A stretch of DNA of 64,000 nt from a virus, in IMG/VR virus record IMGVR_UViG_3300002138_000147, positions 105,128 to 169,127 of that record, one strand, 5' to 3'. Positions within the stretch are counted from its first letter, which is position 1; each line of letters opens with the position of its first letter. The translations under genes and the position numbers were made by a program. Shown here one piece after another: positions 1-64,000 of this stretch. The notes below the pieces were generated by a model that saw nothing but the letters and a program-made list of their open reading frames with translations, was not told where the DNA came from and did no database searches.

Positions 1-581
1 ACAATATGAATATGTCCAGAGTATACACGCTCAAAACCAGCAAAATCATCAATATCAAGGATATCACGATTAAGTGGTCTAGTGGGATATAGTTGTGTTC
101 GACAACCATTCAAATCTGAATGACACAAAAGAATATCACAATTCTTGTGTTTGGTCATGATTTCTTTCTCACTATTCTTTCCATGAATCCATGGAAGCAT
201 AAGAATTTTATGATCATCAACATCAATTACACAATCCGTTGAATAGGTGGTTACATTTGGAATATTCCGAATTGAAACAACACTATTAATTGTTGGATCA
301 TTCATCATACGTTGATCGTGGTTACCTAAAAGAACATGACATTCAATTATCTTACCAAGTTCTTCAAAGATCTCCACAGCAAGCGTAAGAGCTCGCATAT
401 CGATCGATGTGCGGTTATCAAAAAGATCACCAAGAAAGAAGAACTTGTCATTTGGTTTTGCATTCTCCTTCAACAAAGGAATAAAGAATTCAAAGAAATA
501 ATTACGCATGAGATTGAGCCAGCGATCAGAATCTGTGCTATACTTACCAATGTGCGCATCAGAGAGAAACCATAACTTCAT
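1..581 (-). CDS. 47: Mre11/SbcD-like recombination nuclease subunit (T4 gp47-like), C-terminus cut by window edge
   Basis: Open frame running off the left edge; the ATG is at 581 (MKLWFLSDAHIG). The calcineurin-like phosphoesterase motifs appear in order: SDAHIG, GDLFDNR, GNHD, CHSD and SGHIH. These are the metal-binding signatures of Mre11/SbcD nucleases. In T4, gp47 pairs with the ATPase gp46 to resect DNA ends for recombination-dependent replication. About 193 residues are visible, so the capping domain and C-terminus lie outside. The gp46 partner is not in view. The family is clear; the gp47 assignment rests on the T4-like setting. Confidence 0.85.
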   Translation of the reverse strand, partial: MKLWFLSDAHIGKYSTDSDRWLNLMRNYFFEFFIPLLKENAKPNDKFFFLGDLFDNRTSIDMRALTLAVEIFEELGKIIECHVLLGNHDQRMMNDPTINSVVSIRNIPNVTTYSTDCVIDVDDHKILMLPWIHGKNSEKEIMTKHKNCDILLCHSDLNGCRTQLYPTRPLNRDILDIDDFAGFERVYSGHIHI

Positions 582-620
582 GCACTGTATACATCATTTT
601 AGACAATTTGTTTAAAAAGA

Positions 621-642
621 AAAGGAGCTAATTAGCTCCTTT
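621..642 (-). terminator. Rho-independent terminator
   Basis: Perfect inverted repeat around AGGAGCTAATTAGCTCCT, followed on the minus strand by a T-rich run. It lies just past the stop of the small basic gene. Confidence 0.75.
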
Positions 643-645
643 GTA

Positions 646-762
646 TTATCCTTGTCCGCGATTCATCTTCTTATAATTCTTTGAATTTTTATTCTTAGAA
701 CTACCAGCTTTTGCATGTACCTTAGGTCTTTTCTTGACGTGTGATTGACGTTTAAAAGACAC
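646..762 (-). CDS. Very small, strongly basic protein (38 aa)
   Basis: GTG-started frame (MSFKRQSHVKKRPKVHAK...) with a strong AAGGAGG Shine-Dalgarno sequence about 5 nt upstream, which decides the start. The product is almost entirely Lys, Arg, Ser, Asn and Gly and ends NRGQG. Its composition suggests nucleic-acid binding. It resembles short lysine-rich proteins common in Bacteroidota phages, but no function is known. It has its own terminator downstream. Confidence 0.6.
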   Translation of the reverse strand: MSFKRQSHVKKRPKVHAKAGSSKNKNSKNYKKMNRGQG

Positions 763-836
763 TGATCCTCCTTTTTTTATCTTCGCATTCTTTTACAAAT
801 TTGAATTATATATCAAAATGTTAAAAATAAAAAAAA

Positions 837-855
837 GGATACCCAACCGGTATCC
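837..855 (-). terminator. Rho-independent terminator
   Basis: Stem GGATACC/GGTATCC with a five-base loop, then a long T-run on the minus strand. It ends the unit of the gene at 882-1424. Confidence 0.75.
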
Positions 856-881
856 CTTTCTAACGCTGACAGTAGTAGAAA

Positions 882-1424
882 TTAGTCAGCGATGATTTGG
901 TAAATCTTTCCACCCATACGGATTTCTTTGATTGACTCAAGTTTGAATTTACGAACAACAACTTCGTCTTCTGCTTCAAGACCTTGTTTAGCAGCACTTG
1001 AACTTTTTTGTTTTAAGTAATCTGCGATTGTGTCTTTTGCAATAGGCTCACCATCACAGAAGTATTCAGACTTCGGTGTGTTATTTGTAAGGTATCCAAC
1101 AGTCAAATACAAAGAACCTTTGTAAAGAACAAGTGGTGTTCCTGGAATTGCTTCACCCCAAACTGGTGCACTTGCAACAAAATTTGCTTCTTTACCTTCT
1201 TTTACAAGACGTGCATTTACTGCTTTCTCATAATTGTAGTTCAAGAAAATGTTTGCTACAGCTTGTTTTGTGATACGACCGTGGTATGGATTACCAGTTT
1301 TGTTCATTTTTACTTCTGTAGTTGTTAAGATCGTTGCTGGTTTAGCTCCTTTAACTTGAGTAAGAACTCGCATCAAGTCTTGAGTATTTACCTGGATAAC
1401 TTCTTTTTGTGTTGCTGTTGACAT
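882..1424 (-). CDS. Conserved-looking phage protein of unknown function (180 aa)
   Basis: Starts MSTATQKEVIQVNTQDL. Mixed alpha/beta composition with no membrane segment and no motif I recognise. A Bacteroidota-type -7 box TATATTTG lies 23-30 nt upstream and a terminator follows the stop, so it is a monocistronic unit. The strong promoter and terminator suggest early, high expression (inference). Confidence 0.7.
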   Translation of the reverse strand: MSTATQKEVIQVNTQDLMRVLTQVKGAKPATILTTTEVKMNKTGNPYHGRITKQAVANIFLNYNYEKAVNARLVKEGKEANFVASAPVWGEAIPGTPLVLYKGSLYLTVGYLTNNTPKSEYFCDGEPIAKDTIADYLKQKSSSAAKQGLEAEDEVVVRKFKLESIKEIRMGGKIYQIIAD

Positions 1425-1446
1425 ATATTGCTTTTTGATTACATTA

Positions 1447-1454
1447 CAAATATA
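1447..1454 (-). promoter_or_regulatory. TAnnTTTG promoter -7 element
   Basis: TATATTTG on the minus strand, followed by the leader start TAATGTAATCAAAAA. The same TTTGTAAT.TAA arrangement precedes the genes at 23870 and 24430. It matches the known Bacteroidota sigma consensus TAnnTTTG. Confidence 0.6.
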
Positions 1455-1495
1455 GATAAAAAAATGATACGGCGGTGCAAAAAGAGAAAAAAAAA

Positions 1496-1903
1496 TTATT
1501 TAATTTCCCACCAAGTAATTGTTTTCTTATCCGGATCTTTATATGACTTGATTCTTTGATTCTCAGATAATCTTTTACCCATGTAATTCATGAAAAGATT
1601 TCCGTCAAGTTCATTTTTCCAACGCGTAGACAGATTTTTCAAATTCATATTCAAATGATCTATAATCTGTCTTGAAGTAACACGTTCGTGTTTTTCAATA
1701 AAATCAACACAGATACGCATATCACGATTCCATAATACTTGACTTGTTGTTGGTGCAGAAATAATAACAGGAGATTCCAATTCATCAATTATCTTTACCG
1801 TATTCTCAATCATAGAAACTAGATAACGTTTTCTTTGATAAACTAATTTTAATTCATCTTGGAACTCTTTTAGTTCGGCTTTATGTTTTTCTATTGTATC
1901 CAT
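1496..1903 (-). CDS. Unknown protein with N-terminal coiled coil (135 aa)
   Basis: Residues 1-40 are charged and heptad-like (IEKHKAELKEFQDELK). The C-terminal half (VTSRQIIDHLNMN...LSTRWKN) looks like a helix-turn-helix or winged-helix segment, so a small DNA-binding or regulatory protein is possible. The ATG overlaps the upstream stop by one base (TAATG), indicating coupled translation with 1903-2238. Function unknown. Confidence 0.6.
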   Translation of the reverse strand: MDTIEKHKAELKEFQDELKLVYQRKRYLVSMIENTVKIIDELESPVIISAPTTSQVLWNRDMRICVDFIEKHERVTSRQIIDHLNMNLKNLSTRWKNELDGNLFMNYMGKRLSENQRIKSYKDPDKKTITWWEIK

Positions 1904-2238
1904 TATAATGTGTCGTGTATAATTTCAACCGGTATAATTGTATCAACTACTATCGGTTTAGGTATGCGTTTTACTTGTATTGATTCTACTTTAATAGAAT
2001 CGATCTTTTTTTCAATGACAGGTTTTGGTGTCAGTGTATGAATAATACTGTCCTTTTCAAGAAGTTCATACTGTAAAATTTCATTCTCGAGTTTTAATGT
2101 TGTATTCGATTCACACTGATTTACAATAATACCACATGTAACAAATATAAACAACATTTTGAACAAAAGTTTCCAATTAATTTGTAATGATTGGTACCGA
2201 ACTTCTCGATTATTCTTTTTTGGTCTTGGTCTTGTCAT
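1903..2238 (-). CDS. Single-pass membrane-anchored small protein (111 aa)
   Basis: A basic N-terminus (MTRPRPKKNNREVR) is followed by one hydrophobic segment at about residues 25-42 (LLFKMLFIFVTCGIIV), then a polar Val/Ile/Pro-rich tail predicted outside the cytoplasm. Both ends overlap neighbours by a single base, so it sits in a translationally coupled operon with 2238-3116 and 1496-1903. The topology would fit a spanin-like or envelope protein, but no family is recognised. Confidence 0.6.
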   Translation of the reverse strand: MTRPRPKKNNREVRYQSLQINWKLLFKMLFIFVTCGIIVNQCESNTTLKLENEILQYELLEKDSIIHTLTPKPVIEKKIDSIKVESIQVKRIPKPIVVDTIIPVEIIHDTL

Positions 2239-3116
2239 TACGCAACGTATATAATATCACCACGAATAATGATGCGTTTCTCAGTTCCAAGGTATTGTTC
2301 TACATCATGACACAAACGATGATCAAAGATCAAAATATTTCCTCTGATGCATTCACTCTTACCAATAATCTCCTCATCCTTAACTGGACGATCCCAATCC
2401 ATATGATTACGTTCGTTTATTGGAATACTATTCTGTCCGTCTTTTACAAAACGTGTTGCAGCACCATAATTTGTTGTGAGATAAATCACAACACTCTTTA
2501 ATGTACGGTATTGTGAAATAGGATAAATGTACGATGCATCATAATGTGCATAATGTTGACCACCGTTTTCATATTGCATAAATCGCAATAGTGGCGACAT
2601 ACCGATTGGTTTGTAAAACATGTTATAGTCTACATCATTGTCTTGCCACCAATCTGTTGGTGTGAACTTTGTGCACATTTTTGGTTTTAGAAAAGGCATT
2701 ACACGTTGCCAGATTTGGTGTGCAACTTCAGGAGCCCATATTGATGTGCGTTTTGAACCAATACGTTCATCTTTCTGATCCATCATTCCTTGTACACCAA
2801 CATCTTCAAAGTTGTCTGATTGATTCATAAACTCAATCAATTGTGCACACTCATTATGTGTCAATGCGTTACGAATAATGACAGCCTGATCCTCATCTAT
2901 TCCAGGAATTCTTGTACTGTGTGTCAGTGGACCAAGTTGAATACTTGCAGCCGGTTCATAGAAACCTGGTAAAGAATCGGCACTGGGTTTTGTTGAAGTA
3001 ACAATAGAATCCATCCAAATGTCATTTTGATTATTTTGTTCTTCCATCAGTTTGATTGCTCGAACCTTAGCCGTTATCTCACGATTTGATTCTTGATTTA
3101 ATCTCATGCTTTCCAT
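2238..3116 (-). CDS. 2-oxoglutarate/Fe(II)-dependent oxygenase (292 aa)
   Basis: The C-terminal half has the prolyl-4-hydroxylase-like double-stranded beta-helix pattern. It carries an HxD motif at H191-Y-D193, the distal metal ligand H270 (LCHDVE), and a basic residue 10-15 positions later (R281/R285) to bind 2-oxoglutarate. The first ~75 residues form a variable leader. Such enzymes hydroxylate proteins or nucleic acids; the substrate here cannot be inferred. It is third of four to five tightly packed genes. Confidence 0.8.
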   Translation of the reverse strand: MESMRLNQESNREITAKVRAIKLMEEQNNQNDIWMDSIVTSTKPSADSLPGFYEPAASIQLGPLTHSTRIPGIDEDQAVIIRNALTHNECAQLIEFMNQSDNFEDVGVQGMMDQKDERIGSKRTSIWAPEVAHQIWQRVMPFLKPKMCTKFTPTDWWQDNDVDYNMFYKPIGMSPLLRFMQYENGGQHYAHYDASYIYPISQYRTLKSVVIYLTTNYGAATRFVKDGQNSIPINERNHMDWDRPVKDEEIIGKSECIRGNILIFDHRLCHDVEQYLGTEKRIIIRGDIIYVA

Positions 3117-3119
3117 TCT

Positions 3120-3476
3120 TTATCCCATTGCTGGACCAGGGACAAAATCCCTTGCCAATGTTCGTACAAATTCTTTCTGTGTCTCAGGTAATGAGTCATA
3201 CCATCCCTTCGCATCGATGTAGTCGAGATCGTTCTGATAAGCATACGGATTGTATACAGGTTCTTCTTCCCTATCGAAATCGAAAGTAATACATTTAGTA
3301 TCCCTTCCCTCATGTATAGCATATGTGATATGTTCATCCAATTCCATTGTCTCGTTATCACTGAGTTGTGTTGCAAGCTTCATGCAATTATCCATTGTAT
3401 AACCCAAATTTACACGAAGAAGCTTAATCAGTTCAAGCTTGTTGTGTACTACAATATTTTTGATCTTTACTTGCAT
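3120..3476 (-). CDS. Unknown protein, possible L7/L12-like N-terminal fold (118 aa)
   Basis: I place the start at ATG 3476 (MQVKIKNIVV), just after the upstream stop; a GTG at 3497 is an alternative. Residues 1-40 (KLELIKLLRVNLGYTMDNC) vaguely resemble the C-terminal domain of ribosomal protein L7/L12, which I note only as weak similarity. The C-terminus ends FVPGPAMG. It lies 3 nt upstream of the oxygenase gene, in the same operon. Confidence 0.55.
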   Translation of the reverse strand: MQVKIKNIVVHNKLELIKLLRVNLGYTMDNCMKLATQLSDNETMELDEHITYAIHEGRDTKCITFDFDREEEPVYNPYAYQNDLDYIDAKGWYDSLPETQKEFVRTLARDFVPGPAMG

Positions 3477-3480
3477 ATCC

Positions 3481-3882
3481 TTAACGTTTGATATCACCTG
3501 ACATAGTGCTCACCTTACCCATAATAGATTTAGCTGTTACATCACCTGACATTGTTTTTACATCATTTCCGACATCACCACAACGAACATCACCTGACTG
3601 TGTGTTGATACTACCAGCAACATTCTGACATTGAACACTGCCTGACATTGTTTTAACGCTTTCAGCATTTCCGTTCACCGTGATTTTCTCACAACAATCA
3701 GCATCTATCGATGCATCACCATGGACCTCGATGGTAACAGTGAGTGAATTTTCAAGATCCTTTGTCACATCCTTTCCACCGATTAGAATCTTATTATCGG
3801 TAATCTGAATATCACCACTTCCAGTATATTTCTTACCGTTGATGATTACAACACTTGAATTTTTATTTCCAAAGAGTTTCAT
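3481..3882 (-). CDS. Beta-solenoid-like repeat protein (133 aa)
   Basis: The second half has four short repeats of the type V-K-T-M-S-G-(S/D)-V (VKTMSGSVQC, INTQSGDVRC, VKTMSGDVTA, VSTMSGDIKR) spaced 16-18 residues apart. This is the periodicity of a small right-handed beta-helix like the DUF4097/bactofilin type. The N-terminus (VVIINGKKYTGSGDIQI) continues the strand-turn pattern. It is probably a structural or scaffolding protein, role unknown. First genes of this operon start from the promoter at 4123. Confidence 0.65.
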   Translation of the reverse strand: MKLFGNKNSSVVIINGKKYTGSGDIQITDNKILIGGKDVTKDLENSLTVTIEVHGDASIDADCCEKITVNGNAESVKTMSGSVQCQNVAGSINTQSGDVRCGDVGNDVKTMSGDVTAKSIMGKVSTMSGDIKR

Positions 3883-3884
3883 AA

Positions 3885-4100
3885 TTATTTTGTTTGAATG
3901 GGTACTTTGATTAACTGATATGGATCTTGCAAAAGTAACTTTGCATAATCTGGTATATTGCGATGAATATGTGCAATGCGAACCTTTTGTGGTGTAAACG
4001 AAACAACAGTTCCACGACTGAAGTCTCTGTATCCACGGGAAATGAAAACGACCTCATCACCAACATTTAGCTCTGCTCCTAAAAAATCTGTAAATGACAT
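3885..4100 (-). CDS. Small SH3/KOW-like beta-barrel protein (71 aa)
   Basis: The pattern ELNVGDEVVFISRG...RGTVVSFTPQKVRI resembles the small beta-barrel folds of KOW or SH3-like domains. It heads a leftward operon running to about 1496. The ATG is 22 nt from the -7 box at 4123-4130, giving a short leader. Function unknown. Confidence 0.6.
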   Translation of the reverse strand: MSFTDFLGAELNVGDEVVFISRGYRDFSRGTVVSFTPQKVRIAHIHRNIPDYAKLLLQDPYQLIKVPIQTK

Positions 4101-4110
4101 ATAAATAATT

Positions 4111-4130
4111 AATTGAACAATACAAATATA
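4111..4130 (-). promoter_or_regulatory. TAnnTTTG promoter with conserved ATTGTTCAATTAAT leader
   Basis: On the minus strand TATATTTG is followed immediately by TATTGTTCAATTAAT, a combination repeated at 7068, 22281, 41573, 60982 and 63208. It drives the operon starting at 4100. Confidence 0.7.
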
Positions 4131-4135
4131 ATAAA

Positions 4136-4161
4136 AAAACCGATACGAAACGCACCGGTTT
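4136..4161 (-). terminator. Probable terminator after the PARP gene
   Basis: AAAACCG...CGGTTTT inverted repeat with a 13-base interior, followed on the minus strand by a T-run. The T-run merges with the promoter region of the next gene. Confidence 0.55.
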
Positions 4162-4163
4162 TA

Positions 4164-4221
4164 AAAAGTAGTAGTAAAAGTAGTAGTAAAAGTAGTAGTA
4201 AAAGTAGTAGTAAAAGTAGTA
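4164..4221. repeat. 12-bp tandem repeat, about 4.8 copies
   Basis: The unit AAAAGTAGTAGT is repeated four times exactly, then partially, between the PARP stop codon and its terminator. In the PARP mRNA it would form an ACTACTACTTTT-repeat 3' untranslated region. No other copy was seen in the window. Confidence 0.9.
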
Positions 4222-4229
4222 AATTATTT

Positions 4230-5507
4230 TTATGCCTCAACAACTACAAGATACTTAACTGTATTTTGTTGTGATTGATAAACAATGTATTCATTGTTAC
4301 GAAGATCAATTCCACCTTGTGCAAATACAGAATCACAGTTCTCTTTTGCAAGGATTGAATGACACAATTTGTAGCAAGATGAATCATGGCGTTTGATGAT
4401 CTTTTGTTCACCCACATGCACATTGTAAAGAGCTAAAATTGCTGTATTGGCATTTCCACCAGCCCAGTATGAACCACGTCCTGACGTGTATCCAAATGAC
4501 TTCTGAAACTTGTCTGCAAAGTAGATACCATCACCAAACATTGAACCAGAATAAACGGCATTGGATGGACGAATAAGTAAACCGGTTGTAAGGATAGACC
4601 ACCAATTTTCATTTCGTGAACCATGCCAGAAAAGTTCTTCTTTTTGATTTTTGGCTTTCTTAATTTGTCCCTCGTAAGCTGATTGTGTTTTGGTATTTAC
4701 AACCTCAAATGCTTTACGGAATTTTCGTGAGTTATCAGCCATCAGACCTTTGATCTTATTGATCACAGCATCATCAGTTACTTCGATAACATCAAGACCA
4801 GATGATTTCAAAATGTCAGTTTCAACTTCTTCCTGATCTTCTTCAACATCACTGTCTTTCATATCAGCATTCAATTTTACCTGACCTGCCATAACGTCGA
4901 GTGTTGTCTGTTCTTCCGTAATGATTTCATTCTTACGTTCAGTAAGATCAGAATCAGGATCAACAAGATGTGTTTTCACATGTTTCATCTTACGAGGCAC
5001 AATACTGTAAAACGTCTGCAAGAGTTTGTTGAACTCAGCAATGTTGTTAGCATCTAATTGAAAACCTACAATTTGATCAAGTGTTTCCTGTGCTTTGTCA
5101 ACTTGCTTCTGTGTTACAGCTTCAGAACTTACGGTATAGTTTCGTTCTACCGATCCCTTTGCCCAACCTTGAAGATCTCGTACCATTTGTACAACTGCTG
5201 CTGATCTTGATGAAAGAAAATCTTTAAATACTGATTTCTTTTTAGTTCCTGTTGATGCATCAACATCAATCGTTACTGATTCATCAATGAATAGATCTGT
5301 CTGATCGACATAACCTTTCTTGATACTCGTCTTTTCACGATATGTTGCATCCCATTTCGACATCGGTTTAGTATCGGTCTGCGGTTTAGCTGCTCCAACA
5401 CGTCCGTAAGTTGCAGTGAAAGTACCATCACCGTTTTCGACCATGTTGTAATACTTATTATTGTTCGCATCACCATCAACCTTGATAAGTCTAACCTCTT
5501 TTCCCAT
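4230..5507 (-). CDS. PARP-family ADP-ribosyltransferase with WGR domain (425 aa)
   Basis: Residues 1-70 match the WGR pattern (KYYNMVENGDGTFTATYGRVG, then KKGY). The middle is helical like a PARP regulatory domain. The catalytic domain spans about 291-425 and carries the H-Y-E triad: H295 in FWHGSR, Y329 in GDGIYFA and E406 in NNEYIVY. The triad predicts an active enzyme that transfers ADP-ribose from NAD+ and, because E is present, possibly forms chains. WGR domains bind nicked or broken DNA. It is a monocistronic unit with its own promoter and terminator. It may modify host proteins or counter a defence (inference). Confidence 0.9.
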   Translation of the reverse strand: MGKEVRLIKVDGDANNNKYYNMVENGDGTFTATYGRVGAAKPQTDTKPMSKWDATYREKTSIKKGYVDQTDLFIDESVTIDVDASTGTKKKSVFKDFLSSRSAAVVQMVRDLQGWAKGSVERNYTVSSEAVTQKQVDKAQETLDQIVGFQLDANNIAEFNKLLQTFYSIVPRKMKHVKTHLVDPDSDLTERKNEIITEEQTTLDVMAGQVKLNADMKDSDVEEDQEEVETDILKSSGLDVIEVTDDAVINKIKGLMADNSRKFRKAFEVVNTKTQSAYEGQIKKAKNQKEELFWHGSRNENWWSILTTGLLIRPSNAVYSGSMFGDGIYFADKFQKSFGYTSGRGSYWAGGNANTAILALYNVHVGEQKIIKRHDSSCYKLCHSILAKENCDSVFAQGGIDLRNNEYIVYQSQQNTVKYLVVVEA

Positions 5508-5523
5508 TGATTTTCATTTTGTA

Positions 5524-5531
5524 CAAAAATA
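5524..5531 (-). promoter_or_regulatory. TAnnTTTG promoter -7 element for the PARP gene
   Basis: TATTTTTG on the minus strand, 16 nt upstream of the PARP ATG. Confidence 0.5.
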
Positions 5532-5557
5532 CGAAAATAAAACTACTTAAAAAACTT

Positions 5558-6112
5558 TTACACTAATAAATCAAGATAATAATTCAAAAACTCCAATCTA
5601 ATATTATTAGCAACAACTGGATCCAATTCATGTAACTGTTTCGTTGGTCGACTACCATCATACCATTTTGGTCCCATAAGCATTACACTCATTGAACATT
5701 GATCTAATGGTTTTACATAATGCCAACCATGTCTATTGAGCATCTCATAATAGAAACCATCATTCACAACAAGTTTACATACTTCATTTTTTACGATTTC
5801 GGATTGGAAACTGTTGTTAGCATTTTCTTGACCATAATGATAATTTTGTTCTGAATACGAAATTCCCATTTCATATGATCCTTTAATTACATGAATAGCT
5901 GATGGCCAAGGATGTGGATGATAAAGCGCTTCATTTGTATCACATTCTTCAATTTTGTGAAATGATAATCTGTAACCATTTCCAAGATCATATTGCAATC
6001 TTGAAACATATGGCTTTTCATAATCAATGTAAAGCGTTTTAAAATATTTAACAGGATAGCGTAGAATAGCTATTATCTGTTCCTTTTCAATCTGTTTTAG
6101 TAATCCAATCAT
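5558..6112 (-). CDS. Cupin-like protein (184 aa)
   Basis: Residues around 65-80 (HPHPWPSAIHVIKGSYEMG) resemble cupin motif 1 with clustered histidines. A later NRHGWHYVKP plus strand (CSMSVMLMG) could form motif 2. A metal-binding beta-barrel is likely; the reaction is unknown. Its start overlaps the HNH gene's end by 26 nt, so the two are probably co-expressed. Confidence 0.55.
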   Translation of the reverse strand: MIGLLKQIEKEQIIAILRYPVKYFKTLYIDYEKPYVSRLQYDLGNGYRLSFHKIEECDTNEALYHPHPWPSAIHVIKGSYEMGISYSEQNYHYGQENANNSFQSEIVKNEVCKLVVNDGFYYEMLNRHGWHYVKPLDQCSMSVMLMGPKWYDGSRPTKQLHELDPVVANNIRLEFLNYYLDLLV

Positions 6113-6569
6113 TTGGTCCTTGTAAATAATTATTTAAGTATGTGATATCACACTCCCATTTGTGTTCTGATCTTTGTTCAAATATACGAAAAGCACTTGA
6201 TACATACCTTGTCGCATCATATTTCGACATTTCATTGACATGCATTAATTGTTTGATAACAAGATCCGATTCACCGCGTATACCAGCAAGACCTGGATGT
6301 TTTACCTTGTGACATAAAGGACAGAGTGAGATAAGACCAATCAATTTTTGAATATGTGTCTCATCGTTGTAATCCCATATTTCATGACATTCAACAGGCC
6401 ATTTGAATCCTTGTACAAGTCCGGTCGATGAACAGATTTCACATTTGTGTCCAGCTCTTCTATAGCATTCCTTACGGAGTTTATCCCATTCTGTTCGAGT
6501 AACATTACTACGTACATTTGAATACCACGCTGTTTCAGGTACTAATTCAATGGTTAATTTATAATTCAT
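6087..6569 (-). CDS. HNH endonuclease (160 aa)
   Basis: The fold is a zinc-ribbon HNH: CEIC ... VECHEIWDYND ... LCPLCHKVKH, with the catalytic histidine in ECHE and a structural second CxxC. I start it at ATG 6569 (MNYKLTIELVPETAW) because the nine residues before it read through the promoter-like region. It may be a homing or free-standing nuclease or a host-DNA nuclease. Divergent motif TGCCACATATG lies 60 nt upstream. Confidence 0.75.
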   Translation of the reverse strand: MNYKLTIELVPETAWYSNVRSNVTRTEWDKLRKECYRRAGHKCEICSSTGLVQGFKWPVECHEIWDYNDETHIQKLIGLISLCPLCHKVKHPGLAGIRGESDLVIKQLMHVNEMSKYDATRYVSSAFRIFEQRSEHKWECDITYLNNYLQGPNDWITKTD

Positions 6570-6628
6570 ATACTTTATACAAAAAATATAAATCAAAGTC
6601 TAAATATGTGCATATATGCATACATATT

Positions 6629-6641
6629 ACATATGTGGCAT
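6629..6641 (-). promoter_or_regulatory. Recurrent motif ATGCCACATATGT (copy 1)
   Basis: Minus-strand ATGCCACATATGT, 60 nt upstream of the HNH gene. Copies 2 and 3 are at 19727 and 29987 at similar distance and orientation to their genes. Confidence 0.5.
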
Positions 6642-6657
6642 AATTTTTAATAAAAAA

Positions 6658-6679
6658 AAGAGGACCAAATGATCCTCTT
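6658..6679 (-). terminator. Rho-independent terminator
   Basis: AAGAGGA/TCCTCTT stem with an eight-base loop, then a long T-run on the minus strand, after the gene at 6700. Confidence 0.7.
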
Positions 6680-6699
6680 GTCGTTGTAGTTTGTTTCAA

Positions 6700-7056
6700 T
6701 TATGCAGTAGCTACTGTGCTTGTAACTGTCATAAATTCACGAACTGCTGTTTGAATGTCTTTGAAAGACTTTCTTGTTTTAACAGTTCCTGATTCAGTTT
6801 TTTCTGCTGTAATCATTGCAACAGCTGTACCACCATTTCTGTTAAGACGAATGGTTTTGTTACCAATCTCCATTTTGAAGTTCTCAACTTTGATTGCTTT
6901 TGGTTGCAATGAACGAAGAGCAAGTTCTGGTGTAAACAATTCACCATTAAGGATTGCTTTTTGGCGTGCTCTACAACGTTGTGATGCTTCACGTTTAATT
7001 TCTCTTAAGTGTGCTGCTTTTGCGTTTACTGCTGCTGCGAATTCTCTGTTTTTCAT
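6700..7056 (-). CDS. Basic protein of unknown function (118 aa)
   Basis: I start it at ATG 7056 (MKNREFAAAVNAK) because the longer frame to 7122 translates the promoter and leader. The N-terminal half is a long basic helix (KREASQRCRARQK). The C-terminal half is beta-rich (NKTIRLNRNGGTAVAMI). Monocistronic, with the conserved leader promoter and a terminator, which suggests strong early expression. No family recognised. Confidence 0.65.
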   Translation of the reverse strand: MKNREFAAAVNAKAAHLREIKREASQRCRARQKAILNGELFTPELALRSLQPKAIKVENFKMEIGNKTIRLNRNGGTAVAMITAEKTESGTVKTRKSFKDIQTAVREFMTVTSTVATA

Positions 7057-7067
7057 ATTTGTAATTA

Positions 7068-7089
7068 TTAATTGAACAATACAAAGATA
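7068..7089 (-). promoter_or_regulatory. TAnnTTTG promoter with conserved leader
   Basis: TATCTTTG followed by TATTGTTCAATTAATAATT on the minus strand. The whole segment through the upstream AAAGTTTTTTTATATCAAA is nearly identical to that at 22281-22330, so the promoter was duplicated. Confidence 0.7.
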
Positions 7090-7186
7090 GCAAAGTATTT
7101 GATATAAAAAAACTTTTACCACATTTTTTTTAAACTTTTTTAAAAAATAGTTCTAAAAACATAGATTTTAATAACATTTAAGACAT

Positions 7187-7453
7187 ATGAATACACTCAC
7201 ATCAATTAGATTATCTATTCCAGAACGCGATGTTTTGGAAGCATCTACTGATTTTAACGTTATCTGTATCCTAACACAATCTGTAATGGATAAGACTGGT
7301 GATAATACAGCATTGGAATTATCCGATAGACATATTGAATTATTATATGATTACTGTGTTGATAGTACAAATACTATTTTACATGGTCTTGCATCAAAAA
7401 TTTTAAAAGTAGATCGTTCAGTTATCAAACAAATTAATCTGGAACAAGTATAA
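7187..7453 (+). CDS. Small protein of unknown function (88 aa)
   Basis: MNTLTSIRLSIPERDVL..., acidic and helical with no recognisable motif. It ends 5 nt before the sliding-clamp gene, so it is probably co-transcribed with it and may be replication-linked (inference). Confidence 0.6.
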   Translation: MNTLTSIRLSIPERDVLEASTDFNVICILTQSVMDKTGDNTALELSDRHIELLYDYCVDSTNTILHGLASKILKVDRSVIKQINLEQV

Positions 7454-7458
7454 TTCGT

Positions 7459-8220
7459 ATGAGTAATTTACGAGATTATAACTTTGAGTTCAATCGTGCC
7501 AATCTAAAAGAGATTATTACAGTATTGAAAGACCTCACTAGAATCGATCAAATGATTAAAATGAAGATCGATAAAGAACATGTATTATTTTATTCACGTG
7601 CAGGAAAAGATAATTTCATTCACGGGTTTAAGTCATTTATGTATCCTGTTGAGGAATTCATTACAGCTGACGAACCAATCATTATGGACTTTATTGTTTT
7701 GAATGGTGGTAACTTTGTGAAAAATCTAGAATTGTATCTTGCAAAAGAAACGCCTATTCATGGTCGATTAGCTTACAAGGATAAAGACAAAATTGCTGGA
7801 ATGATGTATATCACAGACGGTAAATTGAAATTCAACTTTGTTACCGGTGACTACCGTCAAATTAAAGACATCTCAAAACAAGATGTTGAAAATAAGATGA
7901 ATCCTGATCTTGCAAACTTTTCATTTACTATGACTGGTGATGAATTTAGTGATATCAAGAAACTCTCTGCTCTTAATAAGAGTGAAACAATCTCGATGCG
8001 AGTAAAAAAAGGTAAACTTGAATTCTTTGATACAAGATGGTCAGTACATGTTGCAGATCTTCCAACAGTTGAAGATGAAATCTGGACTTTTAATAATAAG
8101 TACCTGAAGAGCATCACGCCTTCGGATCACATTACCATTCACATGTTTGACCAGTTTCTTTTATTTAAAGAAGACAATGTGGCGCTCATGATTGGTCTTG
8201 AACTCTCAAATATTCGATAA
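7459..8220 (+). CDS. 45: DNA polymerase sliding clamp (T4 gp45-like, 253 aa)
   Basis: Length and strand pattern fit the T4/RB69 clamp: an N-terminal helix (RANLKEIITVLKDL), then two tandem processivity folds, ending LLFKEDNVALMIGLELSNIR as clamps do. Trimeric clamps encircle DNA and tether the polymerase; in T4 the clamp also activates late transcription through gp55 and gp33. The matching loader (28966-29931), polymerase half (42984-44471) and gp55 (32273-32671) are all in this window. Confidence 0.75.
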   Translation: MSNLRDYNFEFNRANLKEIITVLKDLTRIDQMIKMKIDKEHVLFYSRAGKDNFIHGFKSFMYPVEEFITADEPIIMDFIVLNGGNFVKNLELYLAKETPIHGRLAYKDKDKIAGMMYITDGKLKFNFVTGDYRQIKDISKQDVENKMNPDLANFSFTMTGDEFSDIKKLSALNKSETISMRVKKGKLEFFDTRWSVHVADLPTVEDEIWTFNNKYLKSITPSDHITIHMFDQFLLFKEDNVALMIGLELSNIR

Positions 8221-8221
8221 T

Positions 8222-8302
8222 ATGACGATTGAGATTCAAATGTATTATCCATGGTCTGATTTGTATATCAATGATAAATTTATTACAACAGGTACTTTTT
8301 AA
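8222..8302 (+). CDS. Short frame ended by an in-frame TAA upstream of the next gene (26 aa)
   Basis: ATG at 8222, one base after the clamp stop, reads MTIEIQMYYPWSDLYINDKF and ends at TAA 8300-8302. The same frame then continues without another stop into the ATG at 8321 and the gene 8321-8761. It may be an independent micro-protein or the 5' part of a longer gene broken by a nonsense codon. Confidence 0.35.
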   Translation: MTIEIQMYYPWSDLYINDKFITTGTF

Positions 8303-8320
8303 AGTAATGTACTAAAAGCT

Positions 8321-8761
8321 ATGGATTACTTTGAAAAAAATCCATCTCGTAAGAAACATGAACTAATTTTAAGCACTGGTTTAAACTTTCCTAAAACACC
8401 TGACTATAATAGTCCTAAAGAATATAATTCAAATCAAAATCAAACAGTTACAATTATGGCAACTAAAGCATCAAAAACACAAACAGCATCAAAAGCGAAA
8501 TCTGTAACACCAAAGACTCCAGTTAACTCTGCAGTTGTTAAAGGTGCAACGATCAAAGCAATGTACACAGTGAGTCAAATCACTAATCGTACAAACAAAA
8601 ACCTATGGGTTGCATTCCCTGCAGGTCAAACATCAAACGGACTTGTGTTCTCTATGAGTTTCACACGTGACGAGGTACGTAACGCGATGTCAAAAATCGT
8701 AGGAACAAACATCTCTAACATCCGTTCACAACGTGTATCAACTTTCCGTAAAAACGGTTAA
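8321..8761 (+). CDS. Basic protein of unknown function (146 aa, or 101 aa from 8456)
   Basis: Two starts are possible. ATG 8321 gives a 45-residue polar leader. ATG 8456 gives MATKASKTQTASKAK..., a Lys/Ala/Thr-rich start followed by a folded segment (VSQITNRTNKNLWVAFPAG ... MSFTRDEVRNAMSKIV). From 8456 the codons become those favoured by the capsid and sheath genes (aac, atc, cgt), suggesting a strongly expressed product. A terminator follows. Confidence 0.6.
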   Translation: MDYFEKNPSRKKHELILSTGLNFPKTPDYNSPKEYNSNQNQTVTIMATKASKTQTASKAKSVTPKTPVNSAVVKGATIKAMYTVSQITNRTNKNLWVAFPAGQTSNGLVFSMSFTRDEVRNAMSKIVGTNISNIRSQRVSTFRKNG

Positions 8762-8795
8762 TAGATACTTTTTTCATACTTTTAGGTAAATTTTT

Positions 8796-8821
8796 AAAGG
8801 ACATCAGCAATGGTGTCCTTT
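8796..8821 (+). terminator. Rho-independent terminator
   Basis: AAAGGACA/TGTCCTTT stem with a ten-base loop and a T-run. Confidence 0.8.
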
Positions 8822-8852
8822 TTTTTATTATATTTGCTATTAAATATTTTTT

Positions 8853-9155
8853 ATGAAATTCTTATTATTTTTTTTAATACCTTTTTTATCACAATCTCAA
8901 ATTCAACCAGATAAGGTTAAGCATTTTGTAGCAGGTACAGTAATATCCTATACATCATCTTTTGTATCGTATAAACTTGGTGCAAGTAAAAAACAAGCAA
9001 TATTTATAGGATTTGGAACAGCAATTCTTGCTGGACTTGGAAAAGAAATTTATGACAAAACAACTGGAAAAGGTCAACCGAGCTTTGCTGATTTTGCATG
9101 GACTGGCGTAGGTTCAATGGCTGGAACAGTTACTTTTGTATTCACTATAAAATAA
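8853..9155 (+). CDS. Exported YfiM-like small protein (100 aa)
   Basis: Starts with a signal peptide (MKFLLFFLIPFLSQSQIQ, probable cleavage after SQS). A DKVKHFVAGTVISY segment, two Gly-rich hydrophobic stretches and LGKEIYDKTTGKGQPSFAD follow. This is the pattern of the YfiM family of small outer-membrane-linked lipoproteins, though no lipobox cysteine is seen. It would act in the periplasm or envelope, perhaps at lysis or superinfection exclusion (inference). Confidence 0.6.
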   Translation: MKFLLFFLIPFLSQSQIQPDKVKHFVAGTVISYTSSFVSYKLGASKKQAIFIGFGTAILAGLGKEIYDKTTGKGQPSFADFAWTGVGSMAGTVTFVFTIK

Positions 9156-9172
9156 AAAAAATATAAAACGAA

Positions 9173-9364
9173 ATGCTGACATACCTCATCACAAACGAGA
9201 ACTACGCAAAATTAGCAGATCACTTATCTGGTCTTGTATTTAGACAAGCAGTAGGTGATAATAAGCATCAACGAATTAAATTTGTGAGTATGAAGTTTCA
9301 GAAAATGATTCTTCCACAAATTCAACATGTACTTACTGCTGAAACTGAAAAAGTAGAAGCATAA
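9173..9364 (+). CDS. Small protein of unknown function (63 aa)
   Basis: MLTYLITNENYAKLADHL..., 17 nt after the previous gene and just ahead of a bidirectional terminator. No motif recognised. Confidence 0.55.
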   Translation: MLTYLITNENYAKLADHLSGLVFRQAVGDNKHQRIKFVSMKFQKMILPQIQHVLTAETEKVEA

Positions 9365-9366
9365 AA

Positions 9367-9390
9367 AAAGGCATCCAATTGGATGCCTTT
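9367..9390. terminator. Bidirectional terminator between convergent genes
   Basis: Perfect palindrome around GGCATCCAATTGGATGCC, flanked by A- and T-runs. It separates the plus-strand small genes from the leftward sheath gene. Confidence 0.85.
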
Positions 9391-9406
9391 CTCATTGTAT
9401 TTGTTT

Positions 9407-12400
9407 TTAGTTGAATCCTGTACTTGTACCAACTGCTCCGTTTGATTGGATACCGATCACGTTGACGATAGTTGCCATAGCTCGTACCGGTGTGATGTAT
9501 GTATTCAATAGACCGAATTGGTTGTCGATAAGATCGGCAGTGTTATTCGTATCATCAATTACGTTCGTGAACGCAGTGATTGCAGAACGATCAAGGTATT
9601 TCTGACAGATGTCATCAGCCTCACGTTTGATTTTAGCTCTTACAGCTGGAATGTTGAACTTGTATTGGTACTTGAACAACATTGCGTAAAGCTCGTTCTC
9701 AAGGTCAATCAAGATCTCACGTACGTGTAAGTAAGACAATGCTGATTTAGGTGCTTGAGAAGCTGTGTATTCAGTTTCAATATACCATCCAATGTTCTTA
9801 GCGTAAGAGATTGGGTTTGATCCCATTTGATTCATTGATACGTAATCATCTTCAGTGAAGTTCATTTCAGTACCAGCGATTCCAAGAACGCGTCCATCTT
9901 CAGTACCAGCAGCAACTGTAAAGTTGTACTTACCTGGGATTGCAGAGTTATTTTTGCGCATGTATGTATTACATACGTAAGCAGCTGGTGGGAAATCCAT
10001 AGGACGTCCGTTGTCACTGATTCCAACATATGGGAAGAAGTAACCAACTGTATCACGACCATCATCATTACCATCACCTTGAGCAAACGAGTAAAGGAAT
10101 GCAGGGTTTTGATCTGGATTACCACCTAAACGAACGTATTCAAGGTTAAGCGTGTTATCATCATTGATGAATGAAGGATTGCTTGAATCACGGAACATCT
10201 TAGCACTTGGCATATTTAAGAATGCTATACAGTTCTTACGTTTACCTGTAATATCAGCAAGTTGTTGCTTAGAAAATTCTGACAAACCAAGTCCAAAAGA
10301 GTCAATAAGGTAACGGAAGTTGAACGTATTCTTATTGGTAATTGCTTTGTAAAGAGGTGTGTCTTTAGCAATAATATTAAGAATTTCTTCTTGACGTGTT
10401 TCAGTATTATTAGGAACCGAAGTTGCTTGAACATTGAATCCATTAAGTGTTACAGTTTTGTATGTATCAACATAACTTTCAAGTGTTGTATACCAAGTTG
10501 TTTGAAGGTCACCAGAGTAATCAGCAATATCAATCTTAACATCAGTTGTAATCTCAGAATACTGAACACCGTTTGTTGCGTTTCCAGACCACGGAGTTTT
10601 TTTAATAATACGAGCAAATTTCTTAGGATATTCACCAGGCTCAAGTTCAGAGTTATCAAAGTAAGCGCGAACATAAGATCCAACTTTAACTTCAGGATAA
10701 CGTACTGAATCAATAAGAGCCTTGTTATCTGTCATTACATATGATACGTGTTGTTCAATCTCGAGTGTTTGTTCATAACTAGCTTCTCCTGAATATACAT
10801 TGATAGTCGTGTTAATAGCAGCAAGACCACCAGCAATTGAGAATGGTGCAGTAAGTGTCGCATCATTACAGAAATCTACTTTGATATTTTTACCAATACT
10901 GTACATTTTCAAATATGCTTTACGATCTTGATTAAAAATATCAAGTCCTAATGCAACAGTTTCGTTAGAAACAAGCTCAGTAACAGAGAATGCAATGTGG
11001 TTAAGTGGAAGTGCTACACCAAGAGCTGTTTGGATAGGACCAACAACACCATTTGCATAACCTTCACCAATTGTAAATACACCTTTGTTTACAATATTAG
11101 CATCGAAACGAGCATTGAATGTATTTGCACCAGCACCAATTCCAATTGCAGCAGCATCAGTGTTATGCATTACAATATAATTACCAATAGCTAATGGATA
11201 TGTAAGATCTGTAAAATGTATAAAAGTAAATGGTTGTGTAGAAACAGCAGCTTTCTCGTAGAAATAATCGCTAGTATTAATCATACCATTGTAAAAATCT
11301 TGGTAGAACTCAGAGTTTTTTGAAACAACACCATAACCAGAAGTACCAGTTACTGTTTGACGTGTTTCAATACCAAGTTGACCAATTGTAAACTCGTTAT
11401 CGTTGTAGTAGAATACAAAGTCACCAGCAGCCGGAGCTGTTCTGATATCTGTACTTGTTACAGTAATTACAATATTTTTATCACCAATAATTGAAGTCAT
11501 ATTGTGTGTAATTGAAGCAGATGTAAGATCAACTTTAATACCAGCAGCTCCAATAATTATTGAATTTGCAAGTACATATTTTGTAACAAGTTCCGTAAAA
11601 AATTGTAATCGTCTATATTCAATGTATTGTGCTTTAGTAGCCGCAGCAGTACCAGTAAATGTCATATCTAAGATATTTGTAGCCGTTGCTGCTACAATAA
11701 TATCTGTACCAACTGTACCAATAGTCAATGGTACAAAGTTGTTTGATACACCAGTTTGAATAGCAACAGCAGAGTAAGCAGCTGAATAAACACCAGCATC
11801 ATCTTTTTCACGGAAAATATATCCAAGAACAATAGAATTATTTGGGTAATTAGCTGGGAACGTAAGACCTGTAACAGCTCCAATTGCTGTACCTGACACA
11901 AACTCTACTGGAGTTCCATCTAACACAGTGAGTGCACCCGTAGGAGCTACATACACAGTATCAATACGATAGAATGAGTTACCAACACCAACAGTACCAG
12001 TGATTGCTGTAAATGCTACGGTACCAGTAATTGCAACAGATGCATTATTAATGATTGCTGAACCAAGTGATACAAATGTCATAGACGGTGTAGCAGTTGT
12101 TGGACCAACAAGAGCAACGTTCACCATACCTGAGATGTTACCGTTTGTATTAACAGCTGTTCTACCAGAGATTGAATCGATACCGATTACATTTCCAAGT
12201 GTATCAAGCGCAGTTGTTTCATAGCTATCAACTTCTTCAATTGTATCTTGGTAAGACATAAAATTAATTTTAGACTTTTCTAATCCAACAAGTGTTTGAC
12301 CAATTATATCAATATTTCCATTAGGAAGATCTGTTTCAACTGCTGTAATATCGAATGAACAAAAAAGACCAGTTTTATCAGTTTGTGTATTCACCAATGT

Positions 12401-13213
12401 CTCGATGAAAATGTTACGATTATTTACTGTAAAGTATGGTATAAGCGATGCTGTGTAATCAGCAAGAAGCGATACATTACGATCACGAATAAAATCATCA
12501 ACTTTATTCTTACGAAGACCACTACCATTAAAATACTTAGACCAATTAGTATCTGCACCAAGCATTGGGTAATTAGACCAGTCACCACCAACAACAACAA
12601 GTCGAACCATGTAATCTGAAATTAAGTCATTATAATTCATCCATGTAGGAACATTGTCTTTACCACCATACCATGTCTCAGCAGTGATATCAAATCCTGA
12701 TGCAGCTGATTTGAACAAAAAGAAACTAATCTTTTTGTCTGATACGTTTGTAAAGTGAATCATATGTTCAGTATCTTTAGCAAAAGCAAGGAACGAATCC
12801 GTATCACGCTGCCAAAAACCGGCTTTGTTAAAGAAATCGTCATACTGTCGTGTTGCAATTGCTTCATTATCATATTGTGCTGATAATGAAATTGATGCAT
12901 AATTTAATTGATCGAGTGATGTTGTCTTGAGCAAGTTCATAGCTTGAACAGGCGCAGTCTGTAGTGCAATATCTATTGTTCGATGAAAGTATGAACCTTT
13001 CTTTTCAAGAAAACGATCGATGTCACCGAACGTGTTTTTGCGGTCGGCAGTACTTTTAATAACTACCGGACGGTTAAATACTGTACCCTTACGAGAAAAT
13101 CCTGGAACGAAGTTGATAATAGTCTCCTGTGGAGCCTGTGTTTCAAACTGCGAACCGTTAACTTCTTCTATGAATACACCTGTACGGTTATAGTCAGACA
13201 TGTTAAAATCCAT
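9407..13213 (-). CDS. 18: Tail sheath protein (T4 gp18-like), unusually large (1268 aa)
   Basis: The N-terminal ~150 residues (RTGVFIEEVNGSQ, VPGFSRKGTVFNRPVVI) and the C-terminal ~300 (NMPSAKMFRDSSN, GIAGTEMNFTEDD, SALSYLHVREILIDLENELY) match gp18-type contractile sheath. T4 gp18 is 659 residues. Here roughly residues 300-900 are an extra Thr/Ala/Gly/Val-rich beta region that looks like several surface domains. The sheath contracts to drive the tube through the envelope. It lies downstream of the terminase, as in T4. A late motif sits 22 nt upstream of the ATG. Confidence 0.92.
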   Translation of the reverse strand: MDFNMSDYNRTGVFIEEVNGSQFETQAPQETIINFVPGFSRKGTVFNRPVVIKSTADRKNTFGDIDRFLEKKGSYFHRTIDIALQTAPVQAMNLLKTTSLDQLNYASISLSAQYDNEAIATRQYDDFFNKAGFWQRDTDSFLAFAKDTEHMIHFTNVSDKKISFFLFKSAASGFDITAETWYGGKDNVPTWMNYNDLISDYMVRLVVVGGDWSNYPMLGADTNWSKYFNGSGLRKNKVDDFIRDRNVSLLADYTASLIPYFTVNNRNIFIETLVNTQTDKTGLFCSFDITAVETDLPNGNIDIIGQTLVGLEKSKINFMSYQDTIEEVDSYETTALDTLGNVIGIDSISGRTAVNTNGNISGMVNVALVGPTTATPSMTFVSLGSAIINNASVAITGTVAFTAITGTVGVGNSFYRIDTVYVAPTGALTVLDGTPVEFVSGTAIGAVTGLTFPANYPNNSIVLGYIFREKDDAGVYSAAYSAVAIQTGVSNNFVPLTIGTVGTDIIVAATATNILDMTFTGTAAATKAQYIEYRRLQFFTELVTKYVLANSIIIGAAGIKVDLTSASITHNMTSIIGDKNIVITVTSTDIRTAPAAGDFVFYYNDNEFTIGQLGIETRQTVTGTSGYGVVSKNSEFYQDFYNGMINTSDYFYEKAAVSTQPFTFIHFTDLTYPLAIGNYIVMHNTDAAAIGIGAGANTFNARFDANIVNKGVFTIGEGYANGVVGPIQTALGVALPLNHIAFSVTELVSNETVALGLDIFNQDRKAYLKMYSIGKNIKVDFCNDATLTAPFSIAGGLAAINTTINVYSGEASYEQTLEIEQHVSYVMTDNKALIDSVRYPEVKVGSYVRAYFDNSELEPGEYPKKFARIIKKTPWSGNATNGVQYSEITTDVKIDIADYSGDLQTTWYTTLESYVDTYKTVTLNGFNVQATSVPNNTETRQEEILNIIAKDTPLYKAITNKNTFNFRYLIDSFGLGLSEFSKQQLADITGKRKNCIAFLNMPSAKMFRDSSNPSFINDDNTLNLEYVRLGGNPDQNPAFLYSFAQGDGNDDGRDTVGYFFPYVGISDNGRPMDFPPAAYVCNTYMRKNNSAIPGKYNFTVAAGTEDGRVLGIAGTEMNFTEDDYVSMNQMGSNPISYAKNIGWYIETEYTASQAPKSALSYLHVREILIDLENELYAMLFKYQYKFNIPAVRAKIKREADDICQKYLDRSAITAFTNVIDDTNNTADLIDNQFGLLNTYITPVRAMATIVNVIGIQSNGAVGTSTGFN

Positions 13214-13234
13214 TTGTCTTTGAAAACTTTTTTA

Positions 13235-13243
13235 TTATATATT
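13235..13243 (-). promoter_or_regulatory. Late promoter-like motif AATATATAA
   Basis: Minus strand CTTAATATATAATAAAA, 22 nt before the sheath start. It matches the (A/C/G)ATATATAA motif in front of other virion genes. Confidence 0.65.
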
Positions 13244-13283
13244 AAGCAAATCTGACTCAAATCCGCTGGTTAGTAGTACATTT

Positions 13284-15437
13284 TTACCTATGTCTGCGTT
13301 GACCGCCGCTATATCGATTTGCACGAACACCGTTACCTTTATTTTTTGCAAGTATTCCACTAAGTGCTTTATAAGATACACCGTTTGGATTATACTCAAG
13401 ATCAATTGCACCATCTATTAAATATTGTATTTCGTAAGGAAGTTCTTCATAATAAGAATGACACATATTTTTATACTCTTGTGTATCAAAAAACGTACAT
13501 CCATCTACCAATGTCATCACAACATCATCATGACCTGAATCAGCCTTATAAGTAATATCTCCAGACGGTGTTGGAACCTTAATAAAGTTTTCAACCTGTC
13601 CTAGTGTCATTTCCTCATCAATATACATCTTATCCGAATCTACACAGCCAATATAACTTTTAACAAATTCTTTTTTGTTCTTTGTTACTTTTAAACCAAT
13701 CTTACGCTTTTTATTTTCCTTATTATGTTTATAACGAACCATTATATGTGTTGCATAATCATTGTTACTTTCAAAAACTCCAGGAAGCGCTGCAAGCATA
13801 GTGGAACCAGGTCCATTGTACTCGACAACAGCTTTAACACGTTCTGGATCAAGTACCTCAAAATGTAAAATGTAAAATAACTCTGGAAGCTCTTTTTTTG
13901 GATCTAAAAAATTTGTATGATAAATAAATGTTTGTTTTAAATAAAATGCGTCATATAACGATTTTACTTTATTTTCAATAAGCCATTCAGGACTTCTTAC
14001 CATCAGTCTGAAACCATTAATAACACTATCATCTAACTCTAATCCTTCAGAAACATCTGTAGATGTCATCCAATAATAGTCTCCTAACATTTCTGGAGAT
14101 GGTTGAAATTCTGGATGCCATCTAAACTCGGGTGTTTTAAATCTCAATCGTTTAAAAGCATCAATTTCAACATTCGTATACTTAATACAACGATCTTCAA
14201 GCTCTTTAGCTTTCTTTACAGAAAGTACACGTTTTGAACCAGCAATGAATTGAATATTGTATTCTTGATTAAATGCTTCTTCACCACCAATCAATTTAAC
14301 TTCTTGTTCTTTCCAGTTACTAATATTCATCAACTGAATAATAGGAATTTCACCTTTTATCTTCAGTTCTCTAATTAGTTCAATATCTGTTTTATTGGGT
14401 TCATGAAAAATTCTAATCAGTTGTTTATCACCAGTTTCAGTTTGTTCTGATTCTTTAGCTACCTTAAATCCAAATGATTTCAGTTCTTGGTAAACCTCAT
14501 GTAATGTTAACTCATGATTACGCATTTCAAATATTGATGGATACAATTTAGCATCCATTCTGGTTCCTGTGGTTCCATCTTCAAATTTACCATCTGGAAC
14601 CTGGTGCCAGTAAACTTTAATAAGTTTGTACATGTTCTTATCTGGATGGCCTTCAGGAAGTTGTGCACCCATAACAAGATCCTTAAATAAGTTAGCACCA
14701 TTTGGTGTTGATGTAATAACAATCTTTGATCCCTTGATAGATGATACCGTCGGAATCGCTGCTTTATAATAGTGATTAATTGTATTAGGTGGAATGTGTG
14801 CAAACTCATCCATATAAAGAAAATCAATAGTAAAACCAATCGCTGGTTCTTTAGAACGTGCTTGTGATTTAATACGACATCCATTGTCAAATACAATAGC
14901 TTTACTGTTCCAGTTTATAATACCTGGTTTAAGAAAGAACGGAAGTAGTTTATAAATGTTTTTAATTTTATCAAGAATTTCTATAACAGTTTCACCTTTA
15001 TTTGCTACGACCATCACCCCTTTATTTGTATTAAAAATACAATAATGTAATAATGTAATTGCTGCGGTTATAGTCTTTCCTGTTTGTCTGGAAGACATAT
15101 TAAGTGTAAATCTGTTCTTGGTATAGGTATCAAGTACTTTGTACTGATAATCACGTAGTTTCATCTGACGGACCTGTCCGTCTTCTGATTTGATCTTACA
15201 GTAAGTATTTGCAAAATAATGTATATCAAGTGCACATTTTGTAAACTCATCAACCTCGTGTTGAGTCCATCCGTACACAACACCTGCTTTTCTCACACCT
15301 ATCTGGTTTTTAAACCAAGGATTCATATAACGGGGCAAAGCAAAACCTTGCGACTGTTTATCGATGATATCTTCGATGTTGTCTGAGTTAAAGACAAACT
15401 GCTTATCAGGAATGGCTAATTTTTGTTTTGTTGCCAT
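13284..15437 (-). CDS. 17: Terminase large subunit (T4 gp17-like, 717 aa)
   Basis: The ATPase domain has Walker A at 115-122 (SSRQTGKT, the T4-type SRQxGKT) and Walker B at 206-212 (FLYMDEF with D210/E211), followed by the coupling motif ITSTPNG. The C-terminal nuclease domain begins around STDVSEGLELDD and has a later acidic cluster (DSGHDDVV). It packages DNA into the prohead through the portal. It is longer than T4 gp17 (610). No convincing gp16 small subunit is adjacent. Confidence 0.95.
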   Translation of the reverse strand: MATKQKLAIPDKQFVFNSDNIEDIIDKQSQGFALPRYMNPWFKNQIGVRKAGVVYGWTQHEVDEFTKCALDIHYFANTYCKIKSEDGQVRQMKLRDYQYKVLDTYTKNRFTLNMSSRQTGKTITAAITLLHYCIFNTNKGVMVVANKGETVIEILDKIKNIYKLLPFFLKPGIINWNSKAIVFDNGCRIKSQARSKEPAIGFTIDFLYMDEFAHIPPNTINHYYKAAIPTVSSIKGSKIVITSTPNGANLFKDLVMGAQLPEGHPDKNMYKLIKVYWHQVPDGKFEDGTTGTRMDAKLYPSIFEMRNHELTLHEVYQELKSFGFKVAKESEQTETGDKQLIRIFHEPNKTDIELIRELKIKGEIPIIQLMNISNWKEQEVKLIGGEEAFNQEYNIQFIAGSKRVLSVKKAKELEDRCIKYTNVEIDAFKRLRFKTPEFRWHPEFQPSPEMLGDYYWMTSTDVSEGLELDDSVINGFRLMVRSPEWLIENKVKSLYDAFYLKQTFIYHTNFLDPKKELPELFYILHFEVLDPERVKAVVEYNGPGSTMLAALPGVFESNNDYATHIMVRYKHNKENKKRKIGLKVTKNKKEFVKSYIGCVDSDKMYIDEEMTLGQVENFIKVPTPSGDITYKADSGHDDVVMTLVDGCTFFDTQEYKNMCHSYYEELPYEIQYLIDGAIDLEYNPNGVSYKALSGILAKNKGNGVRANRYSGGQRRHR

Positions 15438-15464
15438 GTTAAAAATTAATACGATTTGTGTGGA

Positions 15465-15473
15465 TTATATATG
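15465..15473 (-). promoter_or_regulatory. Late promoter-like motif CATATATAA
   Basis: Minus strand TTTCATATATAATCC, 28 nt upstream of the terminase ATG and directly after a terminator. Confidence 0.6.
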
Positions 15474-15477
15474 AAAA

Positions 15478-15505
15478 ATACCAGCTTCTACTAAGAAGCT
15501 GGTAT
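15478..15505 (-). terminator. Rho-independent terminator
   Basis: Perfect 12-bp stem ATACCAGCTTCT/AGAAGCTGGTAT with loop ACTA. It ends the unit of 15528-16043 and lies immediately before the terminase promoter. Confidence 0.8.
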
Positions 15506-15527
15506 TTGATTGACATGTAATCCAGAA

Positions 15528-16043
15528 TCAGTCTTGTAGGAACAATTCTTTTACGTCATATATAGGGATCTCCAAGGAGAGTGTGTATCGGTAACCGTTA
15601 GGTGATTCTGAGATAACTACTTGAATATCATTTACATAATTTTCAAGATCTGCTATTCCCGCATCGCTATCGAGTGTATAATCGTCAACCAGATAATGAT
15701 TTTCAATTGTCACACCATCAACTTTGATGGATCCACCGAGACGAGTAGTCTTGCGGTAGTTCACATTCATGTTGATCTCAATGATCTTGGCTACGATATT
15801 ATCAAGAAAGAACTTAATGTCTTCAGCGATGTCATCGTATCCTTTTTCAAGTGAATCAAGCTGTGGGTTATAATTCAATCCGAAGTTGAAATTGAAGGCG
15901 TACTTCTGGAGCATTTGACCTTCACCGAAAAAAAGTCTTTCGTAAATTCCTGCATTTTCCGTTGCGACATCATGGATGGCACCTTTGATATAAGATGCCA
16001 TTTCTTTATTGATGTCATGAAAACGGTTTGTGTGCTGTTCCAT
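15528..16043 (-). CDS. Unknown, probably structural protein (171 aa)
   Basis: MEQHTNRFHDINKEMAS..., alpha-helical first half and beta-rich second half (NGYRYTLSLEIPIYDV). It sits where T4 has the small terminase gene 16, directly before gene 17, but its beta-rich C-terminus is unlike gp16, so I do not assign it. A tail or neck component is equally possible. Confidence 0.6.
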   Translation of the reverse strand: MEQHTNRFHDINKEMASYIKGAIHDVATENAGIYERLFFGEGQMLQKYAFNFNFGLNYNPQLDSLEKGYDDIAEDIKFFLDNIVAKIIEINMNVNYRKTTRLGGSIKVDGVTIENHYLVDDYTLDSDAGIADLENYVNDIQVVISESPNGYRYTLSLEIPIYDVKELFLQD

Positions 16044-16059
16044 AATTTTTTGAACTTTT

Positions 16060-17139
16060 TTAGTTCAGACCTAAAGCGATTTGGCGTTTGTTTTTGTCTA
16101 TGCTTCTAACATAAACATCAAATTCCATACCTGGTTTGTAACTTGATAATGGTTTGTTTAATTGTGTTTCATATACAAACCCTTTTGTATCGTAATCAAG
16201 CTCAACAAGTAGACCAAATTGTTTAACACTAATAACTTTTCCTGGAAGGATGTCATCAATTTGAATTGAATCCCAAAGTGATTCACGAAGTACTTGTGTC
16301 AAGAAAATTTTCTTTTTCTCAACGTCGATATCTTTTACAAAGAATTCGATTGTTGTTCCGTTTGAAATCTCTCCTTTCTCAAGCAATTCCTGTGCTTGTG
16401 CCGACAGATTTGATTTGTGAATCATACCTGTAAGTGCCTCGTTGAACTGAACGAATACACCGAATGGTGCTGTTCCTGTTACGTGGCCGTTGTAAAGTTC
16501 CTTTTTAACAAGTTTCTTGATTTCAGCTGAGATCAGTGTTTTGAGGTAAGCTTTACGGGAAGCCAGCATTGAGGTCTTGTTCTCAATCGATTTTTCAATG
16601 AAGAAGTTGATCTCTTGTCCAATGATTGATGCTGGATCTGGTAATTTGTTAACATCTGTAAGAATGTGTGGCATAAACATTGCCACCTCTTCGTCATTTA
16701 CATAGACGAGGACAGTGTAACCTGCGTCATTGTATTCGGTTGGTGTACCGGTCATGATCGTACGGTTTTCGTATGCTGAACGCAGCACATTGTCAACCTC
16801 GATCATACGGATTCGGTGCAACGAACCAGTAATAGTGTACTCACGTTTACTATCAGTAATAGATGTGATGTACACTTGAGTAGAACTACCCACCTCGAGT
16901 CCATCTAAGATAGACTTCTCCATTGAGTCCACTGGTACGGATACCTGTGCCTTATTATTGATATCGATAATGGCTAATCTGCCATCTTTCGACACCAATA
17001 TGCCTGTGACTACTGAGTCTGATAGAACGACTGATGATGGATTCTTTGCATTATAAGTTGCATAAGCTATCGCAAATTCCATTGATTGTGCCGTCTCGTC
17101 TTCAAACCCAATGTTTGTACCTGTTGCTGTGTTTATCAT
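16060..17139 (-). CDS. Multi-S1-domain RNA-binding protein (359 aa)
   Basis: Four S1-like OB repeats can be read, at about 40-110, 110-205, 208-288 and 292-358. The third (VKKELYNGHVTGTAPFGVFVQFNEALTGMIH, split here only for reading) and fourth (DILPGKVISVKQFGLLVELD) are typical S1 motifs; the first two are diverged. The layout resembles a truncated ribosomal protein S1, which recruits mRNAs lacking strong Shine-Dalgarno sites. It may redirect host translation or be packaged with the virion (inference). It stands among structural genes. Confidence 0.8.
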   Translation of the reverse strand: MINTATGTNIGFEDETAQSMEFAIAYATYNAKNPSSVVLSDSVVTGILVSKDGRLAIIDINNKAQVSVPVDSMEKSILDGLEVGSSTQVYITSITDSKREYTITGSLHRIRMIEVDNVLRSAYENRTIMTGTPTEYNDAGYTVLVYVNDEEVAMFMPHILTDVNKLPDPASIIGQEINFFIEKSIENKTSMLASRKAYLKTLISAEIKKLVKKELYNGHVTGTAPFGVFVQFNEALTGMIHKSNLSAQAQELLEKGEISNGTTIEFFVKDIDVEKKKIFLTQVLRESLWDSIQIDDILPGKVISVKQFGLLVELDYDTKGFVYETQLNKPLSSYKPGMEFDVYVRSIDKNKRQIALGLN

Positions 17140-17205
17140 GTATAAATATTTAAGTATGATTTATACAGTGCCAGCTAATGAAAGTTTAAAAAAATACTAA
17201 AATAT

Positions 17206-17793
17206 TTACATCTGGTAATTGTTTCCTGAAATAATATCGACCTTATCTTTGACAAATTCAACATCTAAGAAGTTGTAAGTGAAGGTCATTGTAAAAGTTT
17301 TGGATCCAATCACCGCATCATTGTATGCAAAAGTATTATCACTGAGTCCAGTAAAAATAACTTCTCTGAACTGTATATGATATAATGCTGATCTGTTTTC
17401 GTCAACAACAGTAACTACAATATTATCATCATATACACGTTTTGTATTTAGATAATGATTTGTTAATATGTCAAGTATCATTAAATAATTTAGATTTGAA
17501 TCGACATTTTTAAAAGTTATTGTGACAGATTTGTCAAACATATCATATACATTACCTACAGCCTTGTATTGAATTTCTTTTCTTCTAGTAACTTGTGGAT
17601 TAGCTGCAACATCCATTGTAAATGATGGCATTGTAATTGTGAGTATAGATGAATTAATATAATCAATCACACTTCTATACAATTTTCTTTTAGACCCAAG
17701 AAGTCCTAGATAACGCTTCTCTAATCTTTCTGGAATGAAAGAAGGTGAGAGTGTAAATTCAAATTGATTATTGAGTGTTGTTAAATTACTCAT
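17206..17793 (-). CDS. Tail tube-like protein (gp19/gp54-type, 195 aa)
   Basis: The C-terminal strand pattern (FTMTFTYNFLDVEFV), preceded by long beta-strands and a helix (NYLMILDILTNHYL), is characteristic of T4 tube and tube-initiator proteins. Its place, two genes upstream of the terminase and sheath, suits a tube subunit. The assignment as gp19 rather than gp54 is uncertain. Confidence 0.5.
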   Translation of the reverse strand: MSNLTTLNNQFEFTLSPSFIPERLEKRYLGLLGSKRKLYRSVIDYINSSILTITMPSFTMDVAANPQVTRRKEIQYKAVGNVYDMFDKSVTITFKNVDSNLNYLMILDILTNHYLNTKRVYDDNIVVTVVDENRSALYHIQFREVIFTGLSDNTFAYNDAVIGSKTFTMTFTYNFLDVEFVKDKVDIISGNNYQM

Positions 17794-17794
17794 C

Positions 17795-19645
17795 TTACTT
17801 TAATCTTTTTAATTGATTTGTTGTTAAACTAACATTCTTAAGCTGTGATATCACATCTTGTTTTAATGAAAACTGTGAAACAATATTTGTAACTCTAACA
17901 TCATCTACGCCTTTATTAAATGTAGGGCGTTTTACAAGTGATCTACCATTAATTTGTGAAAGAACTTGTGTAATTGGTTTACGTGGTGCATTAGATAATA
18001 ATTCAAACTTACCATCATATAAAGCCGTTTCAATACCGTTTGTTGTAAGCGTTATATAAAATACATTTGTTTGTGCCTGAAGTGTATTAATCAAAGTCAT
18101 ATCAGCTGACGTGAGTTTAAAGACTACCACACCACCTCCTAAATTAACTTCATTAGAATTGATATACAATGGAACTCTAACTTCCTTAGAGGTTGTCTTA
18201 ATGATAAAATTTACAGTTGTATTAGCAATTGGAATCTCAAATGGTGAAACATCACTACTTGAACCCTGTTTGTATATCGCAAAACGTAACACATTATCAA
18301 ATGGTGTGAGCTTAATTGTTAAATCACCAAATCCAGCAAAAGTAGATCCATTTTTTAATGTTGTGACTTCTTGTGCTACAATATTATTTCTATCTGTAAG
18401 AACAGGATATGGAACAAATTTGATTTCTGTTTTCTTTTGTGGTCTACGTTTTAAATGTGCACTAAGTACGTCATTTGCTGGTAATGTTAGTTGACTTGGT
18501 TTAGAGTTATATAATTTAGGTTTGATTGCATTGGTTACATTAATAGGTGTAACATATTTACCATATTTAGCAACTTCATTCCCCGTAAGTGTAAGTTCTG
18601 CTGTTTTTGTAATAACAGATCCATCTACAGCATTAATAAGTTTCATATCAACTCTGATACTTGCTACAGTATTTGTATGTCTAAGCACTGGTCTGTATGT
18701 TTCAATTCCTCGAAGAAAATCTTGATAAACATACATTTCTTGTGGTGTTTGAGGAATATTTTCTTCATATACTGTAATTGAATACATAATATAACTTCTA
18801 CGACCACTTTCTTCAAGCGTATTCATAAATACTTCAAAATCACCAGCTGAACCATTGTAAAGTCCATTAATTTTAAAGTAATCTCCATCATCTGCGTGTT
18901 CTATCTTAACACCTAATGTATTATATTCAGGAGCTTGAGATAAATTTGTAATCAATTGTGGTGTTGTAATATATGTTGTCTCACCAAGAATAATAGATTT
19001 ACTTGATAAAAACCTAAAATCAAAATATACTGGACTTGTTTGTGATAAACCAACACCTGATGTTAAATTGGTATTAATCGTTCCAGGATCTGGAAAATTA
19101 CCAGTTCTAAGACGTGATTCATCATAAACACTTGGTACATAAAGTGTAATACTTTTTCCCCAAAGTTTTTGATTTAATCTAAATGGTTTTGTTTCATTGA
19201 CAATCTTAGATTGAGAACCAGGAAGAGATGTATCTAAAAAGAAGTTTGCAAGATTATATGACGTTTGATTACTATAATCCATTGTTGACAAACGTAAATA
19301 GAACCCAGTAGCATTTGGAAATACATAATGAATGGGAAACCAAATCTTGATCTTATCAAAACGTGATGGCTGATTGTTTACAAACTGTGATTCCTGTAAA
19401 AATGATTTAGTTGTAGGATCTGCAACACCATATCGATTAATTAAACTATCAATTAAATAAAGTTGATCAGGAATTTTGTTATAATTATCCGGATCCGTTG
19501 CTGATGCACTAAATGCAAAAGAAGTTGTATTATTCTTTACATCACGAATAATTGAATACTCGTCTTCGTAGAATAATTGATCATCTTGAATAAACTCAAT
19601 TAGAGCATCTGGATTTACTTGTATGAAACGTGAATTAACAGCCAT
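17795..19645 (-). CDS. Large virion structural protein (616 aa)
   Basis: MAVNSRFIQVNPDALIEFIQDD... is rich in beta-strands, Asn and Thr, with no membrane segment. It ends one base before the tube-like gene, which implies one transcript from the late motif at 19675. Baseplate, neck or fibre roles are all open; I do not recognise a family. Confidence 0.6.
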   Translation of the reverse strand: MAVNSRFIQVNPDALIEFIQDDQLFYEDEYSIIRDVKNNTTSFAFSASATDPDNYNKIPDQLYLIDSLINRYGVADPTTKSFLQESQFVNNQPSRFDKIKIWFPIHYVFPNATGFYLRLSTMDYSNQTSYNLANFFLDTSLPGSQSKIVNETKPFRLNQKLWGKSITLYVPSVYDESRLRTGNFPDPGTINTNLTSGVGLSQTSPVYFDFRFLSSKSIILGETTYITTPQLITNLSQAPEYNTLGVKIEHADDGDYFKINGLYNGSAGDFEVFMNTLEESGRRSYIMYSITVYEENIPQTPQEMYVYQDFLRGIETYRPVLRHTNTVASIRVDMKLINAVDGSVITKTAELTLTGNEVAKYGKYVTPINVTNAIKPKLYNSKPSQLTLPANDVLSAHLKRRPQKKTEIKFVPYPVLTDRNNIVAQEVTTLKNGSTFAGFGDLTIKLTPFDNVLRFAIYKQGSSSDVSPFEIPIANTTVNFIIKTTSKEVRVPLYINSNEVNLGGGVVVFKLTSADMTLINTLQAQTNVFYITLTTNGIETALYDGKFELLSNAPRKPITQVLSQINGRSLVKRPTFNKGVDDVRVTNIVSQFSLKQDVISQLKNVSLTTNQLKRLK

Positions 19646-19674
19646 TGTGTAATTGTTTGGTTATTGACTTTAAA

Positions 19675-19683
19675 GTATATATT
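19675..19683 (-). promoter_or_regulatory. Late promoter-like motif AATATATAC
   Basis: Minus strand ACAATATATACTTT, 30 nt upstream of the 616-aa structural gene. Confidence 0.45.
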
Positions 19684-19726
19684 GTATCACTAATTTCTAG
19701 GCTGAAATAAAAATGGCTTAAAAGTG

Positions 19727-19737
19727 TGCCACATATG
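19727..19737 (+). promoter_or_regulatory. Recurrent motif TGCCACATATG (copy 2)
   Basis: Followed by ATATATAAATAC, 60 nt upstream of the gene at 19797. Confidence 0.5.
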
Positions 19738-19796
19738 ATATATAAATACTATAGTCAAACATATACATAATTGAATTTAAAAACTGAACACAGACA

Positions 19797-20531
19797 ATGA
19801 ACAAAACAAGAGAAATAATCTACATACTTGCAATAGTCGTTATGGGCTTAATTGGAGCCTATATGTGGAATAACAATAATAATGTGAACGAACGATTTGA
19901 TCGATATGAACAAACAATCACAGCTCTTAATGATTCAATTCATAAAGAGTTTGAAGATGGTAAATTAGTGTGGTCAAAACAGTCACCTGAGATTGATATT
20001 AATGATCTTGTAAATTCCGCTTATTTTAAAACATTATCAAAAGAACAACAAGCGTATTATAATGAATTAACAAAGATCAAAGGTCTAATTGTATCATCAC
20101 AAGCAGAACTTCAACGTCAAGGATTTATTCTTGAAACACTTGAAACAAACCCAGGAAGGATGATTGGTGACTCTATATTATTTGCAAAGGGTACTGAACT
20201 TACTTTTGCTGAAGCTGACACCAGTAAGAATCTACAATGGAAATCATCAATAAAATTAGATGAATCTATAGTTTTTACTTTTGATTATGATTACAGGTTT
20301 AATATTCAAACAACATATGAAAGACAAAAAGATAAATCAATACTTGTAAAATATAAAATTGATGATCCAGATTTAAAAATTAATTCTATGCAAAATTATA
20401 TCATACCAACAGATCAACCCAAGTCAAAATTTGGAAAATGGTTTCAAAAAAACAAAAAACCTATATTCATGACTGCAGGTGGACTTATTTTTGTTGGTGG
20501 TGGTATTACCGGTTACAGTCTAGCAAAATAA
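19797..20531 (+). CDS. Two-segment membrane protein (244 aa)
   Basis: One transmembrane segment lies near the N-terminus (residues 7-23, IIYILAIVVMGLIGAYM) and a Gly-rich one at the C-terminus (224-242). Between them is a ~190-residue polar domain with a helical start (NERFDRYEQTITALND) and a beta-rich second half. It is predicted to span or anchor in the envelope; lysis, spanin or injection roles are possible. Not recognised. Confidence 0.6.
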   Translation: MNKTREIIYILAIVVMGLIGAYMWNNNNNVNERFDRYEQTITALNDSIHKEFEDGKLVWSKQSPEIDINDLVNSAYFKTLSKEQQAYYNELTKIKGLIVSSQAELQRQGFILETLETNPGRMIGDSILFAKGTELTFAEADTSKNLQWKSSIKLDESIVFTFDYDYRFNIQTTYERQKDKSILVKYKIDDPDLKINSMQNYIIPTDQPKSKFGKWFQKNKKPIFMTAGGLIFVGGGITGYSLAK

Positions 20532-20544
20532 AGTATTGACCGTT

Positions 20545-20553
20545 GATATATAA
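20545..20553 (+). promoter_or_regulatory. Late promoter-like motif GATATATAA
   Basis: CGTTGATATATAAAAAC, 20 nt before ATG 20573. Nearly identical to the motif before the capsid gene at 39181. Confidence 0.65.
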
Positions 20554-20572
20554 AAACAAAAATATAACAATC

Positions 20573-21052
20573 ATGTTAAAAACAAAAGAACAAATCCTTG
20601 TAGAACGACTTGGTTCAATTAACGAATCAACATTTAAGATGGGTGATATGTGGAATGTCCGTGCTACATTTGAAGTTCCTAGATCACTTATTAATGCTTT
20701 CGTAAGCAAAGCTAAAAAAGAAAATGGTGTAGATCCACGTGAAATGTTTAGTGACATGGAAATGGCTGAGCTTTTTATATCTTTTATTAAATCAACATAT
20801 TTGAATATTGAATCTATTCCTGTTGCTAAAATTATAGGTGAAATGAGTGCAGCTCCAAGTGAGGCAACAGACACAATTGAACCAGCACAACCATTAGTAC
20901 AAGAAGAACCAGATAATACCGGTACTGTTACAGGTGAAATAAATGAACCAGCTGCGCAACCTCTCGTACCTGTTCAAACTGAAGAGCCATTAGCACAACC
21001 AGGAGTTCAAGTTCAAGCTCAACCAGGAGTTCAGACACAACCTGTACAATAA
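20573..21052 (+). CDS. Structural protein with Pro/Gln-rich tail (159 aa)
   Basis: Start placed at ATG 20573 (MLKTKEQILVERLGSINE) after the late motif. About 95 residues form a folded domain; the rest is a low-complexity tail with AQPLV and AQPGVQ repeats. Similar AQP tails occur in the next gene and in the portal. Probably a late virion or prohead-core protein; family unknown. Confidence 0.55.
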   Translation: MLKTKEQILVERLGSINESTFKMGDMWNVRATFEVPRSLINAFVSKAKKENGVDPREMFSDMEMAELFISFIKSTYLNIESIPVAKIIGEMSAAPSEATDTIEPAQPLVQEEPDNTGTVTGEINEPAAQPLVPVQTEEPLAQPGVQVQAQPGVQTQPVQ

Positions 21053-21069
21053 TCCAGTTTATAATAATA

Positions 21070-21077
21070 CTATATAA
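21070..21077 (+). promoter_or_regulatory. Late promoter-like motif CTATATAA
   Basis: ACTATATAAAAAG, 18 nt before ATG 21096. Confidence 0.5.
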
Positions 21078-21095
21078 AAAGAAAAACAAAAAAAT

Positions 21096-21794
21096 ATGTA
21101 CACTACAGTTAATCAGTTTATCGCTGAACGCAAAAATGCGCGTCTCAACGAAAACATCCTTGATGGTGTCGACGGTGATGCAACAGCGCAACCGATTGAT
21201 ACTGATGTACAACCTGGAGCACAAGAAGAAGAAGTATCTGACGAACTTACTTTTGATGCGTTTAAGGATGCTTACATGGCAAAATACAATGACTATACAG
21301 CTGAACTTGAAGAAGGTCAGGATGCAGAGCCAGTACTCAGCGACGCGCAATTAGAAATGATCTTTGATGTAATGAACTCACTTGAAGAAACTTCTGAAAC
21401 TGACGTTCAAGATGGTGACGGTATGGGTATGGGTATGGATGCTCAACCAGGTGCACAAGAAATGGATGCTACAGCTCTTGAAGAAGGATTAGGTTCATTC
21501 TTTAAAGGTGGTACAAAAGAAGAAATTGCTGAAAAGAAAACAGCATTTGATGCACGTATTAAAGAAATTGAAAGTAAATTCTCTGGAAAGACTCTTCTTT
21601 TCAAACAACACGGAGATAATAAAACAGTTCCTTACTCTGCAGATATTGCAAACAAAGTTGCAGCTAAGAACAATTACCTTGGAACACTATCTACATTCAA
21701 TCAAGCTGATAAAGTTATTGTAATGTACAAAGAAGGTGCTAAAGGTCTTAACAAACTTGCTGCTGGTACAACAAGCCAAACAGCTGGAGCGTAA
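21096..21794 (+). CDS. Acidic late structural protein (232 aa)
   Basis: Starts MYTTVNQFIAERKNARLNE, an amphipathic leader like those of other T4-type head proteins. A very acidic region with QPGAQE motifs and a GMGMGMD run follows. The C-terminal ~90 residues (GLGSFFKGGTKEEIAEKK onward) form a basic alpha/beta domain. It may be a core or decoration protein. Has its own late motif and a terminator. Confidence 0.55.
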   Translation: MYTTVNQFIAERKNARLNENILDGVDGDATAQPIDTDVQPGAQEEEVSDELTFDAFKDAYMAKYNDYTAELEEGQDAEPVLSDAQLEMIFDVMNSLEETSETDVQDGDGMGMGMDAQPGAQEMDATALEEGLGSFFKGGTKEEIAEKKTAFDARIKEIESKFSGKTLLFKQHGDNKTVPYSADIANKVAAKNNYLGTLSTFNQADKVIVMYKEGAKGLNKLAAGTTSQTAGA

Positions 21795-21817
21795 GTTCTA
21801 CAAAATTAAATAAAAGC

Positions 21818-21843
21818 AAAGCCGATCAAATTTGATCGGCTTT
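21818..21843. terminator. Bidirectional terminator between convergent genes
   Basis: 26-bp perfect palindrome centred on CGATCAAATTTGATCG, with A- and T-runs at its ends. Confidence 0.85.
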
Positions 21844-21845
21844 TT

Positions 21846-22271
21846 TTATGCGCTTAAAATTTCTTTATCTAATTCAGTTAAAAACTCTACACCCAAATCA
21901 CTGATTTTATCCAAGATTAAATCAGCTGTTAAATTATTACGTAAGAATTTTTCAAGTGATACCAATGCGTTTTCATCTTTGAAAATATCACTCATGAATT
22001 TGTTTTTTTGAATTTCTCCAGTTAAGATGAAATCAGTGATATCGATTTCTTCAATAAGAATTTCTGCATCAACAAATACAGTACGAAGACGATTAATTTT
22101 GTACTCAGGTAAGAATGCTATTGCAATCTCATTGTCTTTGTAAGTATCAAATACTAATTCATCAATTTCGTCTTCAGTTAAAAACTCTAACATAGCTTTC
22201 CCAATAGCGAAGATTTTATCTTCTTGTGTATTGTTATCGAGATTTTGAATTTTAAAATAAGTAACTGACAT
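21846..22271 (-). CDS. Acidic protein of unknown function (141 aa)
   Basis: Started at ATG 22271 (MSVTYFKIQNLDNN) because the longer frame translates the promoter leader. Strongly acidic and helical (FLTEDEIDELVFDTYKDNE). Acidic, well-expressed small proteins of this kind are often DNA mimics or inhibitors, but nothing proves that here. Conserved-leader promoter upstream. Confidence 0.6.
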   Translation of the reverse strand: MSVTYFKIQNLDNNTQEDKIFAIGKAMLEFLTEDEIDELVFDTYKDNEIAIAFLPEYKINRLRTVFVDAEILIEEIDITDFILTGEIQKNKFMSDIFKDENALVSLEKFLRNNLTADLILDKISDLGVEFLTELDKEILSA

Positions 22272-22280
22272 ATTGTATTT

Positions 22281-22303
22281 ATTAATTGAACAATACGAAG
22301 ATA
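22281..22303 (-). promoter_or_regulatory. TAnnTTyG promoter with conserved leader
   Basis: TATCTTCG followed by TATTGTTCAATTAAT. The upstream ~30 bp are almost identical to those of the promoter at 7068-7089. Confidence 0.65.
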
Positions 22304-22364
22304 GCAAAGTATTTGATATAAAAAAACTTTTACCGCGTTTTTTTCAAAAAAAACATCAATTAAT

Positions 22365-22826
22365 TTATCCAAGCGATCGTAAATAACCAGCAAAGGTTAC
22401 AACATTGCACTCATTTTTTCGTGCATGGAATAGATCTTTGTCAGTAAATCCAACTGTTATATGAAGATCTTTGTCAGCAAATCCAGCATCACAACGTATT
22501 TTCTGAATGGTATCAGAATTAACAACGACAAACATTGTTGTCTGTTCGTTCTTCTCAATTGATCCAACACCTTTGAAAACTACATCATCAATAGTGGTAC
22601 CAGCATAATGTAAACAATCAATATTCTTTTGACATTCCATTACGTTGAACACAGTGATGTGGTATGTTCCATGATTACGTGCAAGCAACTTCTCATTGTA
22701 CTTGTCAAAATCAGAGATCTTATCAGTAAGTCCTGTGATAATTTCTTTTATGAAATCACCATCAATAACGATCGCGATGTAATCATTACCTAAAATATCT
22801 TGTATCTTTTGAAGTTGCATTTGCAT
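22365..22826 (-). CDS. 2H phosphoesterase resembling anti-CBASS Acb1 (153 aa)
   Basis: Two HxT motifs, H56-I-T58 (TYHITVF) and H122-I-T124 (LHITVGF), lie 66 residues apart. The second is followed by TDKDLFHARKN, as in Acb1-type proteins. The length equals T4 Acb1 (about 150 aa). Acb1 cleaves cyclic oligonucleotide signals and blocks CBASS; other 2H enzymes act on RNA 2',3'-cyclic phosphates. The fold is well supported, the Acb1 role is inferred. It is 27 nt downstream of a nucleotidyltransferase gene in the same operon. Confidence 0.75.
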   Translation of the reverse strand: MQMQLQKIQDILGNDYIAIVIDGDFIKEIITGLTDKISDFDKYNEKLLARNHGTYHITVFNVMECQKNIDCLHYAGTTIDDVVFKGVGSIEKNEQTTMFVVVNSDTIQKIRCDAGFADKDLHITVGFTDKDLFHARKNECNVVTFAGYLRSLG

Positions 22827-22853
22827 GTCTCGAATATAGTAAAAATAATTGAC

Positions 22854-23855
22854 TTAAAGCGTAAGTCGTGTAATATTTGCGAAATGTTCCAGAATTTTTT
22901 CTGTATCATTTGTTTCAAGAATCCAATCCTCCATTGCTTCAAGGTTTGCGAATGAATCAGAAAATGCGTGCATTGCTGTTCCAAGAAATTTACCTGATAA
23001 TGTCGGGTAGGCTTCCATAATCAATCTACCATTGTACAAAGCATGAACTGCACGTTTACGTTCTTCTTTTTTCTCAAGGCCTCTATATTTTCTAAAAAAC
23101 CCTGGAAAAGATGCATCAATAAGTGCAAGGTACGCTTTCTTATCATGATAGAAATAATGGTATTGTTCTCTACCGATTTCTTTCATTGGTGCAACGTGTT
23201 CAACGAATGCCGCATAAGTTGCACGTTTCTGATCACGTTCACGGTTGATACGATTCAATGTTTCAAAATCAAACATCCAAGGATTGAAATATTTTGAAGA
23301 TGTAACAAAGTCAAAGATCTCTTGCAGATTGTCGAATCCTTCATCGTATCTCGCAACATCAAATCCAAGAAATGCAAGGGCTTTACGGTAATCAGTAGTG
23401 ATAACAAATTCACCGAGTTTCTTACCATCGATTGTGTATTTGTACACCAATCCCTTGTAACCCCATTTCAAACCGAAACGATGTGCAACCTTTCCAATTA
23501 AATTTCCACAATCGTTCCAAGCAAAATATGATAAAGATGTTTCATATGCTTTTTCTGGTGTTATGATAATGTCTACTTGTAATTCTTTATATTCAATTGA
23601 ATAAACATGACCATTCTTAAAAATTTCTTTCGATTGAAATTCATCAACAAAGAATTTCTCAAAGTCTATATTTTTATCCGTAGCCATACATACAAAATCT
23701 GCATCACCAAAACTAGGTTTAGATCGAAAATATTTTGGCATATCTACTTTTGGAAATACCTTCAATAATTTCTCTTTAATCACTGGTGCGATTTTGTCGA
23801 ACTCATCTTTTTGATATCGTCTAGTAAATGTATTTTTTAGTGCTTGACCGCCCAT
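22854..23855 (-). CDS. Pol-beta-superfamily nucleotidyltransferase (333 aa)
   Basis: The catalytic pattern is G50-D51-A-D53 (SFGDADFVC) with a third carboxylate at D95 (LQVDIII), the signature of Pol-beta-type nucleotidyltransferases. The first residues MGGQALKNTFTRRY are typical of a phage branch of this fold. The C-terminal ~200 residues are helical. It could add nucleotides to RNA ends or modify a protein. It is adjacent to a 2H phosphoesterase gene and preceded by 23870-24391. Confidence 0.7.
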   Translation of the reverse strand: MGGQALKNTFTRRYQKDEFDKIAPVIKEKLLKVFPKVDMPKYFRSKPSFGDADFVCMATDKNIDFEKFFVDEFQSKEIFKNGHVYSIEYKELQVDIIITPEKAYETSLSYFAWNDCGNLIGKVAHRFGLKWGYKGLVYKYTIDGKKLGEFVITTDYRKALAFLGFDVARYDEGFDNLQEIFDFVTSSKYFNPWMFDFETLNRINRERDQKRATYAAFVEHVAPMKEIGREQYHYFYHDKKAYLALIDASFPGFFRKYRGLEKKEERKRAVHALYNGRLIMEAYPTLSGKFLGTAMHAFSDSFANLEAMEDWILETNDTEKILEHFANITRLTL

Positions 23856-23869
23856 TTTTATAATTGTTT

Positions 23870-24391
23870 TTAAAAATTTTTAAAATTAATATTGAACCCA
23901 AAATCTTTACAAAATTCAATAGCCGCTCGATAAAAACAATAATTTGGAACTGGAAAAAATGTAAAATTAGAAATTTTGAAAGTTACCAATGTTTTTTTTT
24001 CAATAAACATTATTCTTTCAAGTTTTTCTCTTTTTTGTAAACTGTTATTATATGGATGATGGAAAACACGATACACCCAAGTTGTTTCACCTTTTTGATC
24101 AATGGTTACAAAATCATTTACACCTTCTTCTAATTTTTTATTGAAAGCAGATTGAACGGCACCGGAATGTGATATACCATTGAATTCAAATCCAGAATAT
24201 TCAGTATATTGACCACCAGCTTTCAATAAGTGTTCTGTAAGTAACATTACAGGATTGATGAATTTTTTTGCAGTTGAAAGTTTATATTTATTAAAGAAAT
24301 CTACACGCTGCTCATATGTGTACACAGATTGATAATCAATCTCAGCACATAAATCCTTAAATGATTGAAATTCATTTTGTGAACCTTCCAT
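23870..24391 (-). CDS. Unknown protein, first gene of the nucleotidyltransferase operon (173 aa)
   Basis: MEGSQNEFQSFKDLCAEI..., mixed fold, Phe- and Asn-rich C-terminus (FTFFPVPNYCFYRAAIEFC). It begins the leftward unit that continues into the nucleotidyltransferase and 2H genes, 14 nt apart. A TATATTTG box is 23-30 nt upstream. No motif recognised. Confidence 0.6.
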   Translation of the reverse strand: MEGSQNEFQSFKDLCAEIDYQSVYTYEQRVDFFNKYKLSTAKKFINPVMLLTEHLLKAGGQYTEYSGFEFNGISHSGAVQSAFNKKLEEGVNDFVTIDQKGETTWVYRVFHHPYNNSLQKREKLERIMFIEKKTLVTFKISNFTFFPVPNYCFYRAAIEFCKDFGFNINFKNF

Positions 24392-24413
24392 GTTTTGTTT
24401 CTTATTTAGATTA

Positions 24414-24421
24414 CAAATATA
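24414..24421 (-). promoter_or_regulatory. TAnnTTTG promoter -7 element
   Basis: TATATTTGTAATCTAAATAAG on the minus strand; the -7 box is its first eight bases. The same leader start is seen at 24721. Confidence 0.65.
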
Positions 24422-24429
24422 GGTAAAAT

Positions 24430-24708
24430 TTATTTACCTTGTACTTCTTTTAGTACTTTATATTTTGTTTTTAGCATCACCGCGACTTCTTTTACTCGTG
24501 CGCCAGTTGTTTTATGAAATGATTCTTTACTGATAGTAATCAGCTCATCCCATAATCCTTCTAGCTCGGTAAGATCGTTTGTCGCATTTGCTCGTGTCTC
24601 AATATCTCTGATTGTAGTAAAGATTTTTTCAGCAATTTTCATTATTCGATACATGCTGTAACCACCACCAATCATGATAAGACATACTAAAATAGTTCCC
24701 ATACACAT
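24430..24708 (-). CDS. Small membrane-anchored protein (92 aa)
   Basis: A hydrophobic N-terminus (GTILVCLIMIGGGYSMY, residues 4-20) is followed by a charged helical cytoplasmic part. It could start at either of two nearby ATGs (24708 or 24702). TATATTTG box 13 nt upstream. Function unknown. Confidence 0.55.
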   Translation of the reverse strand: MCMGTILVCLIMIGGGYSMYRIMKIAEKIFTTIRDIETRANATNDLTELEGLWDELITISKESFHKTTGARVKEVAVMLKTKYKVLKEVQGK

Positions 24709-24720
24709 TTGTTTAGATTA

Positions 24721-24728
24721 CAAATATA
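24721..24728 (-). promoter_or_regulatory. TAnnTTTG promoter -7 element
   Basis: TATATTTGTAATCTAAACAA on the minus strand, nearly identical to 24414. Confidence 0.6.
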
Positions 24729-24740
24729 GTAAAAATTCTG

Positions 24741-24749
24741 GATATATAA
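24741..24749 (+). promoter_or_regulatory. Late promoter-like motif GATATATAA
   Basis: Only 3 nt before the lysozyme ATG at 24753, so the transcript should be leaderless or nearly so. Confidence 0.55.
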
Positions 24750-24752
24750 TGT

Positions 24753-25673
24753 ATGATTACAGATTTTCTTGAATTTAAAAAATATCAACTCATCCGTGAA
24801 TTCAATTCATCGTTTGAAACTGGCTATCTTGATACATTACCATATGGTATGCGTGAAGACGTATTGATGATTAAGAATGATATTCAGGAAGAAAGTAAAA
24901 AGAATGTAAGTTTTAAGAAAGTCTTTGCTGAAGTACTTGATAAGATTGTAACGCTTCCATACACAATGAAACGTGATATAGTGAAGTATGCTTTGGTAGC
25001 TTTTGCTGGATCAATTGCACTTTCTGATATTAGTTACGCTTTTGGTTCTACAAAAGAAGCAACAAGTAATGATTATACAAAATTAAAAAAAGATACAATT
25101 TCACTATTTAGTGATCTTAAGATCGGTTCAATGGAAGATATAGATATGACACAGTTTAAAACTCCAACAACATATTCTGATACACTTATAGATTTTCTAA
25201 AACATGAAGAAGGTCGTAGTGGTAAACCTGTACTTACAGCATACGATATTAAAGATGGTATGATTACTATTGGATATGGTCATGCTGAACGTAAATCAAT
25301 TACAAAAATGCGAGCAAATGTTACAACTATTACAGAAGATCAAGCATTAGATTTACTTTTAGAAGATATTAAAGATGCACAAAAAGGTGTAGACCGTATT
25401 ATGCGTGATATGAAAGATGAAAAGTGTAAAGTGTTTGTATCACAAAACATGTATGATGCTATGATCTCGCTTACGTACAATATGGGTATCGGTAACATGC
25501 GTAAATCTGATTTCTTAAAGAAACTCAAGGCAGGCGATATTGAAGGTGCTACAAAGCAAATTCTTGTACAAAACGTTACTTATCCAGGACATGTTAAGAG
25601 ACGTAAGAAAGAAGCATTCTTATTTGGTCAAAAAGTTGCTGTCAAACTTGATCAGCTACTTGCAATTAAGTAA
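24753..25673 (+). CDS. T4-type lysozyme (GH24) with N-terminal extension (306 aa)
   Basis: Residues ~140-300 are a GH24 muramidase: catalytic Glu in FLKHEEGRSG, then MITIGYGHA, and the helical lobe (MYDAMISLTYNMGIGNMRKSDFL). The first ~130 residues are extra. They contain a hydrophobic stretch (ALVAFAGSIALSDISYAFG, ~86-104) that could be a signal anchor or a membrane-association element. It cleaves peptidoglycan, either at lysis or, given the extension and late motif, from the virion. Confidence 0.88.
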   Translation: MITDFLEFKKYQLIREFNSSFETGYLDTLPYGMREDVLMIKNDIQEESKKNVSFKKVFAEVLDKIVTLPYTMKRDIVKYALVAFAGSIALSDISYAFGSTKEATSNDYTKLKKDTISLFSDLKIGSMEDIDMTQFKTPTTYSDTLIDFLKHEEGRSGKPVLTAYDIKDGMITIGYGHAERKSITKMRANVTTITEDQALDLLLEDIKDAQKGVDRIMRDMKDEKCKVFVSQNMYDAMISLTYNMGIGNMRKSDFLKKLKAGDIEGATKQILVQNVTYPGHVKRRKKEAFLFGQKVAVKLDQLLAIK

Positions 25674-26010
25674 TTATTCCGGTAGTTCCTGAAACTGCAA
25701 CTGTTGCAGTTTTGATATAAGCAGTTATTTCGTTAGCTAGAATTTTTGATACATCTTCAGCCAGAATTTTTGTGTGTTGTTTTGCAAGAGCTGTAGCCCA
25801 TTCACGGGCAATGACTTCCCACAGTTTTTTCTTGTATGCCTCGGCATCAAAATTACCTTTTGGTATATTTTTTGACATTACTTTATCTAATTGTTCTTGG
25901 ATATGATAAATTCCGTCAGCTTTATCTTTGAGTGCTTCAAATAATTTATTTTCTAACTTTTCAAACTCTGATTTGAGTTTTAATTCTAAATTAAAAGGAA
26001 TTAATGGCAT
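25666..26010 (-). CDS. Unknown protein with hydrophobic C-terminus (114 aa)
   Basis: Convergent with lysozyme, overlapping it by 8 nt. Helical, ending in a hydrophobic Thr/Val/Ala-rich stretch (EITAYIKTATVAVSG). It shares its ATG base with the stop of the upstream gene, so it belongs to the leftward replication operon. Confidence 0.55.
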   Translation of the reverse strand: MPLIPFNLELKLKSEFEKLENKLFEALKDKADGIYHIQEQLDKVMSKNIPKGNFDAEAYKKKLWEVIAREWATALAKQHTKILAEDVSKILANEITAYIKTATVAVSGTTGIIT

Positions 26011-26408
26011 TACAAGAATTTTACTGTTTTTATACTACTCATGATTGACCCAAGTGTAAATCGTTTATGATTTGTTGCCTCAAGCATTACGTAAAGATGA
26101 TTCACACGCATGTCATTTAATACATTTGTTACATCTGTTGGAACAATTGTTCCATTAGCTTCGATACATGCTTCAATACCATCATTAACAGATTGACAGA
26201 ATACATCATATGTCATATCCACCCATACAGTAGGATCCATATCATTATCAAGCATATCATCGTAAACAAGTGAATTAAACATTGATAAGTTTTTTTTCCA
26301 TTTTGTATAATCAGATATAAAATCTTCTGTATAGTATTCGCGTGCTTTTTCTTTCAATGTTTTGGCATCATTAAATAGATGCACATTTTCCCAAAAATCA
26401 ATAATCAT
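26010..26408 (-). CDS. Unknown protein in replication operon (132 aa)
   Basis: MIIDFWENVHLFNDAKTLKEK..., helical and acidic. It overlaps the upstream stop by 4 nt (ATGA). No motif recognised. Confidence 0.55.
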   Translation of the reverse strand: MIIDFWENVHLFNDAKTLKEKAREYYTEDFISDYTKWKKNLSMFNSLVYDDMLDNDMDPTVWVDMTYDVFCQSVNDGIEACIEANGTIVPTDVTNVLNDMRVNHLYVMLEATNHKRFTLGSIMSSIKTVKFL

Positions 26409-26800
26409 TTTTCTGTCTCCTTTCTAATAAGTTCAATACGTTTAACTTCTTCTTTGACGTCATTTGGAAACATTTCACATAATGTGTATATATCCTGCAT
26501 ATTCATATCATTGAACTCCATTACTGATTGCCAACCTTTAATTTCTGGATCTTTCTTTTTTGTTGGGCCTTTCCAAAACCAAAATGGAACACGTGATTCA
26601 CGTTTCATAAACATAAACCATATATCCATTGCTGTAGCTTTATCAATATTTTTATCATTAAATTTTTGTGCATGGATTGGATATTTTTTAGACATATAGC
26701 GATTGATAATAAAGAAAAAATCTTCTTTATCTTTATCACTTAATGAATTCCATTGTATTTTATTTTGGAACATACAGTTCACTATAGTTTTAAAATCCAT
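26405..26800 (-). CDS. Candidate clamp-loader small subunit (gp62-like, 131 aa)
   Basis: Contains FFFIINRYMSKKYPIHAQKFN and VPFWFWKG, a pattern recurring in Bacteroidota phage proteins and reminiscent of the middle of T4 gp62. Being in the operon that also encodes gp44 and RNase H supports a loader role, but the similarity is by eye and weak. T4 gp62 is longer (187 aa). Confidence 0.4.
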   Translation of the reverse strand: MDFKTIVNCMFQNKIQWNSLSDKDKEDFFFIINRYMSKKYPIHAQKFNDKNIDKATAMDIWFMFMKRESRVPFWFWKGPTKKKDPEIKGWQSVMEFNDMNMQDIYTLCEMFPNDVKEEVKRIELIRKETEK

Positions 26801-27458
26801 GTTTTTTTAATAAAAGTTTGTTCTTTTCTTTAATTATGTGGTATCCTTTTATAACGCCTTGATCAATCAAATAACGAATTGTTCTTGTTGCACCGATATC
26901 GCCTTTGTAATGATGTTTGATATTCTTCACAAGTGCTGTCAGGTATTCCTGATCCTTGTGTTCCATGTATTCATTAATATTTTTAACAGTAATCTTAAAC
27001 GGTGTAACATATTCATTTTGCGCATTAGATGCTAATGTTAATTTTTGCTCGTCATACAATGTAGGAAATTTTGGATGATCACATCTTGTTGGTTTAACAG
27101 TTACATGGTATTTACCACGAGTTACATTGACTTCCATTACGCCAATACCTAATAATTTACATACTTCACGAGCAAATTTTCGTGAAGACATGTTCTTGTA
27201 AGTTGCTGGAACAATAATGTAACAATCATGTGCACGATTTTTCCAGTAATAAGCCTGTTCAAGTACTTTAAATGTAAATGAAAGCTTTGCTTCAAATACA
27301 ATTGTGTGATTATGATTTGGATGATTAACATCTTCAACACGTGCATACATATCGCAGCGTTTGCTTCCACCACCTTTCATGCAAACCTCAGCATACGTAG
27401 TGTATCCAAGCTCGTTCAGATCACCTCTGACGTATTCTGTGAGTTCTGATTCAGTCAT
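26790..27458 (-). CDS. PD-(D/E)XK nuclease-fold protein (222 aa)
   Basis: The core is KRCDMYARVEDV, then IVFEAKLSF, giving D-x(n)-ExK in two strands, followed by a helix (VLEQAYYWKNRA) and YIIVP. This is the typical endonuclease-fold order. The C-terminal ~90 residues look like a winged-helix or KTR-type domain (TRTIRYLIDQGVIKGYHII). It could process replication or recombination intermediates or degrade host DNA. Confidence 0.6.
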   Translation of the reverse strand: MTESELTEYVRGDLNELGYTTYAEVCMKGGGSKRCDMYARVEDVNHPNHNHTIVFEAKLSFTFKVLEQAYYWKNRAHDCYIIVPATYKNMSSRKFAREVCKLLGIGVMEVNVTRGKYHVTVKPTRCDHPKFPTLYDEQKLTLASNAQNEYVTPFKITVKNINEYMEHKDQEYLTALVKNIKHHYKGDIGATRTIRYLIDQGVIKGYHIIKEKNKLLLKKHGF

Positions 27459-27661
27459 TTGTTAAAGCGATTTACGCTGTCGTATGTATTCAAAAATGTA
27501 TCCATCATATCTTGCATTTTTGCAGAAGAAAAACTTCGATTTGGAACAATATCAAAAGTGACAAGTTCCAGCATCCATGTCTCTGTACTATATACTTGGT
27601 TTTCCTGCCTTTGTTTAGACTTACGTAAATCAATAGGTTTAGAGTGATTGAAATTAACCAT
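27455..27661 (-). CDS. Small protein between nuclease genes (68 aa)
   Basis: MVNFNHSKPIDLRKSKQRQ..., basic start, helical end. Overlaps both neighbours by 1-4 nt, which supports translation coupling. Function unknown. Confidence 0.5.
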   Translation of the reverse strand: MVNFNHSKPIDLRKSKQRQENQVYSTETWMLELVTFDIVPNRSFSSAKMQDMMDTFLNTYDSVNRFNK

Positions 27662-28644
27662 TATAAATAATCTTCAATCTTTTCAACAATTTCGTTCATC
27701 ACCCAGTCTGGGTAATTTGTCCACTTAAGTTCAATTAATTTAGAATTTAATTTGATATTGTCTCGTACTGTTCTACGAACGCCATGAGGCAGTTCAATGT
27801 TTTTAACACGCTCTAAACACATCACAACATCATCAAAAAATTCTTCATCAATTATGTAATGTGTATTAACATTAGCATTGTAAAATTCCCAAATCTTACG
27901 TGCTCCTGCTTTTCCAATTCCAACAATCTTGCTAGTTTTTGTAAGTGTTTGATAAACTGAATCAATATTGTCACCCTTATCACCCATAACTATTTTCTCA
28001 AACAATCGTTGGTGATGATTGACCTCAACATTCTGCCAATTAGCAACTATCCGATCGAAGAACTGTACATTTGCTACCGAATTGTCAAGTTTGAATACAT
28101 CGTTACCGGTATTTTTACCAAATGCGTCACGCCAAATTTCCCAACCTTCAGGTAAAACAACAAGTTCAGAACCCATTGTATCAGCTACTTGAATATGAAT
28201 AGTTGTACGCTTGTCATTTACTTTGAAATTTACAAGCTGATACATATCCTGGTCAGAAGAAATAACAACAGTGTTATTTCCATGTTTGTTTCCATATTGT
28301 GCTGTAAAAGCAATCCAATCATCACCTTCAATATTATCACCTTCAAATACTAAATATTTTTTAGTCATTTCAGCTTTCCATTCAGCATAAATGGTAAATA
28401 CATATTCCCAGTCAATATCTTCTTGTTTTACACGGTTCTCTTTATACTTGTTAAGGTATTCTTTTCTCCATGATTTTTTTCTTGAATCAGAAACAATAAT
28501 GATTTTATCCCACTTATTCAGTGCAATATATTTATCAATGTTGTTTGTCAACAGTTGTTCAAGATTACCATATATTTGGTTTGCTTTATGAAGTGCAAAT
28601 ACTGCCTTCATAAGCAAATAATTTCCATCAAAAATTATCCACAT
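27661..28644 (-). CDS. rnh: 5'-3' nuclease / RNase H (FEN-1 family, T4 rnh-like, 327 aa)
   Basis: FEN-type motifs appear in order: IFDGNYLLMKA, VSDSRKKSWRKEYLNKYKENR (the conserved R-x3-Y-K-x-N-R), EGDNIEGDD, SSDQDMYQLV, GDKGDNI, and the helix-hairpin-helix GIGKAGARKI. In T4 this enzyme removes RNA primers and flaps from lagging-strand fragments. The setting next to the clamp loader fits that role. Confidence 0.9.
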   Translation of the reverse strand: MWIIFDGNYLLMKAVFALHKANQIYGNLEQLLTNNIDKYIALNKWDKIIIVSDSRKKSWRKEYLNKYKENRVKQEDIDWEYVFTIYAEWKAEMTKKYLVFEGDNIEGDDWIAFTAQYGNKHGNNTVVISSDQDMYQLVNFKVNDKRTTIHIQVADTMGSELVVLPEGWEIWRDAFGKNTGNDVFKLDNSVANVQFFDRIVANWQNVEVNHHQRLFEKIVMGDKGDNIDSVYQTLTKTSKIVGIGKAGARKIWEFYNANVNTHYIIDEEFFDDVVMCLERVKNIELPHGVRRTVRDNIKLNSKLIELKWTNYPDWVMNEIVEKIEDYL

Positions 28645-28650
28645 ACTTAC

Positions 28651-28959
28651 TTAAATAATATAATGTAATGATACTGGTTGTGTTTTACCGTTATTATCAA
28701 CGTAAGTAAAATATACTTTTACATCAGTCACTTTGTCTGTAATTGTTGTATAATCTTTTACACCAGCATCTCGTTTTAATTCATTAACAACTGTTTCAGT
28801 TTTCCATTTAAGGTCAACAGCGGGAATCATTCCTACAATGTTTTGTAATTCTTTTTTAAATTCTTTTACAGAAAAATCTGGATGTGAAAATTTAACAGTA
28901 CTAATATATTCCTGAACGTTGGTGCTGATGATTTCAGTCCATGCATCTTTGTGTGCCAT
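28651..28959 (-). CDS. Unknown protein between gp44 and RNase H genes (102 aa)
   Basis: MAHKDAWTEIISTNVQEYI..., helical N-terminus, beta-strand C-terminus (VKVYFTYVDNN). Spacings of 6 nt on both sides place it firmly in the replication operon. Not recognised. Confidence 0.55.
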   Translation of the reverse strand: MAHKDAWTEIISTNVQEYISTVKFSHPDFSVKEFKKELQNIVGMIPAVDLKWKTETVVNELKRDAGVKDYTTITDKVTDVKVYFTYVDNNGKTQPVSLHYII

Positions 28960-28965
28960 GTTAAT

Positions 28966-29931
28966 TTATTTTGAATTTTTAATAGTTTCTTGAATCTGAT
29001 AGATATAAGAAACAGCAAGAACAACTGGATCTAAAATATTACCTGAAGCAAATAATGCTGAGTATTCTTTGTAAAGATCTGTTAGCTTTGTAATTGCTCC
29101 AATATATTCTGTTTTTTCTTTGAAAATATATTGACAAAGTGGTCGTCCGCATAATTTGAGCAAATTATCAATACTATCACCGAATGATTCAATTACCCAA
29201 TTATATGTTTTCTCTGTATCTATACCCGAGAAAACAATATTATAGAAATCAACATTCAATGATGTATTTACACCTTGGTTGTAGCCTCCTACTTTTTCCA
29301 CACGCTGCAATGCTTTGAGCACACTTCTAAGATCAGGAAAATTAATATTGATTAGTGATTTTACTTGATCCTCGTTGATCTCGAGGTTGTTTTTATCAAC
29401 AATGAGCATACAACGTTCAAAGTATTCATCTTTCAAGAAATTTGCTTCTATTTCGTTTTCTGGATCAAATTTAATTGTCGTAAAACGTGAAAGCATTGCT
29501 GGTGATATTTTGCTAAGATTATTACATGTTGCAATAAAACGTACATTATCTTCATGATCTTCAATGAATGCACGAAGAGCTTCTTGATATTTTGCCGATA
29601 CACCATCAAATTCTTCTAGCCAAACAATCTTAGTACCATTGTCGCTGAAAATATCACCTGTACGGCAAAAATCCATAACACGATCTTTTAAATCTTCTAC
29701 AGAAGAGTTAAAACTAGCATTTACTTTTAATGCATGATCACCAGCGATAATATTAGCTAAAGATGATTTACCATTTCCAGAAGTTCCAACAAAAAGATAA
29801 TTTCCTGAAAGAACAACATTTTCGTCTTTATCAAGCAATTCTTTTCTAATTCGAGGTAATAAGATCATTGCCTCGATAGTTTTTGGGCGATAACGCGCCC
29901 AGTATAATTTTTTTACAATTGTATCACTCAT
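28966..29931 (-). CDS. 44: Clamp loader large subunit (AAA+, T4 gp44-like, 321 aa)
   Basis: AAA+ features: Walker A GTSGNGKSS (49-57, K55), a Walker B region KIVWLEEFD (101-109), sensor-1 IATCNN, and the arginine-finger motif MLSRF. The usual Walker B Asp-Glu is Glu-Glu here (E106/E107), a mild departure. It loads the sliding clamp (7459-8220) onto primer-template. First gene of a leftward operon of at least eight genes. Confidence 0.9.
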   Translation of the reverse strand: MSDTIVKKLYWARYRPKTIEAMILLPRIRKELLDKDENVVLSGNYLFVGTSGNGKSSLANIIAGDHALKVNASFNSSVEDLKDRVMDFCRTGDIFSDNGTKIVWLEEFDGVSAKYQEALRAFIEDHEDNVRFIATCNNLSKISPAMLSRFTTIKFDPENEIEANFLKDEYFERCMLIVDKNNLEINEDQVKSLININFPDLRSVLKALQRVEKVGGYNQGVNTSLNVDFYNIVFSGIDTEKTYNWVIESFGDSIDNLLKLCGRPLCQYIFKEKTEYIGAITKLTDLYKEYSALFASGNILDPVVLAVSYIYQIQETIKNSK

Positions 29932-29986
29932 GTTGCTTTTACATCTAAAACAAGAAAGTGTTTAGAAATAATTAATTATTTTTTTA

Positions 29987-29997
29987 TGCCACATATG
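29987..29997 (+). promoter_or_regulatory. Recurrent motif TGCCACATATG (copy 3)
   Basis: Followed by TATTATAAG, 52 nt upstream of ATG 30049 in the divergent intergenic region. Confidence 0.5.
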
Positions 29998-30037
29998 TAT
30001 TATAAGCACATAGTGCACGTATAGAAGAAGATTTCTG

Positions 30038-30045
30038 GTATATAG
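30038..30045 (+). promoter_or_regulatory. Possible late promoter motif GTATATAG
   Basis: A variant of the late motif with G at the end, 3 nt before ATG 30049. Weak. Confidence 0.3.
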
Positions 30046-30048
30046 TTT

Positions 30049-30813
30049 ATGGCAGAACAACCAAATTTTAACGATCCATACAATTTTTCAGATGTTTACT
30101 TGCGAAATGTCGCTGTAGGATTTTGTGCTTTCATCAAAGATAAGCTCACGTGGAAGAATCATTCACAAGAGAATGGAACATATGATGTAGTATTACCAGT
30201 TAATTATGCACTATTAGGTGATGAACGTTATATTCTGGATGCATTTTTTGATGATGTTCCTGATAAACGTGTGAATATGAACACCGATCAAATACCGCGT
30301 GCTGTAATGTCTGTAACAAATTGGGATGTTTTGAATGAAGATTTTAGTAATCCCAATGTTTGGCACAACATTCTTGTATTATCGGATAGTCCTGAATTAG
30401 AAGAAGGTGAAGAAGAACTTATACAGATTGCCTCACAAATTAAATGGGTTCCATTAAAACTGACTATCAAAGTTGATGTTCTTTTGGATAACGTTGGTGA
30501 TGTGTTTAAAGCATGGCAAAATATGATGAAAGTATTCTTTATGTATAAGTACTTCAACTATACCTTTGAAAGAATGCCATTAACAGCCAACTTTAATTTC
30601 ATTGGAACAAATGATAATCCTGTAGTATTAGAATCAAATTATGGTACACAAAAGGAATTATTAGTTTCAACGTATAACTTTGAAATTAATACATATTTTC
30701 CTATTATTGATCCAACAAGTAAATTATTTGCTAACGATGTACACCGCTGGGACGTAGGTATCAATCAATTTGGCGCAAATCCAAATCTTCCTGGAATGAA
30801 TGGTGTACAGTGA
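30049..30813 (+). CDS. 15: Tail completion / sheath stabiliser protein (gp15-like, 254 aa)
   Basis: The order of segments parallels T4 gp15 (272 aa): YDVVLPVNYALLGDERY (VPITYAS in T4), QIPRAVMSVTNWDVL (ILPRINLHLVDF), PLKLTIKVDVLLDNVGDVFKA (the inter-domain helix-strand), and LLVSTYNFEINTYFPIID (the closing strands). gp15 caps the tail and joins it to the head. It opens the plus-strand head operon. Confidence 0.5.
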   Translation: MAEQPNFNDPYNFSDVYLRNVAVGFCAFIKDKLTWKNHSQENGTYDVVLPVNYALLGDERYILDAFFDDVPDKRVNMNTDQIPRAVMSVTNWDVLNEDFSNPNVWHNILVLSDSPELEEGEEELIQIASQIKWVPLKLTIKVDVLLDNVGDVFKAWQNMMKVFFMYKYFNYTFERMPLTANFNFIGTNDNPVVLESNYGTQKELLVSTYNFEINTYFPIIDPTSKLFANDVHRWDVGINQFGANPNLPGMNGVQ

Positions 30814-30835
30814 TTATTTTCTACAGAAAAGCATT

Positions 30836-30844
30836 AATATATAA
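30836..30844 (+). promoter_or_regulatory. Late promoter-like motif AATATATAA
   Basis: TTAATATATAATAAAA, 27 nt before ATG 30872. Near-identical to that of the sheath gene. Confidence 0.65.
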
Positions 30845-30871
30845 TAAAAATTACAAACCGACTTTGGTTAT

Positions 30872-32149
30872 ATGAAATCATTAAAATTAAAACTGTTGGA
30901 ATACCGTATTGGTCTTAAGGACGAACAGTCGGAAGTTGATGCAATTGTATCTGAACACATCAATCTATGCGATTCATATTCTGAGCATGAGATATTCAAC
31001 TCACTTTCTTCTACATTAAACCAGTATTCATTCTATGATTCTGTTCCAGTGTTATTAGAATCAATTGATTCTGAACTTAAGAATAATACACTATTGTATA
31101 ATTTAAAGGATCTATATGCGAAAATTAATCGTATGCCTAATGGTTTTCTTTATGAATCAGCATTGACTACTCTCATAGAGTGTATTAATGTCACTAACGA
31201 TGAAGATCGCAAGATCAAGATTCTTAATGATTTGAAAATGTATGAGTGGATCTTTGAGGTTAAAATGTTTCTTAGTGAACTTGCAACAAATCCACAAACA
31301 AAACAAAACTATTTGTCAAAAGGTGGTAAAATTGATGATGTATTTTCAATTGTATTAGAAGTAAATGCTGGTGAATATGCAACATATATTGCTGAGAAAT
31401 GGTTCTTAATGAATGACCAAGGTATTGGTGCAACACTTCTTGAAAATCATATTAACGATCAAGATACGCTTCGTAAGATACGTACGCTTGAAGATGCTAT
31501 GAAACGTTCTAAGATTACTGAGAATCATATTACATTTAAAATTGCTGAAGAATTAACTGTAACATTTGAAACAGATACTAAGAAGATCTTCTTGAACGGT
31601 GATGAGGCTGACAAAGATGCAACACTTGAAACACTTTTCAACTCACCGCTTATCCCTTTTATGGGTAAAGCTTACTACCCGATCTTGAAAGAGACGTACA
31701 ACAACCTTGACAAGTTCATGAAGGTTGATACAGTGAAACACATCTACAACATTGGTAATGCTGCATTCGAGTGTTTCGTATTCAACTATAAAGGAAAACT
31801 TGCACAGTATAGAATCGACCGTCACATCGGTGAGTCTTACAGAACTTTTGATAATGCACTTCCGCTTATTGAAAATGTAATGCATGAACTTGGAGCTGAT
31901 ATTACATTCTTCTTTGAATCGGTACTTGATGGTGAACTTAAAAAACGTACAGATCTTGAAAAACAAGAACGTGTATTAATGGAAAAACTTACTGACGTTG
32001 AGAACGCAATTATTGCAATCAAAAACGAAGGAATTATTCTTAAAGAAAGTACTCAAGTTCAAAAAGTTTATAATGGACTTTTAAGCAAACGTCATCAAAT
32101 TTCTGAACAAATTAAAATCGTAAAAAACGAGAAGATAAAGTTCATTTAA
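30872..32149 (+). CDS. Virion-associated protein of unknown family (425 aa)
   Basis: Starts MKSLKLKLLEYRIGLKDEQSE, an amphipathic leader. Helical throughout, with a coiled coil at ~355-425 (LEKQERVLMEKLTDVENAI). Late motif upstream and terminator downstream mark it as a single late unit. A structural or injected protein is likely; no motif recognised. Confidence 0.6.
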   Translation: MKSLKLKLLEYRIGLKDEQSEVDAIVSEHINLCDSYSEHEIFNSLSSTLNQYSFYDSVPVLLESIDSELKNNTLLYNLKDLYAKINRMPNGFLYESALTTLIECINVTNDEDRKIKILNDLKMYEWIFEVKMFLSELATNPQTKQNYLSKGGKIDDVFSIVLEVNAGEYATYIAEKWFLMNDQGIGATLLENHINDQDTLRKIRTLEDAMKRSKITENHITFKIAEELTVTFETDTKKIFLNGDEADKDATLETLFNSPLIPFMGKAYYPILKETYNNLDKFMKVDTVKHIYNIGNAAFECFVFNYKGKLAQYRIDRHIGESYRTFDNALPLIENVMHELGADITFFFESVLDGELKKRTDLEKQERVLMEKLTDVENAIIAIKNEGIILKESTQVQKVYNGLLSKRHQISEQIKIVKNEKIKFI

Positions 32150-32172
32150 GAACACTATAACACATTAATATG

Positions 32173-32200
32173 AAAAGTGCTTGGTTAACCAAGCACTTTT
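32173..32200 (+). terminator. Rho-independent terminator
   Basis: 28-bp perfect palindrome centred on TTGGTTAACCAA with a T-run after it. Confidence 0.85.
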
Positions 32201-32230
32201 TTTATATAGCTCAAACAAGTCTGTGTATTT

Positions 32231-32239
32231 CATATATAA
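32231..32239 (+). promoter_or_regulatory. Late promoter-like motif CATATATAA
   Basis: TTTCATATATAAACTG, 33 nt before the gp55-like gene. Confidence 0.55.
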
Positions 32240-32272
32240 ACTGTGTATAAAAACACGAGATATGAAGCCTAG

Positions 32273-32671
32273 ATGGTACAAGCAAAGAAAAATCCAGTTA
32301 ATGATGTTGAACTGACGTATAACATTATCCTTTCTAAAGGACTTGGGAGATTAACCAGAGTTGCTGAACAGCAAATTTATGTGCTTGTTCAAAACGCCAT
32401 TCGTAAGAATGAAAGTAAGTTCTTCAATGAAGACGATAAAAAAGATTCCATCCAAACATCTTACCTGAACATTCTACAAAACTGGCAGTCGTTCAATCCA
32501 GATAAAACAAACAGTGCCTTCGCATACATTACCGAAGTACATAAACGATCAACTACAGAATTCATTGGTACATGGTATAATAAGAAAGGCCTCAAAAAAG
32601 AGGAACAAGATACGATTCGAACAGTTAGTATTAACTCATCGAATAACGGTCAGGGACTCTACAACCTTTAA
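32273..32671 (+). CDS. 55: Late-transcription sigma factor (T4 gp55-like, 132 aa)
   Basis: The core (KKDSIQTSYLNILQNW, then FNPDKTNSAFAYITEVHKRS) aligns by eye with the region-2-like core of T4 gp55 (EMIADGIEASIKGLHNFD ... NPHAYITQACFNAFVQ). gp55 replaces host sigma70 on RNA polymerase and reads the simple T4 late promoter TATAAATA. Here it probably reads the ATATATAA motifs. It is somewhat shorter than T4 gp55 (185 aa). Confidence 0.7.
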   Translation: MVQAKKNPVNDVELTYNIILSKGLGRLTRVAEQQIYVLVQNAIRKNESKFFNEDDKKDSIQTSYLNILQNWQSFNPDKTNSAFAYITEVHKRSTTEFIGTWYNKKGLKKEEQDTIRTVSINSSNNGQGLYNL

Positions 32672-32690
32672 AATACCACACTATGTAAAT

Positions 32691-33530
32691 ATGAATTTTC
32701 CAACATTTGAACAGTTCAGAGAAGAACTAAGAGCAAAACTAAGAGCAAAACTAAGAGCAAAAGCAATAAACGAAAAATCTGAAGACCAGTCGTATTCATA
32801 CGGTTGCGTAATGGGATATTTTAGCACAGGTGATACAATTGATGTAGAGCTTGATGAAGAAGATATTTACAACAATGAAGAAAATGAGTTTGGACGCGAA
32901 ATTGCACCACATGTTACTCTTTTGTATGGTCTTAAAGATGATGAAATTGATGAAGATGAGATGATTGAATTTTTATCTCATTTAGCTCTTCCACAAGTAG
33001 TATTAAAACAGTCGTCATTATTTGAAAATGATGATTTTGATGTATTGAAATGGGATATTGAATCACCGGCTCTTAACATCTTGAATAAAGCAATTTCTGC
33101 TACATTTCCTAATGAAAATGAATATCCAGAATACCACGCACATGAAACGATTGCATACATGAAATCGGGTACAGGTAAGAAATATACAAAGGTACTTGAC
33201 ACACCAGTACAAAAACAAATTGATATTTGGGTTTACTCTAAAGCTGATGGTAAAAAAATTGCTATTCATGCACCAAAAGCTGATGATGTTTATATTGAAG
33301 AACTTCGTACAGCTACTTCAGAAGAAAAAAAAGAACTTCAAGAAGAAACTACAGTTGAACAGATTATGTATGAAGGATTCACTATCAATGCAAAGACGAA
33401 AGATCAGCAGAAGTTTTACTTTACAGTACTTCAAGAAGGTGTATACAAAATGGGTATAAAAGGTCCTACGACATATGATCAGGGACTTGACGCTTGTAAA
33501 AGCTACATTAATAATAACATGATAAAATAA
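32691..33530 (+). CDS. 2H phosphoesterase-domain protein (279 aa)
   Basis: Start at ATG 32691 (MNFPTFEQFREEL); the longer frame to 32514 overlaps gp55. Two HxT motifs are present: HVTLLYGL (~residue 75) and HETIAYM (~150), marking a LigT-like 2H fold. A basic tandem leader (RAKLRAKLRAKA) is encoded by three 12-bp repeats at ~32729-32764. A C-terminal ~90-residue domain (EQIMYEGFTINAKTKDQQKF) follows. Second 2H protein of the window, here among late head genes; substrate unknown. Confidence 0.65.
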   Translation: MNFPTFEQFREELRAKLRAKLRAKAINEKSEDQSYSYGCVMGYFSTGDTIDVELDEEDIYNNEENEFGREIAPHVTLLYGLKDDEIDEDEMIEFLSHLALPQVVLKQSSLFENDDFDVLKWDIESPALNILNKAISATFPNENEYPEYHAHETIAYMKSGTGKKYTKVLDTPVQKQIDIWVYSKADGKKIAIHAPKADDVYIEELRTATSEEKKELQEETTVEQIMYEGFTINAKTKDQQKFYFTVLQEGVYKMGIKGPTTYDQGLDACKSYINNNMIK

Positions 33531-33531
33531 G

Positions 33532-34017
33532 ATGGCACAGAAACCAAATAATCCTGGTAAGTATCACCAAGGTAAGTATAAAATACAAAATCCACAAAAA
33601 TATATTGGAGATCCAACTGATATTGTTTTTCGTTCTTCATGGGAATATAAATTCATGGTATATTGTGATATGAATGAATACGTATTACGTTGGGGATCTG
33701 AGGTATTTAAAATACCTTATACAGATTATGTTGGTCACGGACGTACATACATACCAGATTTTTATCTTGAAACGCGTAACACAAAGATTCCTGATCTTAT
33801 TAATCGATATATTGTTGAAATTAAACCTGAACAGGAAATACGTGAACCAGAGATTCCAAAAAATATATCACAAAAAAAATTAAAGCAACTTGAGTACCAA
33901 TTAGCAACGTGGCAAAAAAATAAATACAAATGGGTACATGCTGTTGAGTGGTGTAAAACACGTGATATGAAATTTTGGCTTGTAACTGAAAAACATTTGA
34001 ACATGTACAAGCAATGA
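33532..34017 (+). CDS. 4: Head completion protein (T4 gp4/gp50-like, 161 aa)
   Basis: Closely follows the T4 gp4 pattern: KYIGDPTDIVFRSSWEYKF, LRWGSEVFKIPY, GRTYIPDFYLE, YIVEIKPEQE, then a helix (QLATWQKNKYKWVHAVEWC) and FWLVTEKHL. The fold is nuclease-like (TnsA/PD-(D/E)XK), with E of SSWE, D of PDF and ExK of VEIKP as the catalytic set. It finishes the DNA-filled head before tail joining. Confidence 0.88.
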   Translation: MAQKPNNPGKYHQGKYKIQNPQKYIGDPTDIVFRSSWEYKFMVYCDMNEYVLRWGSEVFKIPYTDYVGHGRTYIPDFYLETRNTKIPDLINRYIVEIKPEQEIREPEIPKNISQKKLKQLEYQLATWQKNKYKWVHAVEWCKTRDMKFWLVTEKHLNMYKQ

Positions 34018-34018
34018 T

Positions 34019-34762
34019 ATGAAGAATGATTTTTTTATTAAAGGTGTTAAAGAAAAACACAAAGAATATGGAACAGATTTGTACTTAAAAAGTATGGAGT
34101 TTTTTTCAAATGAAATTAACAATTCTAACAGTGTAGTTGTGCAACAAGTTCGTGCAAATAAATTGTTAAAGGGTAATTTTTATTTTATGTTCTACGATTT
34201 AAGTGGTAAGACATCTAAGATGGAAAAATTTAATCCAATTTTATTGATTGATTGGATTGATCGTGATGGAACAAGAAAATTGTATGGTTTATCTATCAAT
34301 TTTATACCAGTAGCTATTCGTGTTATGTTTTTTAATAATGTATTGAATTTTAATCTTAGTATAATTGAAAAAAATACAACAAGAAAAATAGAAAATGAAT
34401 TAACACTTGACTCAATAAACTTTGCAAATATATATAAACTACTAGGTGCAATTGGATTTGAATGGGCTATACGTGAATTTGATATCAAATTAGTCAATAA
34501 AATTTATCATGTATCAACAAATATTTTGACAGAATTCTTAACTATGTCAACATCTCGTTTTACTGGTGTTGATGATGGAAAACTTGTTCAGATTTGGAAG
34601 AAAAAAATAATGGAACAAGAAGCACGTCATAAGAAAATAATAGCAGAATTATTAAATGATTATGGAAAAATGAATAAAGAATTAAATTCAACATATGAAT
34701 CACTTGACAAACGTAATGAGAACCTACAGGAATCACTTGCGTTAATAAACAAATTGTTTTAA
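34019..34762 (+). CDS. T4-like structural protein, function unclear (247 aa)
   Basis: MKNDFFIKGVKEKHKEYG..., with FYFMFYDLSGK, FNPILLIDWIDRDGTRKLYGLSINFIPVAIR. The P-L-I-L...GL(N/S)xxxxP..R pattern recurs in T4-like marine phages near gp4 and the portal. It ends in a long coiled coil (~185-247). Probably a head-neck or baseplate component. Confidence 0.55.
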   Translation: MKNDFFIKGVKEKHKEYGTDLYLKSMEFFSNEINNSNSVVVQQVRANKLLKGNFYFMFYDLSGKTSKMEKFNPILLIDWIDRDGTRKLYGLSINFIPVAIRVMFFNNVLNFNLSIIEKNTTRKIENELTLDSINFANIYKLLGAIGFEWAIREFDIKLVNKIYHVSTNILTEFLTMSTSRFTGVDDGKLVQIWKKKIMEQEARHKKIIAELLNDYGKMNKELNSTYESLDKRNENLQESLALINKLF

Positions 34763-34769
34763 ACTATAA

Positions 34770-36482
34770 ATGGCAGGACATAATCCATATAGACAACAAA
34801 ATACAAATATGCTGGCGGGTCTTGTACCACAACAAGGGTCAGGATTTTTTGGTAATGCACTTACACGACTATCAAAATTTAGTAGACGTTACGGTGATGC
34901 TATTTTGACTAATGCTAAAGGTATACATGCTAACGAAGAGCGATCTATGATCACCGATTCTGATGGTTTTAGTTATGCACGTTTCTCAAGTAAAATGAAT
35001 GCAATTATGCAAGAGAAAACTTCTATTGCATCATTGTCAGCAGATTATGCAACAAAGTTACCAATTTTACAAGAATATGCTAAGAAAGGTGACATTAGTA
35101 CATTTGTTACAAAAATGACAAATGAACTTATAGTTTATGGTAAAAATAAACGTTTCTGTGATATGGTTGATATGCCAAAAGAATATCCTGAAACAGTTCG
35201 TGAATCTGCTCGTGATATCTTCGATAATATTTATGATATGTTTGGTTTTAATATTAAAACACAAGCTTGGGATATTTGCCGCGACTGGCTTGTAGAAGGT
35301 TACATATCGTATGAAATTATCTATGATGACAAGCGAAAAAACATTATAGGATTTCAGAAATTAGATCCACGTACATTAATGCCTATTTCAGATCCTGAAA
35401 CAAAAATCATATTTTGGCTACAAACAATTCCTGAAAGTAATGTTCGACGTTTACTTATTGATGCCGAAGTTATTTATATTTCATATGCTGGTGGATCTAC
35501 TTATATGGAAACATCTTATGTTGAACCACTTATTAGACCATATAACGAATTGAAAAGTATTGAACGCTCACGTTTGATGTTCAACCTTATTAATGCGACA
35601 ATGCATAAAAAATTCGGTATTCCAACAACGGGTTTAAGTCAAGCACAAGCAGAACAGGAAATCGCAACATTAATTGCAGATTACAAAGATTACGTTGTGT
35701 TTGATGATACAACCGGAGAGATCTATATCGACGGTTCTAAGGACCTTCCATACTCAAAAGAGTATTGGTTCCCTAAAGGTGAAGATAATTCACCAGAGAT
35801 GGAGATTCTACAACCAGGTGGAGCAGATCTTAATGAAAGTGATATACTTAATTGGTTTAAGAATGCATTTAAAGATGCTACTAAATTTCCATTAACTAGA
35901 CTTGATAAATCAATAGGTGGTGGTAACATTTACATGATTGGTGGAGATATGACACATGATGATAAAAACTTTGACCAGTTTATCGACCGTGTTCAAGAGA
36001 TTTTCAAAGAAATTCTTGTAAAGCCATTACGCACACAACTTTGTTTAAATTTTCCAGAACTTGAAAAGAAAAAAGATTTTGATAGTGATGTAGACATTAC
36101 GTTTTATGGTAATTCGGAAATTATTGAAGCAAAAGCATTAGCAAATTTACAAGCTAAAGTAAACATTGTTGGTGAACTACAAAATGCATTTAAACGTGAT
36201 GAAGATAAATCATTCTTTCACCATGATTTCTTAGCTATGAAATACCTTGGGTTATCTGAAGAAGATCTTAAGCTTAATGAAAAAATGTGGCAAGAATCTC
36301 CTGGTGGTGGTGGTGGAACACCAGGAGATACAAGTGGTGGCGGAGGCGGTCTTGGCGGCGGTGATATGGGTGGAGACCTTGGTGATATGGAAGGTGGCGA
36401 TATGGGAGCTCAACCTGATTTAGGTGCTGATGACACTGCTGGAGCGCAACCAGAAGCTCCGACTGAAGAACCAGTTCAATAA
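34770..36482 (+). CDS. 20: Portal protein (T4 gp20-like, 570 aa)
   Basis: Typical T4 portal landmarks: RDWLVEGYISYEIIYDD, KNIIGFQKLDPRTLMPI, EVIYISYAGG, RPYNELKSIERSRLMF, the LPYSKEYWFPKGED segment, DLNESDILNWFKNAFKDATKFPLTRL (two adjoining pieces), and a DVDITFYGNSEIIEAKALANL C-core. A Gly-rich, AQP-containing acidic tail (~505-570) is extra. Dodecameric portals form the DNA entry channel at one capsid vertex. Confidence 0.95.
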   Translation: MAGHNPYRQQNTNMLAGLVPQQGSGFFGNALTRLSKFSRRYGDAILTNAKGIHANEERSMITDSDGFSYARFSSKMNAIMQEKTSIASLSADYATKLPILQEYAKKGDISTFVTKMTNELIVYGKNKRFCDMVDMPKEYPETVRESARDIFDNIYDMFGFNIKTQAWDICRDWLVEGYISYEIIYDDKRKNIIGFQKLDPRTLMPISDPETKIIFWLQTIPESNVRRLLIDAEVIYISYAGGSTYMETSYVEPLIRPYNELKSIERSRLMFNLINATMHKKFGIPTTGLSQAQAEQEIATLIADYKDYVVFDDTTGEIYIDGSKDLPYSKEYWFPKGEDNSPEMEILQPGGADLNESDILNWFKNAFKDATKFPLTRLDKSIGGGNIYMIGGDMTHDDKNFDQFIDRVQEIFKEILVKPLRTQLCLNFPELEKKKDFDSDVDITFYGNSEIIEAKALANLQAKVNIVGELQNAFKRDEDKSFFHHDFLAMKYLGLSEEDLKLNEKMWQESPGGGGGTPGDTSGGGGGLGGGDMGGDLGDMEGGDMGAQPDLGADDTAGAQPEAPTEEPVQ

Positions 36483-36509
36483 ACAAAATATAAAACAAAC
36501 AAAAATATA

Positions 36510-36534
36510 AAAGGGACACTAATAGTGTCCCTTT
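36510..36534 (+). terminator. Rho-independent terminator
   Basis: Perfect 11-bp stem AAAGGGACACT/AGTGTCCCTTT with a three-base loop, then T-rich sequence. Confidence 0.8.
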
Positions 36535-36564
36535 GTTTTTAGGAAAAATATGGTCGTTTGGGTT

Positions 36565-36574
36565 CAATATATAG
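36565..36574 (+). promoter_or_regulatory. Late promoter-like motif CAATATATAG
   Basis: GGTTCAATATATAGATAATA, 24 nt before ATG 36599. Confidence 0.5.
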
Positions 36575-36598
36575 ATAATAAAAAATGTTTTAACTATT

Positions 36599-38962
36599 AT
36601 GGAACAAAAACACGTGCTTATAGTTGAACGAGGTGGAGGTAAGCTGGTTCAAGAAAGTATTCAGGAACCTGCTACTCTCGGTCGACACAGACCTAAGCTT
36701 AGTGGTAACTTTACTCAATTTGATGTTGAGAACAGAAATAAACGTTACTATACAGCTGAGAACTTCGTTCCTGTAATGAACAGACTTCTCGAAAAGAAAC
36801 AAACTTTAGGTGTATTATACGGTGAATTCGATCACCCAGATGTATTTGATATTGCTGGTAAGAATGTATCACATACAATTGATAACCTTGTTTACAATGA
36901 GGCAAACAACTGTATTGATGGTACTATTAAGTTATTAAACACAAGACTTGGTAAAGATGCTCAAGCAATTATTGAAGATGGTGAACCAATCTTTGTATCT
37001 TCTCGTGCTGCTGGTGTAACAAATGCTAGTGGTGTAGTTGCACTTAAAGAACTTTTCACATACGATATTGTACTTGATCCAGGGTTTGCAACTTCTGTTA
37101 TGAGTGTTAACGAATCATATGGTCATTCAATAGGAGACGATGTTGCTTATCGTATCTATGAAATGAATGATTCACAAGTAAACAATTTGTTTAAAGACAA
37201 CAAAAACGATCAAAGAACACATATGGACATCAACGAAATGCGTCTTCTCTTAACTGACGAAGTGGCTAAATTGGAAGCTAAAATTTTTGCTTCTATTCAA
37301 GAAGGAACATCTTCACCTGAGGATGTTAAAGCAATTGTTAACGAACATGCTATGGTGAAAGAAGAATTGGAACAAGTTAAGAAATATCTTGGTGAATTTC
37401 AAAAGAAAATCACTCACCTCATGCAAGAAAATAAAAAACTTTCTGATAACAACCAGAAATTAACTTCTGAGTTGAATGAGACAAATGCATATAATAATCA
37501 CATTGCATCAGGACTTAATAACATTAAAGAAGATCTTACTAAAATCGAAACACGTGTTTCTGATACTGAAGGTTTTGTTGAACATGTTGCTGAAAATACA
37601 CAAGCTAATATACTTTTCACTGAAAGTGTTGCACGTGAAACTGAAATTGCACAAAAATTTGCTGAATATGTTGCAAATGAAACTAAAATTACACAAGGAT
37701 TTAGTGAGCATATTGCAAATGAAGCTAAACTTACACGTGAATTCAGTGAATATATCGCAAATGAAAGTAAAAACACACGTGAATTTGCTGAATATGTTGC
37801 AAATGAAGCACATACAGTTCAAGGTTTTATTGAATACGTTGCTAATGAATCTAACAAAGATGAAATTTATTTAAGTTACATTGCTGAGCAAGTTGATGGT
37901 ATTGTTGGATATAATACCGAATTGGTTACACGTTTAAAAGCAACAACACCAGTTCTTGAGTCAGTTTCTGACGAAGACAGTATTCACGGTATTGCTGACA
38001 TCAACGAATTCCTTGGAAATGATGAAGAATTTTCTAACATCATTACAGAAGATCCGGCAGCTGAAGATTTAACATCAGGTGAAGAAGAAGAAGAAGATTC
38101 TACTGATAATACAGCAGAAGTTCAAGAAGAACCTGCAAACCTTGATGGTGGCATGGACACTAATTTTGGTGCTGAAATGGGGGTTGAAGGTGAAACTGAA
38201 ACTGAACCTGTAATGGTACCTGTAATGGATCCAGCAATGGATAATACAGAATTAGGATCAGAACTACCAATTGATAATGTTTCTTTTGAAGCAACTCTTT
38301 TACAACAACTTGTTAAAATACTTACAACTGATGAAACAGGTATTGTAATGGAAATAACTCCAGATAACAAACTTATCATTCAAAAATCGGGTTCTGAAGA
38401 AACTGTTGAAGTTGGTGACGGTGAATATGAATTATTAAACAATTCTGAGGATACAAATATTACTGAAACTGTTACAACTATGCTTGATGAAATTAAAAAA
38501 TCACGTGCATTAGCTAATCAACGTCCGCATTTCATGTCATTCTTGGATGAAGCACAGATTACAAACTTCAAATTGATGGAACCAGAGGTTCAGAACGATA
38601 TCATCCTTGCGATGGAAAATGCTGAGTATTTCTCTGCATCTGATGTTCTTGCACTTATTGGTGAGCAGATGAATAAGACAAATGTTTCATATGAAGATAA
38701 TCTTATTGAAAATATTCCTGCACCATTAAAAGAAGCATGGAATGCTTTGCCACAGGAAAACAAGCTTTCGCTTATTGCTGAGTCAAAATATTTTCACCTG
38801 TCTTCTAAAACAGATGTTAAATCATTCTGGAACACGCGTTCGTTTGCGAAAGTAGTTACAGGAACAGATGCTGTTTTAATCAAAGAATCAGCAGCAAATA
38901 CAACAGCTGATTTCACTACTGACTACGTAGATGCTTTCATGAGCAAGATTAATCAATACTAA
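36599..38962 (+). CDS. 21: Prohead protease fused to scaffold (gp21-gp22-like, 787 aa)
   Basis: Residues ~30-175 match gp21 protease: ENRNKRYYTAENF, LYGEFDHPD (H79), PIFVSSRAAG (S135), then LKELFTYDIVLDPGFA. The rest resembles an internal scaffold. It has a helical region, six 14-residue repeats of the form VANExxxTxxFxEY at ~344-427, an acidic low-complexity stretch (~480-540), and a helical C-terminal domain. In T4, gp21 and gp22 are separate genes. One polypeptide would place the protease inside the prohead stoichiometrically with the scaffold. Confidence 0.85.
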   Translation: MEQKHVLIVERGGGKLVQESIQEPATLGRHRPKLSGNFTQFDVENRNKRYYTAENFVPVMNRLLEKKQTLGVLYGEFDHPDVFDIAGKNVSHTIDNLVYNEANNCIDGTIKLLNTRLGKDAQAIIEDGEPIFVSSRAAGVTNASGVVALKELFTYDIVLDPGFATSVMSVNESYGHSIGDDVAYRIYEMNDSQVNNLFKDNKNDQRTHMDINEMRLLLTDEVAKLEAKIFASIQEGTSSPEDVKAIVNEHAMVKEELEQVKKYLGEFQKKITHLMQENKKLSDNNQKLTSELNETNAYNNHIASGLNNIKEDLTKIETRVSDTEGFVEHVAENTQANILFTESVARETEIAQKFAEYVANETKITQGFSEHIANEAKLTREFSEYIANESKNTREFAEYVANEAHTVQGFIEYVANESNKDEIYLSYIAEQVDGIVGYNTELVTRLKATTPVLESVSDEDSIHGIADINEFLGNDEEFSNIITEDPAAEDLTSGEEEEEDSTDNTAEVQEEPANLDGGMDTNFGAEMGVEGETETEPVMVPVMDPAMDNTELGSELPIDNVSFEATLLQQLVKILTTDETGIVMEITPDNKLIIQKSGSEETVEVGDGEYELLNNSEDTNITETVTTMLDEIKKSRALANQRPHFMSFLDEAQITNFKLMEPEVQNDIILAMENAEYFSASDVLALIGEQMNKTNVSYEDNLIENIPAPLKEAWNALPQENKLSLIAESKYFHLSSKTDVKSFWNTRSFAKVVTGTDAVLIKESAANTTADFTTDYVDAFMSKINQY
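37628..37880 (+). repeat. 42-bp in-frame repeats, about six copies
   Basis: Encode the 14-residue units VARETEIAQKFAEY, VANETKITQGFSEH, IANEAKLTREFSEY and so on inside the protease-scaffold gene. Period is two heptads, suggesting a coiled-coil rod. Confidence 0.8.
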
Positions 38963-38981
38963 ATAATATTGATTAACAGAT

Positions 38982-39008
38982 AGAAAGGGACCTTAATGGT
39001 CCCTTTCT
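38982..39008 (+). terminator. Rho-independent terminator
   Basis: Perfect 11-bp stem AGAAAGGGACC/GGTCCCTTTCT with loop TTAAT. A second weaker hairpin (AATCAATAC.../...TATTGATT) lies at 38951-38974. Confidence 0.8.
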
Positions 39009-39047
39009 TATTTGTATAAAATTGGATTTTTTTGACGTTTTACGATA

Positions 39048-39189
39048 CATATATAATTGTATCAAAAACTATCTAACTCTAATAAACAGAGAGAGTGGGT
39101 TAGTAACTAACGGACTTAATATCCATTTGAACAAAAAACAAGAAGATTCAAAAATTGGAAAAAAAAGACTAAAAACAGTTGATATATAA
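39048..39189 (+). promoter_or_regulatory. Two late promoter-like motifs ahead of the capsid gene
   Basis: CATATATAA at 39048-39056, itself inside a GATACA/TGTATC inverted repeat, and GATATATAA at 39181-39189. A ~120-nt gene-free leader lies between them. Two starts may serve the most abundant virion protein. No open frame of note lies in 38963-39209. Confidence 0.55.
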
Positions 39190-39209
39190 AAAAAATAAAA
39201 AACACAATC

Positions 39210-40961
39210 ATGATAAAAAATTCAAATTTGGTAGTTGACATGGATCGTGCGATCACACGTTGGAAACCAATCGTTGAACGTTTAGGTGTTACTGAGTTAA
39301 CTGACCCTGCTAAATTACGTTCACTTTGTGAATACGCTGAAATGCACTCAACTTCTATTGCTGCTGGTTTCGGTGGTGTAAATGAGAATGCAATGTATGC
39401 TAATGGTGCAAATACACAAGGTATGGGTGCTGTAGTTAATCCAGGTGTTAACCCAATCCCAGGACAAAATGGTTCATTCGGTTCAGGTGACTTGGCACAA
39501 CAAATGCTTCCACCATCATTAAAAATCGCTGCTCACACACCAGGTCTTGATCTTGTTCCTGTGATCAACGTAAACTCTAACCGTATCGATTACCCATTCT
39601 TTGACTGGCAGTATGACAACGTTACAACTGGTCAAACAGATGAACGTGGTTCGGTTATCAAATTCCGTCCAACAGCTGATGCTGACTTAGCAGACCTTAA
39701 GGTTTGGATTCGTACAGCAATGACAGCATACGGTGTAACTGAAACACGTGGTGGTGTTTCAAAAGGACTTTACTTCCAACTTTCTGGTGGTGCATTACCT
39801 GCTGCTGTAGGTGGTTATGATCCAACTGTTGAACCTGCTACTAAAACAGGAGTTGTTAAGTTTGAAGGTTTCTCTCGTATCGATGGTCTTCCAATCTTGC
39901 GTTTCTTCACTCAACAAAACTCTGCATCGTCAGGTGGTTGGGGATTCAACGCTGCACTTAACACATTCCCTAATACTGGTGATATCTTAACACACCTTGG
40001 TGCTGCAACTTTTGAAGCTCCAACAAATGGTGGACTTGTTGATAACGCTGTAGGTGCTGTTAATACTGTACTTCCAGTATCACTTAACGAAGACTTGGTT
40101 CTTGACTTTACTTCTTCAGGTAAAGACGGATTAATGAACCGTGGTGAGTGGGATGTTTCACAAGCTGGTAAAGTTGGACCTGAAATGCGTGTTGCTACAA
40201 TTCAAATTGGTCACGTACACGTATCTGGAGCACTTCGTCTTTCTGAGCTTGGTGATTTCAAAAGAATGTACAACATTGACTTAGTTGAACAAACAAAAGC
40301 TCAATTAGTTAACCAAATCCAACAAAAAATCTCTGTTGAGATCGTTAATAAAGTAAAAGAATTCGGACTTAAAAACCGTGCATCTCTTGCTTCTGCTACA
40401 GGTGCTTCATTAGCTGCATTAACTGCTGCTGGTATCACTGACGGTAAGATCTATGACGTTTCTGTAACAGCTGTGTCTGGTGCTCTTGGTGGTGAAAACT
40501 ACGCTTCACTTGCACGTAAGATCTGGTCTACGATTACGAAAGCTTCTTTCTACATCAAGACTGACGGTCGTATCGGTACTGCTGATTACATCGTAACATC
40601 TGGAGGTATTGCTGCTCTTTTCAACGACATCGCTGGTTATATCATTAACCCATTCAACGCGAAATTCGGTGAAGGACAACTTCAACCAGCTGGTACAATC
40701 AACGGTATCAAAGTATACGTTGACCCTTACCAACGTCCAGAAGATTTAACTATCTACTTAGGACGTGTTGGTAAAGCTGACGAACCAGGTATCAAATTCT
40801 TCGCTTATATGCTTGCAGAAAGCGTTGATGTTGTGTCTGAAAAGACTATGGCTCCACACCTTTACATGTACTCACGATTTGCTGTCGCAGAGTTCGGGTG
40901 GTTTCCTGAAAAACAATACATGGCAATCAAAGTTGAAGACAACAACGGTATCCTTAACTAA
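39210..40961 (+). CDS. 23: Major capsid protein (T4 gp23-like, 583 aa)
   Basis: Follows the gp21/gp22 gene as in T4. Gp23 landmarks: VTELTDPAKLRSLCEYAEM, HTPGLDLVPVINVNSN, FFDWQYDN, and the C-terminal FFAYMLAESVDVVSEKTMAPHLYMY (two adjoining pieces) with RFAVAEFGWFPEKQY. Codons are clearly optimised compared with neighbours (aac, atc, ttc, cgt, ggt), in line with very high expression. The N-terminal ~60 residues may be a propeptide removed by the gp21-like protease (known for T4). Confidence 0.95.
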   Translation: MIKNSNLVVDMDRAITRWKPIVERLGVTELTDPAKLRSLCEYAEMHSTSIAAGFGGVNENAMYANGANTQGMGAVVNPGVNPIPGQNGSFGSGDLAQQMLPPSLKIAAHTPGLDLVPVINVNSNRIDYPFFDWQYDNVTTGQTDERGSVIKFRPTADADLADLKVWIRTAMTAYGVTETRGGVSKGLYFQLSGGALPAAVGGYDPTVEPATKTGVVKFEGFSRIDGLPILRFFTQQNSASSGGWGFNAALNTFPNTGDILTHLGAATFEAPTNGGLVDNAVGAVNTVLPVSLNEDLVLDFTSSGKDGLMNRGEWDVSQAGKVGPEMRVATIQIGHVHVSGALRLSELGDFKRMYNIDLVEQTKAQLVNQIQQKISVEIVNKVKEFGLKNRASLASATGASLAALTAAGITDGKIYDVSVTAVSGALGGENYASLARKIWSTITKASFYIKTDGRIGTADYIVTSGGIAALFNDIAGYIINPFNAKFGEGQLQPAGTINGIKVYVDPYQRPEDLTIYLGRVGKADEPGIKFFAYMLAESVDVVSEKTMAPHLYMYSRFAVAEFGWFPEKQYMAIKVEDNNGILN

Positions 40962-40978
40962 TAAGAACCAAAACATAG

Positions 40979-41004
40979 AAAACCTACTCTTTCGAGTAGG
41001 TTTT
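40979..41004 (+). terminator. Rho-independent terminator
   Basis: AAAACCTACTC/GAGTAGGTTTT stem with loop TTTC and a T-run after the capsid gene. Confidence 0.85.
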
Positions 41005-41009
41005 TTTAT

Positions 41010-41564
41010 TTAAAATAAAAACGATTTAATTTTATTTCTCTTATCCCATCCATTACATTCATCATTATGAAGTTTTTTACCATCGATAATAGTGTACATC
41101 CATTCAGCATCGATTAAATAATCTTCTTCTGTTTTGTCATAGAAAATTACGTCAAATTTAGTAGCTGCTGCGTTGAATCGTTTTTGAAGGTGTTCTTTTC
41201 CTAAAACTGTATATGACGAAGTAGATATTTCTAAATCTCGTTTTTGTGCTTCACGAAATACTTCTTCTACTAGCAATGTAGAATAACCTTTCATTCGATA
41301 GTCTTTGTCTATACTAAGATAACTAATAGCCCAATTATTTTTATTCTTAGCATTCATAGAATAATAACCAACATGTGCAATACCAATAATTTTTTTTCCA
41401 GTCATCAAAAAAGAATAAAATTCTTGGTCCTTACCTAGACATGACATTTCTCTAAAAGAGAAGAAACGGATTCGATCATTTAGTGATATATCTTTTGGCA
41501 TTCCACCATTGTAAAGAAATTTTACAGCATCAATACCATCGAGTGTTACTACTTCTATATGCAT
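41010..41564 (-). CDS. GNAT-family acetyltransferase (184 aa)
   Basis: Acetyl-CoA motif A is visible as ISYLSIDKDYRMKGYSTLLV (strand 4, then R-x-x-G-x-S loop and helix), preceded by IIGIAHVGYYS. The N-terminal ~45 residues are variable. Such enzymes acetylate proteins, small molecules or tRNA; the target is unknown. Conserved-leader promoter at 41585. Confidence 0.8.
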   Translation of the reverse strand: MHIEVVTLDGIDAVKFLYNGGMPKDISLNDRIRFFSFREMSCLGKDQEFYSFLMTGKKIIGIAHVGYYSMNAKNKNNWAISYLSIDKDYRMKGYSTLLVEEVFREAQKRDLEISTSSYTVLGKEHLQKRFNAAATKFDVIFYDKTEEDYLIDAEWMYTIIDGKKLHNDECNGWDKRNKIKSFLF

Positions 41565-41572
41565 AATTTATT

Positions 41573-41592
41573 AATTGAACAGTACAAATATA
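41573..41592 (-). promoter_or_regulatory. TAnnTTTG promoter with conserved leader
   Basis: TATATTTGTACTGTTCAATTAAT on the minus strand (one base differs from the other leaders), first eight bases being the -7 box. Confidence 0.65.
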
Positions 41593-41596
41593 ATAA

Positions 41597-41622
41597 AAAA
41601 AAGATGCCGCGGCATCTTTTTT
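41597..41622. terminator. Palindromic terminator
   Basis: Perfect palindrome centred on GATGCCGCGGCATC with A- and T-runs on both sides. It insulates the GNAT promoter from the disturbed region to its right. Confidence 0.75.
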
Positions 41623-41692
41623 AAAAATTATTTATTTTTGAAACACATAGAACAATCACTACACATATATCGACTATCAGCATAATCAATTA

Positions 41693-41886
41693 GTTAGCGG
41701 TAATACTCCAACACATTACAATCCACTTTTAACCAACGATTCTGTTCTTTTCTTAGGTGTGGTTTAACAATAAAATAACCTTGTGTTTCTCCAATTACAT
41801 CACCATATTCTTTTTCATCAGAATCGTTGGTTAATATGTTCTACCAACATAAAAGCATCTTTACTAAAGCAAGTACTACCGCTAAC
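41693..41886. repeat. Nested inverted repeats
   Basis: The outer arms are GTTAGCGGTAATACT (41693-41707) and AGTACTACCGCTAAC (41872-41886), with one mismatch in 15. The inner arms are TTAACCAACGATTCTG (41729-41744) and CAGAATCGTTGGTTAA (41819-41834), perfect over 16 bp. Both pairs lie within the broken reading frame at 41694-41943. Confidence 0.9.
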
Positions 41887-41943
41887 AGCAATTTGGCTCA
41901 ATGCCTTAGTTTCTTCTTTTTCGCAATCATTTTCTGTACTCAT
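41694..41943 (-). pseudogene. Frame-disrupted small gene
   Basis: ATG 41943 reads MSTENDCEKEETKALSQIAV... for 41 codons to TGA at 41818-41820. A +1-shifted frame then reads NDSDEKEYGDVIGETQGYF..., ending VLEYYR at TAA 41694-41696. The two parts join smoothly only with a one-base shift at the inner inverted repeat. It is a decayed gene, or one needing frameshifting. Its first codons (ATGAGTACAGAAAA) and 31-bp leader are duplicated in front of the gene at 42463. Confidence 0.5.
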
Positions 41944-41954
41944 AATATTTGTGT

Positions 41955-41985
41955 TATTAATTTAATTTATCTGTTTAAACGGCAC
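41955..41985. repeat. 31-bp direct repeat, copy 1
   Basis: Core ATTTATCTGTTTAAACGGCA. An identical 31-bp copy lies at 42469-42499. Each lies just upstream (minus strand) of a gene beginning MSTE. Confidence 0.9.
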
Positions 41986-42003
41986 TAAGCCAAGTTGCAA
42001 AAC

Positions 42004-42013
42004 GTTAGGCGAT
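42004..42013. repeat. 10-bp inverted repeat arm GTTAGGCGAT (partner 42501-42510)
   Basis: The perfect complement ATCGCCTAAC is at 42501-42510. Together they bracket the gene 42029-42463. The sequences fit the integron core patterns GTTRRRY and RYYYAAC, though no integrase or full attC fold is evident. Confidence 0.7.
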
Positions 42014-42028
42014 ATGCCAAGCGTCACC

Positions 42029-42463
42029 CTACAATGGTTGAGTGATTTGGCTGCGAAGTATGTCATAAAACACATTTCTTGACAAAGCACCCAAACAAAT
42101 AAAATCGGGTTCCATTTCATTTAATGCTAATATTTCAGGAATAGCAATGAATAAATCTTCATCAGTAAGTTTTTTAATTAAATCACAATCCATTTCAATA
42201 ACAGTATCCTTTGTTTTGAAATATCGCTGTTGTAAGTATTTTGTATATGCTTGTGTAGCATCAGCAATTACGCCATAGGTTTCATTTGGATTTTGTCTTG
42301 TAGCCCAACAAACGAAAGCACCTTTAAAATCATTAATCATTAAATGAAATTTATCATTTAAATAATTTGCCGAAATATCAGCATTTGTCAATTTGTATTT
42401 TGATTTGTCTTTAATTGTTTTAGGTGTTAAATCAATTACACCATCTTGTTTTTCTGTACTCAT
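42029..42463 (-). CDS. Unknown protein inside repeat-flanked segment (144 aa)
   Basis: MSTEKQDGVIDLTPKTIKDK..., mixed alpha/beta with no recognised motif. The reading frame is intact, unlike its neighbour at 41694-41943, which shares the same leader and first codons. Both may descend from one inserted, duplicated unit (inference). Confidence 0.55.
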   Translation of the reverse strand: MSTEKQDGVIDLTPKTIKDKSKYKLTNADISANYLNDKFHLMINDFKGAFVCWATRQNPNETYGVIADATQAYTKYLQQRYFKTKDTVIEMDCDLIKKLTDEDLFIAIPEILALNEMEPDFICLGALSRNVFYDILRSQITQPL

Positions 42464-42468
42464 TTTTA

Positions 42469-42499
42469 TATTAATTTAATTTATCTGTTTAAACGGCAC
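42469..42499. repeat. 31-bp direct repeat, copy 2
   Basis: Identical to 41955-41985, 514 bp away. Adjoins ATCGCCTAAC at 42501-42510. Confidence 0.9.
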
Positions 42500-42505
42500 A
42501 ATCGC

Positions 42506-42982
42506 CTAACATCGATCATGTTGAACTGATCTGCAAGCATTCATGTAATTAATCAGTTTGTTTTCAAAATAATTAAATCGTGGATGGTCTAATGCAAGAT
42601 CTGGACTTCGCAAATGAATTAGTCCCTTAAAAGGATCACATGACAATTCAATGGTAGAATTTATATGATTAACATCAGCAAATATCCACATACTATCAAG
42701 GTCATCCATTTCACCAACTAACTTACTCCAACCAGTTGTGGTACCCGCTGTATGATGTTTTGTATAACCACGTGATTGCATTATTTCAGCGCATTCAACA
42801 TCGGTATATTTACCTTCTTTTGGTTTCTCTTTTGTACTAACAATAGATTGTAAAAATTGAACAAGCATTTCAGATACAAATTTATCAGCTTGATCATTTA
42901 TTGCTTGTCTCTTATCAACTGATACGTCTGCAAGATCATACAATTGATTAACAATATTCATTGCAATTTTTTGTGTTTTCAT
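42506..42982 (-). CDS. Unknown protein downstream of polymerase half (158 aa)
   Basis: MKTQKIAMNIVNQLYDLADVS..., helical start and alpha/beta middle (SMWIFADVNHINSTIELSCD). Its TAG stop lies inside the repeat arm GTTAGGC, so the last codons may have been created by an insertion. Separated from the polymerase stop by 1 nt, so co-transcribed. No motif recognised. Confidence 0.55.
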   Translation of the reverse strand: MKTQKIAMNIVNQLYDLADVSVDKRQAINDQADKFVSEMLVQFLQSIVSTKEKPKEGKYTDVECAEIMQSRGYTKHHTAGTTTGWSKLVGEMDDLDSMWIFADVNHINSTIELSCDPFKGLIHLRSPDLALDHPRFNYFENKLINYMNACRSVQHDRC

Positions 42983-42983
42983 A

Positions 42984-44471
42984 TTATGCTCTTTTCTTTT
43001 TACGATCTTGTAGATACATCTTCATGAGTTGTTCTTGTTTCTTGTAGTCAAGACCACTATTTTTGTTCACTTTTCTATCTTTAAAGATTTGTGTAATCTT
43101 CATCTTAGTTTTAGATTCTTCATTTTTGAATACGGCTCCATTTAAGAGCACAATATCATCTTTCTCTAATGGATATCGCACACCGTTTAAAAGTGACTCA
43201 GAATCGCTTATTTTGAGTCCTTTGAAGGATTCAGGTGCGATATTGAACTGACGCATAGTAGTAGGATACAGCGAGGCAAAATCGAATACTGAAATCCATC
43301 TAAAAAGTCCAATAGTTGGAAATTTAACGTAACCACCATCGTAATCATCCATTTCCTCAGCTTGATCATTTCCAGATTCAGAGAACATACTTGTTTGACG
43401 ACACATCACAATTCCGTGTTCGTAATACTCTCGGAAGAAAACACCTTCGGTTACACGAATAGCTGAAAGTGATTGGCCTATTTGTATATTTGCAAGATTA
43501 GATATTGATAACATGATATCTAATGTACGTTGCTTCTTATGTATCAATTGTACGAGCGCGGTATCAACACAGTTATAAAGCATATAACCATAGTAATCGT
43601 TTACGTATAAATCCTTAAGTGAACCTTTATATTCAAGTTTCTTAACTCCTAATACTTTTGATGAGGTAAAGTCTAATGTTTCAGCTTCACGTATTTTGAT
43701 TGATGTATCCCATTTACCAAAGATATCCATGTAATCGACTACTAGTCTATGCATAGGAAGTTCTTCAAATGTTGGTTTGAATTCGTTAGCATTCTTTTTC
43801 CATGGTTTGATCAATTTACCGGTTGGTGATGCAACGTTTGGATTGATTCCTAATTTACGTGCACGTGTTACTAAATAAACCCAGTCATAGTTAATGAAAT
43901 TCCATCCAGTAATTACAGGCATTTTTGGAATAAGATCGTTGAATAACTCTAAAAGCATCTCTTTTTCTGTATTGTAGAATTGCCAATCGATTGTGTACTT
44001 GGTATCAAATGCTTTAAAGTATTCATTGATATCTTTTTCCATCTTAGTAATCCAACTATCAGGCATCTCTTTTATACCCATTAATAGAATTTTCTGATCG
44101 AATACAAAACAGATCGCGGTAACTCTATTTTCAGCTAAATGAGCTTCAGGAAAACCATTTGTAATTTCTACCTCAATATCACAGAAATAAGTCTTTGGCT
44201 CATTGTAGGCGAATATTTCATCTTTCTCTTCTTGTTTGAGTTTGTGGAAGTATTCGTAAACAGCATAACGTGTAGGATTTCGTGTGCTCATTAATTTCAC
44301 TGGTTTCTTATCCCAGGTGCGGAAGTTATCAGATCTTCCTGGATCAGTATTGGAACATACTCTCCAATCCATTGGATTCATCCATGGATAATTTTTGAAT
44401 TTGATATTACCTTTAGGGTCAATGTATGACACTATTAGTTTGCCATTGAGGTATTCGTAATCTACTATCAT
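42984..44471 (-). CDS. 43A: B-family DNA polymerase, N-terminal half only (gp43A-like, 495 aa)
   Basis: The exonuclease motifs are intact: ExoI FCDIE (D98, E100), ExoII GWNFINYD (N191, D196) and ExoIII YNCVD (Y299, D303). Polymerase motif A follows at 397-403 (DFASLYP). The protein stops 90 residues later in the fingers (KKQEQLMKMYLQDRKKKRA), before motif B (Kx3NSxYG) and motif C (DTD). No ORF in the window supplies the missing half. It should be encoded elsewhere and assemble with this one, as in T4-like phages with split gene 43 and in Rhodothermus phage RM378. Confidence 0.88.
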   Translation of the reverse strand: MIVDYEYLNGKLIVSYIDPKGNIKFKNYPWMNPMDWRVCSNTDPGRSDNFRTWDKKPVKLMSTRNPTRYAVYEYFHKLKQEEKDEIFAYNEPKTYFCDIEVEITNGFPEAHLAENRVTAICFVFDQKILLMGIKEMPDSWITKMEKDINEYFKAFDTKYTIDWQFYNTEKEMLLELFNDLIPKMPVITGWNFINYDWVYLVTRARKLGINPNVASPTGKLIKPWKKNANEFKPTFEELPMHRLVVDYMDIFGKWDTSIKIREAETLDFTSSKVLGVKKLEYKGSLKDLYVNDYYGYMLYNCVDTALVQLIHKKQRTLDIMLSISNLANIQIGQSLSAIRVTEGVFFREYYEHGIVMCRQTSMFSESGNDQAEEMDDYDGGYVKFPTIGLFRWISVFDFASLYPTTMRQFNIAPESFKGLKISDSESLLNGVRYPLEKDDIVLLNGAVFKNEESKTKMKITQIFKDRKVNKNSGLDYKKQEQLMKMYLQDRKKKRA

Positions 44472-44509
44472 TTGATGCCTTATAATGCTTTAATTGCTTA
44501 TTATAATGA

Positions 44510-44538
44510 AAAAGTCTACCAATGTTTGGTAGACTTTT
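44510..44538 (-). terminator. Rho-independent terminator
   Basis: Perfect 13-bp stem AAAAGTCTACCAA/TTGGTAGACTTTT with loop TGT, ending the unit at 44543. Confidence 0.8.
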
Positions 44539-44542
44539 CTAT

Positions 44543-44797
44543 TTAACGAAATTGACGTTCTTTTCTTTCTTCTTCAATGGGATCGTATTCTGTTCCATCT
44601 TCATTAATGATAAGAATTTGTTTTATTTTTAAAACACGTTGTTCGGGCTTGTTACAGAATTGAAAATAAATACTAGACCAATAAGTTATTGTATTTATAT
44701 CAATTGCTTGGTATCCAATAATTGTTGTATCATCTTCACTATAAATTACTTCATAACATCCAGGTGAAGTAGGTTTAATTATCATAAAATTATTCAT
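44543..44797 (-). CDS. Small protein of unknown function (84 aa)
   Basis: MNNFMIIKPTSPGCYEVIY..., beta-rich with a charged C-terminal tail (EEERKERQFR). Overlaps the upstream gene's stop by 8 nt. Function unknown. Confidence 0.55.
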   Translation of the reverse strand: MNNFMIIKPTSPGCYEVIYSEDDTTIIGYQAIDINTITYWSSIYFQFCNKPEQRVLKIKQILIINEDGTEYDPIEEERKERQFR

Positions 44798-45704
44798 AAA
44801 TTAATTTTAATGCTTCAGTATAATCCTCATCAAATATATATCCACAACATTGCTGTGAGTCTTCTTTGTTTTCATCATACCAATTAAAAAATCCTGATCC
44901 TAATGGTTCAGGACCCGTAGAATTTTGAAGATCATCTTCAAGAAATTCATAAATACGAATATCTTTATAATAACCTATATGATTTTCTGCCATAGTAGAA
45001 TCAATACCTTCCATTTCACAAAAATTTGTATGAAATTCAGGTAATTCTTTAATTACTTTAGCAGTTAATTTATCAACAAAAAGTCTTTGTCCAAATGTAT
45101 ATTCAAATAATTCTAAAACTTTTTGTTTAATATTCTCTGCAGTTATAGTTTTAGTATAAACAGATTGTTTATGCTGTTCAAATCCACCATATTTAATTTT
45201 CATTTTATCAATCTCTGCATCGGATAGATGATATTCACTTATAATAGAATTACCATCTTTGATTATACAACCAGTACATAGCTCAAAATTAGCTACGGGT
45301 ATTGATGCTTGTGTGATTGTTTTTCCGCCATAATTATCTCCAGGTTCATCACATAGATCAATATAATTATGATGAAAAGTAGAATAAAATTCATCGTTTG
45401 ATAACTGTTCAGCCATCAGTTGAAATTCAGCATCAGGATTTGTAAAATACAGATTATATCTGTGTGTTTTACCTTCACCAAAATTTGCAGAACCATCAGC
45501 ATAATATGTGCAAGAAAGTCTTACAACTGTCATGCTGTATGACTTGGCAGTGAATTTAGTTCCATACATCTGAATTTTATCAAATAGATCATAAAAATGT
45601 TCTGGAATGACTTCTATTGCTTTGTTTCGTTTGAAAAGCTTTGATACTTCAATTTCAAATAGTTGTCTTACTTTGCCCCAGTCGGTTACGTTTGAATTGT
45701 TCAT
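44790..45704 (-). CDS. Unknown protein (304 aa)
   Basis: MNNSNVTDWGKVRQLFEIEV..., acidic and alpha/beta, Cys-containing in the middle (FELCTGCIIKD) and near the end (SQQCCGY). No motif I can name. It lies between the polymerase half and the interrupted gene at 45714. Confidence 0.6.
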   Translation of the reverse strand: MNNSNVTDWGKVRQLFEIEVSKLFKRNKAIEVIPEHFYDLFDKIQMYGTKFTAKSYSMTVVRLSCTYYADGSANFGEGKTHRYNLYFTNPDAEFQLMAEQLSNDEFYSTFHHNYIDLCDEPGDNYGGKTITQASIPVANFELCTGCIIKDGNSIISEYHLSDAEIDKMKIKYGGFEQHKQSVYTKTITAENIKQKVLELFEYTFGQRLFVDKLTAKVIKELPEFHTNFCEMEGIDSTMAENHIGYYKDIRIYEFLEDDLQNSTGPEPLGSGFFNWYDENKEDSQQCCGYIFDEDYTEALKLIYE

Positions 45705-45713
45705 ATTATAAAA

Positions 45714-46169
45714 TTATATTTTTTTTTCTTCTGTGAAGAGGTCTGGAACAGTATTTATATGTTTTCCATCCGTCCATTCGTGGATGATACTATCACCTAT
45801 TTGGTATGGATTTATATAGATATTGATACACTTGTACTGTCCGCATAACTGCCACACATCAAAATTTAGACATAATGGTATATCTAAGGCATATCACACT
45901 GCTCCAAATACACCATTATGTCTAAATTCAGGCATGTTAAAGAATTCTACTCCAACACCACTAGATACAGAAATTGCATCCGGTCGGTCTGTTTCACGTG
46001 TTGAAATTTCTTCAATATAATGAAGAAATTTGGTACGAATATCATCAGGTGTGATAGGAATTACTGGTTCAATCACGACTGGCTTCTCCCACTTGATCTT
46101 CAATCCCAATGTTGGGATTGGAAAGAAATAAGCTGTACTCTTTGCCTTATCGATAAAAATCCGACCCAT
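45714..46169 (-). pseudogene. Gene interrupted by one in-frame TGA (91 + 59 codons)
   Basis: ATG 46169 reads MGRIFIDKAKSTAYFFPIP... for 91 codons to TGA at 45894-45896. The same frame then continues YALDIPLCLNFDVWQLCGQY... to TAA at 45714-45716, giving 151 codons in all. The TGA lies in the 32-nt loop of a perfect 16-bp inverted repeat. TGA is a normal stop elsewhere (gene 4 ends TGA), so recoding is unlikely. It may be a pseudogene or a readthrough gene. The ATG lies in a terminator-like hairpin, which makes expression doubtful. Confidence 0.5.
45864..45927. repeat. 16-bp perfect inverted repeat around the internal TGA
   Basis: ATTTAGACATAATGGT (45864-45879) and ACCATTATGTCTAAAT (45912-45927), loop 32 nt. 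Confidence 0.9.
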
Positions 46170-46204
46170 ATGTCATACCATGCGAACATGGGCCGGATTT
46201 TTAT
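46153..46204 (-). terminator. Long hairpin, probable terminator of the gp56 gene
   Basis: 17-bp inverted repeat with one mismatch: ATAAAAATCCGACCCAT (46153-46169) and ATGGGCCGGATTTTTAT (46188-46204). A-rich then T-rich arms fit a terminator for the leftward gene at 46224. The arm contains the ATG of the interrupted gene. Confidence 0.65.
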
Positions 46205-46223
46205 ATTTTTTAACAGCATATGA

Positions 46224-46694
46224 TTAATAATTTCCTCGTGCCTGACGATTTCTATTTTCTACATTTTTTGCCATGTACATGTTGTACATTTCCTCAGCAG
46301 ACATACCAATAGATGCTGCGTAGTTCATGAAGAAGTGAAGCATATCAATGATCTCAAATTTACATTCGAGTTGATCACCTTCTGAAAGGTCTGAAAATTT
46401 TTTGTTTTCGAATGATGCAAAATCTTTCTTCCAACGTTTCCAAACTGCACTACCTGATCCATCTTTTACACCGCCAAGTGCATCGGTTGCCTCATGAATT
46501 TCATCAATCATTGCATGTGTATTCATATGCCAAAAATTCATTACATCACGTAATGACATATTTTTAAAATCGTATCCGTAGATATTTTCCTGTGTTTCAG
46601 CTTGGAGGTTCAAAATATCACCAAGTGTGTCTGTACTCTCAGTATAGAGATTTTTGATCTCAAGATCTTTACATGTGTTGTCTGTGTTTGCCAT
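46224..46694 (-). CDS. 56: dCTPase/dUTPase (T4 gp56-like, 156 aa)
   Basis: Start at ATG 46694 (MANTDNTCKDLEIK). The C-terminal two thirds align by eye with T4 gp56: IDEIHEATDALGG, SAVWKRWKKDF, SEGDQLECKFEIIDMLHFF, GMSAEEMYNMYMAKN, ENRNRQARG. The all-alpha NTP pyrophosphatase metal ligands (E..E and E..D) are present. T4 gp56 hydrolyses dCTP and dUTP, keeping unmodified cytosine and uracil out of phage DNA. It may imply base-modified DNA or simply dUTP removal. Confidence 0.9.
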   Translation of the reverse strand: MANTDNTCKDLEIKNLYTESTDTLGDILNLQAETQENIYGYDFKNMSLRDVMNFWHMNTHAMIDEIHEATDALGGVKDGSGSAVWKRWKKDFASFENKKFSDLSEGDQLECKFEIIDMLHFFMNYAASIGMSAEEMYNMYMAKNVENRNRQARGNY

Positions 46695-46722
46695 TATGCT
46701 TGTTATTATTATGTTTAAATAG

Positions 46723-46757
46723 AACGGGATCAACCGATTTACCAGATGATCCCGTTG
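46723..46757 (-). terminator. Terminator hairpin
   Basis: AACGGGATCA/TGATCCCGTT, 10-bp perfect stem with a 15-nt loop, downstream of the leftward gene 46778. Confidence 0.65.
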
Positions 46758-46777
46758 GTTTGATAGGTGTTAGGTGT

Positions 46778-47458
46778 TTATCCTTCTTCCTGAGCAACTT
46801 GCTCACTAACAAGCGTTTCAAGTTGTTCAGTAATCTCTGCATCAAGTCCCATATTCCACTGTGCCATCTCAGCGTTTACACGCTGAGTTAAGTCATTGTA
46901 ATGACTATAAAGTTTGATGACTTCACCAAGATTGTAAACTAAGTGACCAAATGCAAATGTATCAGGATTTAAACCTTTAACTGTTACAGTGCTCAACAAG
47001 TTGTGAATGATGATTGAATGTGAAAAAGAGATCTCAATTGGCTGCGTTGCAGTTTTTGCAAAGTTATCACGGTTCAATGTTTCAAGAATATATTTCTTGA
47101 TATGAATTCCGTAAAAAATAGTCTCTGAATTATATTCAACACTTTGACGTAATTTACTATCAAGAATTTTTTGTTCAACACCGGTAAGGTTTACTGTACA
47201 TACTGCAGTTTTAACAAGCTCACGTAATTCATTCCATTTTGCAACAACTGTTGTAAAAAGTTCAGTTTTCTCAGTATCTGTAAGCCCTATTGATTTATTT
47301 GTTATCATGAATTCACGAATTTCTTCTGCTTTTCCGTCAAGTTTCTCACGCGAGTCACCTGTCAGTAGATCGAAATTTGGTTCATGTGATCCGATTGTGA
47401 TATCAGACAATTTAGATACGAAATCTAAAGCTGTTTCTTCTTGAATTTTTGTACTCAT
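46778..47458 (-). CDS. Unknown helical protein (226 aa)
   Basis: MSTKIQEETALDFVSKLSDI..., almost wholly helical with an acidic C-terminus (LETLVSEQVAQEEG). No membrane segment. Unknown; DNA metabolism or structural role both possible. Confidence 0.6.
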   Translation of the reverse strand: MSTKIQEETALDFVSKLSDITIGSHEPNFDLLTGDSREKLDGKAEEIREFMITNKSIGLTDTEKTELFTTVVAKWNELRELVKTAVCTVNLTGVEQKILDSKLRQSVEYNSETIFYGIHIKKYILETLNRDNFAKTATQPIEISFSHSIIIHNLLSTVTVKGLNPDTFAFGHLVYNLGEVIKLYSHYNDLTQRVNAEMAQWNMGLDAEITEQLETLVSEQVAQEEG

Positions 47459-47517
47459 TTTATAAATGCTATTTTTGATACAAGTTATACTGCTTGCTCA
47501 GCTAAATGTTTAAAGAA

Positions 47518-48018
47518 TTAATTCAAAAACGTTGTATTACGCTTAATTGTGCGTTTGTTTTCTTCATCATTCTCCGCTGCGTCCTCTTTCTGCTCCTTAA
47601 GAAGTTCAACAAGTTGATTTGCTTGAGCAACTGCATCGATACCGTATTTCTTTAAAACCCCAGGATTTGTTTGCAATTGATACTTTGTGATCTTAAATGT
47701 ACCTTTGTTGATATCAAATTGAAGACGATCGAGTTCTTGGTAGATAAGAATTTCAGCGTTTGTATCATCAAAGGTAATAAGATAATCCTCATTAATGAAC
47801 ATGAACATGTCAATACTAGTAAGATGTGATACGACATCACTTGTCTTCTGTAATTTGATGAGTTGTTTTTGTTTTGTAACTCCAATAAATTTGATCTTAA
47901 GATTAAATGGTAAAGCCATCTTATCTATCAAATTTGTTATGAGTTCGAGTGTGTCCTCTCCGAGGTCATAAAATTTGCTTTCTGTTTCCGAAAGCGCGTC
48001 GTTTGCTTGATTTGCCAT
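47518..48018 (-). CDS. Unknown protein, possibly a degenerate metallopeptidase-like fold (166 aa)
   Basis: The middle (LIYQELDRLQFDINKGTFKI, then LQTNPGVLKKYGID) resembles the helix and C-terminal pattern of phage putative metallopeptidases. The usual HExxH-type histidine is absent (YQELD), so activity is not expected. Charged C-terminal tail. Assignment weak. Confidence 0.5.
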   Translation of the reverse strand: MANQANDALSETESKFYDLGEDTLELITNLIDKMALPFNLKIKFIGVTKQKQLIKLQKTSDVVSHLTSIDMFMFINEDYLITFDDTNAEILIYQELDRLQFDINKGTFKITKYQLQTNPGVLKKYGIDAVAQANQLVELLKEQKEDAAENDEENKRTIKRNTTFLN

Positions 48019-48046
48019 TGATGTATATTTATTTGTTATTTTAATG

Positions 48047-48463
48047 TTATAAAAAAATAAGCAACAGAATTGCTCCTATTGTAATCAGTCCACCAATGAT
48101 TCCTATTTTTGTTCCAATTATAGACCGGTTAGAAGCTGGTGCAAAACCGAATGCAATACCATAATTGTTCTCATCAATACGTTTGTAATCGATGCGTTTA
48201 ACAAGCTCTCTGAGATCTAATCTATCCATGTCTAATAATACCTGGTTGACGTATTTTGTCAATTCCTTTGCTATAAAAGTATTACCAATACTACGTTTTA
48301 AATCTTCAGGTGCATCTGAAAAATTAACCGTGGCATATAGTTCGTACCAGAAATTGTATTCCAGTCCATACTTTTGTAATAGGTATGCTTGATTCTCAAT
48401 GATTGCCGTCTTGTATAGTTTGAAGAATCGTCTGTATCGTATGTAGTTGCGAATGTACTTCAT
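48047..48463 (-). CDS. Tail-anchored membrane protein (138 aa)
   Basis: A basic N-terminus (MKYIRNYIRYRRFFK), a helical cytoplasmic domain, and one C-terminal transmembrane segment (~116-138, IGIIGGLITIGAILLLIFL). Possibly a lysis or membrane-remodelling protein. Not recognised. Confidence 0.55.
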   Translation of the reverse strand: MKYIRNYIRYRRFFKLYKTAIIENQAYLLQKYGLEYNFWYELYATVNFSDAPEDLKRSIGNTFIAKELTKYVNQVLLDMDRLDLRELVKRIDYKRIDENNYGIAFGFAPASNRSIIGTKIGIIGGLITIGAILLLIFL

Positions 48464-48475
48464 GCAACTTATACA

Positions 48476-48489
48476 TGATCAGCTGATCA
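48476..48489. repeat. 14-bp perfect palindrome TGATCAGCTGATCA
   Basis: Lies in the 51-bp gap between 48463 and 48515, without a T-run. It could be an operator or a weak processing site. Confidence 0.4.
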
Positions 48490-48514
48490 ATGTTTAGATC
48501 AAAGTAAAAAATGA

Positions 48515-51202
48515 TTAACCAATGTGTGACGAACGACTAACTGTAGTATTATCTGCAACTTCATTAATAGCCTTCTCTATATTTTTTAGAATGAAATAAT
48601 GTTTAGCAAGTAAATCATTTGTTCTATATACTGGATTTACTCGTTGAATAGCTGGTTTATTTACTACACCTTTAGTTTGATTATTTGTAACCATAACTTT
48701 ACCACCTTTACCTTTTGGAATGTTATCACCAAATGATTTATTTGATGGTGCTGTTATATTTCCTGTATTACTTTTAAGCTTGTTGATAACTGCTGCAAAT
48801 TCCGAATCACGAGCATGTATATTATCCATTACAATAGATAAATTATCATTATCGATAAGAGATAATGTCACAAGACCACCATAAAGATTGGTAAGATCTG
48901 GTACATTTTTCAATTTACTGAGTGCTGATCCAAGAGCCATTATAGCTTTTGCTAATTTAAAATAAGAACTTGCAAGTACACGTACGTCTTTTGCTGTCTG
49001 TTGTACATCACCATCTGATCCTTCATATTCTGCAAAACCGTTTAGAAATGCTAGTACACCTTCAGACCAACGTTTAGATGGGTATGAATCAAATTTCATT
49101 CCGTTCATTTTCATTGCAAAGAATGGAATGAGTGCACTTAAGTGTTTAATTGGATTAATCCAAGCATATACATCTTCTGGATCTACTTCATCAGCTAATG
49201 TTGCAACAGTTGTACCAATAGCAACTAATGCTGCACCAACACCTTCAGCCCATTTTTTACTTGGGCCAGTTCCTTCATATATCCCACTTGGACCTAATAA
49301 TGCTGGTAATTGTGGCATTAATCGTGCAAGTTTTTTAATTCCTTCAATATTATCATCAAACGTAGTTCCCATTAGAAAATCCCAAACACCAGGTTTAAAT
49401 GATTCAAGTGCTTGTGCAAAATATTTCATAGACATACCAACACCTTCAGCCCATTCTTTTTTAGGTCCAGTTCCATCATAATCTGAACTTGGTCCTAAAA
49501 TTTTAGGAAGTTTTGGCATAAGCATTGCTAATTTAATAAGACCAGCTATATTACTATCAAAAGTATCACCCATTAAAAATCCCCAAACACCAGGTTTGAA
49601 TGCAGATAAAGCATCAGCAAAGTACATCATAGACATACCAACACCTCTTGCCCATTCTGGACTTGGTCCACCAGTATATGTTCCTTTACTAACTATCTCA
49701 CCAACATCATTTAAAGCTTCAGCAATTTTTATAATGTTAGCTAAGTTACTTTCAAATGTATCACCCATCAACCAACCAAATAAACCAGGACTCAATGCTC
49801 CAAGTGCTGATGTAAATGCAATTAACGATATACCAACACCTCTTGCCCATTCTACGCTTGGACCTCCAGAAAAATTACCGGTAGAAAGAATATCACCTAC
49901 AGCAACAAGTGCTCCAGCCATCATAAGCATACCAGCAATACCAGCAGCAATAACAAGAAATCCAAAACCTGTTGCACCCAATGCTCCAAGTATTAATACA
50001 GCTGGAAGTGATACAAGAAATGACATACCAACGCCTTTAGCCCATTCAATAGGCGGGTAGTTCGTATAATCACCTAATCCTAAAATGTGTGAAATAGCCA
50101 TGATACCAGCCGAAATAACAATCATTCCAAGTGTTCCAAGAATAATATCTTTTGTGCTGAGACCCATTTTTCCAAGTGCCCATAAACCTGTGCCCATAAT
50201 TGTGGTAGCAGCAGTTATAGCAAATGATGTTTCAATGACACCTAGTGTATCAATATCAGGAATATCTTGTAATATGTAAGCTGATGCAAGAATAGCTCCA
50301 GCTATTACAGGCATTAATACTGCAAGCATCAATACATCTGTTGCTTTACCTTTCATGAAACTTGCTGCAAGAGCAAGTGGTATCATACTTGCACCCATTG
50401 CAACACCAACACCTAAAGCTGACATAAATTGGTCGAATGTAATTGTAGGCATTTCAGCTAAAATAAAACCGGCTCCAGTAATACCAGCAGCTACAAATGG
50501 TAGAATAGGAACCATTGCATAAAGATTTTTTATCTTACCACGTCCTAAATTTTGTGTGGCTTCAGCCAAACTATACATTGCAATACCCATTGCCGCGGCA
50601 ACACCGATTGTTGTAATAAGTTGCATTAATGAAAGTTCAGGCATTAACGATAACATTAAACCAGCTCCGCTCATAGCAGCACCCATAATAATAGTAACTA
50701 AACCAACTTGTAATGCTTCCTTCGGACTAAGACTGTTTTCAGCAACTTTATTAAAAGCCATTGCAACTAATGGTAGAGCAATTGATAATGCAATTACTGA
50801 TTTAAAATCAACATCACCAACTACTTTAAATGCCAAACCAATAGACATAATAGCACCGGCCATAAGAACCATAGATTTGATACCATCTGCAACACCTGTC
50901 TGTTTATTTTTGAATGATAAGTTAGAAAAGAATCCGGTTTCTTTTTGGCGTCTTAATCCACGTACATGTTGAAGAATTTGTTCTGTATTGTCTTTAGTTG
51001 TAGTTACATCTTCAGATACTTTTTGAAGTTGAACAGCAATTTCTGCAAGATGTTTTATTTCTTCTTTTGAATTACCAATAGCATCAGAGAATGCTTGTTT
51101 TTGCGATTCAACCTGATTTTTAATAGCTTCAACAACAGCTTCAAATGATTTTGAAAAATTCTGTAGTGATTCAATATATACTTCCTCTTTACCTGATGCC
51201 AT
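48515..51202 (-). CDS. Tape-measure-like tail protein with internal repeats (895 aa)
   Basis: An N-terminal coiled coil (~1-90), then many hydrophobic Gly/Ala-rich helices. At ~380-690 it has four to five ~66-residue repeats beginning G-P-S-x-E-W-A-x-G-V-G and containing FKPGVWxFLMGDTFxSNI. Length, hydrophobic helices and late motif suit a tape measure or other injected tail protein that could insert in the host membrane. T4 gp29 is shorter (590 aa) and no direct similarity is claimed. Confidence 0.6.
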   Translation of the reverse strand: MASGKEEVYIESLQNFSKSFEAVVEAIKNQVESQKQAFSDAIGNSKEEIKHLAEIAVQLQKVSEDVTTTKDNTEQILQHVRGLRRQKETGFFSNLSFKNKQTGVADGIKSMVLMAGAIMSIGLAFKVVGDVDFKSVIALSIALPLVAMAFNKVAENSLSPKEALQVGLVTIIMGAAMSGAGLMLSLMPELSLMQLITTIGVAAAMGIAMYSLAEATQNLGRGKIKNLYAMVPILPFVAAGITGAGFILAEMPTITFDQFMSALGVGVAMGASMIPLALAASFMKGKATDVLMLAVLMPVIAGAILASAYILQDIPDIDTLGVIETSFAITAATTIMGTGLWALGKMGLSTKDIILGTLGMIVISAGIMAISHILGLGDYTNYPPIEWAKGVGMSFLVSLPAVLILGALGATGFGFLVIAAGIAGMLMMAGALVAVGDILSTGNFSGGPSVEWARGVGISLIAFTSALGALSPGLFGWLMGDTFESNLANIIKIAEALNDVGEIVSKGTYTGGPSPEWARGVGMSMMYFADALSAFKPGVWGFLMGDTFDSNIAGLIKLAMLMPKLPKILGPSSDYDGTGPKKEWAEGVGMSMKYFAQALESFKPGVWDFLMGTTFDDNIEGIKKLARLMPQLPALLGPSGIYEGTGPSKKWAEGVGAALVAIGTTVATLADEVDPEDVYAWINPIKHLSALIPFFAMKMNGMKFDSYPSKRWSEGVLAFLNGFAEYEGSDGDVQQTAKDVRVLASSYFKLAKAIMALGSALSKLKNVPDLTNLYGGLVTLSLIDNDNLSIVMDNIHARDSEFAAVINKLKSNTGNITAPSNKSFGDNIPKGKGGKVMVTNNQTKGVVNKPAIQRVNPVYRTNDLLAKHYFILKNIEKAINEVADNTTVSRSSHIG

Positions 51203-51205
51203 GCT

Positions 51206-51214
51206 TTATATATT
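51206..51214 (-). promoter_or_regulatory. Late promoter-like motif AATATATAA
   Basis: Minus strand TTTCAATATATAAAGC, 3 nt before the tape-measure-like ATG, so a leaderless transcript is expected. It directly follows a terminator. Confidence 0.6.
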
Positions 51215-51217
51215 GAA

Positions 51218-51241
51218 AAAGGCTGTCATATGACAGCCTTT
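51218..51241 (-). terminator. Rho-independent terminator
   Basis: 24-bp perfect palindrome centred on GGCTGTCATATGACAGCC with flanking A/T runs. Confidence 0.85.
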
Positions 51242-51244
51242 ATT

Positions 51245-51649
51245 TTATAGTTTTTTTATGGTCTCGAGATCTTTTTTGATCATCTTTTGCAGTTCATACT
51301 GCAATTCACGCAGTTTATTCTTATTCTCATTATTTGTATTGTTGATTTCAGTCTTTTCCTCTTCTGTTAATTCACCACGAATATCTTCTTCAGCTTTTTC
51401 AATACTGTGTTCCATCTTTGCCATCTTCCATGCAATACCGAGGTATGCATTTCCATTTATAAGTTTGTTTGCCAATTCTTCCTGTTTCTCTTCATCAACA
51501 GCTAAAATTTGATCAAATCTATTTTTATTTTTATTATAGTAAGCAAGATTGTCCTGATAAGCTTTTAACTTAACACTCTTATCAGAATTGAGATCTGGAC
51601 TTACCAGTTCTTCATTAACCTTACGCCATTCGTTTATTGAAGTTATCAT
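51245..51649 (-). CDS. Coiled-coil protein (134 aa)
   Basis: Start at ATG 51649 (MITSINEWRKVNEEL). Highly charged helix throughout (KAEEDIRGELTEEEKTEIN). The N-terminal leader resembles those of other virion proteins here. Possibly a core or tail chaperone; unknown. Confidence 0.55.
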   Translation of the reverse strand: MITSINEWRKVNEELVSPDLNSDKSVKLKAYQDNLAYYNKNKNRFDQILAVDEEKQEELANKLINGNAYLGIAWKMAKMEHSIEKAEEDIRGELTEEEKTEINNTNNENKNKLRELQYELQKMIKKDLETIKKL

Positions 51650-51688
51650 ATTTTTGTTTCTCAATTAATTGATATTTAATGTGTTATG

Positions 51689-52444
51689 TTATCTTGTTCT
51701 ATTGAAAAAGAAGCTAGTCTTCGACATTTTTGCTATTGCTTCTTCTGTTTTTGTAATCAGTGCTTCACCACGTGTGTAAATACGATCAACATTAATTTTT
51801 GTATTACCTGCAAGAGTAACATCAGTAAACGATAAATGTGTTGCGTAATCTAACATAGCCATTCCAGTTACATAACGTATAAACAACGGATCACCAAATA
51901 ATGCTTCTGCTGGAATTTGTGCCCAAACTTCAAGAACAAGATTACAATGTAAATCTGTTTGAATTTCTAAACGTTTACTATTTGGATCAAATCTATATTT
52001 TTTTGTATTCTTACTAAATGTTGCAATTGCATCATACATTGCTTGCTGAACTGTTACAGCTTGAGCATATTCACCAACATTAATAGATGCTACAAAAGGC
52101 ATAGCTGTATTAGATAAAGCAAGTGTTCCTGGTGGCATAATATAACCAAGGTTACGCATATCATTGTAATTCACCATATAAACCCATCTAACAGCTTCAA
52201 TTTCATCTGGAAGTGTAATGAACTTTACACCACTTTTAGCATTCTTATAGAACGACATTAGATCTACGTAATAGTAGGTCATGTGTAGTGCATATTTATA
52301 ATTACGATAAAACCATCTAAGTGCATCAAAAGTAATAATACGTTCTATGTTTTCATTTCCTAATGTATATGGTAAACGACAGTTCATAGTAACGTTATTA
52401 CGTACTACATCAATCAATTCATCAAGTGTTAATCTACTATCCAT
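51689..52444 (-). CDS. Neck/connector-like structural protein (251 aa)
   Basis: The pattern of an N-terminal helical part (ITFDALRWFYRNYKYA), a beta domain (FITLPDEIEAVRWVYMVNY), and a helical C-terminus (FIRYVTGMAMLDYATHLSF) recurs in T4-like head-tail connector proteins. Located 2 nt downstream of a large structural gene. Identity as gp13 or gp14 not shown. Confidence 0.5.
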   Translation of the reverse strand: MDSRLTLDELIDVVRNNVTMNCRLPYTLGNENIERIITFDALRWFYRNYKYALHMTYYYVDLMSFYKNAKSGVKFITLPDEIEAVRWVYMVNYNDMRNLGYIMPPGTLALSNTAMPFVASINVGEYAQAVTVQQAMYDAIATFSKNTKKYRFDPNSKRLEIQTDLHCNLVLEVWAQIPAEALFGDPLFIRYVTGMAMLDYATHLSFTDVTLAGNTKINVDRIYTRGEALITKTEEAIAKMSKTSFFFNRTR

Positions 52445-52446
52445 TT

Positions 52447-54192
52447 TTATACATCTCCTATGATATTCATTAACTTAACATGATTAGTTTTAGCTGTTAC
52501 AACATCTTTATCTGTTGTACCATCAGATAGTTGAACACCTGGATAACGTTTGTTTAATATTTCATTTGAATCAACTATAAATCTTTGATTTATTTTAAAT
52601 CTGAAGACATTAGATACTGGTCCTAATTGTTTTAATGTAAGTGCTAAAGTATTTTGTTTAAACTTACGTATACTATCTGCAACATTTGCTACATCTGGTA
52701 CAATATCTTGCTTAAAAAAATATTTACCAGTGTTGGAATAAATAAACATATCTGTCATTGTTCCGGGTCTAAGAGATGACATCATTACATAATAATTATT
52801 TTCTATATTATTAAAATTATTCATCATTTTAGCATTACTTGTTAATCCAGCAAAAGTATTGAAACGTTCTATGAGTTTTGTTTTGCGATTATATCTATAA
52901 CTTCCAAGAAGTTTAAATACAAAATATTTGCTTCCGTTTGTTTGTTCTGTAAAATCATCAGTAGGCGACATAAATAATACTTGACTACTTGACTTACCGT
53001 TTTGACCACGCAAAACACCTTGAAAAGCATAAATCGCCTTTACATCAAATTTAGTTCCTATTTGAAGTATTTCACTGAGCCCAAGTTGTATTACTTGATC
53101 AATTGTACCTTGTTGTTGTTGAATTGTTTCTGTAGTTTTTGCATCAACATTTCCAGTAGCATGTTCCATTACATAATCAACATCTATAACATCTTGAAAG
53201 TAATCATTTGTGTTAAGAATTCCTTGTTCCCAAATCTTTTTTAATTTAGCTTGATTATCTGCTTTTTCTGATTTACCAGCTTTTTCAATAACATAATTTG
53301 CTTCATATCGAATAGTATTGAGTCGAACAATATTGATTGTCTTACGAGTTTTCAATTTGATACCATCAACTTGTTTGATTTCTTCTAACATATCAGCATT
53401 AAATAGATCTTCAATTTTACCAGGAAGAGAATATTCACTTGCTTCAAAAATCATAGATTCCTGCACAGGCTCTTCTAGTAATTCTTCTTCTGTATCACCT
53501 TGAAGTTCACGAATAGTAAGTTCATAAATGTCTTCAAGTATTGGAATAACTGACATAATTTTTTTTATAGTCAATTGAAAATTTTGAATATCTCTGATAT
53601 TTAAAGTAAATTCACGTACATTTTCAGATTTCTTAATAGTAGAAATAAATGAATTTATTGTACTAATATATTCACCTAGCTTAGATATGTCTTCATTAAT
53701 TTTTACAACCTTAAGAACACTTGCAAGATCACTTGCATCAAATGTTATATTAGATAATGTTTGATATATTTTTGAGTAAGCTTCTCCTTGTGTATCAAGA
53801 AATCTCCACGATCTCATTGGCGAGATTGTTTGTTTGATTTTTTTAAGTATTTCAAAAGAAGAATTTAAAGATTCGATATATCTTGCACGATCTTCAGCAG
53901 TCAATTCAGTTGATTGAGTGCCATCAGTTGATTGAGTATTGTCAGTTTGATCATCGGTTGATGAACCTTCTTCTGGAAGATCTACATTTTTAATTGCTTT
54001 GACATACTCCATACCCCATTGAACAATCAAATTATTTACTTGTTGACGTCGGATACCTTTTTTAATGGAACCTTTCAACCAAGAAAGTGGGGATGTTATC
54101 ACTTTTGATAACATCCCAATTATAGAATCATCCCAGTGAACAGCAGCCTCTCGGATCAGTAATCGTTCTTTTGAAAGAAGGTTCTTCATCAT
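52447..54192 (-). CDS. Large structural protein of unknown family (581 aa)
   Basis: MMKNLLSKERLLIREAAVHWD... A basic amphipathic start, an Asp/Thr/Gln/Ser linker (~75-95), helical middle, and a beta-rich C-terminal domain (~370-520). Part of the leftward structural operon with 51689 and 54196. Unknown. Confidence 0.6.
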   Translation of the reverse strand: MMKNLLSKERLLIREAAVHWDDSIIGMLSKVITSPLSWLKGSIKKGIRRQQVNNLIVQWGMEYVKAIKNVDLPEEGSSTDDQTDNTQSTDGTQSTELTAEDRARYIESLNSSFEILKKIKQTISPMRSWRFLDTQGEAYSKIYQTLSNITFDASDLASVLKVVKINEDISKLGEYISTINSFISTIKKSENVREFTLNIRDIQNFQLTIKKIMSVIPILEDIYELTIRELQGDTEEELLEEPVQESMIFEASEYSLPGKIEDLFNADMLEEIKQVDGIKLKTRKTINIVRLNTIRYEANYVIEKAGKSEKADNQAKLKKIWEQGILNTNDYFQDVIDVDYVMEHATGNVDAKTTETIQQQQGTIDQVIQLGLSEILQIGTKFDVKAIYAFQGVLRGQNGKSSSQVLFMSPTDDFTEQTNGSKYFVFKLLGSYRYNRKTKLIERFNTFAGLTSNAKMMNNFNNIENNYYVMMSSLRPGTMTDMFIYSNTGKYFFKQDIVPDVANVADSIRKFKQNTLALTLKQLGPVSNVFRFKINQRFIVDSNEILNKRYPGVQLSDGTTDKDVVTAKTNHVKLMNIIGDV

Positions 54193-54195
54193 ATT

Positions 54196-54684
54196 TTATC
54201 GTTTAATCTCTATGCCGTTGTAAGCATATTTTTTGTTGTTTACTTGAAAGTATGCATCAGCAATATGAATTACTTCAGGATTTGTTGATGTTGTCACTAA
54301 AATACCATTTTGATAGATCGCATAAGCTCCTTTAAGTAATTCACTTTTAAACCAATCTTTTTTTGACATTTCTGGTTCAGTGGTTTCAACCACTTCTTCA
54401 TCATCAATAGTTTCAACCACTTCTTCATCATCAATAGTTTCAAACACTTCTAATTCTTCAATAGTTTCAACAACCACTTCTTCATCAATAGTTTCAACAA
54501 CCTCTGTTTTTTCAACAACTGTTTCTTCTTTTTCTTTTTTAGCACGAGGCTTAGCAGGTTTACGCGGTTTCTTTTCTTCTTTTACAGGAACCTCTTCAAT
54601 TGATTCAGAAACATTTTCGTTTACAGTTTCTTCTGCAGAGTTTTCAAATTCTGCATCCATTTGTGTTTCTTGTTCGTTAGTCAT
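54196..54684 (-). CDS. Acidic repeat protein with small C-terminal domain (162 aa)
   Basis: Residues 1-105 are low complexity: acidic stretches around a KPRKPAKPRAKKEK basic patch, then repeats of VVETIDDEE. The last ~55 residues (SKKDWFKSELLKGAYAIYQ onward) are folded. The repeats come from 27-bp DNA repeats near 54388-54495. Likely a virion or assembly factor. Late motif 35 nt upstream. Confidence 0.55.
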   Translation of the reverse strand: MTNEQETQMDAEFENSAEETVNENVSESIEEVPVKEEKKPRKPAKPRAKKEKEETVVEKTEVVETIDEEVVVETIEELEVFETIDDEEVVETIDDEEVVETTEPEMSKKDWFKSELLKGAYAIYQNGILVTTSTNPEVIHIADAYFQVNNKKYAYNGIEIKR

Positions 54685-54718
54685 ATTATTTGTATTCTAT
54701 TTTTGTTTCTATTGACCT

Positions 54719-54727
54719 TTATATATT
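54719..54727 (-). promoter_or_regulatory. Late promoter-like motif AATATATAA
   Basis: Minus strand GTTTAATATATAAAGGTC, upstream of the acidic repeat gene and leading the structural operon. Confidence 0.55.
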
Positions 54728-54742
54728 AAACATGTAAGGTCT

Positions 54743-54772
54743 TTTGTATTTGAAAATTGATCGGTATATTCG
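54743..54772 (+). promoter_or_regulatory. Complete Bacteroidota-type promoter (TTTG-N18-TATATTCG)
   Basis: TTTG at 54743-54746 and TATATTCG at 54765-54772 with 18-nt spacing; the ATG follows 4 nt later, giving a probably leaderless mRNA. Confidence 0.6.
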
Positions 54773-54776
54773 TATT

Positions 54777-55427
54777 ATGAAAATTATAGCAAAGAACAAA
54801 GACTACTATGATGGACTAGTTCATACATTAGGTATTGATTCAGATATTATTTATACTCGGAAAGAATGCCAAAATATTAGTGTATATCTTAACAATATTA
54901 ATTTTCCAAATGATATCTATATTAATAATAATAATAGTGGTAGCTTTTATATTATTGGATTTGCTGGAAAAGTGTATCCAGCAATACGATTAGAACGTAA
55001 AAATTTAACAACTAATGTGATTGAATATGAATGGATTTACGATCAATCTACTATAAGTGAATTATTCACTTGTCAAAAGATTTACAAATGGAGATACTTA
55101 AATAATAAACAAAATGTAGAAACATTTGATCTATTTATCAAACAGCTTAATAATACATCTATTACCACATTATTTCATGAACATCAAGTAGGATCTTTTA
55201 TTCTTTGTAATAATATTTCTTCTATAAAACATAATTTATCATTAGAACCGCTTTTAAAAGATATAGATTTTTATAAATGCGTAGATCCGTTTGCAGCATT
55301 TCTTCAAATGCAAACATTTATATCAGAACAATTACGTCCAATAATGTCTGAAGTTCAACTTACTGATAAAGAGAAAGTTGTTGCAAAAGGTTTTGATCCA
55401 AAATATGGATTTAGAAAAAGAAAATGA
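54777..55427 (+). CDS. Unknown protein (216 aa)
   Basis: Start at ATG 54777 (MKIIAKNKDYYDGLVHTLG), directly after the promoter; the upstream ATG at 54744 lies inside the -33 element. Alpha/beta, with a basic C-terminus (GFDPKYGFRKRK). Not recognised. Lies just before the tRNA cluster. Confidence 0.6.
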   Translation: MKIIAKNKDYYDGLVHTLGIDSDIIYTRKECQNISVYLNNINFPNDIYINNNNSGSFYIIGFAGKVYPAIRLERKNLTTNVIEYEWIYDQSTISELFTCQKIYKWRYLNNKQNVETFDLFIKQLNNTSITTLFHEHQVGSFILCNNISSIKHNLSLEPLLKDIDFYKCVDPFAAFLQMQTFISEQLRPIMSEVQLTDKEKVVAKGFDPKYGFRKRK

Positions 55428-55469
55428 AAAAAAAAATAATAAATATTTTTATTATTCAAATATTATACA

Positions 55470-55477
55470 TATATTTG
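55470..55477 (+). promoter_or_regulatory. TAnnTTTG element upstream of tRNA cluster
   Basis: TATATTTG 33 nt before the first tRNA-like element, the likely promoter of the cluster. Confidence 0.5.
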
Positions 55478-55509
55478 CTTCATCAAACAAACACAAATAA
55501 GTGTTTAAC

Positions 55510-55588
55510 GGTTGGATAGCTCAGTGGGAGAGCAACAGTTACCGGGTTTCCGGAACTGTGGTCGTAGGTTCGAATCCTACTCCGGCCA
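55510..55588 (+). tRNA. tRNA-like gene with extended anticodon arm
   Basis: The acceptor GGTTGGA/TCCGGCC, D arm GCTC...GAGC and T arm GTAGG-TTCGAAT-CCTAC are sound. The anticodon stem ACAGT/ACTGT encloses 15 nt instead of 7. These fold into a further helix CCGG-GTTT-CCGG with one bulged A. No anticodon can be read. Confidence 0.6.
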
Positions 55589-55642
55589 CAAAAATTGGGA
55601 CTAATTACCCCAATATAATCCAGGGTTCGAAACCTGGGGATT
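55589..55642 (+). other. tRNA-derived fragment (T-arm-like)
   Basis: CCAGG-GTTCGAAA-CCTGG resembles a T arm with an eight-base loop, preceded by a hairpin ATTGGG/CCCAAT. No matching acceptor or D arm was found. Confidence 0.3.
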
Positions 55643-55731
55643 GATAAGTGGTGTATGGAGCACACTGGCTATGGTACCCTTTGCAGGGGAGAGCAAGCCG
55701 GGGGAATTGGGTTCGAGTCCCTTTGTTATCA
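55643..55731 (+). tRNA. Degenerate tRNA-like element with 27-nt anticodon loop
   Basis: Partial acceptor GATAA/TTATC, weak D arm, T loop TTCGAGT with only three G-C pairs. The anticodon stem CTGGC/GCCGG encloses 27 nt containing CCC/GGG. No readable anticodon. Confidence 0.35.
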
Positions 55732-55735
55732 CGAA

Positions 55736-55842
55736 GCATCTAGCTTAAATTGGAAAGTGCTGACGTGGAGTCAGAGATATATGGAGTAAAGAGCCATATG
55801 TTGCTTTTGTTCAGAGTCCTGCAGGATCTGAATTTGTATGCA
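55736..55842 (+). tRNA. Degenerate tRNA-like element
   Basis: Acceptor GCATCTA/TGTATGC (6 of 7). The anticodon-like arm CTGAC-GTGGA-GTCAG shares the loop CGTGGAG with 57042. An extra hairpin ATATGG/CCATAT sits in the variable region. The T arm is replaced by TTCAGA/TCTGAA with a bulge. Confidence 0.3.
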
Positions 55843-55853
55843 TACAAAAGTAA

Positions 55854-55926
55854 TGTAAGAGTTCGTGCGGATTAAGACAACTGCTGACACGGTAAGTATC
55901 GAAATCGTATGTGAATAGCTTTTACA
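55854..55926 (+). other. Possible tRNA remnant
   Basis: Ends pair as TGTAAGAG/CTTTTACA over 8 bp at tRNA-like spacing (73 nt), but no D or T arm is convincing. Confidence 0.25.
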
Positions 55927-55933
55927 TGAAAAG

Positions 55934-56008
55934 ACACATGTAGCTCAACTGGATAGAGCTCTGCGCCATTTGGGCTAGGGAGTACAGGTTCGAATCCTGT
56001 CATGTGTC
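55934..56008 (+). tRNA. tRNA-like gene with bulged anticodon arm
   Basis: Perfect acceptor ACACATG/CATGTGT plus a G-1:C73-type pair, D arm GCTC...GAGC, T arm ACAGG-TTCGAAT-CCTGT. The anticodon arm pairs only as CTG-[C]-GCC/GGC-TAG with a five-base loop ATTTG. No normal U33-anticodon is present. Confidence 0.55.
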
Positions 56009-56045
56009 CAAAAGGATGAACAAACGGTTCATTGATTATGTTTGA

Positions 56046-56117
56046 GGGGTAATAGCTCAGTCTAGTAGAGCGCCTGTAGAAAGCGGGAGGACGTCAGTGC
56101 GAATCTGATTTATCATT
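56046..56117 (+). tRNA. Degenerate tRNA-like element, possible Phe (GAA)
   Basis: Weak acceptor GGGGTAA/TTATCAT, good D arm, T arm GTCAG/CTGAT with loop TGCGAAT. Anticodon arm CCTG/CGGG, loop TAGAAAG, would read GAA but with A at position 33. Confidence 0.35.
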
Positions 56118-56190
56118 AGTAACAATGGATACGAAGACTTCGGTCGAAAACTTGTCGCCTTATATGGTTGCAAACGTATAAGGAAAAATA
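56118..56190 (+). other. Two hairpins, no tRNA recognised
   Basis: GAC-TTCG-GTC tetraloop hairpin and CCTTATA...TATAAGG stem with a 12-nt loop. Purpose unknown. Confidence 0.3.
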
Positions 56191-56194
56191 TTAT

Positions 56195-56260
56195 AGGGGT
56201 GTAGCTCAGTTGTTAGAGTGTTCGAATGAAAGGTCGGTGGTTAAATTCCATCCACCCCTA
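56195..56260 (+). tRNA. tRNA-like gene with truncated anticodon arm
   Basis: Perfect acceptor AGGGGTG/CACCCCT, D arm GCTC/GAGT, T stem GGTGG/CCATC with unusual loop TTAAATT. Only 16 nt separate D and T stems (22-23 is normal), allowing just a TTC-GAAT-GAA mini-hairpin. It cannot hold an anticodon loop. Confidence 0.5.
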
Positions 56261-56371
56261 CAAAATTAAAAAGTTTAATGTATTTTTTAAAACATATTAA
56301 TCTTTTTTTAAAAAAAGATATATAACATACAAATAAACATAAAGATGTGAGGAATTGCTTCTATATGTTCT

Positions 56372-56456
56372 GCGCGGTGATGTAATTGGTAACATTCGTG
56401 GCTCATAACCATGGTAGGCTTATAACCCTTGTGGACGTTCGACTCGGCCCTGCGCT
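56372..56456 (+). tRNA. tRNA-Met (CAT) with long variable region
   Basis: Anticodon arm CGTGG-CTCATAA-CCATG is canonical (anticodon at 56404-56406). Acceptor GCGCGG/CCTGCGC region, T arm GGACG-TTCGACT-CGGCC. The variable region is about 19 nt instead of 4-5 and includes AGG-CTTATAAC-CCT. Confidence 0.65.
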
Positions 56457-56473
56457 TCAAAAAAACATTTTAT

Positions 56474-56516
56474 AGAAAAGTTTTTAAAATAAATTTTTAT
56501 AATTAAAAACTTTTCT
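56474..56516. repeat. 14-bp perfect inverted repeat abutting a -7 box
   Basis: AGAAAAGTTTTTAA (56474-56487) and TTAAAAACTTTTCT (56503-56516), one base before TATATTTG at 56518. It may end upstream tRNA transcription or regulate the promoter. Confidence 0.7.
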
Positions 56517-56517
56517 G

Positions 56518-56525
56518 TATATTTG
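56518..56525 (+). promoter_or_regulatory. TAnnTTTG promoter -7 element
   Basis: TATATTTG in front of the micro-ORF at 56578 and the second tRNA group. Confidence 0.55.
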
Positions 56526-56577
56526 TCTTATAATTACAAGAAAGAGAAACAAAAATTACATATATAACATTACAAAG

Positions 56578-56655
56578 ATGAAAACATTTAATAAACATAA
56601 TAATAACAATTTTAAGTTCTGGTCAAACGACTCAGGCTCGGAAGAATTAATTTAG
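56578..56655 (+). CDS. Micro-ORF in tRNA cluster (25 aa)
   Basis: MKTFNKHNNNNFKFWSNDSG... between a promoter and a terminator, so probably a transcribed unit of its own. Coding status uncertain. Confidence 0.35.
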   Translation: MKTFNKHNNNNFKFWSNDSGSEELI

Positions 56656-56688
56656 TTTAGAAAACGAAACACATCTAAAAGAAATTTG

Positions 56689-56712
56689 AATCCCAGCCGA
56701 AAAGCTGGGATT
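56689..56712 (+). terminator. Rho-independent terminator
   Basis: AATCCCAGC/GCTGGGATT stem, six-base loop, followed by eleven T. Confidence 0.85.
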
Positions 56713-56727
56713 TTTTTTTTTAATACA

Positions 56728-56800
56728 CATCAGTAGTTCAATCGGTAGAATGACGGTCTCCAAAACCGTTGGTTGCAAGTTCGAGTCTTGCCTGGTGTGC
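56728..56800 (+). tRNA. tRNA-Trp (CCA)
   Basis: Acceptor ACATCAG/CTGGTGT, anticodon arm ACGGT-CTCCAAA-ACCGT, T arm GCAAG-TTCGAGT-CTTGC. CCA end not encoded. Confidence 0.9.
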
Positions 56801-56823
56801 CGCGACATTTTTGTATAATAAAT

Positions 56824-56898
56824 GCGTCTCTGGTGTAAACTGGTAGAGCACGTTGGTCTGAAAAACCATCGGTCAGGGTTCGATTCCCTGGGGACGCA
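56824..56898 (+). tRNA. tRNA-Phe (GAA)
   Basis: Acceptor GCGTCTC/GGGACGC, anticodon loop CTGAAAA on stem TTGGT/ACCAT, T arm CAGGG-TTCGATT-CCCTG. Confidence 0.88.
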
Positions 56899-56959
56899 CA
56901 AATGTGAACAAAGCCGTCTATGGCTCACAAAGAAGTGCACTTCTACATAGACGCTATAT

Positions 56960-57032
56960 TCCTCAGTAGCTCAGTTGGTAGAGCATGCGACTGTTAATCG
57001 TAAGGTCACTGGTTCGAACCCAGTTTGGGGAG
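56960..57032 (+). tRNA. tRNA-Asn (GTT)
   Basis: Acceptor TCCTCAG/TTGGGGA, anticodon arm TGCGA-CTGTTAA-TCGTA, T arm ACTGG-TTCGAAC-CCAGT. Confidence 0.92.
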
Positions 57033-57041
57033 CATTAAATT

Positions 57042-57113
57042 GGAGAGGTAGCTCAGTTGGTAGAGCAGGAGTCGTGGAGACTCTGGTCAATGGTTCAAAT
57101 CCATTTCTCTCCA
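57042..57113 (+). tRNA. tRNA with unusual anticodon loop (reads TGG; overlapping GTG)
   Basis: Acceptor GGAGAGG/TCTCTCC, D arm, and T arm AATGG-TTCAAAT-CCATT are good. The stem GGAGT/ACTCT carries loop CGTGGAG, with G instead of U at position 33. By position it would read TGG (Pro). Confidence 0.6.
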
Positions 57114-57123
57114 CTAAATATAT

Positions 57124-57210
57124 GGTGTATAAGCAGGATATTAGTTAGTCTGGCTTGTCTGTGAAACAAGTGCTCGAAAGGGCTTGCGAGTGCAATTCTC
57201 GTTATACACC
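57124..57210 (+). tRNA. tRNA-His (GTG) with class-II-like variable arm
   Basis: Eight-bp acceptor GGTGTATA/TATACACC gives the His-specific G-1:C73 pair. Anticodon arm CTTGT-CTGTGAA-ACAAG reads GTG (57161-57163). Between it and the T arm (GCGAG-TGCAATT-CTCGT) lies a 15-nt variable arm GCTC-GAAA-GGGC with a GNRA tetraloop. Bacterial tRNA-His normally has a short variable loop. Confidence 0.8.
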
Positions 57211-57234
57211 CAAGATGAAAAAGAAATTTGATGC

Positions 57235-57260
57235 GTTGTAAGGTAAATTAAACCTACAAC
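57235..57260 (+). promoter_or_regulatory. Hairpin just upstream of start codon 57264
   Basis: GTTGTA(A)GGT/ACCTACAAC with a short A/T loop, ending 3 nt before the ATG. It could control translation or terminate the tRNA transcript. Confidence 0.4.
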
Positions 57261-57263
57261 ACA

Positions 57264-57500
57264 ATGAGTATCAACAAAAGACGTGCTAAATTTGATTTGG
57301 CACAAAATGGGAAAGAGTACAGACGTATTCTTATGGACGAATTATATCCAATCTATTGGGATGAATGTATAGCATTTTATCCACTAATACCAAATAGATG
57401 GGCAAAAAGTTCAAACAAACGATTAATGCGGTGGCAACAAAGAATGTACCAAAGCTGGAAACACAACAGAAAAACACAATACAAAAATGAAAAAGATTAA
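57264..57500 (+). CDS. Small basic protein in tRNA cluster (78 aa)
   Basis: MSINKRRAKFDLAQNGKEYR..., Arg/Lys/Trp/Tyr-rich (MRWQQRMYQSWKHNRKTQ). The composition suggests RNA or DNA binding. Encoded between tRNA genes, so a link to tRNA function is tempting but unproven. Confidence 0.55.
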   Translation: MSINKRRAKFDLAQNGKEYRRILMDELYPIYWDECIAFYPLIPNRWAKSSNKRLMRWQQRMYQSWKHNRKTQYKNEKD

Positions 57501-57518
57501 GACATATAAGATTTAGCC

Positions 57519-57600
57519 AGCTCAGTAATTAAGTTACGGAGTTGGCATTATAATGACCTCGTAGCTTAGTTGGTTAAAGCACCGCACCAATGCTACTAAT
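57519..57600 (+). other. tRNA-derived hairpin and 5' tRNA half
   Basis: A hairpin GCCAGCTC/GAGTTGGC (57519-57549) is followed by GACCTCG-TA-GCTTAGTTGGTTAAAGC (57555-57580), a good acceptor/D-arm 5' half with no 3' half. Its end CACCAATGCT is the exact complement of the D arm of tRNA-Lys downstream. Confidence 0.4.
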
Positions 57601-57605
57601 ATTAA

Positions 57606-57677
57606 TCTTTCAAAGCATTGGTGGTGATGCAATAGACTTTTAATCTATGGAACCTGGTTCGACTCCAGGTGGGAGAA
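57606..57677 (+). tRNA. tRNA-Lys (TTT)
   Basis: Acceptor TCTTTCA/TGGGAGA (with G-U pairs), D arm GCAT-TGGTGGTG-ATGC, anticodon arm ATAGA-CTTTTAA-TCTAT, T arm CCTGG-TTCGACT-CCAGG. Complete. Confidence 0.82.
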
Positions 57678-57718
57678 CACAAGCAATCTACTAATTAATT
57701 TTGAAAGAGTTCATAGTT

Positions 57719-57727
57719 GATATATAA
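57719..57727 (+). promoter_or_regulatory. Late promoter-like motif GATATATAA
   Basis: AGTTGATATATAATAATAAA, 11 nt before ATG 57739; same core as before the capsid gene. Confidence 0.55.
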
Positions 57728-57738
57728 TAATAAAAACT

Positions 57739-58551
57739 ATGAGTCATATATGTGAATATTGTAATTTAATATTTTTTTCAGGACAAAAATTAGGCGGTCA
57801 TAAACCAAATTGTAAAAGTGATCCTAATTATTTTATAAAATTAGAATTAAAAAAACAAAAATTACGAATTTTTAATACTGGTCGTAAATTAACAGAAGAA
57901 CATAAACAAAAAATATCAAAATCAAGGACAGAATATTTAAAAAACAATCCAGATAAAGTTCCATATTTACTTAATCATAGTAGTAAAATAAGTTATCCAG
58001 AATTAACAATGATAAAATATCTTACAGAGTATAATATAACTGGTTGGATTCATCAAATGCAATTTTCAATATATCAACTTGATTTTGCTTTTCCTGAATA
58101 TAAATTATGTGTTGAAATTGATGGAAGTACACATTTACAAAAAAAAGTTATAGAAATTGATAAACGACGTGATGATTTTTTACGTGGTAGTGGATGGAAA
58201 ACATTAAGAATATCAGCAAAAGATATTAATAATAATATTTATACAGCTATTAATAAAATTTTACAATTACTTGATAAAAAAAAAATTGAAATACCTTCTG
58301 AATTTCTTACAAAACAATATTATAAAGAACAGAAAATCAGAGAAGCTAGAGAAGAAAAAAATAAAAAAGAACAAGATAAACTAGAAAAAATTAATAACAG
58401 GATTCAATTAATTTTAAATTCAAAAATTGATTTTCTAAAAATTGGTTGGATGTGTAAAGTTTCAATAATTTTAAATATTACACATCCTAATGTAAAACGT
58501 TTCATGAAAAAAAATATGCAAGATTTTTATGAAACATGTTATCATAGATAA
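57739..58551 (+). CDS. Homing-type endonuclease: zinc finger, NUMOD-like, Vsr/DUF559-like nuclease (270 aa)
   Basis: Residues 4-26 form a C2HC-type finger (CEYC...GHKPNC). GRKLTEEHKQKISKS (~49-63) is a NUMOD3-type DNA-binding motif common in homing enzymes. LDFAFPEYKLCVEIDGSTH (~112-130) with a basic helix and GWKTLRIS is a Vsr/DUF559-like PD-(D/E)XK core. The C-terminus is a basic coiled coil. Very A-rich compared with neighbours, in line with a mobile gene. It sits at the end of the tRNA cluster and may move with it. Confidence 0.78.
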   Translation: MSHICEYCNLIFFSGQKLGGHKPNCKSDPNYFIKLELKKQKLRIFNTGRKLTEEHKQKISKSRTEYLKNNPDKVPYLLNHSSKISYPELTMIKYLTEYNITGWIHQMQFSIYQLDFAFPEYKLCVEIDGSTHLQKKVIEIDKRRDDFLRGSGWKTLRISAKDINNNIYTAINKILQLLDKKKIEIPSEFLTKQYYKEQKIREAREEKNKKEQDKLEKINNRIQLILNSKIDFLKIGWMCKVSIILNITHPNVKRFMKKNMQDFYETCYHR

Positions 58552-58627
58552 ACATATAGAATACACAACGAGAAGTTGTAACTGGATCATTACCAGGTGT
58601 GTTCCGCTAAATTTTAAATATAGCCAA

Positions 58628-58870
58628 ATGGAAACTACAACCATTTTGAAGACCATTGTTACAGCAGGTAACATGGCAAAGATTACTCATGCTATTGCTG
58701 GAGTACTTTATTATCAAGTCAACACATCTGATGGTTCATATCAATTTACTGTTGATATGAATGACAGAGAAGACGTAGGAACTACTTCATTTGATGCAGA
58801 AATTAAAGCAATCACACTTATGCGTTATGTACGCAAGGCAATAAAGAATGAAGAACTCATTAAATTGTAA
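58628..58870 (+). CDS. Small conserved-looking phage protein (80 aa)
   Basis: Start at ATG 58628 (METTTILKTIVTAGNMAK); ATG 58673 (MAKITHAIAGVLYYQV) is an alternative. A beta-hairpin then helix pattern (YQFTVDMNDREDVGTTSF, LMRYVRKAI) recurs in small Bacteroidota phage proteins. Unknown role. Confidence 0.55.
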   Translation: METTTILKTIVTAGNMAKITHAIAGVLYYQVNTSDGSYQFTVDMNDREDVGTTSFDAEIKAITLMRYVRKAIKNEELIKL

Positions 58871-58873
58871 AAT

Positions 58874-59062
58874 ATGAAAAGTGCATTGGTTAAGAATCAT
58901 TGGTATTTATACGGATTTTGTTATTGGCAAAGTGAATTATCTTTTGAAGATGACATTATTTGGATTAATATTGGATTTCATTTACCATTAGCTGCAACAA
59001 AACAAGATTTTCAGCACACCTTAGCTGTATCAGCTTATACATATGTACAGAAATTTAATTAA
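58874..59062 (+). CDS. Small protein of unknown function (62 aa)
   Basis: MKSALVKNHWYLYGFCYW..., aromatic-rich, 3 nt after the preceding gene and before a terminator. Confidence 0.5.
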   Translation: MKSALVKNHWYLYGFCYWQSELSFEDDIIWINIGFHLPLAATKQDFQHTLAVSAYTYVQKFN

Positions 59063-59079
59063 CTAACACATTGATATTG

Positions 59080-59102
59080 AAGCCGGTTTTTAATACCGGC
59101 TT
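59080..59102 (+). terminator. Rho-independent terminator
   Basis: AAGCCGGT/ACCGGCTT stem, seven-base loop, T-run. Confidence 0.85.
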
Positions 59103-59153
59103 TTTATTTCATATTTTTTTTCATTTAAAGAAATCAAGATTGAAAAAAAGTTC

Positions 59154-59161
59154 TATATTTG
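59154..59161 (+). promoter_or_regulatory. TAnnTTTG promoter, leaderless start
   Basis: TATATTTGTCTTATG: the -7 box is 4 nt from the Nudix ATG, as at 54765. Confidence 0.55.
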
Positions 59162-59165
59162 TCTT

Positions 59166-59558
59166 ATGAAAAAAACCGCACAAATAATTGTGATAAATGA
59201 CGAAGGCTTCATTTTATCAGTTTCAAGAAAAAATAATCATTTAGATATAGGAATTCCGGGAGGAAAAATGGAAGACTGTGATATCACTATTGAAGACTGT
59301 GCTGTTCGTGAACTGAAAGAAGAAACAGGCATCACAGTCAATCCTAAAGATCTTATCAATGTGTACACAAACATCTGTAACGGAACGTTATCTTATACTT
59401 TTGTGGCAACGGCTTACAGTGGAGAAATCGATTATAATGAACCACATGTTGTATGTTGGGGTTCTGGAATAACCCTTACAAAGGGTTCATTTGGAGAATA
59501 TAATAATGAAGTATTGCGTATCGTTAAAGCTTTAAATATCAACTTCAAGTGGCTATAA
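59166..59558 (+). CDS. Nudix hydrolase (130 aa)
   Basis: A Nudix box is present as GGKMEDCDITIEDCAVRELK followed by EETGI. The REL.EE core is intact; the spacing at its start is one to two residues longer than usual. The N-terminal strand (AQIIVINDEGFILSVSR) fits the family. It hydrolyses a nucleoside diphosphate derivative. In phages such enzymes can remove ADP-ribose, NAD-derived or RNA-cap groups; the substrate is unknown. A link to the PARP gene (4230) is speculation. Confidence 0.85.
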   Translation: MKKTAQIIVINDEGFILSVSRKNNHLDIGIPGGKMEDCDITIEDCAVRELKEETGITVNPKDLINVYTNICNGTLSYTFVATAYSGEIDYNEPHVVCWGSGITLTKGSFGEYNNEVLRIVKALNINFKWL

Positions 59559-59600
59559 GTAACAGTAAAAACAATATTCAATAACTTAATACAATTAATA

Positions 59601-60572
59601 ATGTCAAAAAGTACAATCATTAATATCACACAAAAGATTACATCAAGAGATCAAACGTCTTTGCATTTATATCTAGCAGAGATTCGAACAAATCCGTTAT
59701 GTAATCCGATTGATAAAGCTGTTGAAAAAAGAATGTTTAACGAATATATATTAACTCAAAATCCTGAAATCAAACATCGTTTAATTATGGCGCATTTGAG
59801 ATGGGTAGTAACTGTTGCGAAACAGTATGAAACAAAAAAGATCACATTAGCTGATCTTATCAACGAAGGAAACATTGCACTTTTAACAGCATTTGATAAA
59901 TACAATCCAAATAATGAACAAAATGCTGGATTTTTGTATTTTACTTCATTCTATATTCGTCGTGAATTAAATGAATTCTCAAATACAACAGGTTCAGACA
60001 TTGCCCAACCAGGAAGTCGATTCATGGTTAAAAAATATGTTCGTGTTGCTACGGATATTCTTCGTAGTGAAGGAAATTATGAACCATCAAGTGAAGATAT
60101 TTTTGATGTATATCAAACAATTGATGCAAAAAATAAACCAACACTTACTGTTGCTTTGTTAAATGAAATCAATGCACAAAAGCAAGGATTTGTATCAAGT
60201 AGTATGACATTAGGTGATGCTGAGGGTGCTTTTACATTAGAACAAACATTTGCGGCTGGTTCTGAATACAAAGCTGATTCATTAGTAAATACAAATGAAC
60301 GAACAGTATCAATTAAGAAAGCAATTGAAACAATTCTTACTGAAAAAGAAGCATTCATTGTAATCTCAACATTTGGAATTGGTACAGATGATCCAAAATC
60401 TGCTGAGCATCTTGCAACAGTTACGAACTATACACGTGAACGTATCGGTCAGATATTGAAGAAATCAATTGAAAAATTAAGTCAACACAAGAACTTGATG
60501 TATCAAATTCTTGCTGGTGGTGATTCTGATAGTGTTGATGCTGTTAAAAATACAGAATACGCTGAATTTTAA
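59601..60572 (+). CDS. Sigma70-family RNA polymerase sigma factor (323 aa)
   Basis: A region 1.2-like start (SLHLYLAEIRTNPLCNP) is followed by region 2 (HRLIMAHLRWVVTVAKQY, DLINEGNIALLTAFDKYNP, FTSFYIRRELNEF), a diverged region 3, and region 4 with a helix-turn-helix (PKSAEHLATVTNYTRERIGQ). It is a group-1/2-like sigma, larger and more complete than gp55. It may read the TAnnTTTG promoters or a phage variant of them. Two sigma factors in one phage suggest a timed programme. Confidence 0.88.
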   Translation: MSKSTIINITQKITSRDQTSLHLYLAEIRTNPLCNPIDKAVEKRMFNEYILTQNPEIKHRLIMAHLRWVVTVAKQYETKKITLADLINEGNIALLTAFDKYNPNNEQNAGFLYFTSFYIRRELNEFSNTTGSDIAQPGSRFMVKKYVRVATDILRSEGNYEPSSEDIFDVYQTIDAKNKPTLTVALLNEINAQKQGFVSSSMTLGDAEGAFTLEQTFAAGSEYKADSLVNTNERTVSIKKAIETILTEKEAFIVISTFGIGTDDPKSAEHLATVTNYTRERIGQILKKSIEKLSQHKNLMYQILAGGDSDSVDAVKNTEYAEF

Positions 60573-60575
60573 GTT

Positions 60576-60941
60576 ATGAAGATTTCAAACACATTTACAA
60601 TTGGTGTATCACACAAAGCGTTCTGTTCTTTTTACAGTGATATTCAACAGTATCGCGATCAATTAGTTCAACAGTTTCCAGAATTGAATACAGATAAACA
60701 TGTCTTAGTTGGTATGACTGTAGCTGAGAACGATGGTAAGATTGTTGAACGCTACTACATACAACATAACGAGAAACCAGGTATGTATTGTCTAGTAACG
60801 AATACTGCTGACATAAATCAACGTGAAGCAAGCTGGACTGACAACTTATCATTCAATCCAGTAAAAGCTGAGATGGTGAAAGATGCCATTGAATATCAGT
60901 CACATGTGATGGATATTGAATGGTTCATAAAAAATAACTAA
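60576..60941 (+). CDS. Unknown protein (121 aa)
   Basis: MKISNTFTIGVSHKAFCSFY..., mixed fold, ending VMDIEWFIKNN. Directly follows the sigma gene (3 nt) and is probably co-translated with it. A regulator of that sigma is conceivable; no motif seen. Confidence 0.55.
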   Translation: MKISNTFTIGVSHKAFCSFYSDIQQYRDQLVQQFPELNTDKHVLVGMTVAENDGKIVERYYIQHNEKPGMYCLVTNTADINQREASWTDNLSFNPVKAEMVKDAIEYQSHVMDIEWFIKNN

Positions 60942-60949
60942 AAAAAGAT

Positions 60950-60971
60950 ACCGAATATTTTTATATTTGGT
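60950..60971 (+). terminator. A/T-rich terminator
   Basis: ACCGAATAT/ATATTTGGT stem with one G-U pair and loop TTTT, then a T-run. Confidence 0.6.
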
Positions 60972-60981
60972 TTTTTTATTC

Positions 60982-61002
60982 TATATTCGTATTGTTCAAT
61001 TA
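60982..61002 (+). promoter_or_regulatory. TAnnTTyG promoter with conserved leader
   Basis: TATATTCG followed by TATTGTTCAATTA, same leader as at 4111, 7068, 22281, 41573 and 63208. Confidence 0.7.
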
Positions 61003-61014
61003 ATAATTATAGAT

Positions 61015-61446
61015 ATGAAAGTTACAACATTCAACGCAGCAAACGTAAAAACTATCCACCAAGAAATTGATGCAGCTCTTGCAGCAATCGCAGCTAAGTA
61101 CGGTCTTGCATCCATTCAATCAGGTGGTCTTCGTTACAGTGGAAACGAGTTCAACACAAAGATAACAGCTAAGACAGCATCTGAGACTGTTTCAGTTTCC
61201 GGTGTAGCAATCTCCGCTGTCGCTCGTAGAGCAGCTTCGGCATATGGACTTCCTGACGATATCTTCGATCGTGATGTTGTTCTTCAAGGAACTGCGTTCA
61301 AAATTGTGGACATCAATCCAAAGAAACCAAAGAATTGTATTGTCATTCGCAATGAACGCGGTACACAATACATCACATCTCTTACTTCAGTGAAGCAAGC
61401 AATTGGTATGTCAGTTGGTGGTTTACAATTTACATCACGTATATAA
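61015..61446 (+). CDS. Unknown protein, strongly expressed (143 aa)
   Basis: Start at ATG 61015 (MKVTTFNAANVKTIHQEI), since the longer frame translates the leader. Codons are capsid-like (aac, gca, atc). A helical start, a beta middle with a Gly/Ser turn, and an ending IGMSVGGLQFTSRI. High expression suggests a takeover or packaging role; family unknown. Confidence 0.62.
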   Translation: MKVTTFNAANVKTIHQEIDAALAAIAAKYGLASIQSGGLRYSGNEFNTKITAKTASETVSVSGVAISAVARRAASAYGLPDDIFDRDVVLQGTAFKIVDINPKKPKNCIVIRNERGTQYITSLTSVKQAIGMSVGGLQFTSRI

Positions 61447-61456
61447 ATTGTTAATC

Positions 61457-61714
61457 ATGAAAATAAAAGCTCTTTTATTTTTTATTATTCTGACAGTATG
61501 CTGTACTGTTTATATGTGGTCAAATCCAAAATTGAATCACGGTCGAAGTTTTGGAGAATGTAAATACAATACACCAGATTTTAAACCCCACGATATACAT
61601 TTTTGGGCTGGAAATATATATCGTCGTGAGTATCATAAAACATTGTGCGACTGTAAAGAATATGAAGAATATTTTGGTAAAGAACAATTAGATTATGGAA
61701 GCACATCACATTGA
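61457..61714 (+). CDS. Membrane-anchored small protein (85 aa)
   Basis: Start at ATG 61457 (MKIKALLFFIILTVCC). A single N-terminal hydrophobic segment (4-22) may be a signal anchor or a lipoprotein-like signal (VCCT). The rest is polar with Cys pairs (GECKYN, CDCKEY). Unknown. Confidence 0.55.
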   Translation: MKIKALLFFIILTVCCTVYMWSNPKLNHGRSFGECKYNTPDFKPHDIHFWAGNIYRREYHKTLCDCKEYEEYFGKEQLDYGSTSH

Positions 61715-62036
61715 AGCACACTTTACAGTAAATCGAGCTTGGGAAAAACTTTTCAAGTCTCGGTTTCCAAACTGGACTCATGCGACTTGGGTAGACGATG
61801 TTTGGTCTATCTTTGAAGCTAATGGATATCGTTATGAAATCGAACGTTATTCAAACAATCCTGAATCTAAAATGTATTGCGCTGTAAAATGTGTAGATCT
61901 CTTTGGTCCGATCACTGAAGACAATGACGACGGATTTATTGTTGGTTATGGTGACTCACATGATTCTGTCGCATTAGAACAGATGCTGATCAGTGTGATC
62001 TGTAATTTTGATGTTGATTTTACAAAATTCAAATAA
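61695..62036 (+). CDS. Unknown protein (113 aa)
   Basis: MEAHHIEAHFTVNRAWEKLF..., alpha/beta, overlapping the previous gene by 20 nt. Acidic C-terminus. Not recognised. Confidence 0.55.
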   Translation: MEAHHIEAHFTVNRAWEKLFKSRFPNWTHATWVDDVWSIFEANGYRYEIERYSNNPESKMYCAVKCVDLFGPITEDNDDGFIVGYGDSHDSVALEQMLISVICNFDVDFTKFK

Positions 62037-62045
62037 ATTACTAAG

Positions 62046-62222
62046 ATGGTTATTAAAATAATTGAGTCTACCGAAAGTAGTATTCGTATTGGATTTCATG
62101 AAAATAAAGACTATAAATGTCAATCATGGCGTATGGGAATTCGTGTAATAAATGACAATAAACATACAATTGATTTAGAACAATTAGTATTAACCGGTGC
62201 AACTATAAAATTTATTAAATGA
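62046..62222 (+). CDS. Small protein (58 aa)
   Basis: MVIKIIESTESSIRIGFHEN..., beta-rich. Its TGA overlaps the next ATG (ATGA), typical of coupled genes, which supports it being real. Unknown. Confidence 0.5.
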   Translation: MVIKIIESTESSIRIGFHENKDYKCQSWRMGIRVINDNKHTIDLEQLVLTGATIKFIK

Positions 62223-62905
62223 AAGCATTCAACAACATATTAGTTCTTGAAAATGATCTTGAGGTACCATCATACATCAATCATATTTTGGAATTAGTTA
62301 ATGTACCAAAAGATTATTGGTACAACTTCATCTGGTCATTCTATCACAGCCGTGATGAGAACATGAAACGATTGGGCTCAATTCCTGAAGATACACTATT
62401 GTTTGCGGCACCATCGTTTGTTGGTGCTGAAAATCAGTTCTCTAGTTACCTTAATTTATTTTTACAATTAGCAGAAGCTGGTAAGAAATTAGATATTGCT
62501 GTGGTCTACTACGATGGGTTCTTTATGTATCTTCTCAAATTTCTTTACAAGGAACATAGTAAGCTAAAAAATGAAAACAACCATCGTATGTTAAAAGAAG
62601 TTCTTGATGCACACAATATCTACGAGATTGATTTTAAAAATCTTGATTTTGATGAATTGGAAGAGAAGGGACTTTCTAGTCAAAGCAAACGCATCACTTA
62701 TGAAGCTCTTGCTGAGTTCTATTACGATGCACATCGTACGTCTAATACAAAGATCCGTATCAAAGACAATGGTAAGATCAAAGATCTGATCCATGTGAAT
62801 CATTACTGTGATCGACCAGAAGACATTAAATTAGAACTTGGTGATAAATCAGCAACAGTATTTACATCATCTGAATACATGCTTTACGAAATCGAACGAA
62901 TTTAA
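62219..62905 (+). CDS. Unknown protein (228 aa)
   Basis: MKAFNNILVLENDLEVPSYI..., helical with alternating aromatic stretches (AVVYYDGFFMYLLKFLY). It reads like an enzyme core, but no motif is recognised. Translationally coupled to the gene before it. Confidence 0.58.
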   Translation: MKAFNNILVLENDLEVPSYINHILELVNVPKDYWYNFIWSFYHSRDENMKRLGSIPEDTLLFAAPSFVGAENQFSSYLNLFLQLAEAGKKLDIAVVYYDGFFMYLLKFLYKEHSKLKNENNHRMLKEVLDAHNIYEIDFKNLDFDELEEKGLSSQSKRITYEALAEFYYDAHRTSNTKIRIKDNGKIKDLIHVNHYCDRPEDIKLELGDKSATVFTSSEYMLYEIERI

Positions 62906-62913
62906 TTTTTAAT

Positions 62914-63162
62914 ATGAAAAAATTTAACATAAACAATCATATATATATCCAAATTACACAAGATGGATGGAATTTTTTGAAAGAAACCGTTGGCGTAGAC
63001 TATATTGCATTGAAAATAGAAAATAGAAAATGTGAGATCAACGGTGAAGTATGGTATCGATTACAGTGTTATCAAGTATTTGAATTAATGCCTGTCAGTT
63101 TTACTGGACCAACATTATTCAATACAAATGTCATATTTGATGATTCGGATTTAAAAAATTAA
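62914..63162 (+). CDS. Small protein of unknown function (82 aa)
   Basis: MKKFNINNHIYIQITQDGWN..., beta-rich, last gene before a terminator. Confidence 0.52.
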   Translation: MKKFNINNHIYIQITQDGWNFLKETVGVDYIALKIENRKCEINGEVWYRLQCYQVFELMPVSFTGPTLFNTNVIFDDSDLKN

Positions 63163-63176
63163 ATTGAAATTATTTA

Positions 63177-63203
63177 AAAAGGTGATACAACGTATCACCT
63201 TTT
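63177..63203 (+). terminator. Rho-independent terminator
   Basis: Perfect 12-bp stem AAAAGGTGATAC/GTATCACCTTTT with loop AAC. Confidence 0.85.
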
Positions 63204-63207
63204 TTCT

Positions 63208-63230
63208 TATATTTGTATTGTTCAATTAAT
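63208..63230 (+). promoter_or_regulatory. TAnnTTTG promoter with conserved leader
   Basis: TATATTTG followed by TATTGTTCAATTAAT, just after a terminator. Confidence 0.72.
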
Positions 63231-63239
63231 AAGAAAAAT

Positions 63240-64000
63240 ATGTTATTCAGAAAATACGCATTTGCTGGTCTATTAAATACGCCGGCACACGAAGATTGGT
63301 CACTTATTCTTCGGTCAGAAGAAGAAATTCTCCGTTATTGTAAACATGACAATGAAGAAACATTTAACGAATGGTTACATGGAGATAAACAAAGTAAAAA
63401 TCCAAAACAGAAACTAATTAAAACTGTTATTGATACAGCAGTTCATACTGCACCAAAAGGAACTAAAATTCAACCAATTATTGAAATCGGTAAAGTTCTT
63501 GATAATAAAGCTGTAAGCATGATCAATTTCTTCCGTCGTGCTGGTGATCTTAAAGTTAATCAAACAGGTGGATTTTGTGATGTATCAGGTTTTGAAAAAA
63601 TGTGGAAGTGTGAAACTGTTGAAGAACTTGAAAAATCTGGTTTAGGTTTTCCTGAAGATAATGAACCGGTAGCCGTTGATCTTTTGTTTCTTGAGAATGG
63701 TTATGTAGTTGATGCAAATTTTCAGAAGAAAGTATCTGAAAAAACATTGACACAACCAAAGAGTACATATACTATCAACAAATTAAAAACACGTGATGAA
63801 CGATTTGTTGGAGCTATGATTGCAAAGGCTGGAAGTATCGCATTTGAAACACAACTTCTTGATGTAGAACAAACAAAAGGATTTATCAAGTTGTTTCAAA
63901 CACTTCCGACTAAAACAATCTACATTTCAACTACACAGTGGCAGGAATTGATGCAGTTTGATGGCTACAAAGAGTGTTCTGACCGTCATACAATTTATTT
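63240..64000 (+). CDS. Unknown protein, C-terminus cut by window edge (at least 253 aa)
   Basis: ATG 63240 opens MLFRKYAFAGLLNTPAHEDW... and the frame runs without stop to the window's end. Alpha/beta, with a run of charged helices (KAVSMINFFRRAGDLK) and a Trp-rich N-terminus. Its strong conserved-leader promoter suggests early expression. Not recognised. Confidence 0.65.
   Translation, partial: MLFRKYAFAGLLNTPAHEDWSLILRSEEEILRYCKHDNEETFNEWLHGDKQSKNPKQKLIKTVIDTAVHTAPKGTKIQPIIEIGKVLDNKAVSMINFFRRAGDLKVNQTGGFCDVSGFEKMWKCETVEELEKSGLGFPEDNEPVAVDLLFLENGYVVDANFQKKVSEKTLTQPKSTYTINKLKTRDERFVGAMIAKAGSIAFETQLLDVEQTKGFIKLFQTLPTKTIYISTTQWQELMQFDGYKECSDRHTIY

Follow-up and report, generated by a model that had tools for sequence, protein, structure and literature searches.

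It is an old question why phages carry so many tRNA genes. A phage tRNA reportedly counters a tRNA-cutting defence, to judge from the title of the PARIS study, and the OLD nuclease is said, in the title of a 2025 study by Govande et al., to amputate the anticodon arm of tRNA. The acceptor and T parts of tRNA are recognised by EF-Tu, by CCA enzymes, by the nucleases that process tRNA ends and by toxins acting on the acceptor end. The bacterial Y RNA YrlA (RF02553) contains a tRNA-like module and represents mimicry by a non-decoding RNA. Phage tRNAs that counter tRNA-cutting defences are also described in the available parts of reports on retrons (PMC11555353) and Septu (PMC13096335). No paper on phage tRNA genes without an anticodon arm was found among the results listed for the literature searched, which excluded most subscription papers and bioRxiv.

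The window, which is the whole 64,000-nucleotide stretch of DNA analysed, corresponds to G000:C1:105128-169127, the terminal part of a virus record of 169,127 bases. Its phage encodes portal and terminase domains of the T4-like type and is regarded as a jumbo phage, because a near-identical contig, G001, is 313,708 bases long. The window contains a tRNA array at 55510-57678, in which ordinary tRNA genes for Met, Trp, Phe, Asn, Pro, His and Lys (ARAGORN) are located on the plus strand at 56371..57678 and odd elements precede them. A small conserved phage gene (58628..58870, plus strand; ORF listed at 58529-58870) adjoins the array and was used as an anchor for finding relatives. A protein of the DUF559/REase type, perhaps a homing endonuclease, is encoded directly after the array at 57739-58551, and a distant copy of its gene is located near other tRNAs in G001 at approximately 50.7-51.4 kb. 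The second tRNA cluster of the record contains a tRNA with a CTA anticodon (G000:C1:82734-82805; Pyl type according to ARAGORN), possibly an amber suppressor. Another CTA-type tRNA is located at 121630-121701 of G002, a record of 507,910 bases whose terminase is 43% identical to that of the window phage.

Three of the odd elements, at 55510, 55934 and 56195, match the Rfam tRNA model (RF00005) above the gathering score. Each forms 7/7 acceptor, 4/4 D and 5/5 T pairs, and none contains the anticodon arm of 5 bp and 7 nt. The observation is real for these three elements, which exceed chance expectation: a body-only finder scores them at 19.6, 20.4 and 18.4, respectively, and gives no match at a score of ≥16 and nine at ≥15 in 371,444 reversed bases. 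Their acceptor stems extend beyond seven pairs by 0 or 1 pair. CCA is encoded by none of the finder-detected tRNA-like genes of the window, so that a CCA end would need to be added. No tmRNA was found in the window by ARAGORN or Rfam. YrlA (RF02553) overlaps in the window score only 18.7 and 16.9 bits against a cut-off of 69, and no match to it at the gathering score was found in 13 further loci.

The element at 55510..55588 (plus strand; 53.4 bits with the Rfam tRNA model) consists of a 7-bp acceptor stem (55510-55516/55581-55587), a D arm (55519-55533), an altered anticodon arm and a T arm (55564-55580), with A at position 73. Its 5-bp anticodon stem, ACAGT/ACTGT (55535-55539/55555-55559), closes a 15-nt loop, which folds into a CCGG/CCGG helix. 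RNAfold predicts a cloverleaf of −34.1 kcal/mol (z −3.5; 1/200 shuffles as good), in which the elongated anticodon arm (55535..55559) is formed by 6 bp, a bulged A, 4 bp and a GUUU loop. Position 33 is A, and ARAGORN does not report this element as a tRNA. The element at 55934..56008 (plus strand; 44.7 bits; C at position 73) has a bulged arm within 55960-55983, in which only CT/AG and GCC/GGC pairs are found with a 5-nt loop between them. Its minimum-free-energy fold is not a cloverleaf (z −1.5; 15/200 shuffles as good), and it is the only one of the three that is reported by ARAGORN, as tRNA-Lys(ttt). These results agree with the sequence-only reading, which had described an extra helix in the 15-nt loop of 55510 and a bulged arm with a five-base loop in 55934.

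The 66-nt element at 56195..56260 (plus strand; 49.8 bits) has been reduced, as also proposed in that reading, to a mini-hairpin of 3 bp and a 4-nt loop, TTC-GAAT-GAA, at 56221-56230. Its D-loop, AGTTGTTA, does not contain GG, and its T-loop, TTAAATT, has lost C56, although the T stem is fully paired. This element cannot form the usual elbow, because both the D-loop GG and C56 are missing. Thus, the D and T arms described earlier as intact are intact in the stems of all three elements, but not in the loops of 56195. The fold of 56195 is better than those of most shuffles (z −2.75; 1/200 as good) and keeps the acceptor, the mini-arm and the T stem, with the D region paired differently; ARAGORN does not report it as a tRNA. 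A cousin of the same size, 66 nt, is located at G002:121446-121511 (L116 in the class scan described below). Its mini-arm, TCT-GTAA-AGA, differs from that of 56195 by two compensated pairs, its D-loop likewise contains no GG, and its fold gives a z of −2.46.

Other parts of the cluster are clearly decayed. The tRNA at 56046..56117 (plus strand; 32 bits; fold z +0.54) retains a 7-nt anticodon loop, but its acceptor is damaged (6/7 pairs), and a lone T-arm remnant is located at approximately 55620-55637. These relics, which the sequence-only reading had overlooked, indicate that ordinary decay also occurs in the cluster. Two stretches within 55643..55810 (plus strand), starting at 55643 and 55736, had been taken for decayed tRNAs with extra hairpins. 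This assignment is not upheld: the region contains only a T-arm-like segment, neither stretch gives an Rfam tRNA match even at E≤5, and their folds give z values of −0.7 (51/200 shuffles as good) and −1.6 (9/200), respectively. As regards pseudogenes, the stems outside the anticodon arm are intact in the three elements, yet relics adjoin them.

The near-identical contig G001 retains all three elements. It is 99.93% identical to the window over 16.7 kb, with 10 substitutions, none of which is located in 55427-57000. Because of this identity it is uninformative on constraint; the agreement of the two records makes a single assembly error unlikely. The anchor gene led to 13 loci. In 12 anchored loci, two of which are largely duplicates and in which orthologues are not individually assignable, 148 of the 161 finder matches look normal. 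The other 13 were flagged as non-canonical and reviewed one by one. The array of one relative, G003 (locus L427), contains three odd elements in its upstream part and normal tRNAs near the anchor gene. They are L427:1167 (62 nt, no anticodon arm), L427:1798 (a shortened arm, labelled canonical by the finder, but not by Rfam-based parsing) and L427:2987 (a 5-bp stem with an 18-nt loop). In all three, the acceptor has 6/7 pairs and the fold is not superior to those of shuffled sequences (z +0.32, −0.42 and −0.93). Other relatives contain L433:2473 (57 nt, no arm, outside the Rfam list) and L436:4418 (a 51-nt loop). L427:1167, L427:2987, L433:2473 and L436:4418, plus L427:1798, were accepted as odd elements of the anchored loci. 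Of the rejected matches, L434:7716 is, by reading, a His tRNA that was misparsed (Rfam: 7709-7779); the minus-strand L436:4047, L427:7167 and L430:1927 are ascribed to misparsing or chance, and L427:3094, L427:7063 and L436:7067 were rejected for their near-normal loops; L431:1834 and L434:2172 were left out of the accepted set.

Among 263 Rfam tRNA matches in the jumbo-phage group, 220 are intact, five have several faulty arms, and single-arm faults affect the anticodon arm in 14, the acceptor in 12, the T arm in nine and the D arm in three; this count is biased, because the Rfam model tolerates anticodon-arm changes best, and it includes some matches below the Rfam cut-off and leaves out the G001 matches in two clusters shared with G000, plus one more G001 match. 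Gross changes (arm absent, mini-arm or loop of ≥15 nt) are found mainly in the anticodon arm, by reading of the sequences. Thus, the proposed focus of the loss on one arm is weakly seen in the phage group. Our own finder counted 16 elements with the anticodon arm lost (2 in reversed sequence), 55 with the D arm lost (11) and 102 with the T arm lost (52), but these arm-symmetry counts are unusable, because the D and T classes consist, by inspection, mostly of misparsed normal tRNAs. A different layout is seen at L434:7156-7235, L434:4178-4252 and L024:1746-1823 (G002:320245-320323), and possibly at G000:C1:85232-85308. In these genes, an anticodon-type hairpin directly follows the 5' part of the acceptor, apparently within the D region, and a further segment precedes the T arm, so that the arms are possibly re-ordered.

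The same layout was searched for elsewhere by a consensus scan with one D-arm consensus and a short middle of N{6,14}, a long middle of N{22,38} or a normal middle. The short-middle scan gave 112 stretches in viral_contigs and 44 in genome_contigs, of which 8 contain N in the arm. The long-middle and normal-middle scans gave at least 120 stretches each, and because these are lower bounds, the long-arm and normal sets are samples of unknown randomness. Of the long-arm stretches, 119 were parsed, the remaining one presumably being located at a locus edge. Without a total for normal viral tRNAs, no frequency is claimed. Acceptor 7/7 and T 5/5 pairs are present together in 54/113 short, 93/119 long, 108/137 normal and 22/44 bacterial matches. 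The 119 long matches comprise 33 with a canonical arm, some of which (L340, L343, L374, L377 and L380) may be misfiled by a lenient test, 39 whose 5-bp stem encloses a large loop, and 47 of neither kind; the same lenient test permits canonical pairing in 21/113 short matches. Four mini elements (L089, L093, L109 and L125) represent one sequence, which is probably a tRNA-Met (CAT) with a shifted D arm, and were rejected as members, but remained in the mini counts for parsing, pairing, helix length, CCA, GG, G3:U70 and neighbours. Some of the bacterial mini elements that contain N are alanine-like, indicating that assembly faults can imitate a short arm. In INPHARED, two window elements match 128 and 391 records (15 listed of each); three class elements were searched there, and no clear class member was found in the three matching regions inspected. 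These elements form a loose class, united by layout and one D-arm consensus, and their common descent is putative.

Several further elements were noted. The unannotated region L439:640-735 of Thermus phage P23-77 (record 15801-15896) has a T arm and ends in CCA; its 5' strand matches in part, and a normal D arm is missing. A permuted tmRNA (RF04321, 61.6 bits) is located on the minus strand at L030:8080-8325 of a phage contig, near the mini element L030:8828-8895, which is also on the minus strand. Eight elements in tRNA format (L269, L271, L295, L307, L313, L342, L347 and L356) have a CTTATAC or TTTATAC loop (anticodon TAT), a long variable part and a common GATAAG motif. The mini element L398:4217-4284 is located in a Dysgonomonas contig approximately 2 kb from a phage-type reverse transcriptase (L398:6049-7053).

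The replacement arms are paired. When the three closing pairs were counted in viral and bacterial mini-arms pooled, for arms without N, 26/27 are formed at a length of 11 (9 arms), 25/30 at 12, 51/60 at 13 and 59/78 at 14, against shuffled means of 13.5, 16.2, 27.5 and 34.1, and 0/2000 shuffles reach any of these counts; nine distinct arms of 7-10 nt stand outside this test. In 74 distinct non-canonical long arms, 298/370 of the five closing pairs are formed, against a shuffled mean of 162.7 and a maximum of 193 (0/2000 shuffles reach 298), and 30 arms pair all five. Some arms end in GNRA-like loops, such as GTA-GAAA/GCAA-TAC of L037/L058. In the pairs L301/L310, L292/L371 and L037/L058, the arms are kept, the stems are altered on both sides and the flanks do not align; the acceptors of L292 and L037 have 6/7 pairs. 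The helix is longer in some cases, with ten pairs in L310 and similar pairing one base off in L301. A 63-nt family without the arm is found at 11 loci, one of them bacterial. Its non-identical pairs are 94-98% identical and some of its flanks do not align, so that it represents an island of conservation. Its acceptor helix extends 3-4 pairs beyond seven, suggesting that this family may be another kind of RNA. Acceptor stems too long by at least 3 bp are found in 7/37 mini and 7/59 long-arm elements, as compared with 0/100 normal tRNAs. These elements, which include L310 and the 63-nt family, may represent RNAs of another kind.

The CCA end was counted for elements with perfect stems. In arrays that encode CCA, it is present in 12/14 long-arm, 1/4 mini and 32/33 normal elements; in arrays that do not encode it, in 2/18, 1/13 and 2/38; and without neighbouring tRNAs, in 3/20, 0/13 and 23/29, respectively. 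One of the two CCA-bearing mini elements is probably a tRNA-Met. Position 1:72 is G-C in 20/52 long-arm and 15/30 mini elements, as compared with 80/100 normal tRNAs (Fisher 6e-7 and 0.002), and T-A in 15/52 long-arm elements and 3/100 normal tRNAs. C73 is present in 8/30 mini elements, as compared with 1/100 normal tRNAs. The D-loop GG is absent in 12/59 long-arm, 4/37 mini and 2/97 normal elements, indicating that an elbow mimic does not suit all members and that part of the class gave up the elbow. G3:U70 is the alanine signal. It is present in 8/69 viral mini, 8/106 long-arm, 14/124 normal and 11/29 bacterial mini elements, so that the idea of an alanine signal in the viral mini elements was rejected. 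When 148 of the 228 listed neighbour proteins were compared with PHROGs and Pfam, a set that omits some of the longer ORFs, a handful of other proteins and the end of the list, at most 4 share a family and no common neighbour gene was found. A gene of the PF01743 family (CCA enzyme or poly(A) polymerase) is present in four of the five records, G000 (at G000:C1:78523-78900), G001, G002 and G007; none was found within the 110 kb of G003.

The three elements may be non-decoding phage RNAs in tRNA format, which would be matured like tRNAs and serve as decoys for proteins reading the top half; this is the reading that we favour, with less than even confidence. In this scheme, the D stem, the T arm and the acceptor stem, whose CCA is either encoded or added later, would have been kept, and the anticodon arm would have been swapped for a hairpin of different size or almost eliminated. 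The RNAs would be cut at the acceptor ends and then receive CCA, for which the phage's own gene of the CCA-enzyme/poly(A)-polymerase family is a candidate. Once mature, the RNA would occupy a reader of the acceptor/T half, most likely a host defence or toxin that attacks tRNA, as a decoy that could neither enter decoding nor be cut in the anticodon loop. Transcription, processing, a protein target and decoy action are what we infer for these elements. In favour of this reading are the intact body stems, the compensated cousin in G002, the odd elements of G003, the recurrence of the layout, the paired and partly conserved new arms, CCA retention and 1:72 usage in long-arm elements, the PF01743 genes and the frequent absence of other tRNAs from the fetched loci. 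Against it are the missing elbow bases, the poor folds and 6/7 acceptors of the G003 elements, the weak CCA retention of mini elements, the over-long acceptor stems, the lack of a common neighbour gene and the relics in the cluster. Rather tentatively, many dsDNA phages, including jumbo phages and prophages, might encode a class of such armless RNAs as free top-half mimics or decoys, and might thereby sequester toxins, defence nucleases or tRNA-processing factors of the host without decoding. The sequence-only reading had considered decoys for anticodon nucleases. These are possible only indirectly, because the elements do not have the loop that such nucleases cut, and a decoy for readers of the acceptor/T half would fit better.

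The three genes might instead be dying tRNA genes, in which a first lesion, by chance in the anticodon arm, abolished decoding and decay has not yet reached the remainder. We consider this somewhat unlikely, and the evidence differs between the window and the class. In the window, clear relics are located in the same cluster, 56195 has lost the D-loop GG and C56, and the near-identity of G001 gives no test of constraint; single-arm faults in the phage group are spread over the arms, the G003 elements fold poorly and CCA retention is weak in mini elements. In the class, however, the new arms pair far above shuffles, compensated and conserved elements are located in unlike flanks, and the long-arm elements retain CCA and show altered 1:72 usage. 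Their acceptors are also kept, with 7/7 pairs in 39/47 long-arm elements with neither arm type and in 27/39 with a 5-bp stem and a large loop, as compared with 113/133 normal tRNAs; the value for mini elements is lower, 44/85, partly through false matches. Pairing and conservation thus make decay probably a poor general explanation for the class, and this holds better for long-arm elements than for mini elements. Small introns spliced out of the anticodon loop, also proposed earlier, are very improbable. Stems of 5 bp that close loops of 9 to 51 nt do exist (55510, G003:32914 and L436:4418), but T33 and R37 are both present in only 7/36 long-loop elements, as compared with 100/106 normal tRNAs, 55510 has A33, and mini-arms are shorter than a normal arm. 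Moreover, the RNA-ligase families PF09511, PF09414 and PF01139 gave no match in G000 and G001, both of which may be incomplete; among the five records, RNA-ligase families are found only in G002 and G007, and RtcB in none. For the class, the evidence therefore argues against both simple decay and introns at the canonical site, but it is not decisive for the three genes of the window.

Two other uses of such genes are improbable. The acceptor and T arm are the parts of tRNA needed for end processing, and they are the parts that are kept, so that the elements could be tRNA-shaped cut sites at which host tRNA-end nucleases divide long phage transcripts, with no use of the free RNA. For about half of the elements (29/53 mini and 36/75 long-arm, together 65/128, as compared with 33/125 normal, in loci of varying length), the fetched locus contains no further tRNA, which also agrees with cut sites. 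A cut site would, however, need neither the CCA of the long-arm elements nor conserved, compensated arms, and the window elements are located among normal tRNAs that would serve equally. Much the same low weight is given to charged, non-decoding tRNAs that would act away from the ribosome, as donors of amino acids or as gene-regulating sensors, for instance. This possibility is favoured by the CCA ends of some class members, by the distinct usage of 1:72 and position 73, and by a Bacillus cereus pseudo-tRNA for which a role outside translation is described in the available part of PMC3399842. On the other hand, G3:U70 is not enriched in viral mini elements and no common partner gene was found. 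The earlier suggestion that these tRNAs were reshaped for another job is supported at the level of the class, by conserved and compensated elements, arm pairing, long-arm CCA and 1:72 usage, but not at that of the three genes themselves.

A conserved non-decoding subset, if true, would show that some phage tRNA genes have a different use, and would direct attention to a counter-defence likely to be discarded in annotation as pseudogenes or undetermined tRNAs. Two copies of the class are present in scaffolds titled Phocaeicola plebeius DSM 17135 (L414:7158-7224, next to a gene for a tail tape-measure protein) and Sphingobacterium alimentarium DSM 22362 (L393:6799-6865), so that the idea can be tested in cultures of these collection strains.

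The titled product of the OLD nuclease, a tRNA without an anticodon arm, is the shape that these genes encode directly, but OLD is a host nuclease and its tie to these genes is hypothetical. YrlA differs in that its overlaps with the window are only sub-threshold. Whole arms have been lost naturally in the armless mitochondrial tRNAs covered by the available text of PMC7609411 and PMC12221289, but those tRNAs have lost the D or T arm. Anticodon stems that deviate from 5 bp are described in the accessible portions of PMC7609411 (6 bp in tRNA-Pyl) and PMC13092985 (4 bp in bacteria); in those cases one pair is changed and the tRNA still decodes, whereas here the loop and the anticodon are lost. 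The tRNA-Other of Bacillus cereus is likewise a tRNA-like gene that is not used in translation, but in the part of PMC3399842 available it has a Trp anticodon and belongs to a larger transcript, and no phage origin is described there. The phage tRNAs with anticodon-loop mutations, as presented in the available part of PMC10264068, also have their changes concentrated in the anticodon arm; those are loop mutations, whereas the arm of the elements described here has a different size, has been replaced or is almost missing. The known anti-defence tRNAs are, according to the available parts of the reports cited above, phage tRNA genes as well and neutralise defences that destroy host tRNA. They decode, replacing or supplementing the lost host tRNA, whereas the elements described here present no normal anticodon.
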